NCBI GenBank assembly: GCA_024695565.1
Contig: JAILHX010000035.1
Span: forward strand, 1-38,233
Source: Saccharofermentans sp.
GTDB lineage: Bacteria; Bacillota_A; Clostridia; Saccharofermentanales; Saccharofermentanaceae
Length of the DNA: 38,233 nucleotides
Direction: 5' to 3'
Below the pieces are notes generated by a model. That model was not told the DNA's origin, did no database searches, and saw nothing but the letters and a program-made list of their open reading frames with translations. Shown piece by piece: positions 1 to 38,233 of the stretch (its first letter is position 1; the number at the start of each line of letters is the position of its first letter). The translations under genes were made by a program, and so were the position numbers.

Positions 1-65
1 TCTGCAGCGAACTCTGCAAGTTCGGCGCTTTCGAGAATTTGAACGGGGAGGCAATCACATGGTAA
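1..65 (+). CDS. iorA: Indolepyruvate ferredoxin oxidoreductase alpha subunit, C-terminal end (partial)
   Basis: Only the last 20 codons are present, read from base 3 to the TAA at 63-65. The visible tail contains C-S-E-L-C-K-F-G-A-F, which fits the end of a C-terminal 2[4Fe-4S] ferredoxin module as found in IorA, the thiamine-diphosphate subunit that decarboxylates indolepyruvate and other arylpyruvates to arylacetyl-CoA. The reading frame overlaps the iorB start by 7 bases, which is typical of the coupled iorA-iorB pair. The assignment rests on this frame, the cysteine spacing and the neighbour; the catalytic part of the gene lies outside the window. Confidence 0.7.
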   Translation, partial: CSELCKFGAFENLNGEAITW

Positions 66-634
66 CAAGCATAATGATAGTAGGCGTAGGCGGACAGGGT
101 TCGCTTCTCGCAAGTAAGTTATTGGGCAGAGCCGCTATGGACAAGGGCTACGACGTTAAGGTCTCCGAGGTTCACGGAATGAGCCAGAGAGGCGGAAGCG
201 TTGTAACTTACGTTAAGTTCGGTGACAAGGTCAATTCTCCCATCATCGACAAGGGCGAAGCTGATTACATCATCTCTTTCGAGCTCCTGGAAGCTGCAAG
301 ATATGTTGAATTCTTGAAGCCCGGCGGACAGATCGTAACGAACTCACAGCAGATCGATCCTATGCCCGTAATCGCAGGCACAGCCGAGTATCCTTCTGAA
401 CTCATCTCCAAGATGGAAGCAGCAGGTGCCAAGGTTGACGCCATCGACGCTCTCACGATCGCTGAGCAGGCAGGAAACGCTAAGGCTACGAACATCGTGC
501 TCATGGGAGTTTTCTCCAAGTACATCAAAGAGATCAGCAAGGAAGAGTGGGTAAAGGCTGTCGAAGCTTCTGTTCCTGCAAAGTTCCTTGAACTCAACAT
601 GAAGGCCTTCGAAATGGGCCTCGCAGCAGAATAA
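59..634 (+). CDS. iorB: Indolepyruvate ferredoxin oxidoreductase beta subunit
   Basis: This 191-residue protein is the gamma-type (PFOR gamma domain) subunit that partners IorA in oxidative decarboxylation of aromatic 2-oxoacids with ferredoxin and CoA in the cytoplasm. The N-terminus carries the glycine-rich loop V-G-V-G-G-Q-G at residues 8-14, and residues ~36-48 carry the family motif S-E-V-H-G-M-S-Q-R-G-G. Its length is normal for IorB. The ATG at 59 is preceded by GGGAGG at 46-51 and overlaps the stop of iorA, so the two are probably translated together. It is followed within ~20 bases by a thioesterase-like gene, PaaK and an ACT protein, all consistent with aromatic amino acid fermentation. 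Confidence 0.93.
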   Translation: MVTSIMIVGVGGQGSLLASKLLGRAAMDKGYDVKVSEVHGMSQRGGSVVTYVKFGDKVNSPIIDKGEADYIISFELLEAARYVEFLKPGGQIVTNSQQIDPMPVIAGTAEYPSELISKMEAAGAKVDAIDALTIAEQAGNAKATNIVLMGVFSKYIKEISKEEWVKAVEASVPAKFLELNMKAFEMGLAAE

Positions 635-655
635 TTCTTGAACGGTGGGCGACTA

Positions 656-1378
656 ATGAGCTACTGCAGCAGGTGTTTTGAGAGACATGCCATTATCTTT
701 GTAAGCCGTCATGAGAATGGTGCGGACATTGATGAAGGTTTTTGTCTTAAGTGTGCTTATGAATCAGGAATAAGCAGCTTGGAAAAGCAGTTGGCTGCTT
801 CCGGTATAAATGCCGGGAACGTTGACGAGATGAGTGACAAGATTGAGATCAGCATCCTTGAAAACGGTACCGAACCATCTATGTCCGGTTTTTTCCAGTC
901 GCTCGAAAAAACAGAATACAAACCGTTTGTATCGAACCGTGAAAGTAATACAGAAACGAAGAACAAAATGATTGATCTTGAAGCAGTAAGAAAGTTTTTC
1001 GAGGGCGACAAATACGCCACCGAAGCTACAGGTATCGTTATCGAGAAGGCCGAGAAGGGCCACAGCGTTGTAAGTCTTGAACCTGACGGCAGACATCTTA
1101 ATGCCGTTGGCGGACTCATGGGCGCAGTCTATTACACAATGGCTGATTTCGCATTTGCCGTTGCGGAGAACTGCGAGCTTGATTCGGATACCATAACAGT
1201 CACACAGGCAACACAGATGAACTTTTTGAGGTCATGGCACGGCGGCAAGATCATTTGCAAGGCCGATATCGTCAAGGACGGAAGGTTCATCTGTTTATAT
1301 GAGGTCAAAGCTTTCGATACCGAAGGCAAAGAACTCGCTCTGATTATCGTCAACGGTTTTAAGACCGCACGGAAATAA
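656..1378 (+). CDS. Zinc-finger domain fused to PaaI-like hotdog thioesterase
   Basis: The protein has two parts. Residues 1-~60 form a treble-clef-like zinc module with C4-x2-C7 and C30-x2-C33, resembling the N-terminal cysteine module found in clostridial ClpC/McsA-type proteins. Residues ~105-240 are a hotdog fold of the PaaI type, with H-L-N-A-V-G-G-L-M-G and a following Y-Y-T-M-A-D-F-A helix, where PaaI enzymes hold their catalytic Asp/Asn. The expected activity is hydrolysis of phenylacetyl-CoA-like thioesters. I chose the ATG at 656 rather than the TTG at 638, because a GGTGGGCG stretch lies just before it. It sits between iorB and paaK in one operon. The fusion is unusual; the thioesterase role is inference from fold and neighbours, and binding without catalysis is possible. 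Confidence 0.72.
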   Translation: MSYCSRCFERHAIIFVSRHENGADIDEGFCLKCAYESGISSLEKQLAASGINAGNVDEMSDKIEISILENGTEPSMSGFFQSLEKTEYKPFVSNRESNTETKNKMIDLEAVRKFFEGDKYATEATGIVIEKAEKGHSVVSLEPDGRHLNAVGGLMGAVYYTMADFAFAVAENCELDSDTITVTQATQMNFLRSWHGGKIICKADIVKDGRFICLYEVKAFDTEGKELALIIVNGFKTARK

Positions 1379-1400
1379 CCCGCCTAAGGAGGGCACATTT

Positions 1401-2702
1401 ATGATTTGGAACGAAGCAAAGGAGTGCATGTCGCGTGACGAGATCGAAGCGCTGCAGAGCGCAAGACTTGTCAAAGTAGTAAACCGCGTTTACCACAACG
1501 TCGAGTACTACCGCAAGAAGATGCAGGAAGTAGGCCTGGAGCCCGGCGATATCAAGGGAATAGAAGACCTTGATAAACTGCCTTATACCACATACGCGGA
1601 TTTAAGAGACACATACCCTTTTGGTCTGGCAGCTGTTCCGAAGTCAGAGATGGTCCGTGTTCATGCATCCTCAGGTACAACAGGCAAGCCCAAGATTGCC
1701 GTTTACACAAGACGCGATATCGATATCTGGGCTGAGTGCGTAGCAAGATGCCTCTCAATGGCAGGGATCACAAGAGACGATGTCATCCAGGTAGGTTACG
1801 GCTACGGTCTCTTCACGGGCGGCCTCGGTGCTCACTACGGTGCTGAATACCTCGGTGCACTGGTTCTCCCCATGTCCACAGGTAATACACAGAAGCTCAT
1901 CGACATGATGATCGACTGCGACGTTACATCTATCGCATGCACACCTTCTTATCTTCTGCACGTTGCAGAGGATCTCGAGAAGGCAGGCCTCGTAGATAAG
2001 ATCAAGCTCAAGTCCGCTATCTGCGGTGCTGAGCCCTGGACAAACGAGATGCGCGATCAGATGGAAGAAAGACTTCACATCAAGGCATACGACATCTACG
2101 GCCTCACAGAGATGATGGGCCCCGGTGTTGCATGCGACTGCGAATACCATAAGGGTCTTCATATCTGGGAAGATCACTTCCTGCCTGAGATCATCGATCC
2201 TGCCACATTGAAGCAGCTTCCCAAGGGTTCTGACGGCGAGCTCGTCATCACCAACCTCACGAAGGAAGGCATGCCTCTCATCCGTTACAGAACGAAGGAC
2301 CTTACATCTATCGAATACGATAAGTGCGAGTGCGGACGTACAATGGCAAGGATCCAGCGCTTCAGAGGCAGATCCGACGACATGCTCATCATCCGCGGCG
2401 TAAACGTTTTCCCTTCACAGGTAGAGGCTGCACTTCTTACTGTCGAGGGCACAACACCTCACTACATGCTCGTAGTTGACCGTGTTGATAATAACGATAC
2501 TCTTGAAGTTCAGGTTGAAGTCGCAGAGAACGTCTTTACTGACGAGATCAAGTCTTTGGAGAAGCTCTCCAAGGCTGTTCACGATAAGCTTAAGCAGGCA
2601 ATAGGTCTCAACGCAAAGGTCAAGCTCGTTGAGCCCAATGGTCTTGAGCACTTCGACGGCAAGAGTAAGCACGTTACAGACAAGCGTAAACTTTATCAAT
2701 AA
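1401..2702 (+). CDS. paaK: Phenylacetate-CoA ligase
   Basis: This 433-residue AMP-forming ligase activates arylacetates to arylacetyl-CoA, or may run in reverse behind IorAB. The P-loop-like motif S-S-G-T-T-G-K-P-K is near residue 90, the adenylate motif Y-G-L-T-E-M-M-G-P-G near 235, and the hinge region I-R-G-V-N-V-F-P-S-Q near 330. A Cys-rich D-C-E-Y-H and E-C-G-R-T segment is as in other PaaK proteins. Length matches PaaK (~430-440). The start follows AAGGAGG at good spacing. It lies in the same direction between the hotdog protein and a double ACT protein. Substrate range (phenylacetate, indoleacetate or hydroxyphenylacetate) cannot be decided from sequence. Confidence 0.93.
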   Translation: MIWNEAKECMSRDEIEALQSARLVKVVNRVYHNVEYYRKKMQEVGLEPGDIKGIEDLDKLPYTTYADLRDTYPFGLAAVPKSEMVRVHASSGTTGKPKIAVYTRRDIDIWAECVARCLSMAGITRDDVIQVGYGYGLFTGGLGAHYGAEYLGALVLPMSTGNTQKLIDMMIDCDVTSIACTPSYLLHVAEDLEKAGLVDKIKLKSAICGAEPWTNEMRDQMEERLHIKAYDIYGLTEMMGPGVACDCEYHKGLHIWEDHFLPEIIDPATLKQLPKGSDGELVITNLTKEGMPLIRYRTKDLTSIEYDKCECGRTMARIQRFRGRSDDMLIIRGVNVFPSQVEAALLTVEGTTPHYMLVVDRVDNNDTLEVQVEVAENVFTDEIKSLEKLSKAVHDKLKQAIGLNAKVKLVEPNGLEHFDGKSKHVTDKRKLYQ

Positions 2703-2721
2703 TCTATAGGGAGGTATCACT

Positions 2722-3144
2722 ATGTTCGTAAAGCAGATTTCAGTTTTCCTCGAAAACACTGAAGGCAGACTCGATGAGGTCTTGAAGATCCTTGCACAGG
2801 GCGGTATCGACCTTCTCTCTGCAAGCCTTGCAGATACCATGGAATATGGCGTTCTCCGCCTTCTTACCAAGGATCCCGACAAAGCAAAGCAGATCCTTAA
2901 GGAAGCAGGCTTTGCAGCCCGCGTTGATGAAGTAATCGCTGTGGTAGTCCCCGATGCAGTCGGAAGTCTTGCAAAGGTCATCGGCATGATCCACGCTGCT
3001 GGCATCAATATCAGCTATATCTACGGTCTCTCACTTGACGGCGAAGGTGCGCCCATCGCGATCAAGACTGACGACAATGCAAAGGCTGAAGGACTTCTCA
3101 ATGCTGCAGGAGTTAAGACTCTCGGCATGGAAGATCTCCAGTAA
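2722..3144 (+). CDS. Tandem ACT domain protein
   Basis: The 140-residue protein consists of two ACT domains (about residues 4-66 and 71-137) and nothing else. The first begins K-Q-I-S-V-F-L-E-N and the second I-A-V-V-V-P-D-A-V-G-S-L, both with the usual strand-helix pattern and a G/L-rich ligand loop. Stand-alone double ACT proteins often accompany iorAB-paaK clusters and are thought to bind aromatic or branched amino acids. It is the last gene of the cluster: GGGAGG precedes the ATG, the gap to paaK is ~20 bases, and a strong terminator follows 24 bases after the stop. The ligand is not determinable here. Confidence 0.9.
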   Translation: MFVKQISVFLENTEGRLDEVLKILAQGGIDLLSASLADTMEYGVLRLLTKDPDKAKQILKEAGFAARVDEVIAVVVPDAVGSLAKVIGMIHAAGINISYIYGLSLDGEGAPIAIKTDDNAKAEGLLNAAGVKTLGMEDLQ

Positions 3145-3167
3145 TTGACTGAACAATTAAGAATAAT

Positions 3168-3210
3168 GGGGCTGTCTCAAAGAGTTACTGAGACGGCCCC
3201 TTGTTTTTGC
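3168..3210 (+). terminator. Rho-independent terminator of the ior-paaK operon
   Basis: GGGGCTGTCTCA and TGAGACGGCCCC form a near-perfect stem around a 9-base loop, followed by TTGTTTTTG. It starts 24 bases after the stop of the ACT gene. Confidence 0.92.
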
Positions 3211-3258
3211 CTTGGAAGAATTCCGTTGAATTGCTGTCTGCATTTTGTCTTACATTTA

Positions 3259-3328
3259 TCGGCCATTTTGTTAGCTGAAAAGTTGGATTTTGCCAAAATC
3301 CAACTTTTTGTCCAACTTTTTGGCCGCA
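3259..3328. repeat. Nested palindromic element in the intergenic region
   Basis: The 298-base gap between 3145 and 3442 has no convincing gene. In its centre, AAAAGTTGGATTTT (3278-3291) and its exact complement (3295-3308) form a 14-bp stem with a 3-base loop. This sits inside outer arms CGGCCA/TGGCCG at about 3260 and 3321. The motif TGTTAGCT occurs in direct orientation on both sides (~3269 and ~3332). It has no good U-run placement for a terminator and lies beyond the operon terminator, so it resembles a small REP/MITE-like element. Only one copy is visible in the window. Confidence 0.6.
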
Positions 3329-3377
3329 AAATGTTAGCTAAAAAACTGACAGCGCAATTAAGCAAGGCATAGAAAGA

Positions 3378-3410
3378 CAAAAAAGGGCGTATCGATTAGT
3401 GATACACCCT
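3378..3410 (-). terminator. Rho-independent terminator of the zinc-ribbon gene pair
   Basis: On the minus strand GGGTGTATC and GATACGCCC pair around a 7-base loop with one G-U pair and are followed by a run of six T. It lies ~33 bases after the stop of the gene ending at 3443. Confidence 0.88.
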
Positions 3411-3442
3411 CATTGTTGTTATCGAAAACTTTTACCGACCGT

Positions 3443-4012
3443 TCAGTTTGCCGGCGGAGCCTGGATAAGTCTGCCGCAGAAGGGGCATGTGCCCTGCGTG
3501 GAAGCTCTTATCTTGAGGCTTGCAGCGCAGCACGGGCAGCTGACACCGATAAAGGGTTTGTTCTCGGGGATGCCGCCGCCGTTTTCGTAATTCTGGCCGA
3601 TCTTATCAGACAGTAAGTATGCTCTCTGCGAGACGCTGTAATTACAATTGACAAGATATCCTTTGCGGATGGCTTTGTCAGTTGTCTTGATCATTCTTGC
3701 TTCAGACATACCCATCGCTTTGGCAAGATCAGCTACAGGGACAAATCCGTCGGCATCCGCTGTGAAAATATCACTGATCCTTTGGATCATGAGGCTCCGG
3801 ATAAAGCAGATCCAGAAGATTATGAACGGGGTGGTGAATACGAGAGCCAGAAAGATATACGCGATCCTGTAGGTTACGGGATTGGACATTTCTTCGTAAG
3901 CGCTTCTGTCAAATGATATACCCCAGAGCGTGACTGCAGGAAGGAGAAGAAAGCAAGAGATTCCTGCCCAGATACATATTGATAAAGATAGTTTTCTGGC
4001 ATTTCTATACAT
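3443..4012 (-). CDS. Membrane protein with winged-helix-like segment and C-terminal zinc ribbon (copy 2)
   Basis: A 189-residue protein of unknown function. Two hydrophobic helices occupy about residues 10-30 and 48-72. A soluble segment near residues 80-125 (L-A-K-A-M-G-M-S-E-A-R-M-I-K then A-I-R-K-G-Y-L-V-N) looks like a small winged helix. The end carries C-P-C-C and C-P-F-C-G, a zinc ribbon. The gene overlaps the stop of its upstream paralogue by 8 bases (ATGTATAG), so the two are translationally coupled. The shared architecture suggests a tandem duplication forming a hetero-oligomer in the membrane. Binding of nucleic acid or protein by the cytosolic part is a guess. Confidence 0.75.
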   Translation of the reverse strand: MYRNARKLSLSICIWAGISCFLLLPAVTLWGISFDRSAYEEMSNPVTYRIAYIFLALVFTTPFIIFWICFIRSLMIQRISDIFTADADGFVPVADLAKAMGMSEARMIKTTDKAIRKGYLVNCNYSVSQRAYLLSDKIGQNYENGGGIPENKPFIGVSCPCCAASLKIRASTQGTCPFCGRLIQAPPAN

Positions 4013-4556
4013 TTTGATCTTCTCCCTTAAGTCTCATAAACGTTCCGCAGTGAACGCATCTGCCGCCGCCGTTTTTACGGATATTGACTTTTGCTCCGCA
4101 TGAAGGGCAGGCAACTGCCTGGAACTCATTCTCATCCGACAGCAGGTCTACGCGGGCAGCTGTTCTTCCGAGAGTTACGTTGACCATATAATTGCGTTTT
4201 ACAAAGCGCATAAGGTCCTTTATGACCTTAGCTTCGGTAAAGCCTGTCATGGATGCCATGTCAGAGTACATGATGATTCCGTCATGGTCTTCTTCAAAGA
4301 TTGAATTATAGAGTCTGCATCTGGTGAGATTATGAAGGAAGATTGCACGCCAGATAATTATTCCGATCTGAATGATCAGCGAGATAATGAAGAAAGAATT
4401 GAAGAAGATGCGGACTGCCGGAGTGAATACCGGGTCGTCAGCCGTCGTCATCAGTATTAAGAGCAGAACATTGAATATGGCAGGCGCACCGCATATAGCG
4501 ATGATGAAGCCGTTGATTATCTTGGCCGTTGCCAGTTTTGAATTATTAAGATACAT
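4005..4556 (-). CDS. Membrane protein with winged-helix-like segment and C-terminal zinc ribbon (copy 1)
   Basis: This is the first gene of the pair, about 183 residues from the ATG at 4556. That start is preferred over the GTG at 4565 because AGGAG lies eight bases before the ATG and would overlap initiation at the GTG. It has two membrane helices (residues ~15-38 and ~55-75), then the segment S-M-T-G-F-T-E-A-K-V-I-K-D-L and R-N-Y-M-V-N-V, matching the same positions in its neighbour, and a C-terminal C-P-S-C-G-A-K / C-V-H-C-G zinc ribbon. It is driven by a promoter at 4601-4630. Function is unknown. Confidence 0.75.
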   Translation of the reverse strand: MYLNNSKLATAKIINGFIIAICGAPAIFNVLLLILMTTADDPVFTPAVRIFFNSFFIISLIIQIGIIIWRAIFLHNLTRCRLYNSIFEEDHDGIIMYSDMASMTGFTEAKVIKDLMRFVKRNYMVNVTLGRTAARVDLLSDENEFQAVACPSCGAKVNIRKNGGGRCVHCGTFMRLKGEDQNV

Positions 4557-4600
4557 TCCTATCACTCCTATAAAGAACAGAAAACCATTCCCAAGTGTTA

Positions 4601-4630
4601 ATTATACAATCTTTCAAAAAATTTTTACAA
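4601..4630 (-). promoter_or_regulatory. Sigma-A-type promoter for the zinc-ribbon pair
   Basis: On the minus strand TTGTAA (4625-4630) and a perfect TATAAT (4601-4606) are separated by 18 bases. It stands directly after the upstream gene's terminator and ~45 bases before the ATG. Confidence 0.65.
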
Positions 4631-4668
4631 TAAAAAAGGGCCTGCTTCCTTGGCGGAAAGCAAGCCCT
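4631..4668 (-). terminator. Rho-independent terminator of the symporter gene
   Basis: On the minus strand GGGCTTGCTTTCC and GGAAGCAGGCCC pair around a short loop and are followed by TTTTTT. It lies 20 bases beyond the symporter stop codon. Confidence 0.92.
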
Positions 4669-4687
4669 CTAATGATTTTTCAGATTA

Positions 4688-6280
4688 TCAGTTCTCGTCA
4701 GCCGGAGCGTTCTCGGGAAGGGAGTATCTCTTCTCGACTGTAACTGTCTCGTCGTAGCAGGAGAAGATGCCTTCGACCTTTTCCTTCGAGAGCTTAGGGG
4801 TGATAAGGCTTACGAGAGGAACGATGACAAGTCCTGCAAGCATTGTTACTGCACCGGCGTTAATAGGAGATGCAATGAACTTGAAGAACATATTCGCGAT
4901 CGTAAATCCGACACCGAAGATGAAGCATACCCATACGGAGATCTTTGTTGTCTTCTTCCAGTAAAGACCCCAGAGGAACGGTGCGAGGAAAGCTCCTGCG
5001 AGCGCGCCCCATGAATAACCCATGAGCTGGGCGATGAACGTCGGAGGATTAAGTGAAAGGAGAACTGAGACTACAATGAAGAAAACGAGGAGAAGACGCA
5101 TTGTGATGAGCTGTGTCTTTTCTCTCTTCTTTTTGTCTTCGTTCTTCTTAGGCTTGATCTGCTCGATGAGGTCCAATGTAACTGTTGAGCTCGATGTGAG
5201 AACGAGTGAAGACAGTGTGGACATTGAAGCTGAAAGAACAAGAACGATAACGACACCTACGAGGATCGTAGGGAGATTGTCGAGCATTGTGGGGATGATG
5301 GAGTCGAACATGACGGAACCATCTTCCTTATAGATAGCGGGATTATTGCTGTAAAGTCTTGCAAAACCGCCGAGGAAGTAGCAGCCGCCTGCTACGATGA
5401 ATGCAAAGATCGTGGAGATAACGGTTCCTGCCTTAACGGACTTCTCATCCTTGATGGCATAGAATTTACCGACCATCTGCGGAAGTCCCCATGTACCGAG
5501 GGAAGTAAGAATGATTACGCCCAAAAGGTTCATCGGGTCAGGTCCGAAGAAGGATGCGAAAATACCCTGTGCGCCGGTCATCTGTGCCGGAATATAGGTA
5601 TCGACAGCGGGATCTACAGGAGTATTCGAGAGTGTTGCGAGTGCTCCGAGGAAACCGCCGTTATTGTTGAGGACCGTAGCGATAACTGCCGTGATACCGA
5701 AGAGCATGATGATGCCCTGAACGAGGTCATTAACAACGGTAGCCATATAGCCGCCGAGGATAACATAGACGCAGGTAAGAGCTGCCATAACGATGATGCA
5801 GATCTTATAGTCGATGTTGAATGCCATGTTAAAGAGTCTGGACAGACCGTTATATACGGATGATGTATAAGGGATAAGGAAGATGAAGGAAATAAGGGCA
5901 GCTGCGATACGGAGCGCCTTGCTGTCGAATCTCTTGCCGAAGAAGTCAGGCATTGTCTTGGAGCTTAAGTGCTTTGTCATGACTCTGGTTCTTCTGCCCA
6001 ATACGATCCACGCGAGAAGTGAACCGATAACTGCGTTTCCGATACCGATCCATGTCGATGCGACACCGTATTTCCAGCCGAACTGTCCTGCATATCCGAT
6101 GAATACTACCGCAGAAAAGTAGGAAGTACCGTAACCGAAAGCCGTGAGCCAGGGACCTGCATTTCTGCCGCCCAATACGAAGCCCTCTACGCTGTTTGCC
6201 TTTTTACGCGTGTAAAGACCGATTCCGATCATGACAGCGAAAAAGACAACAAGAAAGATGATCTTGATTGCCAAATCCAT
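4688..6280 (-). CDS. Sodium:solute symporter (SSS/PutP family)
   Basis: A ~530-residue integral membrane protein with about 13 hydrophobic segments, the size of PutP-type sodium symporters. The N-terminus reads Y-T-R-K-K-A-N-S-V-E-G-F-V-L-G-G-R, the conserved first cytoplasmic loop of the family, followed by F-G-Y-G-T-S-Y-F-S-A and later G-G-Y-M-A-T-V-V-N-D-L-V-Q-G. I use the ATG at 6280, preceded by GTGAGGG at good spacing, instead of the TTG at 6316. The next gene upstream on the same strand is an acyl-CoA ligase, but a terminator separates them. A carboxylate substrate for that ligase is a plausible guess; proline or another solute is equally possible. Confidence 0.88.
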   Translation of the reverse strand: MDLAIKIIFLVVFFAVMIGIGLYTRKKANSVEGFVLGGRNAGPWLTAFGYGTSYFSAVVFIGYAGQFGWKYGVASTWIGIGNAVIGSLLAWIVLGRRTRVMTKHLSSKTMPDFFGKRFDSKALRIAAALISFIFLIPYTSSVYNGLSRLFNMAFNIDYKICIIVMAALTCVYVILGGYMATVVNDLVQGIIMLFGITAVIATVLNNNGGFLGALATLSNTPVDPAVDTYIPAQMTGAQGIFASFFGPDPMNLLGVIILTSLGTWGLPQMVGKFYAIKDEKSVKAGTVISTIFAFIVAGGCYFLGGFARLYSNNPAIYKEDGSVMFDSIIPTMLDNLPTILVGVVIVLVLSASMSTLSSLVLTSSSTVTLDLIEQIKPKKNEDKKKREKTQLITMRLLLVFFIVVSVLLSLNPPTFIAQLMGYSWGALAGAFLAPFLWGLYWKKTTKISVWVCFIFGVGFTIANMFFKFIASPINAGAVTMLAGLVIVPLVSLITPKLSKEKVEGIFSCYDETVTVEKRYSLPENAPADEN

Positions 6281-6340
6281 GTAAATGCCCTCACTTCTTG
6301 CTTCTTCCACCCTCAAAATGATAAGAAGCGTTTTTAATCA

Positions 6341-6377
6341 AAAAATAAGCCTTGTGTCTAAAATGAACACAAGGCTT
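6341..6377 (-). terminator. Rho-independent terminator of the acyl-CoA ligase gene
   Basis: On the minus strand AAGCCTTGTGT and ACACAAGGCTT form an 11-bp stem with a 9-base loop, followed by ATTTTTT. It begins a few bases after the ligase stop. Confidence 0.92.
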
Positions 6378-6382
6378 ACATT

Positions 6383-8020
6383 TTAAGACTGATTTTCCTG
6401 TTCTACAAGTCTTTCTGCACCATATCTCTTACGGAGAACGGGTTTTTCGATCTTACCTGTAGCATTTCTCGGTACGTCTGCCAGGATTATCTGCTTCGGT
6501 CTCTTGTAACGCGGGAGCTGTGTGCAGAACTTCTCGAGTTCTTCCACTGTGCAGTTGCTGCCGGGTTCGACCTCAACGATAGCACCTGTGATCTCACCGA
6601 GTCTCTTGTCGGGGAGACCGATAACTGCGACGTCCTTGACCTTAGGATATTCCTGGAGGAAGTTCTCGATCTCAACAGGGTAGATGTTCTCACCGCCGCT
6701 GACGATAACGTCCTTCTTACGGTCAACGAGGAAGTAGAAGCCGTCTTCATCCTGGCGCGCCATGTCGCCTGTGAAAAGCCAGCCGTCTCTTAATGTTTCC
6801 TTCGTTGCTTCTGGATTTCTATAGTATTCGAGCATTACGCCGGGACCCTTGACACAGAGCTCGCCGACCTCGCCCTGAGGAACGATGTTGCCTTCTTCGT
6901 CAACGATCTTGCACTCCCAACGGTAACCGGGAACGCCGATGGCGCCGACCTTGTGAGTGTTTTCAAGACCTAAGTGAACACAGCCTGGACCGGTTGATTC
7001 GGAGAGACCGTAGTTCGTGTCGTACTGATGGTTAGGGAAGTAATCCTTCCAGTGACGGATCAGTGACGGAGGTACGGGCTGTGCGCCGATGTGCATAAGA
7101 CGCCACTGGTCGAGCTTGTAATCGGAGAGCTTCAATTCGCCTCTGTCCAATGCATCGAGGATGTCCTGGGCCCACGGTACGAGAAGCCATACGATAGTGC
7201 ACTGCTCGTCGGATGCTGCCTTCAGGATGACCTCAGGCTTGGTTCCCTTGAGGAGGACTGCCTTGCTGCATGTCCACAAAGAACCCATCCAGTGGAACTT
7301 GGCGCCTGTGTGATAGAGAGGCGGGATACAGAGGAAGCAGTCGTTCTTGCCTGTCTCATGGTGGATAGCTTCCATCTCGGCAGCCTGTGTAAGGCTTCTG
7401 TGAGGATGAAGGATCGCCTTCGGGAATCCTGTAGTACCTGATGAGAAGTAGATAGCTGCATAGTCTTCTTCTGTAAGTTCGATGTAGGGATCTCTGCTGG
7501 AATAGTCAGCAACCTGCTGCCAGTAGTTCTCTGCGAACTCGGGAGCCTGGCCGTCACCTACATAGAGAAGGAGTCTGTCTTTTGCAAGTTCTTCTGCGTT
7601 GATATTAAGTCTGTCTACGAATTCCGAACCGAAGAACATAACGGAGATCTCGGCCAGATCCGCGCAGTAAGATATCTCGTTAGCTGTATATCTGAAGTTG
7701 AAGGGAACCGCGATAGCGCCTGTCTTCAGGATACCGAAGTAGATGGGCAGCCACTCGAGGCAGTTGAACATAAGGATAGCAACCTTATCGCCCTTCTTGA
7801 TCCCGCGTCCTAAAAGCATGTTTGATACTCTGTTGGACTTCTCGTCGAAGATCTGCCATGTGATCTCGTGACGGTAAGGCATAGCCTTGGTCTGCTGAAC
7901 AAGATCGTATTCTTTGAACGAGATCTTCCTCGTATCTTCCATTGCAGGGTTGAGCTCTACGAGAGCTACTTCGTCGCCGTACTCTTTGGCATTGCGTCTC
8001 AACAAATCTGTTACAGGCAT
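6383..8020 (-). CDS. AMP-dependent acyl-CoA synthetase/ligase
   Basis: A 545-residue ANL-superfamily enzyme that adenylates a carboxylate and transfers it to CoA. Visible motifs are Y-F-S-S-G-T-T-G-F-P-K (A3, near residue 192), Y-G-L-S-E-S-T-G-P-G (A5), G-W-L-F-T-G-D-M (A7), D-R-K-K-D-V-I-V-S-G-G-E-N-I-Y-P (A8 hinge) and R-N-A-T-G-K-I-E-K with the catalytic lysine (A10). Length agrees with FadD/long-chain or aryl acid ligases. The ATG follows AGGGAGG, and a promoter with 17-bp spacing lies at 8066-8094, so it is monocistronic. The substrate is not determinable; proximity to the aryl-CoA cluster is suggestive only. Confidence 0.9.
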   Translation of the reverse strand: MPVTDLLRRNAKEYGDEVALVELNPAMEDTRKISFKEYDLVQQTKAMPYRHEITWQIFDEKSNRVSNMLLGRGIKKGDKVAILMFNCLEWLPIYFGILKTGAIAVPFNFRYTANEISYCADLAEISVMFFGSEFVDRLNINAEELAKDRLLLYVGDGQAPEFAENYWQQVADYSSRDPYIELTEEDYAAIYFSSGTTGFPKAILHPHRSLTQAAEMEAIHHETGKNDCFLCIPPLYHTGAKFHWMGSLWTCSKAVLLKGTKPEVILKAASDEQCTIVWLLVPWAQDILDALDRGELKLSDYKLDQWRLMHIGAQPVPPSLIRHWKDYFPNHQYDTNYGLSESTGPGCVHLGLENTHKVGAIGVPGYRWECKIVDEEGNIVPQGEVGELCVKGPGVMLEYYRNPEATKETLRDGWLFTGDMARQDEDGFYFLVDRKKDVIVSGGENIYPVEIENFLQEYPKVKDVAVIGLPDKRLGEITGAIVEVEPGSNCTVEELEKFCTQLPRYKRPKQIILADVPRNATGKIEKPVLRKRYGAERLVEQENQS

Positions 8021-8065
8021 TATTATTCCTCCCTTGCTCTATTCTTCTGAATAAAGCCAAAGACA

Positions 8066-8094
8066 ATAATATCATCGCAGCCGATGTTCGTCAA
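8066..8094 (-). promoter_or_regulatory. Sigma-A-type promoter of the acyl-CoA ligase gene
   Basis: On the minus strand TTGACG (8089-8094) and TATTAT (8066-8071) are separated by exactly 17 bases, ~45 bases before the ATG. A TATAAT at 8151-8156 on the plus strand may serve the divergent ABC genes, but no good -35 is visible for it. Confidence 0.72.
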
Positions 8095-8188
8095 AAAATA
8101 AATAATAAATATAGATTCTCTTTTTAATACAAATTTCAACTTGTGTGTTTTATAATAGAGTGTCTTATCGTTTCGGGAGGAAGATCCT

Positions 8189-9931
8189 TTGATACCAAAA
8201 CTACTCAGATCTTTACGCCAGTATAAGAAGGATACGATCCTTGGCCTTGTATTCATTATCGGCGAAGTAATACTTGAAGTATTGATTCCGTTTATTACGT
8301 CACCCATGGTCAACAGTATCGAAGCGGGTGCAAATATGAACGATATCCTGAAGTCAGGTGTTTTCATTGCTCTTGCAGCTGTCGCTTCACTTGCCTGCGG
8401 AGCTTTTGCAGGTAAGTTCTCGGCGAGGGCTTCTGCAGGATTTGCAGGCAACCTCAGAGCCGATATCTTCAACAGAGTCCAGAAATTCTCATTCGGAAAC
8501 ATCGATAAGTTCTCGACATCATCTCTTGTAACGAGAATGACTACAGACATAACTACAGTCCAGAACGCATTCATGATGGCGATCAGGATCGCAGTAAGAG
8601 CACCTCTTATGTTCGCCTTTGCGATCGTCATGGCATATTTATTGGGCGGCTCACTTGCTACGACATTTGTTATCGTCGTTCCTGTAATGGCAGTCGGTCT
8701 CGTGATCATAGGTAAGCTCGCAATGCCTGCTTTCCGCGCCGTGTTCAAGAAGTATGACAAGCTCAACGAATCTATCGAAGAGAATGTCCGCGGTATGCGT
8801 GTCGTTAAGGGCTTTGCCAGAGAAGAGTACGAGAAGGATAAGTTCGGCAAGGCTTCGACCAACATCAGATTCGACTTTACGAAGGCTGAGAAGATCGTCG
8901 GCCTTAACGGTCCTCTTATGGAGATGTGCCTTTTCTTCAATGTGGCATTTATCCTCTATGTAGGATCCAAGCTCGTAATCGAGGGCAAGGGAGAGATCAT
9001 CAATGTAGGTCAGATCTCGGCTCTCATGACATACGGATTCCAGGTCCTCATGTCACTCATGATGGTATCCATGGTCTACGTTATGCTCACGATGTCTATT
9101 GAGGCAATAAGACGTATCGTTGAAGTTATTGATGAGCAACCTTCCATCACCAATCCCGCAAATCCTGTTATGGAAGTTGCTGACGGTTCTATTGATTTTC
9201 AGGACGTTGCGTTCAAGTATTCCGAGAATGCTGCAAGAGATGCGCTCTTTGATATCGACCTTCATATCGACAGCGGAATGTCAGTCGGTATCTTAGGCGG
9301 TACGGGTTCATCCAAGACCACGTTGATCCAGCTCATTCCGAGACTTTATGATGTTACCGCAGGCGAGGTAAAAGTCGGCGGCGTTCCCGTTAAGGATTAC
9401 GACATCAAGACATTAAGAGATGCCGTTTCAGTAGTTCTCCAGAAGAACGAACTGTTCTCCGGAACCATTGCAGAGAACCTCAGATGGGGTAACGAGAATG
9501 CGACGGATGAAGAGCTCGTTGCCGCCTGTAAGATAGCCCAGGCAGATGAGTTCGTCTCATCCTTCCCTGACGGATATGACACTTATATTGAGCAGGGCGG
9601 TACCAATGTATCCGGTGGTCAGAAGCAGAGACTCTGTATCGCACGTGCGCTCATCAAGCGTCCTAAGATCCTCATCCTCGATGATTCAACATCAGCCGTC
9701 GATACAAGAACTGATGCTCTCATCAGAAAGTGTTTCATGGAATATATTCCTGAGACTACGAAAATAATCATTGCACAGAGAGTTGCTTCCGTTCAGGAAT
9801 GCGACATGATCATAATCATGGACGGCGGTATGATCGCAGGCAAGGGAACTCACGAAGAGCTCCTCAAGTCCAATCCGATCTACCGTGAGATCTACGAAGA
9901 ACAGACGAAGGGAGGATCAGGTGATGAGTAA
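8189..9931 (+). CDS. ABC exporter half-transporter with degenerate nucleotide site
   Basis: A 580-residue fusion of a six-helix exporter membrane domain (residues ~1-310) and an ATPase domain. The Walker A is G-G-T-G-S-S-K-T, with Ser replacing a conserved Gly; the signature is normal (V-S-G-G-Q-K-Q-R). Walker B ends L-I-L-D-D, so the catalytic Glu is Asp, and the switch His is Gln (I-A-Q-R). These changes mark the degenerate-site half of an asymmetric heterodimer of the BmrC/LmrC type. The start is a TTG preceded by GGGAGG (8175-8180); no ATG fits. It overlaps its partner gene by 8 bases. The cargo (drug, lipid or peptide) is unknown. Confidence 0.9.
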   Translation: MIPKLLRSLRQYKKDTILGLVFIIGEVILEVLIPFITSPMVNSIEAGANMNDILKSGVFIALAAVASLACGAFAGKFSARASAGFAGNLRADIFNRVQKFSFGNIDKFSTSSLVTRMTTDITTVQNAFMMAIRIAVRAPLMFAFAIVMAYLLGGSLATTFVIVVPVMAVGLVIIGKLAMPAFRAVFKKYDKLNESIEENVRGMRVVKGFAREEYEKDKFGKASTNIRFDFTKAEKIVGLNGPLMEMCLFFNVAFILYVGSKLVIEGKGEIINVGQISALMTYGFQVLMSLMMVSMVYVMLTMSIEAIRRIVEVIDEQPSITNPANPVMEVADGSIDFQDVAFKYSENAARDALFDIDLHIDSGMSVGILGGTGSSKTTLIQLIPRLYDVTAGEVKVGGVPVKDYDIKTLRDAVSVVLQKNELFSGTIAENLRWGNENATDEELVAACKIAQADEFVSSFPDGYDTYIEQGGTNVSGGQKQRLCIARALIKRPKILILDDSTSAVDTRTDALIRKCFMEYIPETTKIIIAQRVASVQECDMIIIMDGGMIAGKGTHEELLKSNPIYREIYEEQTKGGSGDE

Positions 9932-11900
9932 TAAGACCAATACTCCCAAAAAGCCCGTAGAGGCAGCACCCGCACCCGGCGGAAGACACAGAGGACCTGC
10001 TTCCATGTCTCAGGTCGTCGGTTCCATGGGCAGTCTCAAGAAAGTCATAAAGTACTACGTTAAGTGTTCTCCGGTCCTCTTTGCGATCATCGTCGTATGC
10101 GCACTTGTAGGTGCCGTTACTGCAGCAGCTCCGGGCATTCTGCTCCAGAAGATCACTGCTATTATCGAGGCTTCATATAAGTCCGGTGACTGGGCAGGCG
10201 CCAGACCCCAGATCCTGGCCTATATCATTCCTCTTGTCTGCCTTTATGTAGTTGCCGTCTCACTCAGCATACTGCAGTCACAGCTTCAGGCTCATATCAC
10301 ACAGAGCTTCATGCACAGATTAAGAACAGATCTGTTCAACAAGATGCAGTCTCTGCCTCTCAGATATTTTGATACGCATAAGCACGGCGATATCATGAGC
10401 CACTACACAAACGATATCGACACCTTAAGACAGATGGTATCCCAGGCACTGCCGAACATCATCAGGGCAGGCGTTGTCGTAATCGCGGTTTTCGGGATCA
10501 TGATCTACTACAGCTTGTGGATGACGTTGATCGTTATTCTCGGAATCATCGTCATGATGATAGTTACGAGCAAGGTCGGCGCAGGTTCTGCCAAGTACTT
10601 CATCAGACAGCAAAAGGCCGTAGCTGCCACAGAAGGCTTCGTTCAGGAGATCATGAACGGACAGAAGGTAGTTAAGGTATTCAACCACGAGAAGAAGGTT
10701 ACAGAGGAATTCAACAAGGTAAATGACGGTCTCGTTGAAGACAGCGCGAAGGCTAACACTTATGCGAATATTCTGGCGCCGATCATCAACAACATCGGTA
10801 ATATCGTTTACGTTCTTCTCGCTGTAGGCGGCGGTCTCATGATCGCTCTTCACACACCGAACGTATCTATCTCCGGCATGATCTTCGACATCTCGCTCCT
10901 CGTACCGTTCCTCAACATGAGCAAGCAGTTCATGGGCAACATCAACCAGCTTACGATGCAGATGAACGCTATCGTCATGGCAGGTGCCGGAGCCCAGAGA
11001 ATTTTCGATCTGTTGGATCAGGAACCTGAGACGGACGACGGTTACGTAACTCTTGTTAATGCAAATATCGCAGCAGACGGCACGATCACGGAAGCTGATC
11101 ACAAGACAGGCCACTGGGCATGGAAGCATCCTCATAAGGCTGACGGCACGATCACTTATACAGAACTCAAGGGTGACGTATTGCTCGACGGCGTCGACTT
11201 CGGTTACGTTCCCGATAAGCAGGTCCTCTACGACGTATCTGTATTTGCAAAGCCCGGTCAGAAGGTTGCCTTCGTTGGTGCTACAGGTGCCGGCAAGACG
11301 ACGATCACAAACCTCATCAACCGTTTCTACGATATCGCTGACGGTAAGATCCGTTACGACGGCATCAACATCAATAAGATAAAGAAGAGAGATCTGAGAA
11401 GATCACTGGGTCTCGTTCTTCAGGAGACCAACCTCTTCACAGGTACGGTCATGGAGAACATCCGTTACGGCAGACTCGATGCAACAGATGAGGAGTGTAA
11501 GGAAGCTGCAAGACTCGCAGGCGCGGCTGACTTCATTGAGCGTCTCCCTAACGGTTACGACACCGAGCTCACCAACAACGGTGCCAACTTCTCCCAGGGT
11601 CAGAGACAGCTCCTCGCCATCGCCAGAGCGGCAGTAGCTGATCCGCCGGTAATGATCCTCGACGAAGCTACGTCTTCAATCGATACCCGTACAGAGGCAA
11701 TCGTCCAGCGCGGTATGGATAAGCTCATGGAAGGCCGCACGGTATTCGTTATCGCTCACCGTCTGTCGACCGTCATGAACTCCGATGTCATCATGGTGCT
11801 TGATCACGGCAGGATCATCGAGCGCGGTTCACACGAGCAGCTCATCGCTGAGAAAGGTACATACTATCAGCTTTACACCGGCGCATTCGAACTCGAGTAA
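9924..11900 (+). CDS. ABC exporter half-transporter with canonical nucleotide site
   Basis: The 658-residue partner starts at the ATG at 9924, inside the end of the previous gene and behind GGGAGG; an earlier in-frame start at 9885 has no reason to be used. An N-terminal Pro/Ala/Gly-rich segment (~45 residues) precedes six membrane helices. The ATPase has G-A-T-G-A-G-K-T, Walker B M-I-L-D-E-A with the catalytic Glu, and I-A-H-R, but its signature is F-S-Q-G-Q instead of SGGQ. This pairs exactly with the defects of the partner: one good and one degenerate composite site. An extra ~45-residue Asp/Thr-rich insertion lies between the membrane and ATPase domains (near residues 375-425). Confidence 0.92.
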   Translation: MSNKTNTPKKPVEAAPAPGGRHRGPASMSQVVGSMGSLKKVIKYYVKCSPVLFAIIVVCALVGAVTAAAPGILLQKITAIIEASYKSGDWAGARPQILAYIIPLVCLYVVAVSLSILQSQLQAHITQSFMHRLRTDLFNKMQSLPLRYFDTHKHGDIMSHYTNDIDTLRQMVSQALPNIIRAGVVVIAVFGIMIYYSLWMTLIVILGIIVMMIVTSKVGAGSAKYFIRQQKAVAATEGFVQEIMNGQKVVKVFNHEKKVTEEFNKVNDGLVEDSAKANTYANILAPIINNIGNIVYVLLAVGGGLMIALHTPNVSISGMIFDISLLVPFLNMSKQFMGNINQLTMQMNAIVMAGAGAQRIFDLLDQEPETDDGYVTLVNANIAADGTITEADHKTGHWAWKHPHKADGTITYTELKGDVLLDGVDFGYVPDKQVLYDVSVFAKPGQKVAFVGATGAGKTTITNLINRFYDIADGKIRYDGININKIKKRDLRRSLGLVLQETNLFTGTVMENIRYGRLDATDEECKEAARLAGAADFIERLPNGYDTELTNNGANFSQGQRQLLAIARAAVADPPVMILDEATSSIDTRTEAIVQRGMDKLMEGRTVFVIAHRLSTVMNSDVIMVLDHGRIIERGSHEQLIAEKGTYYQLYTGAFELE

Positions 11901-11943
11901 TACTGCTGTTTTAAGCGGGATAAAAGAACTGAATAATACTTGT

Positions 11944-11980
11944 AGAGGCTGTCTTTATGTTGAGGCAGCCTCTTTGAATT
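11944..11980 (+). terminator. Rho-independent terminator of the ABC exporter operon
   Basis: AGAGGCTG and CAGCCTCT form the main stem, with extra wobble pairs inside, followed by TTGAATTTTG. It lies ~45 bases after the second ABC gene. Confidence 0.8.
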
Positions 11981-12025
11981 TTGTGGGGCATTCCTGCGGC
12001 TGATATAGGAACTGAACGCTCCAAA

Positions 12026-12034
12026 TGGTATAAT
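12026..12034 (+). promoter_or_regulatory. Extended -10 promoter of the lipoprotein gene
   Basis: TGGTATAAT (12026-12034) is a perfect extended -10 element. No clear -35 hexamer is visible at 17 bases. It lies ~50 bases before the lipoprotein ATG and after the ABC operon terminator. Confidence 0.6.
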
Positions 12035-12082
12035 CAAAAATCAATGAGAAAGGGATAATAGACAAAAGGGGATAGTAAGTTT

Positions 12083-12979
12083 ATGAAGAGACGTTTGGTA
12101 GCGATTTTGCTGATTTCCGCGTTATCCCTGTCGTTGACAGGGTGCTTCGGAAACACCAGAAACCCGTTTGCTGACGATGAAGACGAAGAAGATCCGACCA
12201 CGGAATACTTTGAAGATGATGAGGAAGACGTAAGACCTCTTCTGGATCTGAACGACCTTAAATATGTTGATGCGGAAGAAACATTCGACGATTATTATGT
12301 TTCTGATGTGGACACACCGTGGGGAGTCGGCAAGGATCTTAAGATGGCAGACGGCACAGTCCGTAATTATTTCTGTGATTACTGCTTCGATTCCAGTTAC
12401 AACATTGTCAATGAGAACATGAACTATATAGCGACGGTAAGCAGACCGATCGTTACCGTTTTCGATTCCACGATCGAAGGCTATGTAATCTACGAAGTAA
12501 CATATACCCAGCTCTTCCCGATATGCTCGAGAGAGCCCGGCAGTGTATACATGTCATTCTTCTCATATCACAACGTCGGCTATGTAGACTTCTATACTGG
12601 TGCTACATTCCCTACGGTCAACATGTCCACCCAGATCGACAGTTTCCGTGTATCCGGTGACGTCATCTACGACGGAACAAGATACAACGTAGCTTATTAC
12701 GAATACCGTGAAGACGAAGTCTTGAGCAGCGACTATGAACTGCAGTCAGACGGATACTATATCAACAGGACCACGGTTCAGATCACTTCAACATCTTACT
12801 TCCTCGTTCCTGAAGGTTATGACGGGATCCTGCTCTACGTCTATATCGGATATGACTTCGATAAGTCCGCAGAAGAAGTCCTGGCAGATGACGATGCTTA
12901 CTTCACACCTCCGGGATACTTCGGAGACGACGAGAATCTGGACGACTACGTGTTCTTCGGAATCAACGCTCCCGAGTAA
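12083..12979 (+). CDS. Hypothetical lipoprotein
   Basis: A 298-residue secreted protein of unknown function. The start M-K-R-R is followed by a hydrophobic stretch and the lipobox L-T-G-C, with the lipidated Cys at residue 21. An acidic low-complexity linker (Asp/Glu-rich, residues ~30-52) follows. The mature part is rich in Tyr, Asp and Thr with alternating strand-like hydrophobics, suggesting a beta-rich domain on the outer face of the membrane. AGGGGAT precedes the ATG. It has its own promoter and terminator and so appears monocistronic. I recognise no family motif. Confidence 0.85.
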   Translation: MKRRLVAILLISALSLSLTGCFGNTRNPFADDEDEEDPTTEYFEDDEEDVRPLLDLNDLKYVDAEETFDDYYVSDVDTPWGVGKDLKMADGTVRNYFCDYCFDSSYNIVNENMNYIATVSRPIVTVFDSTIEGYVIYEVTYTQLFPICSREPGSVYMSFFSYHNVGYVDFYTGATFPTVNMSTQIDSFRVSGDVIYDGTRYNVAYYEYREDEVLSSDYELQSDGYYINRTTVQITSTSYFLVPEGYDGILLYVYIGYDFDKSAEEVLADDDAYFTPPGYFGDDENLDDYVFFGINAPE

Positions 12980-13000
12980 TCGTAATTCAAAGTAGAAGAG

Positions 13001-13048
13001 AACGTCTCATAAGTGTGTTATACCGCTTGTGAGGCGTTTTTGTTTTTG
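13001..13048 (+). terminator. Rho-independent terminator of the lipoprotein gene
   Basis: AACGTCTCATAAG and CTTGTGAGGCGTT pair with a 10-base loop and two wobble pairs, followed by TTTGTTTTTG. Confidence 0.85.
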
Positions 13049-13096
13049 TTGCTCGAAAAGCTGATTCCGCGGCTGCCCCGTCAGACGCACCCAACC

Positions 13097-13124
13097 AAAA
13101 GGCTGCCTCGAGAAGAAGACAGCC
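13097..13124 (-). terminator. Rho-independent terminator of the SCIFF maturase gene
   Basis: On the minus strand GGCTGTCT and AGGCAGCC pair around an 8-base loop, followed by TTTTGG. It lies ~10 bases after the maturase stop. Confidence 0.7.
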
Positions 13125-13134
13125 CCTCAATTAC

Positions 13135-14520
13135 TTATTCTTTTTTCTCGCCGGGTTGCTCTAATCCTGAAGTCAGGAGCTTTACCGCGATTGCGCATTC
13201 GATCCTCTTGCGGAAGATATCGCAGCCCATCTCGTAGATGCCGTTGATATCACCTGAAGCATGATAGGAATTGGCTGCGCAGCCACCGGAGCAGTAGAGC
13301 TTTGCCCAGCAGTCTCTGCACTCGGGACGGCTGTATGCGTTGCAGGAAGCAAACTTGTCCTGAAGCTCCAAGTTCTGTACGCCATCGTAGATAGAACCCA
13401 TCTTATATGCTTCGTCGCCTACGAACTGGTGGCAGGGATAGAGGTCACCCCAGGGAGTGACAGCCAGGTATTCCGTTCCGGAACCGCAGCCTGCTATCCT
13501 CTTGTAGATGCAGGGACCGCATGTGAGATCGAGCATATAGTGGTAGAAGGTGAAGGGTCTGCCTTCATTGTAGCGCTCGACCATAAGGCGGGCGAGTTCT
13601 TCGTACTGTTCGAAGACAGTAGGCAGATCTTCCTTTGTGATCGCAGAAGGGCTTGAAGGATCTGTAACAACGGGCTCCATGGAGAGCTCGGTGAATCCCA
13701 AGTCCAGCATCTGCCTGATATCGTTTACGAAGTCTATGTTGTGGTGCGTGAATGTTCCGCGCATGTAGTAGCTTAAGTTGCCGCGCTTTGCTACGAACTT
13801 CTGGAAGTTCGGAACGATCCTGTCGTAAGAACCGTTGCCTGCGTAATCGACACGGAACCTGTCATTGACTTCTTTACGGCCGTCCAGCGAGAGGACGACG
13901 TTATGCATCTCGCGGTTGGCGAACTCTGTGACTTCATCGTCAAGGAGAATGCCGTTTGTCGTGAGAGTGAAGCGGATATTCTTATTGTGGATCTTCTCCT
14001 GATTTCTGCCGTATTCAACGAGCTTCTTGCAGACGTCCCAGTTCATCAGTGGTTCGCCGCCGAAGAAGTCGATATCAAGATTCTTGTGGAAACCGGAATT
14101 CTCGATGAGGAAATCGATAGCTCTCTTTCCGACCTCATAGCTCATTATGGCGCGCTCGCCATGGTACTTGCCCTGGCTCGCGAAGCAGTAAGAACAGTTG
14201 AGGTTGCATGTGTGTGCAACGTGGAGGCACAAAGCCTTTATCTTGATGTTCTTCTTGCGGAAATCCTTTGCCAGATGTTCGTATTTGTCGGGAGCATAGA
14301 GCTTGCCTGCGGTCTTGAGGCTATCAATGTCGGCGATGCATTCTTCGGCATCTGCTCTGGAGATGCCGTGCTTGGCAATAGCTTTCTCGATTACTTCTTC
14401 CGCAGGTTCGTTCTCGTACCATTGGATCATGTCGTAAGCGACTTCATCAACCATATGGATAGAGCCCGAGTAGCAGTCGAGCACGATGTTAAGGCCGTCA
14501 AATTGGTAGCAGTGGATCAT
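13135..14520 (-). CDS. SCIFF ranthipeptide radical SAM maturase (SPASM)
   Basis: A 461-residue radical SAM/SPASM enzyme that installs Cys-derived thioether links in the SCIFF peptide encoded just upstream; CteB of Clostridium thermocellum is the characterised relative. The N-terminus has a RiPP-recognition-like segment (residues 1-~85). The radical SAM cluster is C105-x3-C109-x2-C112, followed by G-G-E-P at ~154-157. The C-terminal SPASM region carries many cysteines (334, 337, 345, 363, 393, 401, 404, 410, 414, 433), enough for two auxiliary [4Fe-4S] clusters. The opening M-I-H-C-Y-Q-F supports this start, although the ribosome site (GGAAACGAG) is weak. A terminator lies between it and the peptide gene, so its expression depends on readthrough. 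Confidence 0.93.
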   Translation of the reverse strand: MIHCYQFDGLNIVLDCYSGSIHMVDEVAYDMIQWYENEPAEEVIEKAIAKHGISRADAEECIADIDSLKTAGKLYAPDKYEHLAKDFRKKNIKIKALCLHVAHTCNLNCSYCFASQGKYHGERAIMSYEVGKRAIDFLIENSGFHKNLDIDFFGGEPLMNWDVCKKLVEYGRNQEKIHNKNIRFTLTTNGILLDDEVTEFANREMHNVVLSLDGRKEVNDRFRVDYAGNGSYDRIVPNFQKFVAKRGNLSYYMRGTFTHHNIDFVNDIRQMLDLGFTELSMEPVVTDPSSPSAITKEDLPTVFEQYEELARLMVERYNEGRPFTFYHYMLDLTCGPCIYKRIAGCGSGTEYLAVTPWGDLYPCHQFVGDEAYKMGSIYDGVQNLELQDKFASCNAYSRPECRDCWAKLYCSGGCAANSYHASGDINGIYEMGCDIFRKRIECAIAVKLLTSGLEQPGEKKE

Positions 14521-14537
14521 AAATATCTCGTTTCCAT

Positions 14538-14570
14538 AAAAAAAGGTCCCACGTCAAAATGAGACCTTTA
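14538..14570 (-). terminator. Terminator between SCIFF peptide and maturase genes
   Basis: On the minus strand AAAGGTCTC and GGGACCTTT pair around an 11-base loop and run into seven T. It lies 21 bases after the peptide stop and ~18 bases before the maturase ATG, with no promoter between, so it should act as a leaky terminator that lowers maturase output relative to the peptide. Confidence 0.85.
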
Positions 14571-14590
14571 AGCTTCAAAATAAAACTGAA

Positions 14591-14737
14591 TTACTCAGCA
14601 AGCTTCTCGCAAGGCTGGTTAGCAACACCGCAAGATGTCTTGCATGCTGACTGGCAAGATGTCTGGCACTCGCCGCATCCGCCTTCCTTAGCTGACTTCT
14701 CGAGATCTCTTGTCTCAACTGTAACGATTCTTGTCAT
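14591..14737 (-). CDS. SCIFF ranthipeptide precursor (six cysteines in forty-five)
   Basis: A 48-residue peptide that I translated directly from the minus strand. It has six cysteines at 21, 24, 28, 32, 36 and 43. The core reads C-G-E-C-Q-T-S-C-Q-S-A-C-K-T-S-C, then G-V-A-N-Q-P-C; the N-terminal 20 residues (starting M-T-R-I-V-T-V) form the leader. The C-x3-C spacing with Thr/Ser between cysteines and the NQPC tail are hallmarks of SCIFF peptides. Shine-Dalgarno AGGGAGAT lies just before the ATG. A promoter with perfect spacing lies upstream, and the maturase follows after a terminator. The residue after C36 is Gly, where I recall Thr in most SCIFF peptides. Confidence 0.96.
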   Translation of the reverse strand: MTRIVTVETRDLEKSAKEGGCGECQTSCQSACKTSCGVANQPCEKLAE

Positions 14738-14769
14738 ATTAAGTAATCTCCCTTTTTTATAATACGAGA

Positions 14770-14798
14770 ATTATACTTTGAAGGAATTGAACCGTCAA
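14770..14798 (-). promoter_or_regulatory. Sigma-A-type promoter of the SCIFF locus
   Basis: On the minus strand TTGACG (14793-14798) and TATAAT (14770-14775) are separated by exactly 17 bases, ~33 bases before the peptide ATG. The -35 hexamer contains the TGA stop codon of the upstream decarboxylase-like gene. Confidence 0.88.
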
Positions 14799-16180
14799 GG
14801 CAAGACGGGTATCAGTCCCTGATAAGATCTTCCTCCGCCTAGCTTGAGCTGGATATCGCCCGATGAGAGGAGCCTTATCGTATCTTCCGTTATGATCTCG
14901 CCCGGCATAACAAGCGGGATCCCGGGCGGGAACCCGTAGATGAATTCTCCTGACACGCGGCCTACGCAGTATTCAGGCTCTAATTCGACGCAGCGCAGTC
15001 TGTCCTGTGCAGCCTCCCTTAACGTCATCGCGAATCTCGGGAACGGTCTTGAGACGAAGTTTGCCGGGATATAGTATCCGTCCATCGCGTTGTCGGTGGC
15101 GATAACCGCATCACAGAACCGCTTCAATGTCTCTTCCGTGTCGCCGATGCCTGTCATGGCGATCAGGTGAGACGGGAAGCTCGCTTCGCACTCGATATTG
15201 AATGTTCCTCTCAGGTACTCGAAAAGACTGTTGCCCATTCCCATCAGAACAAACTTCGACCGTTCTCTCACGGGGGCCTGCCAGAGCCTGAAGTTCCTTA
15301 ATGAACTGAGATTACTCTCAGCGTGGGTGATCGCATCTTCCCACGGCTTCAGAAGATCAGGTCCCTTGGAATTAAGCTGTGCGAGGCTCTTCGAGATGCC
15401 CTGCAAAAGGATATATGATGGGCTCGAGGTCTCGAAAATATCAAGGCCGCGTCTTATAAGCGGCACTTCTATCGGGCACCCCTCGTGGCGCAGCATGACG
15501 GCCGTCTGAGTAGGAGATGACAGGGTCTTATGAAGGCTCTTTATCACCAGATCGCCTCTGGCATCAGGGCCGAAGAAGCTGTCGTCCAGTCCCAGATGTG
15601 CGCCGTGAGCGCTGTCAGTGATGAGGATAGCGTCGTATTTCCTGGTTATCCTGAATATCTCGTCCGTATCAGACAGGACACCTTCATATGTGGGTGATGT
15701 GATGATGACGGTCTTAATAGACGGGTCTCTTGCGAGGTTCCTCTCGATGTCTGAAGCCGAGATGTGACCTGCAAATGGGAGTTCGGGATCGAATGCCGGC
15801 ATGAGCGGGACGATGGTTGAACCCGTGAGTTCGATCGCGTTCCATACTGCCAGATGACAGTTCATGGCAGTTAAGATTTTCGAGCCCGGATTAAGAACGG
15901 AGGCACTCCAGATTGCCGATAGCAGCAGGGCGGTAGAACCGTTAACGGAAAGGAATGCATTCTCAGCCTTCCAGAGCGATGCTGCGCAGTCTTCCATGTC
16001 TTTGAGAAGACCTTCGGGCGAGTGGAGATTGTCGAATCCGCCGATCTCGGTGATATCGCGCATGAATGCCTGAGATACGAAGTCAGGATTGCGCTTGCCG
16101 CCCGGCATGTGCATGGGCAGCGGATTGGTTCCCAAGTAGAGCTTCAATGCCGCTCCGAGCCTGTCGTTATCGTATTTCAT
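14795..16180 (-). CDS. Orn/Lys/Arg decarboxylase-family PLP enzyme
   Basis: A 461-residue fold-type I PLP enzyme of the ornithine/lysine/arginine decarboxylase group, which makes putrescine, cadaverine or agmatine. Visible are M-P-G-G-K-R-N near residue 25 (family usual M-P-G-H-K), a PLP-phosphate motif N-G-S-T-A, T-D-S-A-H-G-A-H near 195 (usual D-E-A-H-G-A-H), and S-L-H-K-T with the Schiff-base lysine. The His-to-Gly and Glu-to-Ser changes at two conserved positions make the substrate less certain. Length matches the shorter YaaO/SpeA type of Firmicutes. A GGAAGGG ribosome site precedes the ATG. Its stop overlaps the SCIFF promoter; a functional link to SCIFF is not shown. Confidence 0.82.
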   Translation of the reverse strand: MKYDNDRLGAALKLYLGTNPLPMHMPGGKRNPDFVSQAFMRDITEIGGFDNLHSPEGLLKDMEDCAASLWKAENAFLSVNGSTALLLSAIWSASVLNPGSKILTAMNCHLAVWNAIELTGSTIVPLMPAFDPELPFAGHISASDIERNLARDPSIKTVIITSPTYEGVLSDTDEIFRITRKYDAILITDSAHGAHLGLDDSFFGPDARGDLVIKSLHKTLSSPTQTAVMLRHEGCPIEVPLIRRGLDIFETSSPSYILLQGISKSLAQLNSKGPDLLKPWEDAITHAESNLSSLRNFRLWQAPVRERSKFVLMGMGNSLFEYLRGTFNIECEASFPSHLIAMTGIGDTEETLKRFCDAVIATDNAMDGYYIPANFVSRPFPRFAMTLREAAQDRLRCVELEPEYCVGRVSGEFIYGFPPGIPLVMPGEIITEDTIRLLSSGDIQLKLGGGRSYQGLIPVLP

Positions 16181-16230
16181 ATGAGTGCCCTTCCTTTACT
16201 TGTAAGTTAACACAAAACCGTGATACTCAC

Positions 16231-16260
16231 AAAAAAAAGGGCTGTCATCTGACAGCCCTC
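16231..16260 (-). terminator. Rho-independent terminator of the pseudo-HD gene
   Basis: On the minus strand AGGGCTGTCA and TGACAGCCCT form a perfect 10-bp stem followed by eight T, ~25 bases past the stop at 16284. Confidence 0.93.
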
Positions 16261-16283
16261 GTAGAATTAATCAACTTGATCGA

Positions 16284-17129
16284 TCAGCTCGGATTGATAA
16301 CTGTGAAGCTGTAGCCTGATACAACATCAGCATCCTCGTAGATTGACTTCTGCATCTGGAGAGCAGTGGAGAGGAGGAGTGTGTAAGGTGAGAGCTTGCC
16401 GCCTAAGAGTTCAACATCTGAACCGTAGCTGATAGCCTGAGCCTCGTCGTCAGAAAGAAGCATGTACTGGGAAACGAGGAAGAGGGATCTTACGCCAACG
16501 TTCATGTGAACGAGCTTGCTGTTGATCGAATATGTAGGATTTGAGCTGGAAGAAGAACCGGACAATCTGCTGCTGAATGAAAGACCCAGAGTAGATGTGC
16601 TGCCCAAAGAGCTGGACTCTTCCTGGATGAAGAGAGGCTTGCCTTCGATACCGACCTTACCGACTTCGTGGAAGAGGGCGATGATGATAGCTGACTCCTC
16701 ATCAAGCTGAGGCATGATCGTATCCTTGATTCTCAAGAGCTGCTTAGCTACTGCAACGCTTCTGATGAGAAGTCCCTTCTCGCAGGCGAGAGGTCCCTTA
16801 ACCTCAGCAGGAGCTGTAAGCCAGGATGTTCTGTTCTCGAGGAAATCGATGAAGTGATCGAACTCTGTCTTTCTCTTAACGATAGCTGCCTTAAGCTGCT
16901 CATAAAGAGTGTCAACGTTATCCTTATTAACTTCGATCATCGGCATAATACCGGCAACCTTATCAGACTTGCCTGTAGCTGCTGCTGATACAGCTGCTGC
17001 CTGAGGTGTCACTACTGCAGAATCACTGCCGCCTGCACCTTCGTCTGCTGATGTGAATGTATACTTACATTTAGGGCATCTGATAGCCTGGTTGGCAATG
17101 ACCATACCGCAATCTGGACATTTCTTCAT
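16284..17129 (-). CDS. Zinc-ribbon protein with degenerate HD-hydrolase domain
   Basis: A ~281-residue cytosolic protein. The start is the ATG at 17129 behind AGGAGGT; the longer frame to 17159 adds 10 residues without a ribosome site. Residues 4-21 form a zinc ribbon (C4, C7, C18, C21). After an Ala/Ser linker, residues ~85-260 resemble the HD-type hydrolase family common in phages and Firmicutes (T-A-P-A near 105, E-K-G-L-L near 117, F-H-E-V-G-K at 153-158, L-S-D-D-E-A-Q-A-I-S near 225). The usual H-D is H-E, the first histidine position reads I-R-S, and the late R-W-H motif reads S-Y-G, so the metal site appears lost. A Ser-rich stretch (residues ~171-200) interrupts it. Likely a binding or scaffold role. 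Confidence 0.68.
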   Translation of the reverse strand: MKKCPDCGMVIANQAIRCPKCKYTFTSADEGAGGSDSAVVTPQAAAVSAAATGKSDKVAGIMPMIEVNKDNVDTLYEQLKAAIVKRKTEFDHFIDFLENRTSWLTAPAEVKGPLACEKGLLIRSVAVAKQLLRIKDTIMPQLDEESAIIIALFHEVGKVGIEGKPLFIQEESSSLGSTSTLGLSFSSRLSGSSSSSNPTYSINSKLVHMNVGVRSLFLVSQYMLLSDDEAQAISYGSDVELLGGKLSPYTLLLSTALQMQKSIYEDADVVSGYSFTVINPS

Positions 17130-17185
17130 GATTGTGACCTCCTGATTTTGCGGGCGCATAGAACCGCAAAGATAATTGTTACTTC

Positions 17186-17214
17186 ATTTTACAACTTGAT
17201 TTTTACATAATCAA
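17186..17214 (-). promoter_or_regulatory. Sigma-A-type promoter of the pseudo-HD gene
   Basis: On the minus strand TTGATT (17209-17214) and TAAAAT (17186-17191) are 17 bases apart, ~57 bases before the ATG. The spacer lies inside a TTGATT/AATCAA inverted repeat (~17196-17214). Confidence 0.62.
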
Positions 17215-17241
17215 TAATAAAACTGTTTGAAAATATGTGAT

Positions 17242-17269
17242 TTATTGTTATTTTTACTATCAACAATAA
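17242..17269. promoter_or_regulatory. Inverted repeat between divergent genes, possible operator
   Basis: TTATTGTT (17242-17249) and AACAATAA (17262-17269) are exact complements with a 12-base centre, in the AT-rich region between the divergent genes starting at 17129 and 17352. No regulator is known; this is position and symmetry only. Confidence 0.35.
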
Positions 17270-17288
17270 TTTACACCTTCGAAAATAA

Positions 17289-17339
17289 AAGACACTGACG
17301 AGGGGGTGTCAGTGTCTTAAGGAGGGTGTTATGAAGTAA
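17289..17339 (+). promoter_or_regulatory. Leader hairpin followed by a strong RBS and a two-codon ORF
   Basis: AAGACACTGAC (17289-17299) and GTCAGTGTCTT (17308-17318) form a perfect 11-bp hairpin. Immediately after it come AAGGAGGG and ATG AAG TAA (17331-17339). The ATG has the best ribosome site in the region but its frame stops after two codons. The same frame reopens at the TTG at 17352, whose own weaker site (AAGGAA) overlaps the stop. This could be a regulatory minigene or a nonsense mutation in the original start region. Confidence 0.6.
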
Positions 17340-17351
17340 GGAACAATTACT

Positions 17352-17723
17352 TTGAACAACCATATATTAACACGCCCAATATTTACTTTAAGATTCAAAA
17401 AAGGCAAAATAGTGGCAAAGAAATCACTAATTTGGGGAGGAATTGAAGGTTTGACTCTGGAAGGCAGACTTTTTGTCGCAAACAGAATGACCGAGATCAA
17501 GACGGTCACGACTGAGGATTCAGACCCCTCCTATGCCAAATGCCTGGAAATTGCGCTAATTGAGCTTTGCAGACAGCTCGATATCCCTGTTCCCATGTGG
17601 ATGAAGAAGAATACCAAGGAATTTGCGGCTTTCGGCCAGACGATCTTTTTCCGTGAACAGTACACGGAGCAGGTCAGATTCGACAGATTCCAGATAAGAG
17701 TTACTGACGGGGCAGACAGCTGA
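17352..17723 (+). CDS. Conserved-looking small protein of unknown function
   Basis: A 123-residue soluble protein starting at a TTG behind AAGGAA (17338-17343). It begins L-N-N-H-I-L-T-R-P-I-F-T-L-R-F and has a basic early part (K-K-G-K-I-V-A-K-K), a helix with C-L-E-I-A-L-I-E-L-C-R-Q-L near residues 65-78 and a charged end (Y-T-E-Q-V-R-F-D-R-F). I recognise no catalytic motif and no membrane segment. The next gene begins one base after its stop, so it is coupled to the large surface-modifying fusion protein. An in-frame ATG upstream (17331) is cut off by a TAA, so the natural start may have been longer. Confidence 0.75.
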   Translation: MNNHILTRPIFTLRFKKGKIVAKKSLIWGGIEGLTLEGRLFVANRMTEIKTVTTEDSDPSYAKCLEIALIELCRQLDIPVPMWMKKNTKEFAAFGQTIFFREQYTEQVRFDRFQIRVTDGADS

Positions 17724-17724
17724 T

Positions 17725-20655
17725 ATGACTGTTGGCGTAATCGGGAACAAAGAGCGCAGCGCTTACTGGGACAATATCAAGGGCTTTCTGATACTGCTCG
17801 TAGTCTTCGGACATGTCCTTTATAAGCTTCAGACCGCATCGCCCATTATCAATACGACAGTTGATAACATATACATGTTCCATATGCCCGCCTTCATATT
17901 TGTGTCGGGTTATTTTGGCAAGAGCGAGCGCTCGAGAAGCTTTGAGAGCATTATCAAGCTCATCTTCCTGTTCTTTATCTTCAACAGCATTACGATGTTT
18001 ATAGAAGGTTATACAGCTTATCTTCAGCCTATCTATTCGTATTGGTATCTTATAGCACTTATCGTTTGGAGACTTACGGCTCACCATATCGCCAAGTTCA
18101 AGTTCATTAATCCCATCCTGATCGTTATAGCCCTGATAATAGGATTCTTCCCGGCTGTCGATAACCATTTTGCAGCTGCAAGGATAATCGGATTCTATCC
18201 TTTCTATATGCTCGGATATCAGCTGAGTGAAGAGAAGAACAGCGCTTTTGTCAGCAGGGAATACTGGAAGCGGGCCATAATCGGAGCAGTCCTGCTCTTT
18301 TCTGCAGAGATATCTGCCTTTGCATCAACACTTCTATTCTCATACAAGAACGGTGCGTTCGAATTAGAACCTTATGAGAGACCGATGGATTTTCTCGGGA
18401 GGAGCGTTTTCTTCATCATCGCGATCCTCATGATCTATGCAATCAGATGTTTTGCTCCCGATAAGAAGATCCCGTTCCTTACGGAGTTCGGCCGCAACTC
18501 ATTGTGGATCTTCGTATTCCACAGACTGTTTACCCTCTGGATCGGTGAAGCATTAAGATACTATCCGGTCATGTTTGTAATGGGGGTAGCTCTTTTATCC
18601 GCATTCATCATCAGCTTTGCGTTTGGCAATGACTTCTTCTGCAAGTTCTTCAACAGGTTCCTTCAGTCCGGTGCAGAGGTATTCACAGGAGACAATAAGA
18701 AGATCACATTTGCCAAGATCGTTTCTCTCCTCGTAGCTATTGGATTTGCAGTCGTTGCAATATTCAATTCGATCAATCTTTTAAAGCCGCAGGAATCTTC
18801 TGATGATCAGATCCCCGACAGCGATCCTCAGGCGGACATCATGTATCCTGCCATGACTGATACGCAGAAAGAATCTTTTGATAACGCTTTCCGGATCACT
18901 TTTGCAGGCGACCTGATCCTATTGGAAGACCAGGTAAACCTTGGATTTACGGGCGATGGATATGATTTTACGGATGTTTTCGAAAACGCTGAACCTTATA
19001 TATCTTCAGCGGACATGGCGATCGGTGTTTTCGAGGGCCCGATGGCAGGAGCAGACAAGGGCTATTCGACCGGCAATTACGATGACGGCAAAGAGCTCTA
19101 CTTAAACTTCCCCGATGAGTTCGGTATGGCTGTTAAGAACGCCGGCTTCGATCTTGTCACGACAGCTAACAATCATATGCTGGATAAGGGCGAAGAGGGT
19201 GCTCTAAGAACGCTGGACGTTATGGACGATATCGGCCTTGATCATACCGGTTCTTACAGGAATCAGGCTGAGAAGGACAGCAGCAGGGTTAAGATCGTTG
19301 AGGTCCAGGGCATAAAGTTTGCCGTGCTCTCATATACGTTCGGAAGCAATTACACCGAAACGGAAGACCTGATTGACGGTCAGTATTCTTACATGACATC
19401 AATAATCCGGGGCACCGAAGGCGAAGAGTTCGATCAGCTGAAGGCAAGCGTTGAAGAAGACTTTAAGGCGGCCAGATCTCTTGATCCCGACCTCATCATC
19501 GTGCTCCCTCATCTCGGAACGCAGTTCTTAAACCAGCCTGATGAGACGCAGACAGTCTGGTTTGAGATATTCAAGGAGAACGGCGCCGACATTATCCTGG
19601 GCGACCATCCTCATGTTGTAGAACCTGCATCAATAGAAAATTACGGCGGCAGGAATGTGTTTACCGCATACTGCCCGGGAAACTTTGCCAACGTTTACCG
19701 TGAGCATCAGGGCGACACGAGCATGCTCGTAGATGTCTATATCGACCGCGATTCGAAGGAAGTCATCGGAGGAAGCGTTGTTCCTCTCTACACTTATGCT
19801 CCTGCAGACGGCAATTACAAGGCAGTACCGGTTTACGAGATAATGAACAATCCGAAAGTCCGTTCGGAACTTACCGTAGACGATATGAAACGCGCTTCTA
19901 TTGCAAATGAGATAGTTACGCGCGTAGTCTTCGGCGATCCGATGGATATCAGTTCCGTAACCGAGAGATATTACTTCGATGAGAACGGCTTTATCCGTTC
20001 GAAGAATGAGGGTTTGGAGTTAACTGATGAGATGGCAGGCGGAACGCTTTACGGCGCCATGCAGAATGCAGGCAGCATCTGCTTTATCGGCGACAGCATC
20101 ACCGAAGGCACCAAGAACGGCGGATGTCCCTGGTATGAACCGATCGAAGCGTTCTTCCCGGATAAGACGATCCTCAACTACTCGAAGGGCAGCTGCACGG
20201 TGTCTTATATGCTTGACCGTATCGACCAGATTCCTGAAGCTGATCTCTATGTGATCGCGCTTGGCACGAACGATGTGCGCTACAGGGATGACAGCGTATG
20301 CGCAATGACGTCAGACGAATATATAAAGAGACTAAACGAACTGAAGGATCAGCTGGCTGCAAAGTCACCTGATGCCAAGTTCGTATTTATCGCCCCCTGG
20401 TATTCGATCGACGGCGATCCTTTCTGCAGTCTGTCTTTTGCCGAGAAGACCGCTCTTAATGAAGAATATTCCGCAGCGCTCGAAAAGTACTGCTCGGACA
20501 ATTCCTTCATCTACATAAATGCCAACGGATTTATCAGCGACCGTCTGAAGCAGGCTTCCGCCGGAACATATCTGCTTGACCACATTCATCCGAATGCCAC
20601 CAACGGAGTCGTCATGTATTCGGAAGCCGTGCTCTTGTCCGGCAAAGACGACTGA
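17725..20655 (+). CDS. Acyltransferase-3 / CapA / SGNH hydrolase tri-domain membrane protein
   Basis: A 976-residue protein with three domains. Residues 1-~355 are an acyltransferase-3 membrane domain of the fucose-4-O-acetylase-like type (Y-W-D-N-I-K-G-F-L-I, catalytic-type His in V-V-F-G-H at residue 30, about ten helices). Residues ~388-720 match CapA/PgsA (F-A-G-D-L, A-N-N-H-M-L-D-K-G, L-P-H-L-G, G-D-H-P-H-V). Residues ~784-970 are an SGNH hydrolase with all blocks: G-D-S-I-T, the block II Gly, L-G-T-N-D, and D-H-I-H-P near 951. AT3-SGNH proteins O-acylate surface polysaccharides; an inserted CapA domain suggests action on a polymer carrying amide-linked residues. No strong ribosome site is visible; it follows the small upstream gene by one base. 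Confidence 0.88.
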   Translation: MTVGVIGNKERSAYWDNIKGFLILLVVFGHVLYKLQTASPIINTTVDNIYMFHMPAFIFVSGYFGKSERSRSFESIIKLIFLFFIFNSITMFIEGYTAYLQPIYSYWYLIALIVWRLTAHHIAKFKFINPILIVIALIIGFFPAVDNHFAAARIIGFYPFYMLGYQLSEEKNSAFVSREYWKRAIIGAVLLFSAEISAFASTLLFSYKNGAFELEPYERPMDFLGRSVFFIIAILMIYAIRCFAPDKKIPFLTEFGRNSLWIFVFHRLFTLWIGEALRYYPVMFVMGVALLSAFIISFAFGNDFFCKFFNRFLQSGAEVFTGDNKKITFAKIVSLLVAIGFAVVAIFNSINLLKPQESSDDQIPDSDPQADIMYPAMTDTQKESFDNAFRITFAGDLILLEDQVNLGFTGDGYDFTDVFENAEPYISSADMAIGVFEGPMAGADKGYSTGNYDDGKELYLNFPDEFGMAVKNAGFDLVTTANNHMLDKGEEGALRTLDVMDDIGLDHTGSYRNQAEKDSSRVKIVEVQGIKFAVLSYTFGSNYTETEDLIDGQYSYMTSIIRGTEGEEFDQLKASVEEDFKAARSLDPDLIIVLPHLGTQFLNQPDETQTVWFEIFKENGADIILGDHPHVVEPASIENYGGRNVFTAYCPGNFANVYREHQGDTSMLVDVYIDRDSKEVIGGSVVPLYTYAPADGNYKAVPVYEIMNNPKVRSELTVDDMKRASIANEIVTRVVFGDPMDISSVTERYYFDENGFIRSKNEGLELTDEMAGGTLYGAMQNAGSICFIGDSITEGTKNGGCPWYEPIEAFFPDKTILNYSKGSCTVSYMLDRIDQIPEADLYVIALGTNDVRYRDDSVCAMTSDEYIKRLNELKDQLAAKSPDAKFVFIAPWYSIDGDPFCSLSFAEKTALNEEYSAALEKYCSDNSFIYINANGFISDRLKQASAGTYLLDHIHPNATNGVVMYSEAVLLSGKDD

Positions 20656-20668
20656 AGGTATTGATCTC

Positions 20669-21919
20669 GTGGGCGGGGATAAGCTTAAGATCGGCATTAT
20701 CGGAGGCGGCGCGTCAGGACTTTTTACTGCATGCCAGCTTAAAAAGCTTGGCGGGAACAGAAATATCGAAGTTACCATATTGGAGAGAAATTCCATTCCC
20801 GGCAAAAAGCTTACCCTGACAGGACACGGCAGATGCAACATCACCAACCGCAAGGATGCGCAAGAACTTAAGAACTGTTACCACGAAGCAGGCAATTTCC
20901 TGTATCCCGCGCTCAAGGAGTTCGGTCCTGAAGATACGATCTCATTCATGGAAAAAGATCTCGGGATGAAACTCAAAGAAGAGGATAACAACAGGATGTT
21001 CCCCGTCTCAGACAGTGCCGTTGCCGTAAGAGATGCGATCGTTTCCTACTTAAAGGACAGCACCAAGATCGTATGTGATGCGAAGGTCGCAGCTATAAAT
21101 AAGACTTCTGAATTCGAAGTCGAGACTACCAAAGGAAGATTCTGCTTCGATTACGTTGTCCTGGCCTGCGGCGGAAGCTCGTTCCCCAAGACCGGATCGG
21201 ACGGTGATTCATATAAGTTTGCAGGGAACCTCGGTCATACGATCATCCCCATAAGAGGAGCGCTGGCACCCATTAAGGCAGACAGCGGAGCGGTATCATT
21301 TACTTCGGCATTAAGCGGCGTATCCATGAATATCAAAGTATCACTTATCGTGTCAGACAAGGTTACTGCATCTGTCAGGGGAGAAGTGCTGTTTGCAGAA
21401 TTCGGTCTCACGGGACCTTCTATTATGGAGATATCAAGAGAGATACCGGCTGATATAACAGGCGAGGATTCCTGGCTTGAATTAGACCTGATCCCCTCAA
21501 TGAGTGACGAACAATTTGACAGTGAACTCTTAACATCGATTGGAAGGCATTCCGACACAAAGATTACCACTCTTATCGCCAGATACATTCCTGCTTCAGT
21601 GGCAGCAGAAGTCGCAAAAAGAGCAGGTGTTTCTGATCTCTACGCACAGGGCTTTACCAGGGATAACCGCAAGAACCTCTGCCGCATGATCAAGCATCTT
21701 AAGATAGGTATAGCAGGTGTACCGGATCTTGATAAGGCTTATGTCACAAGAGGCGGCGTGTCTCTTAAGGAAGTTGACCGCAAGACCATGAGGTCCAAAC
21801 TTGTCGAAGGCCTTTATATCGTCGGCGAGGCGCTCGATATCGACGGCATCAGCGGCGGCTTCAATCTCCAGGCCTGCATGAGCGAAGGATACTTAGCAGC
21901 CAAAGACATTCTTAAATAG
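20669..21919 (+). CDS. YhiN/HI0933-family FAD-dependent oxidoreductase
   Basis: A ~416-residue flavoprotein of the BaiN/YhiN/HI0933 family. The FAD-binding start is I-G-I-I-G-G-G-A-S-G-L, then the family motif G-H-G-R-C-N-I-T-N, C-G-G-S-S-F-P-K-T-G-S-D-G near residue 170, and the C-terminal G-E-A-L-D-I-D-G-I-S-G-G-F-N-L-Q that closes the FAD site. I chose the GTG at 20669, preceded by GAAGG at 20654-20658; the frame upstream lies inside the end of the previous gene. The gap to that gene is 13 bases, so they are probably cotranscribed. The physiological substrate of most members is unknown; some gut relatives act on bile-acid intermediates. Confidence 0.9.
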   Translation: MGGDKLKIGIIGGGASGLFTACQLKKLGGNRNIEVTILERNSIPGKKLTLTGHGRCNITNRKDAQELKNCYHEAGNFLYPALKEFGPEDTISFMEKDLGMKLKEEDNNRMFPVSDSAVAVRDAIVSYLKDSTKIVCDAKVAAINKTSEFEVETTKGRFCFDYVVLACGGSSFPKTGSDGDSYKFAGNLGHTIIPIRGALAPIKADSGAVSFTSALSGVSMNIKVSLIVSDKVTASVRGEVLFAEFGLTGPSIMEISREIPADITGEDSWLELDLIPSMSDEQFDSELLTSIGRHSDTKITTLIARYIPASVAAEVAKRAGVSDLYAQGFTRDNRKNLCRMIKHLKIGIAGVPDLDKAYVTRGGVSLKEVDRKTMRSKLVEGLYIVGEALDIDGISGGFNLQACMSEGYLAAKDILK

Positions 21920-22240
21920 ATTTCCCGGGGTCAGCCCCCGCTTCCTGGAAGCAGACTTTGCATGGTACGAAAAAATGACGAAGTGAGCTGTTTTCGAGCA
22001 CTGTTTCGTCACATAAATGCGTTTTGGTACGAAATCGTCACGGAAACGGGAATATCTGTAATTTTTCCGTACCGGCCTGATGAAGGCATGAAGGTGGCAG
22101 CGAATTTGCCCGATTGGCAATTTGCCCCAAGTGCCCGAGAATCCCGAGACTGCAAAGTGCAGTAAACAGGGGAGAAATACTCTCAAACAGTCTCATTTCA
22201 GTGCCGGAGCTGCAGAAATTATTGCACGCGCATAAAGAGG
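21920..22240. other. Intergenic region with extensive predicted secondary structure
   Basis: No credible gene is visible in this ~320-base gap between convergent genes. It contains an outer inverted repeat, GGTACG-x-AAAAAT (21964-21976) against ATTTTT-x-CGTACC (22061-22073), enclosing a stem-loop TGACGAA/TTCGTCA (21976-22011). A further copy of GGTACGAAA lies at 22026. Small hairpins (GGGG/CCCC and GCTTCC/GGAAGC near 21925-21955) and a direct repeat AATTTGCCC (near 22107 and 22123) flank it. It could be a structured RNA, a double 3' end or a dispersed repeat. Confidence 0.45.
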
Positions 22241-22272
22241 AAAAAACGGGCTGTTTCAGATACAGCCCGTTT
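22241..22272 (-). terminator. Terminator of the dnaX-divIC operon
   Basis: On the minus strand AAACGGGCTGT and ACAGCCCGTT pair around a 7-base loop, followed by TTTTCC. It lies 22 bases after the divIC stop. Confidence 0.9.
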
Positions 22273-22293
22273 GAATTCATCTGTTAACTTATA

Positions 22294-22605
22294 TCAGTTG
22301 TACTTCTCACCGTTTGTCCTGAAGATTACTTCGCCCGGATATACCATGTCGAGCTGGGATCTGGCAACGCTCTCGATGTAAGCCTCATCCTGTCCGAATT
22401 CTTCCTGTGCCTTGATCTGCTTGAGCTTGTCTGACAAAGCTTCGGACTGTGCGATAAGGGAAGAGTTCTCAGCAAGAAGGCGCTCCTTCTGCTTAGCGAT
22501 ATTGGCATACTTCGTGATGCACAGAATACCGATAACGATACAGCAAATGAGGATCATTGCCGTAAGGAAAGATATACCGCCTGTCCTGCGTCTGATCTTG
22601 CGCAA
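22294..22605 (-). CDS. divIC: Septum formation initiator (FtsB/DivIC-like)
   Basis: A 103-residue bitopic protein: a short basic cytoplasmic tail (R-K-I-R-R-R), one membrane helix (~residues 14-34), then a coiled coil (K-Q-K-E-R-L-L-A-E-N onward) and the conserved end with A-R-S-Q-L-D-M-V-Y-P-G-E. This is the DivIC/FtsB component of the division complex with FtsL and DivIB. The start is a TTG at 22605 with GGAGG six bases before it. It is the last gene of the dnaX-ybaB-recR-rqcP series, mirroring the yabO-divIC order of Bacillus. A GC-rich hairpin separates it from rqcP. Confidence 0.88.
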   Translation of the reverse strand: MRKIRRRTGGISFLTAMILICCIVIGILCITKYANIAKQKERLLAENSSLIAQSEALSDKLKQIKAQEEFGQDEAYIESVARSQLDMVYPGEVIFRTNGEKYN

Positions 22606-22650
22606 AGTACGCCTCCGATAAAGATACTGATATAAAGTTATTATTACTTA

Positions 22651-22680
22651 ACCCCGGGTGCAAAACAACAACCCGGGGCT
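22651..22680 (-). other. GC-rich hairpin between rqcP and divIC
   Basis: CCCCGGGT (22652-22659) and ACCCGGGG (22671-22678) form a perfect 8-bp stem with an 11-base loop. There is no T-run on the minus strand after it, so it is a poor terminator; it may be an RNA-processing or stability element. Confidence 0.55.
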
Positions 22681-22727
22681 AAACTTAAAATACTTGTAAT
22701 ATTGGAACAAATGCCTGTAACAAAAGC

Positions 22728-22970
22728 TCATTCGATGAGTTCATACATCGAAGCTGCTTCGTCTTTTCTGACTGTCTCAGGCAGAGCTGTTACCCTGAAC
22801 TTAACTTCGCCGCTTCCGAACAGGATAGAGACTTCGTCGCCTATCTTGAGCTTAACGGAAGGCTTGGCGGGCTTGCCGTTGACCGTAACTCTGCCTGCCT
22901 GGCATACGTCGTTTGCAACGGTCCTGCGCTTGATCACTCTAGAGAGCTTAAGGAACTTATCAAGTCTCAT
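22728..22970 (-). CDS. rqcP: S4-domain RNA-binding protein RqcP
   Basis: An 80-residue protein that is essentially one S4 domain: M-R-L-D-K-F-L-K-L-S-R-V-I-K-R-R-T at the start and A-G-R-V-T-V-N-G-K-P-A-K-P-S at residues ~25-38. RqcP (YabO) works with RqcH on stalled 50S subunits in ribosome-associated quality control. Its ATG lies inside the end of recR (11-base overlap, GGAGAT just before it), so it is translationally coupled. Position before divIC matches the Bacillus yabO-divIC neighbourhood and supports the assignment over other small S4 proteins. Confidence 0.9.
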   Translation of the reverse strand: MRLDKFLKLSRVIKRRTVANDVCQAGRVTVNGKPAKPSVKLKIGDEVSILFGSGEVKFRVTALPETVRKDEAASMYELIE

Positions 22971-23583
22971 TCTTATCTCCCGCGAGCACGACTCTGCCCC
23001 TTAAGGCAGAAAGCAGTGTTAAGTCATCTGCATATTCGATGTCAGATCCCATGGGAAGGCCGGATGCCAGACGTGATACCTTGATTCCGGAAGGACCGAC
23101 CATTCTGGACAGATAGAGGGCTGTAGCGTTGCCTTCTGCCGTCTGGTTGGTTGCCACGATAACTTCCGTGATCTCAGGATGGTCAGCCAGACGCTTGACC
23201 AGATCAGGGATGGTGGTATCTGAAATACTCATGGACTTCATGGGGTTAAACACTCCGTGAAGAACGTGATAAAGGCCCTTATACTCATGAGCACGCTCGA
23301 ATGTCGAGACGTCTCTCGGAGATTCGACAACAAGAACTGTCGTCTTATCTCTTAAGGGATCAGAGCAGATAGGGCAGGGATCTGAATCTGTGAAGTTCTG
23401 GCAGCAGGTGCATCTTTTTGTAGACTGCCTTGCAGCAGAGATGGAGGACACCAGGGCCTCAGCATCTTTCTCATCCATTGCCAGTATATGAAAAGCCAAA
23501 CGCTGGGCAGACTTGCCTCCGATACCCGGAAGACTGCTCAGCTGTGCTATGAGATTCTGAATTGAAGGTGAATATCTTGCCAT
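22960..23583 (-). CDS. recR: Recombination mediator RecR
   Basis: A 207-residue protein with the complete RecR layout: helix-hairpin-helix L-P-G-I-G-G-K-S-A-Q-R near residue 20, a four-cysteine zinc finger (C58, C61, C70, C73 region), then a Toprim domain with V-V-E-S-P-R-D and the late A-S-G-L-P-M-G-S-D-I-E-Y. RecR forms a ring clamp and with RecO loads RecA at gaps. It starts two bases after ybaB and overlaps rqcP, in the classical dnaX-ybaB-recR operon. Length is normal. Confidence 0.96.
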   Translation of the reverse strand: MARYSPSIQNLIAQLSSLPGIGGKSAQRLAFHILAMDEKDAEALVSSISAARQSTKRCTCCQNFTDSDPCPICSDPLRDKTTVLVVESPRDVSTFERAHEYKGLYHVLHGVFNPMKSMSISDTTIPDLVKRLADHPEITEVIVATNQTAEGNATALYLSRMVGPSGIKVSRLASGLPMGSDIEYADDLTLLSALRGRVVLAGDKNET

Positions 23584-23585
23584 TA

Positions 23586-23921
23586 TCAGAAAGGCATCTT
23601 CATGCCGCCGGTAATTGCGTTCATGCGCTCCTGGTTCGTATTGTCGATCTGCTCGAGAGCCTGATTTGCAGCAGCGATAATGAGATCCTGGAGACCTTCG
23701 ATATCCTCGGGATCAACGATCTCCTTGGAAAGCTCAACTTCATATAATCTGTGGTCACCGCCTACGACAACCTTAACGAGTTCGCCGCCTGCCGTACCTG
23801 TGAAACGCATCTCACGGATCTCTGCCTGAGCCATCTCGATCTGTCTCTGCATCTTCTGGGCCTGAGCCATGATGTTGCCCATGTTGCCGCCGCCCATTCC
23901 GCCACGGAATCCTTTTGCCAT
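23586..23921 (-). CDS. ybaB: YbaB/EbfC nucleoid-associated protein
   Basis: A 111-residue DNA-binding protein. A Gly/Met-rich start (G-G-M-G-G-G-N-M-G-N) leads into the helix M-A-Q-A-Q-K-M-Q-R-Q-I and the conserved strands F-T-G-T-A-G-G-E-L-V-K-V-V-V-G-G-D. It forms tweezer-like dimers that bind DNA. The ATG follows CGGAGG. It sits between dnaX and recR as in most bacteria. Confidence 0.94.
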   Translation of the reverse strand: MAKGFRGGMGGGNMGNIMAQAQKMQRQIEMAQAEIREMRFTGTAGGELVKVVVGGDHRLYEVELSKEIVDPEDIEGLQDLIIAAANQALEQIDNTNQERMNAITGGMKMPF

Positions 23922-23961
23922 TGTAATAACCTCCGAATATTAAATCTGATTAATTATATAC

Positions 23962-26238
23962 TTAGTCGCCAAAGTGAACATCAGTAGGGATGCCCATATT
24001 CTTTGAACGCTCATTCAAATCGTCGAGCTTCTTCTCGTTCTCGTTTGCACGGTTCTTCTTCTCCTGATTAAAGTACTGGTTAGCTGTGCAGAGGTAAAGA
24101 TGCGCCGCACCGAACTCATCCTTGATGCTTGCCGAGATCTGTCTGAAGGTCTGGGACTTCTTGAGGTTGGTCAGAAGCTTTGTGTCGTTGTCGTCGAAAA
24201 CGATATAAGCGGAATCCCCGTCCTTCTTAAGGTTTGTACGCTCCAGGATAAGAGCGATGTTGTCGTTGCTCTCGTGAAGCTTGGATGTTACGTTGGACCA
24301 TCTGACTGCGATGTCTGCATCTTCACCCGTGAAGGCAGGTGCTCTGACGGTCTCTTTTGCAGGGCCGTCAACGATAAGTCCGCTCTTGTCAGCCTGAGCT
24401 ACAAGCTGTGAACGGGGCTTGGGCGGCTCAGCCTGCACGGGTTCCTCCTCTTCAGGCTCGGCACCCAGATGGATATCTCCCGTTATGTCCTTGAGAAAGG
24501 AAGTTGAGAGATGTGCAAACAACCCTTGAGATGAATCGTAATTAACTTCTTCTGATCCGTCAGAAGAATCCTCGGGATCGTCAAGGCCGAAGCTTAACTG
24601 CTTCTCGGGTTCTTCCGGAACATATGAGAATATCGTAGGCTCGACATGCTCCGTTATGGGAGTGCCGGGGATGTATTCTGAATCGTCTGAAGGATCGTCC
24701 ATCGGTTCTTCGGGATCAGGTATCGCCGGTTCTTCGATATCAAGTGAGAACTTGGACTGGATCGAAGGCTTAGGCGGTTCGGGAGTCTCATCCGTGGAAG
24801 GAGACGTAAATGAGAATGAACCTGAAGGTGCTGCTGAAGGCTGCGGTCTGTATGGTGCAGGTGCAGCTGCAGGCGCGGGTGCCGCAGAAGGCTGGGGCCT
24901 GTAGGGGGCAGGTGCCTTGAAAGGAGACTTAGCGTGCTCAGCGGGCTTTTCTTCTTCCTTATCCTTGGCGCTTTCTTCAGTTTTAGAAGGTTCTTCAGTC
25001 TTAGAAGATTCTTCTGTCTTGGCAGGTTCTTCCTTCTCAGGCTCTACGGGAGCCTTGGTATCTTCCAGAGTTATCTCCTTAGCCTTCTCGGCCTGTTTCT
25101 TCTCGAAGTCGGGGATGACGATGGGAGTGACGGGAAGAGCGGATTTCCTTCCACAGAGGCGCATCAGCATAAGCTCGAAGCTGGTGGCAATGTCCGGTGA
25201 TTTACGGAGGTCTGCATATTCCTTCGACAGATAACTGATATAACCGGTCAGAGTATCAGCACTGACCTTGGCAGCCGTCTGATACATGTCTTTGATGGTC
25301 TCCTTAGGGTAGGGCAGATAAATGAGAGGATCTGCCTTGACCCTGATGATGAGAAGGTCTCTGAAATAAGCTGCCAGATCGAGCGTGAAGCGGACCTGGT
25401 TCTTGCCTGAAGCGTTCAATATCCCGCACAGGTCGATGAGCTCATCGAATCTGGCATCGATAAGGCAGTTGGCCATCTTGAACAGGAACGAGCTGTCGAC
25501 TGTTCCCGTGATCTTCTCAACGTCCTGGGCACTTATCTCATTGTCGTTCCCTGAGATAGCGGATATCTGGTCCAAGAGAGACAATGCGTCACGGAGAGCA
25601 CCGTCAGATCTCGAAGCGATGAGGCTGAGTGCATCCTCAGATGCCCTGATGCCTGACTTGCCGCATACTTCTCTTAATCTTCCCGCGATGAGATCTATCG
25701 GGATCCTCTTGAAATCGTATCTCTGGCAGCGCGATATGATGGTTGCCGGGATCTTATCGGATTCCGTGGTCGCGAAAAGGAATATAACATGCTTCGGAGG
25801 TTCCTCGATTGTCTTGAGCAGGGCGTTAAACGCACCCTTGGAGAGCATGTGGACCTCGTCGATTATATAGACTTTGTAAGTGGTTCTGGTGGGGGCGAAG
25901 TTGACTTCCTGAAGGATGGGTCTTATGTCGTCGACACCGTTATTGGACGCGGCGTCCATCTCGGTAACATCAAGGATGGAACCGTCGAGGATGCCCTTAC
26001 ATGTAGGACATTCATTGCAGGGATTGCCGTTAACGGGATGTTCGCAGTTAACTGCGCGGGCGAAGATCTTCGCAATCGTGGTCTTGCCCGTACCGTGCTG
26101 ACCGCAGAACAGATAAGCGTGAGCAAGTTTCTTTGCAACTACCGACTGTCTTAATGCACCGACAGCAGCCTCCTGGCCGACTACGTCATCGAAGGTGAGA
26201 GGTCTGTACTGTCTGTAGAGAACGATATGATCTTCCAT
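23962..26238 (-). CDS. dnaX: DNA polymerase III subunits gamma/tau
   Basis: A 758-residue clamp-loader ATPase. The N-terminal AAA+ module has Walker A G-Q-H-G-T-G-K-T (~46-53), a zinc module with four Cys near 64-79, Walker B V-Y-I-I-D-E-V-H-M-L (~120-129) and S-R-C sensor region near 168. Domain III ends near 360. Then comes a long low-complexity linker (~385-600) with repeats of K-T-E-E-x-S and two copies of P-A-P-Y-R-P-Q-P-S-A-A-P, rich in Glu, Pro and Ala. A folded tau-type C-terminus (~620-758) follows. The length is at the upper end for Firmicutes because of the linker. AGGGA precedes the ATG. I did not find a convincing slippery frameshift site for a short gamma form. Confidence 0.96.
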   Translation of the reverse strand: MEDHIVLYRQYRPLTFDDVVGQEAAVGALRQSVVAKKLAHAYLFCGQHGTGKTTIAKIFARAVNCEHPVNGNPCNECPTCKGILDGSILDVTEMDAASNNGVDDIRPILQEVNFAPTRTTYKVYIIDEVHMLSKGAFNALLKTIEEPPKHVIFLFATTESDKIPATIISRCQRYDFKRIPIDLIAGRLREVCGKSGIRASEDALSLIASRSDGALRDALSLLDQISAISGNDNEISAQDVEKITGTVDSSFLFKMANCLIDARFDELIDLCGILNASGKNQVRFTLDLAAYFRDLLIIRVKADPLIYLPYPKETIKDMYQTAAKVSADTLTGYISYLSKEYADLRKSPDIATSFELMLMRLCGRKSALPVTPIVIPDFEKKQAEKAKEITLEDTKAPVEPEKEEPAKTEESSKTEEPSKTEESAKDKEEEKPAEHAKSPFKAPAPYRPQPSAAPAPAAAPAPYRPQPSAAPSGSFSFTSPSTDETPEPPKPSIQSKFSLDIEEPAIPDPEEPMDDPSDDSEYIPGTPITEHVEPTIFSYVPEEPEKQLSFGLDDPEDSSDGSEEVNYDSSQGLFAHLSTSFLKDITGDIHLGAEPEEEEPVQAEPPKPRSQLVAQADKSGLIVDGPAKETVRAPAFTGEDADIAVRWSNVTSKLHESNDNIALILERTNLKKDGDSAYIVFDDNDTKLLTNLKKSQTFRQISASIKDEFGAAHLYLCTANQYFNQEKKNRANENEKKLDDLNERSKNMGIPTDVHFGD

Positions 26239-26280
26239 AATTAATCCCTGTTATGCTGAACCCAGATACCAAAATAAAAA

Positions 26281-26425
26281 GCCCGTCCCGCCCGAACTGC
26301 CGTCGGTAAGGCTTGACCCGCGGCGCACTCCGTAAACCGCTTACTGCTGCTTCCTTCCGGACCTGACAGGGTTCACAGCCCGAAATCGCACGGGACCTTG
26401 GCCGGCGGCAGACCGCGCGGGACGA
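26281..26425 (-). ncRNA. ffs: Signal recognition particle RNA
   Basis: The minus strand contains the invariant SRP apical loop region, G-T-C-A-G-G-T-C-C-G-G-A-A-G-G-A-A-G-C-A, at about 26344-26370. The ends pair: GTCCCGC near 26423 with GCGGGAC near 26285, and CTGCCG with CGGCAG inside. The transcript is ~145 bases and ends in GGGCTTTTTATTTT. Placement directly upstream of dnaX is the usual Firmicutes order. A TATAAT on the minus strand (26447-26452) may be its promoter; the 5' end is therefore approximate. SRP RNA with Ffh targets membrane proteins. Confidence 0.95.
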
Positions 26426-26497
26426 ACTCAATTATCAAACAAAAGAATTATATCATAAATGAACAGGTTGCCTATTCAATTATAAGGACATATAAAG

Positions 26498-27745
26498 TTA
26501 CGGTTTGTAGCAGTCTGCTATGAACTGCTGCGTGTAACCTCCGAGCGTTGCAATGGCGGTGCCTGCAGCGTCCGGCGATGAAGCTTCTACATAGATAACA
26601 AGAGCTATGGGCTCCTTGTAATCGACGATCGCGCACTCTAAGTAAGCACCTCTGTCAGTGTTTCTGCCGAGTACATGCAAGATCCCCGTATCTGCAGGGA
26701 AAGCGTCCGCCAGGGGAGAAGGAATCTCGTTGGAAGCCATGTCATTTATGAGATGCTGGTTGATCTGGGAATTGTTGATGAACTCCTGATACATGTAGTA
26801 CAGGAAGTTGCCCATGTCATAGCATGAGATCGTACCCGGAGCCCTGTATTCCCTGCCCATGTAATCCTTGTAGATCACAGAATCGTTATATGAGATGTAT
26901 CCGCTGATCTCGTTGACTCTCTCGATCGCCTTGTCGATGCCGCCAAGTGAAGTTATCACGTAGTTTAAGGCGATGCTGTCGTTGTTGGCGATCGCATGGT
27001 AGAGGAGCGTTCTCATGTAGAACTGTTTGCCGTATGTATAATTGCTTGCGATATAAGAAGAATTGCGCGAGCCGCTGTAGTTGCCGTCGTAGGTTATGAT
27101 CTGTGACAAGGGACCGTTTGATCCTGCGGCCTCATCGTAGAATACGATCTCGAGCGGGATTGCCATCGCACCTGAAGGGAGGACGGGATCTAATTCATCG
27201 ATTCCGAGGCGCTCGCCTGTGGACAGCGAGATGAACTCGTAACAGATCCTCATGTCAGGGTGATTCTTCTGATAGGTTTCTACGTTTTCCTTGAGCTGGT
27301 CAAGACCTACGGCACGCTCCTGATATGTAGCGGTCTGGACTTCCATGGGTTTGAAGTTGAAGTTTGCGCCTTCAGAGAACGGGTCAGCGGAATTGTTCTG
27401 CGATGTCTGTGCCGTATCCTCGGGTGAGGGAGTAGGCGTCGGCGTGGCAGCGAGAATAGCGTGAGGCTGTGTGGTCGTTGCCATAGTCGTCGCTTCGGTC
27501 GTTGTCTCCGTGGTCGTATGAACCGGCCTCTGATATTCCGAATAAGCAGTTGTTGTGCTTGTTGCGGCTCCGACAAGTCCGGGGAACATCAGACGGTAGT
27601 TCTCCTGGGCTGAAGCTATCGAACTGATGAACACGATAATGAACGTGATCACGAGCAGAACGAGGATGATTATAAGCGTACGCCTTTTGCGGAACGTCTT
27701 GATCCCTTCGGCTTTTTTCAGAAATGTCGGATTCGGTCTAGTCAT
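26498..27745 (-). CDS. Membrane-anchored beta-lactamase-fold protein lacking the catalytic motifs
   Basis: A 415-residue protein: cytosolic basic tail, one membrane helix (~23-45), a Thr/Pro-rich spacer (~60-115), then a domain (~145-415) that follows the order of class A beta-lactamase-related proteins. At the S-x-x-K position it reads S-G-A-M-A-I-P (191-197), with no Lys. The S-D-N position reads N-N-D-S (254-257), and the K-T-G strand reads H-V-L-G (357-360). All three catalytic motifs are thus altered, which argues for a pseudoenzyme with a binding or cell-wall role outside the membrane. It starts 6 bases after the fhs stop, so it is read from the fhs transcript. Confidence 0.78.
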   Translation of the reverse strand: MTRPNPTFLKKAEGIKTFRKRRTLIIILVLLVITFIIVFISSIASAQENYRLMFPGLVGAATSTTTAYSEYQRPVHTTTETTTEATTMATTTQPHAILAATPTPTPSPEDTAQTSQNNSADPFSEGANFNFKPMEVQTATYQERAVGLDQLKENVETYQKNHPDMRICYEFISLSTGERLGIDELDPVLPSGAMAIPLEIVFYDEAAGSNGPLSQIITYDGNYSGSRNSSYIASNYTYGKQFYMRTLLYHAIANNDSIALNYVITSLGGIDKAIERVNEISGYISYNDSVIYKDYMGREYRAPGTISCYDMGNFLYYMYQEFINNSQINQHLINDMASNEIPSPLADAFPADTGILHVLGRNTDRGAYLECAIVDYKEPIALVIYVEASSPDAAGTAIATLGGYTQQFIADCYKP

Positions 27746-27751
27746 TAAATA

Positions 27752-29425
27752 TCAGAACAGTCCTGTGATCGTACCGTTATTGTCAATGTCGATATCCATT
27801 GCTGCAGGATGCGGGGGAAGTCCGGGCATTGTAACGATCGTACCCGTGAGGATAACGAGGTAGCCTGCGCCTGCTGAGATATAGCAGTCTCTAACAGTAA
27901 GGGTGAAGCCTGCGGGATTACCGAGCTTCTTGGGATCGTCAGACAGTGAATATTGTGTTTTCGCGATGCAGATAGGAAGATTGCCGTAGCCCTTTGCAAC
28001 GAACTCGTCGATCTTTGCCTTTGCTTCAGGGAGGATGTCAACGCTGCCTGCGCCGTAAACCTTCGTGGCAACCTTGGTGATTTTCTCTTCAACGGAATCC
28101 GTGAGCTCATATGAGTAGGAAGGATTCCTCTCCTTGCCCTGCTCCAAGATGGATACTGCCTTATTTGCAAGGCCGATTCCGCCTTCGCCGCCCTTTGCGA
28201 AGATCTCTGCAGGAGAGAATTCGGCGCCGGTAGCTTTGCATGCTTCTTCGACGATCGCGAGTTCTTCCTCGGTATCCGTAAGGAATCTGTTGGAAGCGAC
28301 AAGGACCGGAATACCGAAGTTCTGCATATTCTCGATGTGCTTCAGTACATTTGCAAGACCGTTCTTAACAGCTTCGGGATCAGGATTTGAGAGCTGGTCC
28401 TTCGGAACGCCTGCGTTGTACTTAAGTGATCTTACTGTTGTAACGATAACTACGAGATCAGGCCAGATGCCTAAGTCTCTGCACTTGATGTCGAGGAACT
28501 TCTCAGCGCCAAGGTCTGCACCGAATCCTGCCTCGGTAACGACGATATCGCTGAGCTTTAATGCTGTCTTTGTAGCTATGCAGGAATTGCAGCCGTGTGA
28601 GATGTTTGCAAAAGGTCCGCCATGAACAAGTGCGGGAACGCCTTCGAGAGACTGAACGAGGTTAGGTGCCATGGCATCCTTGAGGCATGTGGCAAGTGCG
28701 CCTGTAGCACCGAGCTGGCCTGCAGTTACGAGATTGCCGTCCATATCGTAAGCGATGGCGATCCGATCGAGCCTGACCTTGAGATCGTCCATATCCTTGG
28801 CAAGGCAGAGGATAGCCATGATCTCGGAAGCAGCCGTGATCTGGAAGATCTCGGGACGTGTAACGCCCTTCGTGCCGCCGCCTACGCCTACAGTAACTGC
28901 TCTGAGGCACCTGTCGTTCATATCAAGGCATCTCTTCCAGAGGATCCTGTCCTTATCGATGTTAAGGCTGTTGCCCTGGAAAAGGTGATTGTCGATCATG
29001 GCTGCAAGAAGGTTATTTGCAGTTGTTATTGCGTGGATGTCGCCTGTGAAGTGCAGGTTGATGTCTTCCATCGGAACGACCTGAGAATAGCCGCCGCCGC
29101 AGGCACCTCCTTTAACACCGAATACGGGTCCTAATGAAGGTTCTCTTAATGCGAGGATGGGGCTCTTGCCGATGAGCTTTAAGCCCTGTGCAAGACCGAT
29201 GCTGACAGTCGTCTTACCTTCGCCTGCAGGTGTAGGATTCATGGCTGTAACAAGGATGAGTTTTGCATCGGGCCTCTCGGGAAGACTCTGCACGTAATTT
29301 AAAGGAAGTTTTGCTTTGTACTTACCGTATAAGTCGAGTTTATCAGGATCGATTCCTGCTTGTTCTGCTATCTCTGTGATGGGTTTGATCTTCGCGTTTT
29401 GAGCAATCTCGATGTCAGTAAGCAT
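27752..29425 (-). CDS. fhs: Formate-tetrahydrofolate ligase
   Basis: A 557-residue enzyme that makes 10-formyl-tetrahydrofolate from formate, ATP and THF, for purine synthesis and, in acetogens, carbon fixation. The start I-E-I-A-Q-N-A-K-I-K-P-I is diagnostic, as are P-A-G-E-G-K-T-T (P-loop, ~66-73), the E-P-S-L-G-P-V-F-G-V-K-G-G segment, and F-A-N-I-S-H-G-C-N-S. Length is standard. The ATG follows AAAGGAG, and a promoter is at 29462-29490. No other Wood-Ljungdahl gene is in the window, so a housekeeping C1 role is the safe reading. It is cotranscribed with the pseudo-beta-lactamase gene. Confidence 0.97.
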   Translation of the reverse strand: MLTDIEIAQNAKIKPITEIAEQAGIDPDKLDLYGKYKAKLPLNYVQSLPERPDAKLILVTAMNPTPAGEGKTTVSIGLAQGLKLIGKSPILALREPSLGPVFGVKGGACGGGYSQVVPMEDINLHFTGDIHAITTANNLLAAMIDNHLFQGNSLNIDKDRILWKRCLDMNDRCLRAVTVGVGGGTKGVTRPEIFQITAASEIMAILCLAKDMDDLKVRLDRIAIAYDMDGNLVTAGQLGATGALATCLKDAMAPNLVQSLEGVPALVHGGPFANISHGCNSCIATKTALKLSDIVVTEAGFGADLGAEKFLDIKCRDLGIWPDLVVIVTTVRSLKYNAGVPKDQLSNPDPEAVKNGLANVLKHIENMQNFGIPVLVASNRFLTDTEEELAIVEEACKATGAEFSPAEIFAKGGEGGIGLANKAVSILEQGKERNPSYSYELTDSVEEKITKVATKVYGAGSVDILPEAKAKIDEFVAKGYGNLPICIAKTQYSLSDDPKKLGNPAGFTLTVRDCYISAGAGYLVILTGTIVTMPGLPPHPAAMDIDIDNNGTITGLF

Positions 29426-29461
29426 GTGTGTACTCCTTTAGTAGTTTATAGTAATGCTACG

Positions 29462-29490
29462 ATTGTATTGTAAAAGAATATCCTTTTCAA
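29462..29490 (-). promoter_or_regulatory. Sigma-A-type promoter of fhs
   Basis: On the minus strand TTGAAA (29485-29490) and TACAAT (29462-29467) are 17 bases apart, giving a leader of ~30 bases. I saw no riboswitch-like structure upstream of fhs. Confidence 0.75.
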
Positions 29491-29613
29491 TCACTGCGAA
29501 AATGATTACTGTAAGAATATTCCGCCAAAAAGCCGTCAAATCCGCAGTTTTGTGCCGAACCACTATATTTTGTAGAAACCTTGGTGTTTTTTTACTAAAT
29601 GTTGTGTTTTTCG

Positions 29614-29642
29614 TTGACAACTTATCAAGGAAATGTTAGTAT
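29614..29642 (+). promoter_or_regulatory. Sigma-A-type promoter of veg
   Basis: A perfect TTGACA (29614-29619) and TAGTAT (29637-29642) are 17 bases apart, about 80 bases before the veg ATG. veg is famous for a very strong promoter in Bacillus. The ~120 bases between it and the divergent fhs promoter hold nothing else that I recognise. Confidence 0.82.
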
Positions 29643-29727
29643 TGGCGCAATTGGTAATATTTCCGTAATGTTCCTTTAAGGCGTATGAAATATTTAATTA
29701 TTTAAGCTCCGGGCGGGGGGAAAACAA

Positions 29728-29997
29728 ATGATTATTAGTTCTGATTTGAATAAGTGCAAGGCTATGTTCGAGGAACTCATCGGCAAGCGCATCGTTTGCA
29801 AGACCAATGGCGGCCGCAAGAGGATCATTACATATATTGGCACTGTTGAGCACTGCTATCCCAACGTATTTACTATTCGCTGCAACAACGAGGCAGGCAA
29901 GCAGTCCATCGTATCCTTCTCATACATCGACGTTCTCACAAGAACCGTAAGAGTAGGCATCATGCCGGAGAAGGCACAGGAAGAAGTAGCAGTCTGA
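29728..29997 (+). CDS. veg: Veg family protein
   Basis: An 89-residue protein of the Veg family, with G-K-R-I-V-C-K-T-N-G-G-R-K-R near residue 18 and a beta-barrel-like run ending F-S-Y-I-D-V-L-T-R-T-V. Veg is a small, highly expressed SH3-like protein that in Bacillus stimulates biofilm matrix genes through SinR. It starts behind a G-rich ribosome site (GGGGGG just before AAAACAA) and is followed by a strong terminator and then ispE, the same veg-ispE order as in Bacillus subtilis. Confidence 0.93.
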   Translation: MIISSDLNKCKAMFEELIGKRIVCKTNGGRKRIITYIGTVEHCYPNVFTIRCNNEAGKQSIVSFSYIDVLTRTVRVGIMPEKAQEEVAV

Positions 29998-30022
29998 TTC
30001 CTGTACAGATTAGGAATAACAA

Positions 30023-30068
30023 GACGCTGTCAGAACTGACCATTCAGATTTGATGGCGCCTTTTTTAT
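30023..30068 (+). terminator. Rho-independent terminator of veg
   Basis: CGCTGTCAGAACTG (30025-30038) pairs with CAGATTTGATGGCG (30045-30058) with one mismatch and several wobbles; TTTTTTATT follows. veg and ispE are therefore mostly separate transcripts. Confidence 0.8.
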
Positions 30069-30185
30069 TGGGTTTTTGAAGCTTGGAAATTAGGCAAATG
30101 CCTTATTTGCTTTTATTTGCGCCCGGTTTATTGTAAAATTTGATTAGATAAAAAGTATCGTTCAAAGATTTATTTGGAGCTACTT

Positions 30186-31115
30186 ATGGAATCTTATGAG
30201 ATAACAGCCTATGCGAAGTTAAATCTCTTCTTGCGTGTCCGCGGAATCCTTCCTAATGGTTATCACAGACTCTATTCGGTCATGCAGGAGATCGATCTTG
30301 CAGACAATCTGACCATCAACATATATCCCGAACGTGAGACAGGTTTTGAGATAAGGTGCATCGGCAGAAACGATATCGATCCTGACAAGAATCTCTGCAG
30401 CAAGGCAAAGGACAGATTCTTCTCATACCTCAGAAAGAAGGCAGCGACTGACCCCTCGGTCAGATACACTGTCCCTTATATTGAGATAGTACTTACAAAA
30501 GCGATCCCTTCAGAATCAGGAATGGGCGGCGGCAGCTCTGATGCGGCAGCAGTCCTCATGGTCCTCCAGGAGCACTTCGGCAATCCGTTCACGGATGAAG
30601 AACTTAATCAGCTGGCAGTTAACGTCGGTGCCGATGTTCCGTTCTTCCTCTATGGCGGCACATGCCTCTGCGAGAATGTAGGTGAAGAGATAAGACATCT
30701 TGAGTCCCTTGCAGGCATCCCGCTGCTTATAGTTAAACCTTCGAAGGGCGTTTCTACTCCCGAATGTTTCCGTGCCATAGACAGCAAGCCTCTGCCCGAG
30801 TTTGACGAAGAACGTTATTCTGCTTTTATCAATAACCTTAACAACGAAGACAAAACACCTCTTGTAAGATTCCTTGAAGGATCTGACCTTCTTACGAACG
30901 ACCTTGAGATGCCTTCGGTTGAGAGTGTTCCCGAGATAAAGAAGGCGATCGATCTTCTTCTTGAGACCGGTGCAAAATACAGCCGCATGACAGGTTCAGG
31001 CAGTGCCGTTTTCGCAATGTATGACAGCGAAGAGGCAAGAGATGCCGCTTATAAGAACATCAAGGAAAGCCCGGAAATATCCGGCTGTGACGTGTTTGTC
31101 GCCAATACGATCTGA
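30186..31115 (+). CDS. ispE: 4-diphosphocytidyl-2-C-methyl-D-erythritol kinase
   Basis: A 309-residue GHMP kinase of the MEP isoprenoid pathway. The start A-Y-A-K-L-N-L-F-L-R-V and the ATP loop P-S-E-S-G-M-G-G-G-S-S-D-A-A are diagnostic, and the late R-M-T-G-S-G-S-A-V-F-A-M is the third GHMP motif. I chose the ATG at 30186: GGAG at 30176-30179 lies six bases before it, while an upstream TTG at 30174 would overlap that ribosome site. Length fits IspE (280-310). The window shows no other MEP gene. Confidence 0.95.
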   Translation: MESYEITAYAKLNLFLRVRGILPNGYHRLYSVMQEIDLADNLTINIYPERETGFEIRCIGRNDIDPDKNLCSKAKDRFFSYLRKKAATDPSVRYTVPYIEIVLTKAIPSESGMGGGSSDAAAVLMVLQEHFGNPFTDEELNQLAVNVGADVPFFLYGGTCLCENVGEEIRHLESLAGIPLLIVKPSKGVSTPECFRAIDSKPLPEFDEERYSAFINNLNNEDKTPLVRFLEGSDLLTNDLEMPSVESVPEIKKAIDLLLETGAKYSRMTGSGSAVFAMYDSEEARDAAYKNIKESPEISGCDVFVANTI

Positions 31116-31140
31116 TTCTTTTTACAGACTATAACGGTTA

Positions 31141-31992
31141 TCAAATAACGGCTTTCTTGGCCGTTATTTTTCTTTCCTTGTTATACCTGACTATCGTAAC
31201 GATAATGATCACGGTAAATATGGCTACTGCAAGGACCAAAGGCGTGAATGCAAGACAGAAATTTATGAGCCTTGTCGTGTCATCCGGGAACATTCTGCTT
31301 TTGGCTTCATCTGTTGCATAGCTGAAAGCATTGCCGAATGCTCTGCCGGGTTCAACGCCGTTTTTCAGATCTGCATTAAGAGTTTTGCTGAATTTTCTTA
31401 AGGCTGAAAACGATATTATCGCTCTCGTGTTTCTGCCGCGCAGTGCATGCCAAGTATAGTCAGAATCCGTAAGCTGTCCCTGAACTGCCATATCTGCTTT
31501 ATCTTTTGGAACAGAGCATACGAGTACTATGTAACAATTGCCTGCAAACTCTCCCGGAATCGTCTCGTAAGCATAGGATTCCGCACTGCGGAAACTGCCT
31601 TTCCAGTCTTCGTCATAAACCGTATAGACGACGGGGCAGATGCCTGTCAGATCATAGTACTGTGTAAGAGTAGTCTGAAGAGCGTCTTCGTCTTCAATGA
31701 TTCCCGCATTATCGTAAATGACAGGTATGACGCGGTCAGCACCCGTGAGTTTTAACGGAGTGGAAGAATGAAGACTTAATGCTATTAAGAAGGTTAATGT
31801 GACGGTAACGATCGCGACTGCGATTATGGATTTCAGAGTTGTTCCAAGCAGCTTGGATTGTTCTCCGATATAATCGTCTGTTCCGTCGTTGGTTTTCTTG
31901 TCGAGCTGACGGCCGACAACTGCGTAATAGCGTTCTCTTCCAAGAAAATGGAATTTCCCGCTGTTCTTGTTTTCTGCGGATGAACGTGACAT
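31141..31992 (-). CDS. TPM-like domain membrane protein
   Basis: A 283-residue protein with a soluble N-terminal stretch (~50 residues), a membrane helix (~55-75), an outer domain (~85-235) and a second helix (~243-268) with a basic tail. The outer part reads I-Y-D-N-A-G-I-I-E-D-E-D-A-L, then T-G-I-C-P-V-V-Y-T-V-Y and Y-I-V-L-V-C-S-V-P-K, which resembles the TPM phosphatase-like fold (repair or stability of membrane proteins). Catalytic residues cannot be judged. It starts behind AGGGAG and has its own promoter. The ispE terminator stem overlaps its last codons. Confidence 0.62.
   Translation of the reverse strand: MSRSSAENKNSGKFHFLGRERYYAVVGRQLDKKTNDGTDDYIGEQSKLLGTTLKSIIAVAIVTVTLTFLIALSLHSSTPLKLTGADRVIPVIYDNAGIIEDEDALQTTLTQYYDLTGICPVVYTVYDEDWKGSFRSAESYAYETIPGEFAGNCYIVLVCSVPKDKADMAVQGQLTDSDYTWHALRGRNTRAIISFSALRKFSKTLNADLKNGVEPGRAFGNAFSYATDEAKSRMFPDDTTRLINFCLAFTPLVLAVAIFTVIIIVTIVRYNKERKITAKKAVI
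31143..31176 (+). terminator. Rho-independent terminator of ispE
   Basis: AAATAACGGC (31143-31152) and GCCGTTATTT (31160-31169) form a 10-bp stem followed by TTCTTT. The stem lies inside the last codons of the convergent gene on the minus strand. Confidence 0.85.
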
Positions 31993-32054
31993 ATGAATTC
32001 TCCCTTATCCCCAAGATCTTATTTCTAAGATCAGCCAAAACTTATCCCAATTAA

Positions 32055-32083
32055 ATTATATAGATTTCCCGTGGGGTTTTCCA
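32055..32083 (-). promoter_or_regulatory. Promoter of the TPM-like gene
   Basis: On the minus strand TGGAAA (32078-32083) and a perfect TATAAT (32055-32060) are 17 bases apart, ~63 bases before the ATG. Confidence 0.6.
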
Positions 32084-32123
32084 TATAAATCGTACCGGAA
32101 CGCCCGAAAACAGTGCGTTACGG

Positions 32124-32657
32124 TCAGAAGGAAGTGTTGGCGAAAAGGCCTCTCATATAGCCTCTGGAGTTCTCGGAATCGATCAGTTCAAATCCGCGTT
32201 TGCCGTAGAAGTCGACCATGTTGTCGTTACATGCTGCCGAGTGGAGCAGTATCAGATCAGCTCCTGATTCCTTTGCTTTGCCGATAGCCATGGTAATGAG
32301 ATCTATTCCAAGACCTGTCTTTCTTAATTGCTGTTTGACTGCAAATCTTGAGATATAGGAGCAGCTTTTCGAATCCTTCAAAACTTCATATGTCTTGTCA
32401 GAGAAGTTATAGACCAGGGGATTGGGAACGTCTTTGATGCAGATCGAGCCGACGATCTCATCTTCTTTTACTGCGATAAGACAGGTCTGGCGTTCTATTC
32501 TGTCGGCAACGCTCTCGATGCTCTCGGTCATGGCTTCGAGCATCGTAGAGGATATACCAGAATCCGCGCAATAAGTAAGCATCGCGCTTCTTAAGAGGCG
32601 CGATACTCCGGGTGCGTCAGCGACGCTTGCAATTCTTATTACGGGACTGTTCTTCAT
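32124..32657 (-). CDS. GNAT acetyltransferase at the end of the arg operon, candidate N-acetylglutamate synthase
   Basis: A 177-residue single-domain GNAT. The acetyl-CoA loop is R-K-T-G-L-G-I-D-L near residue 117, preceded by the strand Y-I-S-R-F-A-V, and the end has N-D-N-M-V-D-F-Y-G-K-R-G-F-E-L, the usual last motif. It overlaps argF by one base (TGATG), so it is translated with the arginine pathway. The operon shows neither argJ nor a long argA, so acetylation of glutamate by this enzyme would complete it; short (~170 residue) GNAT-only synthases are known in mycobacteria. Another N-acyl transfer is possible. Family: sure; substrate: inference. Confidence 0.7.
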   Translation of the reverse strand: MKNSPVIRIASVADAPGVSRLLRSAMLTYCADSGISSTMLEAMTESIESVADRIERQTCLIAVKEDEIVGSICIKDVPNPLVYNFSDKTYEVLKDSKSCSYISRFAVKQQLRKTGLGIDLITMAIGKAKESGADLILLHSAACNDNMVDFYGKRGFELIDSENSRGYMRGLFANTSF

Positions 32658-33580
32658 CAGTTGAGGAAGCAGTTTACGAGGATTGCCTTGTGGGCATGAA
32701 GTCTGTTCTCAGCCTCATCGAAAACAACGCTCTGAGGTCCGTCGATGACATCTTCTGTTACTTCATATCCGCGGTAAGCAGGCAGGCAGTGCATGAAGAT
32801 CGCATCTGAATGAGCAACGCCCATGAGCTTGGAGTTGACCTGATAGTTCTTGAAGATCTCAACCCTTTTAGCCTTCTCGGCTTCCTGACCCATTGATGTC
32901 CATGTATCTGTGTAGATAACGTCAGCGCCTTCAGCTGCTTCAAAAGGATCTTCTGTCATGACGATCTTTGAACCTGTAACCTTTGCGTCTTCGTTAGCTT
33001 CGATAACGTACTTCTCAGGGCAAGTGTAGTCCTTGGGGCTTGCAACTGAGATGTCCATTCCTGCCTTTGCACAGGCGTGAAGAAGTGAATTAGCCATGTT
33101 GTTACCGTCGCCCAAGTAAGCGAGCTTCAAGCCTTTAAGTGCGCCCTTGTGCTCCTTTATAGTAAGGAGGTCAGCCAATACCTGTGTAGGATGCTGGTCG
33201 TCTGTAAGACCGTTGATTACAGGGATCTTGCCGTAATTTGCGAGGTCTTCAACGTCCTGATGCTTGAAGGTCCTGATCATGATGCCGTCAACCATTCCGG
33301 AGAGAACATTAGCCGTATCGTAGATGGTCTCGCCTCTGCCGATCTGGATGTCGTTGTTGCTTAAGAAAAGTGCCTGGCCGCCTAACTGATACATACCTAC
33401 TTCGAAGGAAACTCTCGTTCTTGTGGAAGACTTTGTGAAGATCATGGCAAGTGACTTGCCGCTGAGCAGGTGATGCTCGATGCCGGCCTTTGTCTTAGCC
33501 TTGAGATCTACTGCAACGTCTAGGAGATAATCGAGATCTTCGAATGATACGTCCCTGTGGAAATCTATATAGTGCTTCAT
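32657..33580 (-). CDS. argF: Ornithine carbamoyltransferase
   Basis: A 307-residue enzyme that makes citrulline from ornithine and carbamoyl phosphate. The carbamoyl-phosphate loop K-S-S-T-R-T-R (~51-57), H-P-T-Q near 131, and the ornithine-site H-C-L-P-A near 266 are all present. Length is standard. The start follows AAGGAG. It lies 37 bases after argD and overlaps the downstream GNAT by one base. A catabolic OTC is unlikely because of the biosynthetic neighbours. Confidence 0.95.
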   Translation of the reverse strand: MKHYIDFHRDVSFEDLDYLLDVAVDLKAKTKAGIEHHLLSGKSLAMIFTKSSTRTRVSFEVGMYQLGGQALFLSNNDIQIGRGETIYDTANVLSGMVDGIMIRTFKHQDVEDLANYGKIPVINGLTDDQHPTQVLADLLTIKEHKGALKGLKLAYLGDGNNMANSLLHACAKAGMDISVASPKDYTCPEKYVIEANEDAKVTGSKIVMTEDPFEAAEGADVIYTDTWTSMGQEAEKAKRVEIFKNYQVNSKLMGVAHSDAIFMHCLPAYRGYEVTEDVIDGPQSVVFDEAENRLHAHKAILVNCFLN

Positions 33581-33617
33581 TATTGTTACTCCTTGATCCT
33601 TATATTCCTTTTATAAA

Positions 33618-34985
33618 TCAATCTTCTTCGTCATCTGACGGTTCGGCGGGCTTCTTGTCCTCCAATGCCAATGTGTCGAGTTTGTCGATCTTGGCGTTCG
33701 TTACCTTCGCAGCGCTCTCCTTGACCTGATTTTTAGAAGGGAATGCGCCTTTGATCTTATCGAAAACATTCTTGGGACCTGACACGTTCTTTAAAATTTT
33801 ATCGAGAGCCTTAATGAACGATCCTGCCTGCTGCTTGGTGATGATGAGAGGAGGCGCAAGCCTAATCGTTGATTTGCCGATCGCGCTTACGAGGAATCCC
33901 ATAGTCATGAGCTGTTCGCGCATTCCCTGGGCAGTGATGGTGTCATCGAATTCGATGCCGATGAGAAGGCCCATGCCTCTTACCGAACGGATGCAGTTGT
34001 ATTTAGCTCTCAGCTTGTTTAACTTATCGAAGAGATCATCGCTGACATCTCTTACGTTATCGATGATGCCCTGTTCCTCGAATACTTCCATAACGGCATT
34101 TCCTGCTGCGCATGCTAATGGGTTGCCGCCAAATGTGGATCCGTGGTCTCCTACCTTAAATCCTGTTGCAACTTCGTTAGTGCAGCACATAGCTCCGATC
34201 GGAACACCGCCGCCCAAGCCCTTTGCGAGTGTCATGATGTCAGGCGTTACGCCGTAGTTCTGATAGCAGAACATCTTGCCCGTACGTCCGACGCCTGTCT
34301 GCACTTCGTCGAAGATAAGAAGGATGCCCTTTTCCTGACAGAGCTTTTTAACTCCAAGGATGTACTCCTTGTCTGCGGGGTGAACACCGCTCTCGCCCTG
34401 GATGAGTTCGAGCATGACCGCTGCCGTACGCGGATTAACCGCATCGGTCATTGCATCGATGTCGTTAAAGGGAACGTGAACGAATCCCGGAACGTTGGGT
34501 GCGAACGGCTTGGAGAATTTCTCCTGGCCTGTTGCAGCGATGGTGCCCATTGTTCTTCCGTGGAAGCTCATGTCTGCCGTGATGATCTCGTACTTGTTTA
34601 CACTCTTATAATAGAAGTAACTTCTTGCGAGCTTGATGGCTGCTTCGTTGGCTTCTGCGCCTGAATTGCAGAAGAACACCTTGTCTGCAAAGCTGGAGCG
34701 GCAGATCCTGTAAGCGAGCTCTGACTTCTGCGGGATGTGATAGTAGTTGCTGACATGAATGATGTCTTTTGCCTGCTTTGAGATGGCAGAGACGAGCTTG
34801 GGGTTACCGTAACCTAAGCAGTTGACGGCGATGCCTCCGATCATGTCAAGATATTTTCTGCCTTCCGTATCGTAAACATAGCAGCCCTTGCCCTTTGTGA
34901 TGGCAATCGGCAGGAGTGAGAACACCTGCAGGCAGTAATTCTGGTCGTAATCCCTGATGAGGGCGAAATCATTTTCTATACTCAT
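33618..34985 (-). CDS. argD: Acetylornithine aminotransferase with acidic C-terminal tail
   Basis: A 455-residue class III PLP aminotransferase. [10 protein letters not shown] near residue 107 binds cofactor phosphate; [11 protein letters not shown] and [11 protein letters not shown] with the PLP lysine are intact. The folded enzyme should end near residue 400. About 55 extra residues follow ([10 protein letters not shown] onward), rich in Lys then Asp/Glu, ending D-D-E-E-D. The tail is not part of standard ArgD. The ATG overlaps argB by 17 bases. Confidence 0.93.
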
Positions 34986-35913
34986 AATGCTCTTTCTTCT
35001 CCTTTACTATCATTGTTCCGATACCGTTCTTGGTAAATGTCTCTAAGATTATCGAGTGAGGGATCCTGCCGTCAATAATGTGTGCCCGGTCAACGCCGCG
35101 GAGCACGGTATCAAGGCATCCCTCGATCTTTGGTATCATGCCTCCGCTGATGATCCCTTCTTCAACAAGATCCTTTATATCATTCTGGTCGAGAACGGGA
35201 ATGATGTAGTCGCTGCCGTCTTCAAGCTTTCTTAATACTCCGCCTACATCAGTCAGCGTGATGAGCTTCGAAGCGCCCAGAGCTACTGCAACTTCAGCTG
35301 CAACTGTATCTGCGTTGATGTTGTAGCTCTCGCCGTTCCTGCCTACGCCGATAGGTGCGATGACGGGGATATATTCGTCGTTTGCAAGCATCGAGATGAC
35401 CTTCGTGTTGATCTTCTTGATCCTGCCTACAAAACCGATATCGATCTGGTTGCCCTCTGCATCTTCAGTCATCTTCTCAGCCTCGATGAGGTTGCCGTCG
35501 ATGCCGGAGATACCGATCGCTTTTGCGCCCTTGCCGCAGAGAGTGGATACGATATCCTTGTTAGTCTTACCGATGAGAACCATCTGTGCGTAGCCCATTG
35601 TCTCATCATCCGTATATCTCAGGCCGTTGACGAAGTGGGACTCCTTGTTGACCTTCTTGAGCATGTCGCTGATGTCGGGACCGCCGCCGTGTACGATCAC
35701 GGGGTTGATGCCGATGTACTTAAGAAGTGTGATGTCGTCCATAACGGACTGCTTCAGGTCTTCGTTGATCATGGCATTTCCGCCGTACTTGATGACGAAT
35801 GTCTGACCGCGCATCTTCCTGATATAAGGAAGTGACTCGATAAGGATCGAAGCCCTGTCCACGTTATTTTTCATGTCACCCGTGATTACGGGATTTTCTT
35901 TCTGTCCTGCCAT
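34969..35913 (-). CDS. argB: Acetylglutamate kinase
   Basis: A 314-residue amino acid kinase that phosphorylates N-acetylglutamate. [10 protein letters not shown] near residue 40, V-I-V-H-G-G-G-P near 75, Y-N-I-N-A-D-T-V-A near 200 and the late K-I-E-G-C-L are typical. A short N-terminal helix region (residues 1-~35) resembles arginine-inhibited hexameric forms. The ATG starts one base after the argC stop with AAGAGGT before it, so it is tightly coupled. Confidence 0.95.
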
Positions 35914-35914
35914 A

Positions 35915-36991
35915 TCAGATACCTCTTACGATATTCTTAAGTCCTGTTGTCTCCGGGAGTCCGAACATTACATTCGCTGCCTGGATCGCCTGGAGAGCTG
36001 CGCCTTTGCCGAGATTGTCCTGTGCCGAGAAGAGCTTGATCATTCCCGTATCGGGATCGAAAACCCCGTTTACATCGATGTAGTTAGAGCCTGCTACGGC
36101 CTTAACATCGGGAAGTGTCTTTCCGGGGAGAACTCTTACAAAGGTCTCGTCCTTATAAAAATCATTATATATAGCGTTGATCTTCTCTGATGATACATCC
36201 CCGAAAGCCTCAGTAGGCTTAACGTAGATGGTTGCGAGCATTCCGCGCTTGAAGGGAGCCAAGTGAGGAGTGAACGTGACCTTGATGTCCCCCGGGTTCT
36301 TTCCTGCGAGGAAAGAGCACTGCTCTGATATCTCTGTCGTGTGTCTGTGTCCGACAGCTCCGTAAGGCTTGAATGCTTCGTCTGTCTCGCAGAATGCATA
36401 TGCAAGATCAGCTTTTCTTCCTGCTCCGCTTACACCTGATATGGCATCGATGATGATGGAATCCTCGTCTATCAGGTGATTTTTGAGGAACGGTGCCAGT
36501 GCGATGAGTGAGCACGTCGGATAACATCCGGGATTTGCAACGAGCTGAGCTTCCTTAAGCTGATTCCTGTAGAACTCCGGGATACCGTAAACTGCCTGCT
36601 CCAGAAGTTCCGGATTAGGATGAGTAAGCTTATAAGACTTCTCATATGTAGCAAGATCCTTATATCTGAAGTCTCCGCTGTGATCGATAACTTTTGCTCC
36701 TGCCTTAAGGATCTCAGGTACGACCTTTGCGGATACGCCGTGGGGAAGAGCTGTGATAACAAGATCGGAATCCTCAGCGACTTCGCCGTAAGGAAGCTCT
36801 TCGCAGACAACATCAACGATGCCTCTGAATTCGGGATAGATCTCCGAATAGGGCTTGCCTGCAAAAGTCTGACTTGTAAGGTGTCGGAATCTGAAGCAGG
36901 GATGATTTGCAAAACCTCTTACGAGTTCCGCACCGACATACCCGGTTGATCCGATAATAGATACATACTTCAAAGATTCTTCATTTGCCAT
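35915..36991 (-). CDS. argC: N-acetyl-gamma-glutamyl-phosphate reductase
   Basis: A 358-residue NADPH enzyme reducing N-acetylglutamyl phosphate to the semialdehyde. The dinucleotide loop [10 protein letters not shown] near residue 13, the catalytic cysteine in N-P-G-C-Y-P-T near 155, and the active-site G-H-R-H-T-T-E near 220 are clear. It is the first gene of the operon, behind CGGAGG, a 20-base leader hairpin and an ARG-box promoter. Confidence 0.96.
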
Positions 36992-37010
36992 TTTTAAGCC
37001 TCCGGTCAGG

Positions 37011-37073
37011 GCACATCTGATAATGCCCTTATGTTAGTTTATGCAATATAATGCATAAAAATTCAAAAGTCAA
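37011..37073 (-). promoter_or_regulatory. arg operon promoter with overlapping ARG box and leader hairpin
   Basis: On the minus strand TTGACT (37068-37073) and TATATT (37045-37050) are 17 bases apart. A palindrome, TATGCA-N6-TGCATA (37040-37057), covers the -10 and fits the ArgR/AhrC half-site pattern apart from one or two bases, so arginine repression at the promoter is expected. Downstream, GGGCA/TGCCC (about 37011-37030) forms a small leader hairpin before the CGGAGG of argC. Confidence 0.78.
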
Positions 37074-37455
37074 TATATTAATTACATATTTAAATACGGG
37101 GCATTCAATTGGCATATTAACTCAAAAGAGCGGCCGGGAGCTGAATCAGTGGCCAATAGTAATTAAATAGTAATAATACAGAAGGGTATTTCAGTGGTCG
37201 AAAAGGTATTTTGCACAATGCCCAAAAAGCCCAAAAAAGCCCTAAATCATTGAATTTGCCTCTTTTTCTTGTACAACACACACAAAACTAACAGGGGTTA
37301 TTTGATATATTTGCCAAGCAACCCAAAATACTATGCCAAATTACTTAAATTATTTTTGGTGAGAGTGTCATATAGTATTGAATTTTGTGTTTTGATACTA
37401 TTCTCGTAGTTATCAAGCCCTCTTTGGGTGGGCACAATTTGGAGGTTAATTAGAT
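37074..37455. promoter_or_regulatory. AT-rich intergenic region upstream of the sugar-ABC ATPase gene, with possible operator
   Basis: No gene is visible here. ATAGTAT (37372-37378) and ATACTAT (37395-37401) are exact complements 16 bases apart, a possible operator near the ATPase promoter. A run of CCCAAAAAG-like triplets lies at about 37219-37242. No convincing -35/-10 pair was found. GGAGG at ~37441 is the ribosome site for the gene at 37456. Confidence 0.4.
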
Positions 37456-38136
37456 ATGGCAAGTTTATCTTTCCAGCACGTTTACAAGAAGTATGAGGGC
37501 GGCGTTGTTGCAGTTTCAGATTTCAATCTTGATGTTGCAGATAAGGAATTCGTTATCCTCGTAGGACCTTCAGGATGCGGTAAGTCTACAACACTTCGTA
37601 TGCTCGCAGGCCTTGAAGATATTTCAGAAGGTGAGATTTATATTGACGATCGTTGCGTAAACGACGTACTCCCTAAGGACAGAGACATCGCAATGGTTTT
37701 CCAGAACTACGCTCTCTATCCTCACATGTCAGTTCGTGACAACATGGCATTCGCATTGAAGCTCAGAAAGATGCCTAAGGATGAGATCAACCGTCGTGTT
37801 CAGGAAGCAGCTAAGATCCTTGAGATTGAGCACCTGCTTGACAGAAAGCCTAAGGCTCTCTCCGGTGGTCAGCGTCAGAGAGTTGCTCTCGGTCGTGCTA
37901 TCGTACGTGACCCTAAGGTATTCCTCATGGACGAGCCTCTCTCCAACTTGGACGCTAAGCTCCGTGTACAGATGCGTGTCGAGATCACAAAGCTTCACCA
38001 TAGACTTAAGACAACATTCGTTTACGTTACACACGACCAGACAGAGGCTATGACCATGGGTACCAGAATCGTCGTTATGAAGGACGGTTTCATCCAGCAG
38101 GTTGACTCTCCTACGGAGCTTAGCGTCGAGGTTTGA
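37456..38136 (+). CDS. Sugar ABC transporter ATPase (MsmK/UgpC type), broken at the 3' end
   Basis: The reading frame begins behind GGAGG and encodes an ATPase of the MsmK/UgpC/MalK family: [10 protein letters not shown] (Walker A, ~37-46), [11 protein letters not shown] (Q-loop), [11 protein letters not shown] (signature), [10 protein letters not shown] (Walker B) and V-T-H-D-Q-T-E (H-loop). Family members are ~365 residues, with a C-terminal regulatory TOBE-type domain. Here the frame stops after 226 residues: Q-Q-V-D-S-P-T-E-L is followed by unrelated codons, because the sequence turns into an inverted copy of the gene's own middle. The true gene therefore continues elsewhere. Confidence 0.9.
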
Positions 38137-38233
38137 AAGAGGCTCGTCCATGAGGAAGACCTTAGGGTCACGTACGATAGCACGGCCGAGAGCAACTCTC
38201 TGACGCTGACCACCGGAGAGAGCCTTAGGCTTT
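38113..38233 (-). pseudogene. Inverted partial copy of the sugar-ABC ATPase gene
   Basis: The last 121 bases are the reverse complement of 37845-37965 with about six differences. Read on the minus strand they encode the same residues from the LSGGQ signature to N-L-D-A-K-L-R; every difference I found is silent. The copy runs off the window. It is either part of a second, closely related ATPase gene or a chimeric join; a short shared sequence (ACGGAGCTTA-like) sits at the junction. Confidence 0.8.

What the first reader, a model, noticed from the sequence alone, without database searches (positions are those of the whole stretch)
17725..20655. Three-domain surface enzyme: acyltransferase-3 + CapA + SGNH hydrolase in one chain
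AT3-SGNH fusions are known polysaccharide O-acyltransferases, and CapA-like proteins belong to poly-gamma-glutamate systems. I do not recall the three in one polypeptide. All SGNH catalytic blocks and the CapA histidine motifs are intact, so the protein may add acyl groups and also process an amide-linked surface polymer. It is coupled by one base to a 123-residue protein of unknown function and followed 13 bases later by a YhiN flavoprotein, giving a possible three-gene surface-modification unit.
Basis: partly seen in the sequence, partly recalled or inferred. Interest (0 to 1): 0.75.

Follow-up and report, generated by a model that had tools for sequence, protein, structure and literature searches.

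The report
Three-enzyme membrane protein of gut Clostridia
A single membrane protein of gut bacteria combines a machine that carries acyl groups out of the cell with two different outward-facing enzymes, probably to decorate and trim a surface polymer; it belongs to a conserved family for which no function was found described.

Summary
The 976-residue gene (17725-20655) carries Acyl_transf_3, PGA_cap and GDSL/SGNH domains, all above Pfam cut-offs. It is no mis-join: the 120 homologues listed (of 537) have the same domains, and 27 of 115 related genomes hold near-full-length copies. Fourteen active-site residues are all intact in 147 of 151 aligned proteins. AlphaFold2 is confident; the CapA-SGNH part alone gives pTM 0.89, the full chain 0.61, suggesting a rigid two-enzyme head on a flexible tether.

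PgsB and CapC are over cut-off in 0 of 39 genomes, so poly-gamma-glutamate is unlikely. The 'three-gene unit' is a single-gene insertion between two core genes: the site is empty in 21 of the 30 loci retrieved.

Best reading: a largely self-contained surface-polymer O-acyltransferase with a metal-dependent enzyme built in; the substrate and the CapA chemistry (hydrolysis or epimerisation) stay open. In passing: a covarying small-RNA candidate without an Rfam family (99 of 188 genomes of the order) and MurD-CapA fusions in relatives.

The parts
17725..20655 (+). AT3-CapA-SGNH fusion gene, 976 aa
17761..18621 (+). Acyltransferase-3 membrane domain (residues 13-299); K19-X10-H30 motif
18709..18783 (+). 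Membrane-length helix (residues 329-353), taken as the eleventh helix that leads outside
   Evidence: AlphaFold2 secondary structure; position as in AT3-SGNH proteins (PMC9558356 section 4); no topology program was run
18781..18834 (+). Flexible tether (residues 353-370, pLDDT under 50)
18880..19998 (+). CapA / calcineurin-like metalloenzyme domain (residues 386-758); D396, E437, N483, H484, D487, H596, H628, H630
20065..20649 (+). SGNH hydrolase/transferase domain (residues 781-975); S791, G822, N849, D952, H955
17451..17723 (+).
   Evidence: 109 of 115 genomes, many matches begin near residue 33; upstream codons broken in relatives
20669..21919 (+). YhiN / HI0933-like flavoprotein, probable start GTG 20669
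   Evidence: PF03486, TIGR00275; 13 bases after the fusion stop
17380..17420 (+). Conserved promoter-like element upstream of the small gene
   Evidence: present there in 24 of 24 genomes, one extra copy upstream of the G001 fusion

Best explanation
A largely self-contained O-acyltransferase of the cell envelope with an extra enzyme built in. The AT3 membrane domain takes an acyl group (probably acetyl) from cytoplasmic acyl-CoA and passes it across the membrane. The SGNH domain then places it on a hydroxyl of a surface polymer, as in OafA/OatA-type proteins. Between the eleventh helix and the SGNH domain sits a complete CapA-type metalloenzyme. It packs against the SGNH domain as one rigid head on a flexible tether and most likely hydrolyses a phosphoester or related bond on the same polymer or its lipid-linked precursor, so that trimming and acylation are coupled. 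Shown by computation: the domains, conserved residues, folds and, as a prediction, the rigid head. Inferred: acyl donor, transfer step, metal occupancy, topology, CapA chemistry. The substrate is a guess.
For: Three Pfam domains above cut-off. A helix at 329-353 lies between AT3 and the ectodomain, where AT3-SGNH proteins have TMH11 (PMC9558356 section 4). The R/K-X10-H motif is present and the SGNH catalytic residues are conserved. CapA is the most conserved part: mean pairwise identity 64%, against 57% for SGNH and 50% for AT3. D396, N483, H484/D487, H596 and H630 match by motif the YmdB residues named in passages of PMC10406935. Ectodomain pTM is 0.89 against 0.61 for the full chain. No one neighbour accompanies the gene through its different contexts, so it probably needs none.
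Against: No biochemical data. RXXR of the first cytoplasmic loop, described for other AT3 proteins, is in only 19 of 151 rows. The nearest SGNH folds are esterases, so the domain may deacylate. The best CapA fold match is an epimerase, not a phosphoesterase, and six genomes with the fusion also carry a MurD-CapA protein, two more the two parts side by side, which points to peptide chemistry for CapA relatives. Metals are not modelled; topology was read from helices. MatE transporters lie next to three copies and two genes away from a fourth, a possible partner not tested against chance. G080 has AT3 plus the helix without the other domains at the same site.
Confidence: 0.5

Rival explanations
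1. Poly-gamma-glutamate-type system: the CapA domain helps make or process an amide-linked polymer that AT3-SGNH also acylates.
For: PF09587 is the PGA_cap family. In G098 the neighbouring gene is a Mur-ligase/CapA fusion, and Mur ligases are kin of PgsB (recalled).
Against: PgsB over cut-off in 0 of 39 and CapC in 0 of 39 genomes, B. subtilis positive. The G098 neighbour passes the MurD cut-off (262.4 against 211.95 bits) and in the other genomes that have it lies on another contig. CapA-like proteins ring in 7 of 14 control genomes.
Confidence: 0.07
2. The CapA domain is an MslH-like epimerase acting on a peptide end, for example the stem peptide of peptidoglycan, while AT3-SGNH acetylates the sugar, as OatA does.
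Against: In the alignment the MslH calcium ligand His261 falls on G598, and H628 falls on a glycine of MslH, so the site here looks like the two-metal type; that stretch scores only 1.4 bits. The CapA domains of the two fusions are only 23% identical.
Confidence: 0.15
3. Surface esterase that strips acetyl groups from dietary plant polysaccharide, with AT3 recycling acyl groups and CapA releasing phosphate.
For: Close SGNH folds include acetylxylan esterases and other acetylesterases; several source titles point to ruminant and deer gut.
Against: AT3 with its K-X10-H motif and an eleventh helix is the layout of transferases, whose SGNH domains also show esterase activity (PMC9558356 section 4). 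No carbohydrate-use gene recurs in the neighbour clusters that I read.
Confidence: 0.15
4. The CapA domain is a catalytically idle substrate-binding spacer and only the acyltransferase works.
For: In simulations of OafB the stretch between TMH11 and SGNH (SGNH-ext) contacts the acceptor (PMC9833829 passages), so a spacer there could set specificity.
Against: Seven of eight metal/catalytic positions are identical in 151 of 151 rows and the eighth in 150; CapA is the most conserved domain.
Confidence: 0.13

Closest known systems
AT3-SGNH fused O-acyltransferases (OafA, OafB, OatA)
   Same: N-terminal AT3 membrane domain, eleventh helix, C-terminal SGNH domain with S, G, N, D/H residues, R/K-X10-H motif
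   Different: A whole CapA domain (residues 386-758) stands between TMH11 and SGNH; RXXR motif mostly absent; NCBIfam gives only partial NolL and MdoC matches far below cut-off for the AT3 part
MslH lasso-peptide epimerase (PDB 8gq9), a CapA-family protein
   Same: Calcineurin-like fold over 386-754, shared NH..D motif
   Different: Metal ligand set appears to differ (H628 present, His261 counterpart is G598); here membrane-tethered and fused
CapA/PgsA of poly-gamma-glutamate synthesis
   Same: PGA_cap domain
   Different: No PgsB or CapC over cut-off in 39 genomes; anchored by an AT3 domain
Axe2-type SGNH acetylxylan esterases
   Different: Here tethered to AT3 and CapA
MurD-CapA fusion proteins of related genomes (L046:5687-8086)
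   Same: A CapA domain fused to an envelope enzyme, in some of the same genomes
   Different: Mur ligase partner instead of AT3 and SGNH; CapA parts 23% identical

Membership tests
AT3-SGNH fused O-acyltransferases | AT3 domain at the N terminus (PF01757) | tested here: met
   HGSNAT-like fold
AT3-SGNH fused O-acyltransferases | R/K-X10-H in the first helix | tested here: met
   K19/H30: K in 144 of 144 filled rows (7 rows have a gap there), H in 151 of 151
AT3-SGNH fused O-acyltransferases | RXXR in the first cytoplasmic loop | tested here: not met
   absent from the window; in residues 60-85 of 19 of 151 rows
AT3-SGNH fused O-acyltransferases | eleventh helix and C-terminal SGNH with catalytic blocks | tested here: met
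   helix read from the model
AT3-SGNH fused O-acyltransferases | SGNH follows TMH11 through a short linker only | tested here: not met
   a CapA fold of about 370 residues lies in between
AT3-SGNH fused O-acyltransferases | O-acyl transfer to a surface glycan | not testable with these tools
   needs assay
CapA/PgsA of poly-gamma-glutamate synthesis | PGA_cap domain | tested here: met
   179.7 bits
CapA/PgsA of poly-gamma-glutamate synthesis | CapB/PgsB and CapC/PgsC in the genome | tested here: not met
   0 of 39 relatives' genomes over cut-off for each; below cut-off 11 and 1 of 39; the window's own genome is not held
MslH-type CapA peptide epimerase | fold | tested here: met
MslH-type CapA peptide epimerase | calcium ligands E44, N87, H259, H261 | tested here: inconclusive
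   E437, N483, H596 correspond by motif; H261 falls on G598, in a 1.4-bit stretch of alignment
Two-metal calcineurin-like phosphoesterases (YmdB type) | Asp8, Asn67, His150, His177 and catalytic His68/Asp71 (YmdB numbering) | tested here: inconclusive
Two-metal calcineurin-like phosphoesterases (YmdB type) | metal-dependent phosphoesterase activity | not testable with these tools
   needs assay

The most novel reading that the evidence does not exclude
A coupled two-step surface-polymer editor: one rigid extracytoplasmic head holds a CapA metalloenzyme and an acyl-transferring SGNH site that act in turn on the same envelope polymer, fed with acyl groups by its own membrane channel. Peptidoglycan is a leading candidate, with the sugar acetylated by SGNH and the peptide or a phosphoester edited by CapA. 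It would be an all-in-one editor carried as a mobile single gene.
Probability: 0.2. Interest if true: 0.65.

Novelty: new variant of a known kind. Interest (0 to 1): 0.45.

Why it matters
AT3-SGNH proteins modify surface glycans and peptidoglycan and so affect immune responses, lysozyme resistance and phage interactions (passages of PMC7448272 and PMC9558356). A family that carries a second, conserved metalloenzyme in the same chain offers a route to the substrate: the CapA part is soluble by prediction, confidently modelled and can be assayed alone. It also gives CapA, a family known mostly from poly-gamma-glutamate (recalled), a setting without that machinery. Its patchy presence at one junction among close relatives fits a surface trait under changing selection, for example by phages (inference).

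Tried and rejected
Rejected: a mis-joined contig; poly-gamma-glutamate machinery; the three-gene unit. A constant operon partner was not found: of the neighbour clusters over 36 loci, most follow small clades; an ABC-transporter cluster touches 7 loci and a MatE cluster 6, in mixed contexts. Pfam confirms MatE for the four members that I scanned: next to the fusion in G008, G215 and G151, two genes away in G098. These are large families and I ran no chance control. No paper describing this three-domain protein was found with the searches (listings read); subscription papers are mostly not in that library. (a bile-salt-hydrolase preprint, passages read) was a false lead. The viral-contig scan for the upstream element found nothing. 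A promoter-motif scan upstream of 32 copies at other loci was strong only for G001 (39.4); G036 scored 5.6, G034 -4.0, G117 -5.9, G064 and G151 -7.3, the rest lower, against a random 99% level of -7.3 and maximum of 4.0, so G001 and perhaps G036 are meaningful. In the fold second look, families not listed are not excluded. Distribution beyond the class was not measured.

Full report
What is there. The ORF at 17725-20655 encodes 976 residues. Pfam places Acyl_transf_3 at 13-299, PGA_cap at 391-656 and Lipase_GDSL_2 at 787-958, all above curated cut-offs. NCBIfam gives only partial matches far below cut-off (NolL, MdoC, MslH).

It is a family. A search of 5.8 billion proteins found 537 homologues; the 120 listed all carry the same three domains. 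The scan of genome contigs gave 11 loci, titled Saccharofermentans, Ruminococcus, Oscillospiraceae and uncultured Clostridia, several from ruminant or deer gut. In the family of one of these genomes, 27 of 115 genomes have near-full-length copies (38-71% identity); one more is cut by a contig end (G101) and one has AT3 plus the eleventh helix only (G080). In the order of another genome, 7 of 394 genomes match at E 1e-100, the centre included. In the class, 4 of 391 at E 1e-80, of which three had been seen before. The phylum search did not complete. Three copies are interrupted: G008, G011 and G151; assembly error is not excluded. The stop flagged in G256 is the gene's own end.

Residues. In 151 aligned proteins (the window, 30 genome copies, 120 database hits; 149 distinct; four broken or partial copies dropped) 147 keep all 14 positions tested: H30; D396, E437, N483, H484, D487, H596, H628, H630; S791, G822, N849, D952, H955. 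The exceptions are G015, G076, P0004 and P0094, one or two positions each. The 120 are the best hits, so the count leans towards close relatives. Mean pairwise identity over 65 aligned proteins is 50% for AT3, 64% for CapA and 57% for SGNH. The AT3 motif is K-X10-H, allowed by the R/K-X10-H definition in the review PMC9558356 (section 4 read); RXXR is in 19 of 151 rows.

Context. The genome of the window is not held. The small upstream gene is a core gene: 109 of 115 genomes. Only the 30 best-matching of these 109 were read: the junction between small gene and YhiN is empty in 21, holds the fusion in 7 and the AT3-only form in 1; in 1 YhiN is missing. On a quick tree of the flanking proteins (29 genomes and the window) filled and empty sites need at least 8 changes, as many as shuffled labels (mean 8.1), with 6 forced by starred branches; either the gene came or went at this place repeatedly or the flanks recombine. 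On the fusion tree (36 rows, quick method) the window's sister is G001 (SH-aLRT 100), whose gene lies elsewhere; a starred 13-row clade mixes 8 copies at this locus with 5 elsewhere. The upstream DNA of the G001 copy carries the promoter-like element of the small gene, which otherwise occurs once per genome, at the small gene (24 of 24 genomes, up to one mismatch; the reversed control pattern hit once), so that copy probably moved out with its promoter.

Neighbours elsewhere. Most shared neighbours follow small clades. MatE transporters lie beside the fusion in G008, G215 and G151 and two genes away in G098; an AT3-only gene lies beside it in G033. In G098 the next gene encodes a MurD-CapA fusion: NCBIfam murD 262.4 bits over a cut-off of 211.95, Pfam PGA_cap 164.6 bits. 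Among 39 genomes it is full-length in 6 (G098, G102, G108, G112, G115, G117), split into two adjacent genes in 2 (G060, G061), and only the MurD part matches in 6 more (G007, G008, G009, G011, G256, G279); only in G098 does it lie next to the three-domain gene (coordinates). Other CapA proteins of related genomes carry DUF4214 repeats, DUF6270 or nothing else (10 scanned). So CapA is a domain that these bacteria join to various partners.

Function. PgsB (TIGR04012) and CapC (PF14102) are over cut-off in 0 of 39 genomes (38 with a copy of the fusion, intact or broken, plus G080); below cut-off in 11 and 1. The likeliest reading is an envelope O-acyltransferase with a coupled CapA metalloenzyme. 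Which polymer it acts on, and whether CapA hydrolyses or epimerises, is not known from these data.

Side finding. The element at 17286-17365 is almost identical in the window and nine relatives whose YhiN proteins are only 64-68% identical to the window's. It reads as a small RNA on the minus strand. Its terminator-like hairpin has changes on both sides in 6 of 9 pairs over 30 sequences; 0 of 500 shuffles reach the covariation score, but 103 of 500 reach the number of pair types, and shuffles do not allow for relatedness. The eight cells that fail to pair on the plus strand are all A-C or C-A, which are U-G or G-U on the minus strand, as one search shows. A T-rich tail follows the hairpin on that strand, and a 17-base stretch identical in all 30 (ACTTCATAACACCCTCC) is the complement of a ribosome-binding site plus AUG. 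A model of it matches 99 of 188 genomes of the order, 94 of them once (the model's own sequences are among them), and 2 of 40 others weakly. Rfam has no match above threshold there (one nematode snoRNA below its cut-off).

Noticed in passing
17286-17365 (-): Candidate small regulatory RNA, about 80 nt, divergent from the small-gene operon: covarying terminator hairpin (17289-17318), invariant core complementary to a Shine-Dalgarno plus AUG, possible extended -10 TGnTAnnAT upstream (recalled motif). 99 of 188 genomes of the order, no Rfam family.
   Followed up: partly
L046:5687-8086 (-) in G098: MurD-CapA fusion protein next to the three-domain gene; full-length in 6 of 39 genomes, as two adjacent genes in 2. 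Possible ligase-plus-epimerase route to D-glutamate in peptidoglycan, as with MurD2/MurL (recalled; not tested).
   Followed up: partly
17380-17420 (+): Promoter-like element: GTTTAC-type box, about 16 bases, GGCAAAATA, with GGCAAA repeated after 11 bases; resembles forespore sigma promoters (recalled). Once per genome in 23 of 24 genomes, twice in G001, the second copy in front of the fusion.
   Followed up: partly
L061:7983-9059 (-) in G080: At the same junction an AT3 domain with its eleventh helix but no CapA or SGNH: a natural truncation or an AT3-only form.
   Followed up: no
G061 C1:109795-110082 and C7:61534-61815: Four copies of the small-RNA candidate as two tandem pairs in one genome.
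   Followed up: no
13135-14520 (-): SCIFF peptide maturase (TIGR03974, 734 bits).
   Followed up: no
26302-26402 (-): Bacterial small SRP RNA next to dnaX.
   Followed up: no
16284-17159 (-): 291-aa protein with no Pfam or NCBIfam match, 80-97% identical in relatives whose YhiN is mostly only 62-71% identical.
   Followed up: no
L008, L011, L100: Interrupted copies of the fusion in G008, G011 and G151 (in-frame stop or frame breaks); assembly error not excluded.
   Followed up: no
L052:6916-7971 (-) in G033: A separate AT3-only gene (PF01757, 103.6 bits) directly beside the fusion.
   Followed up: no
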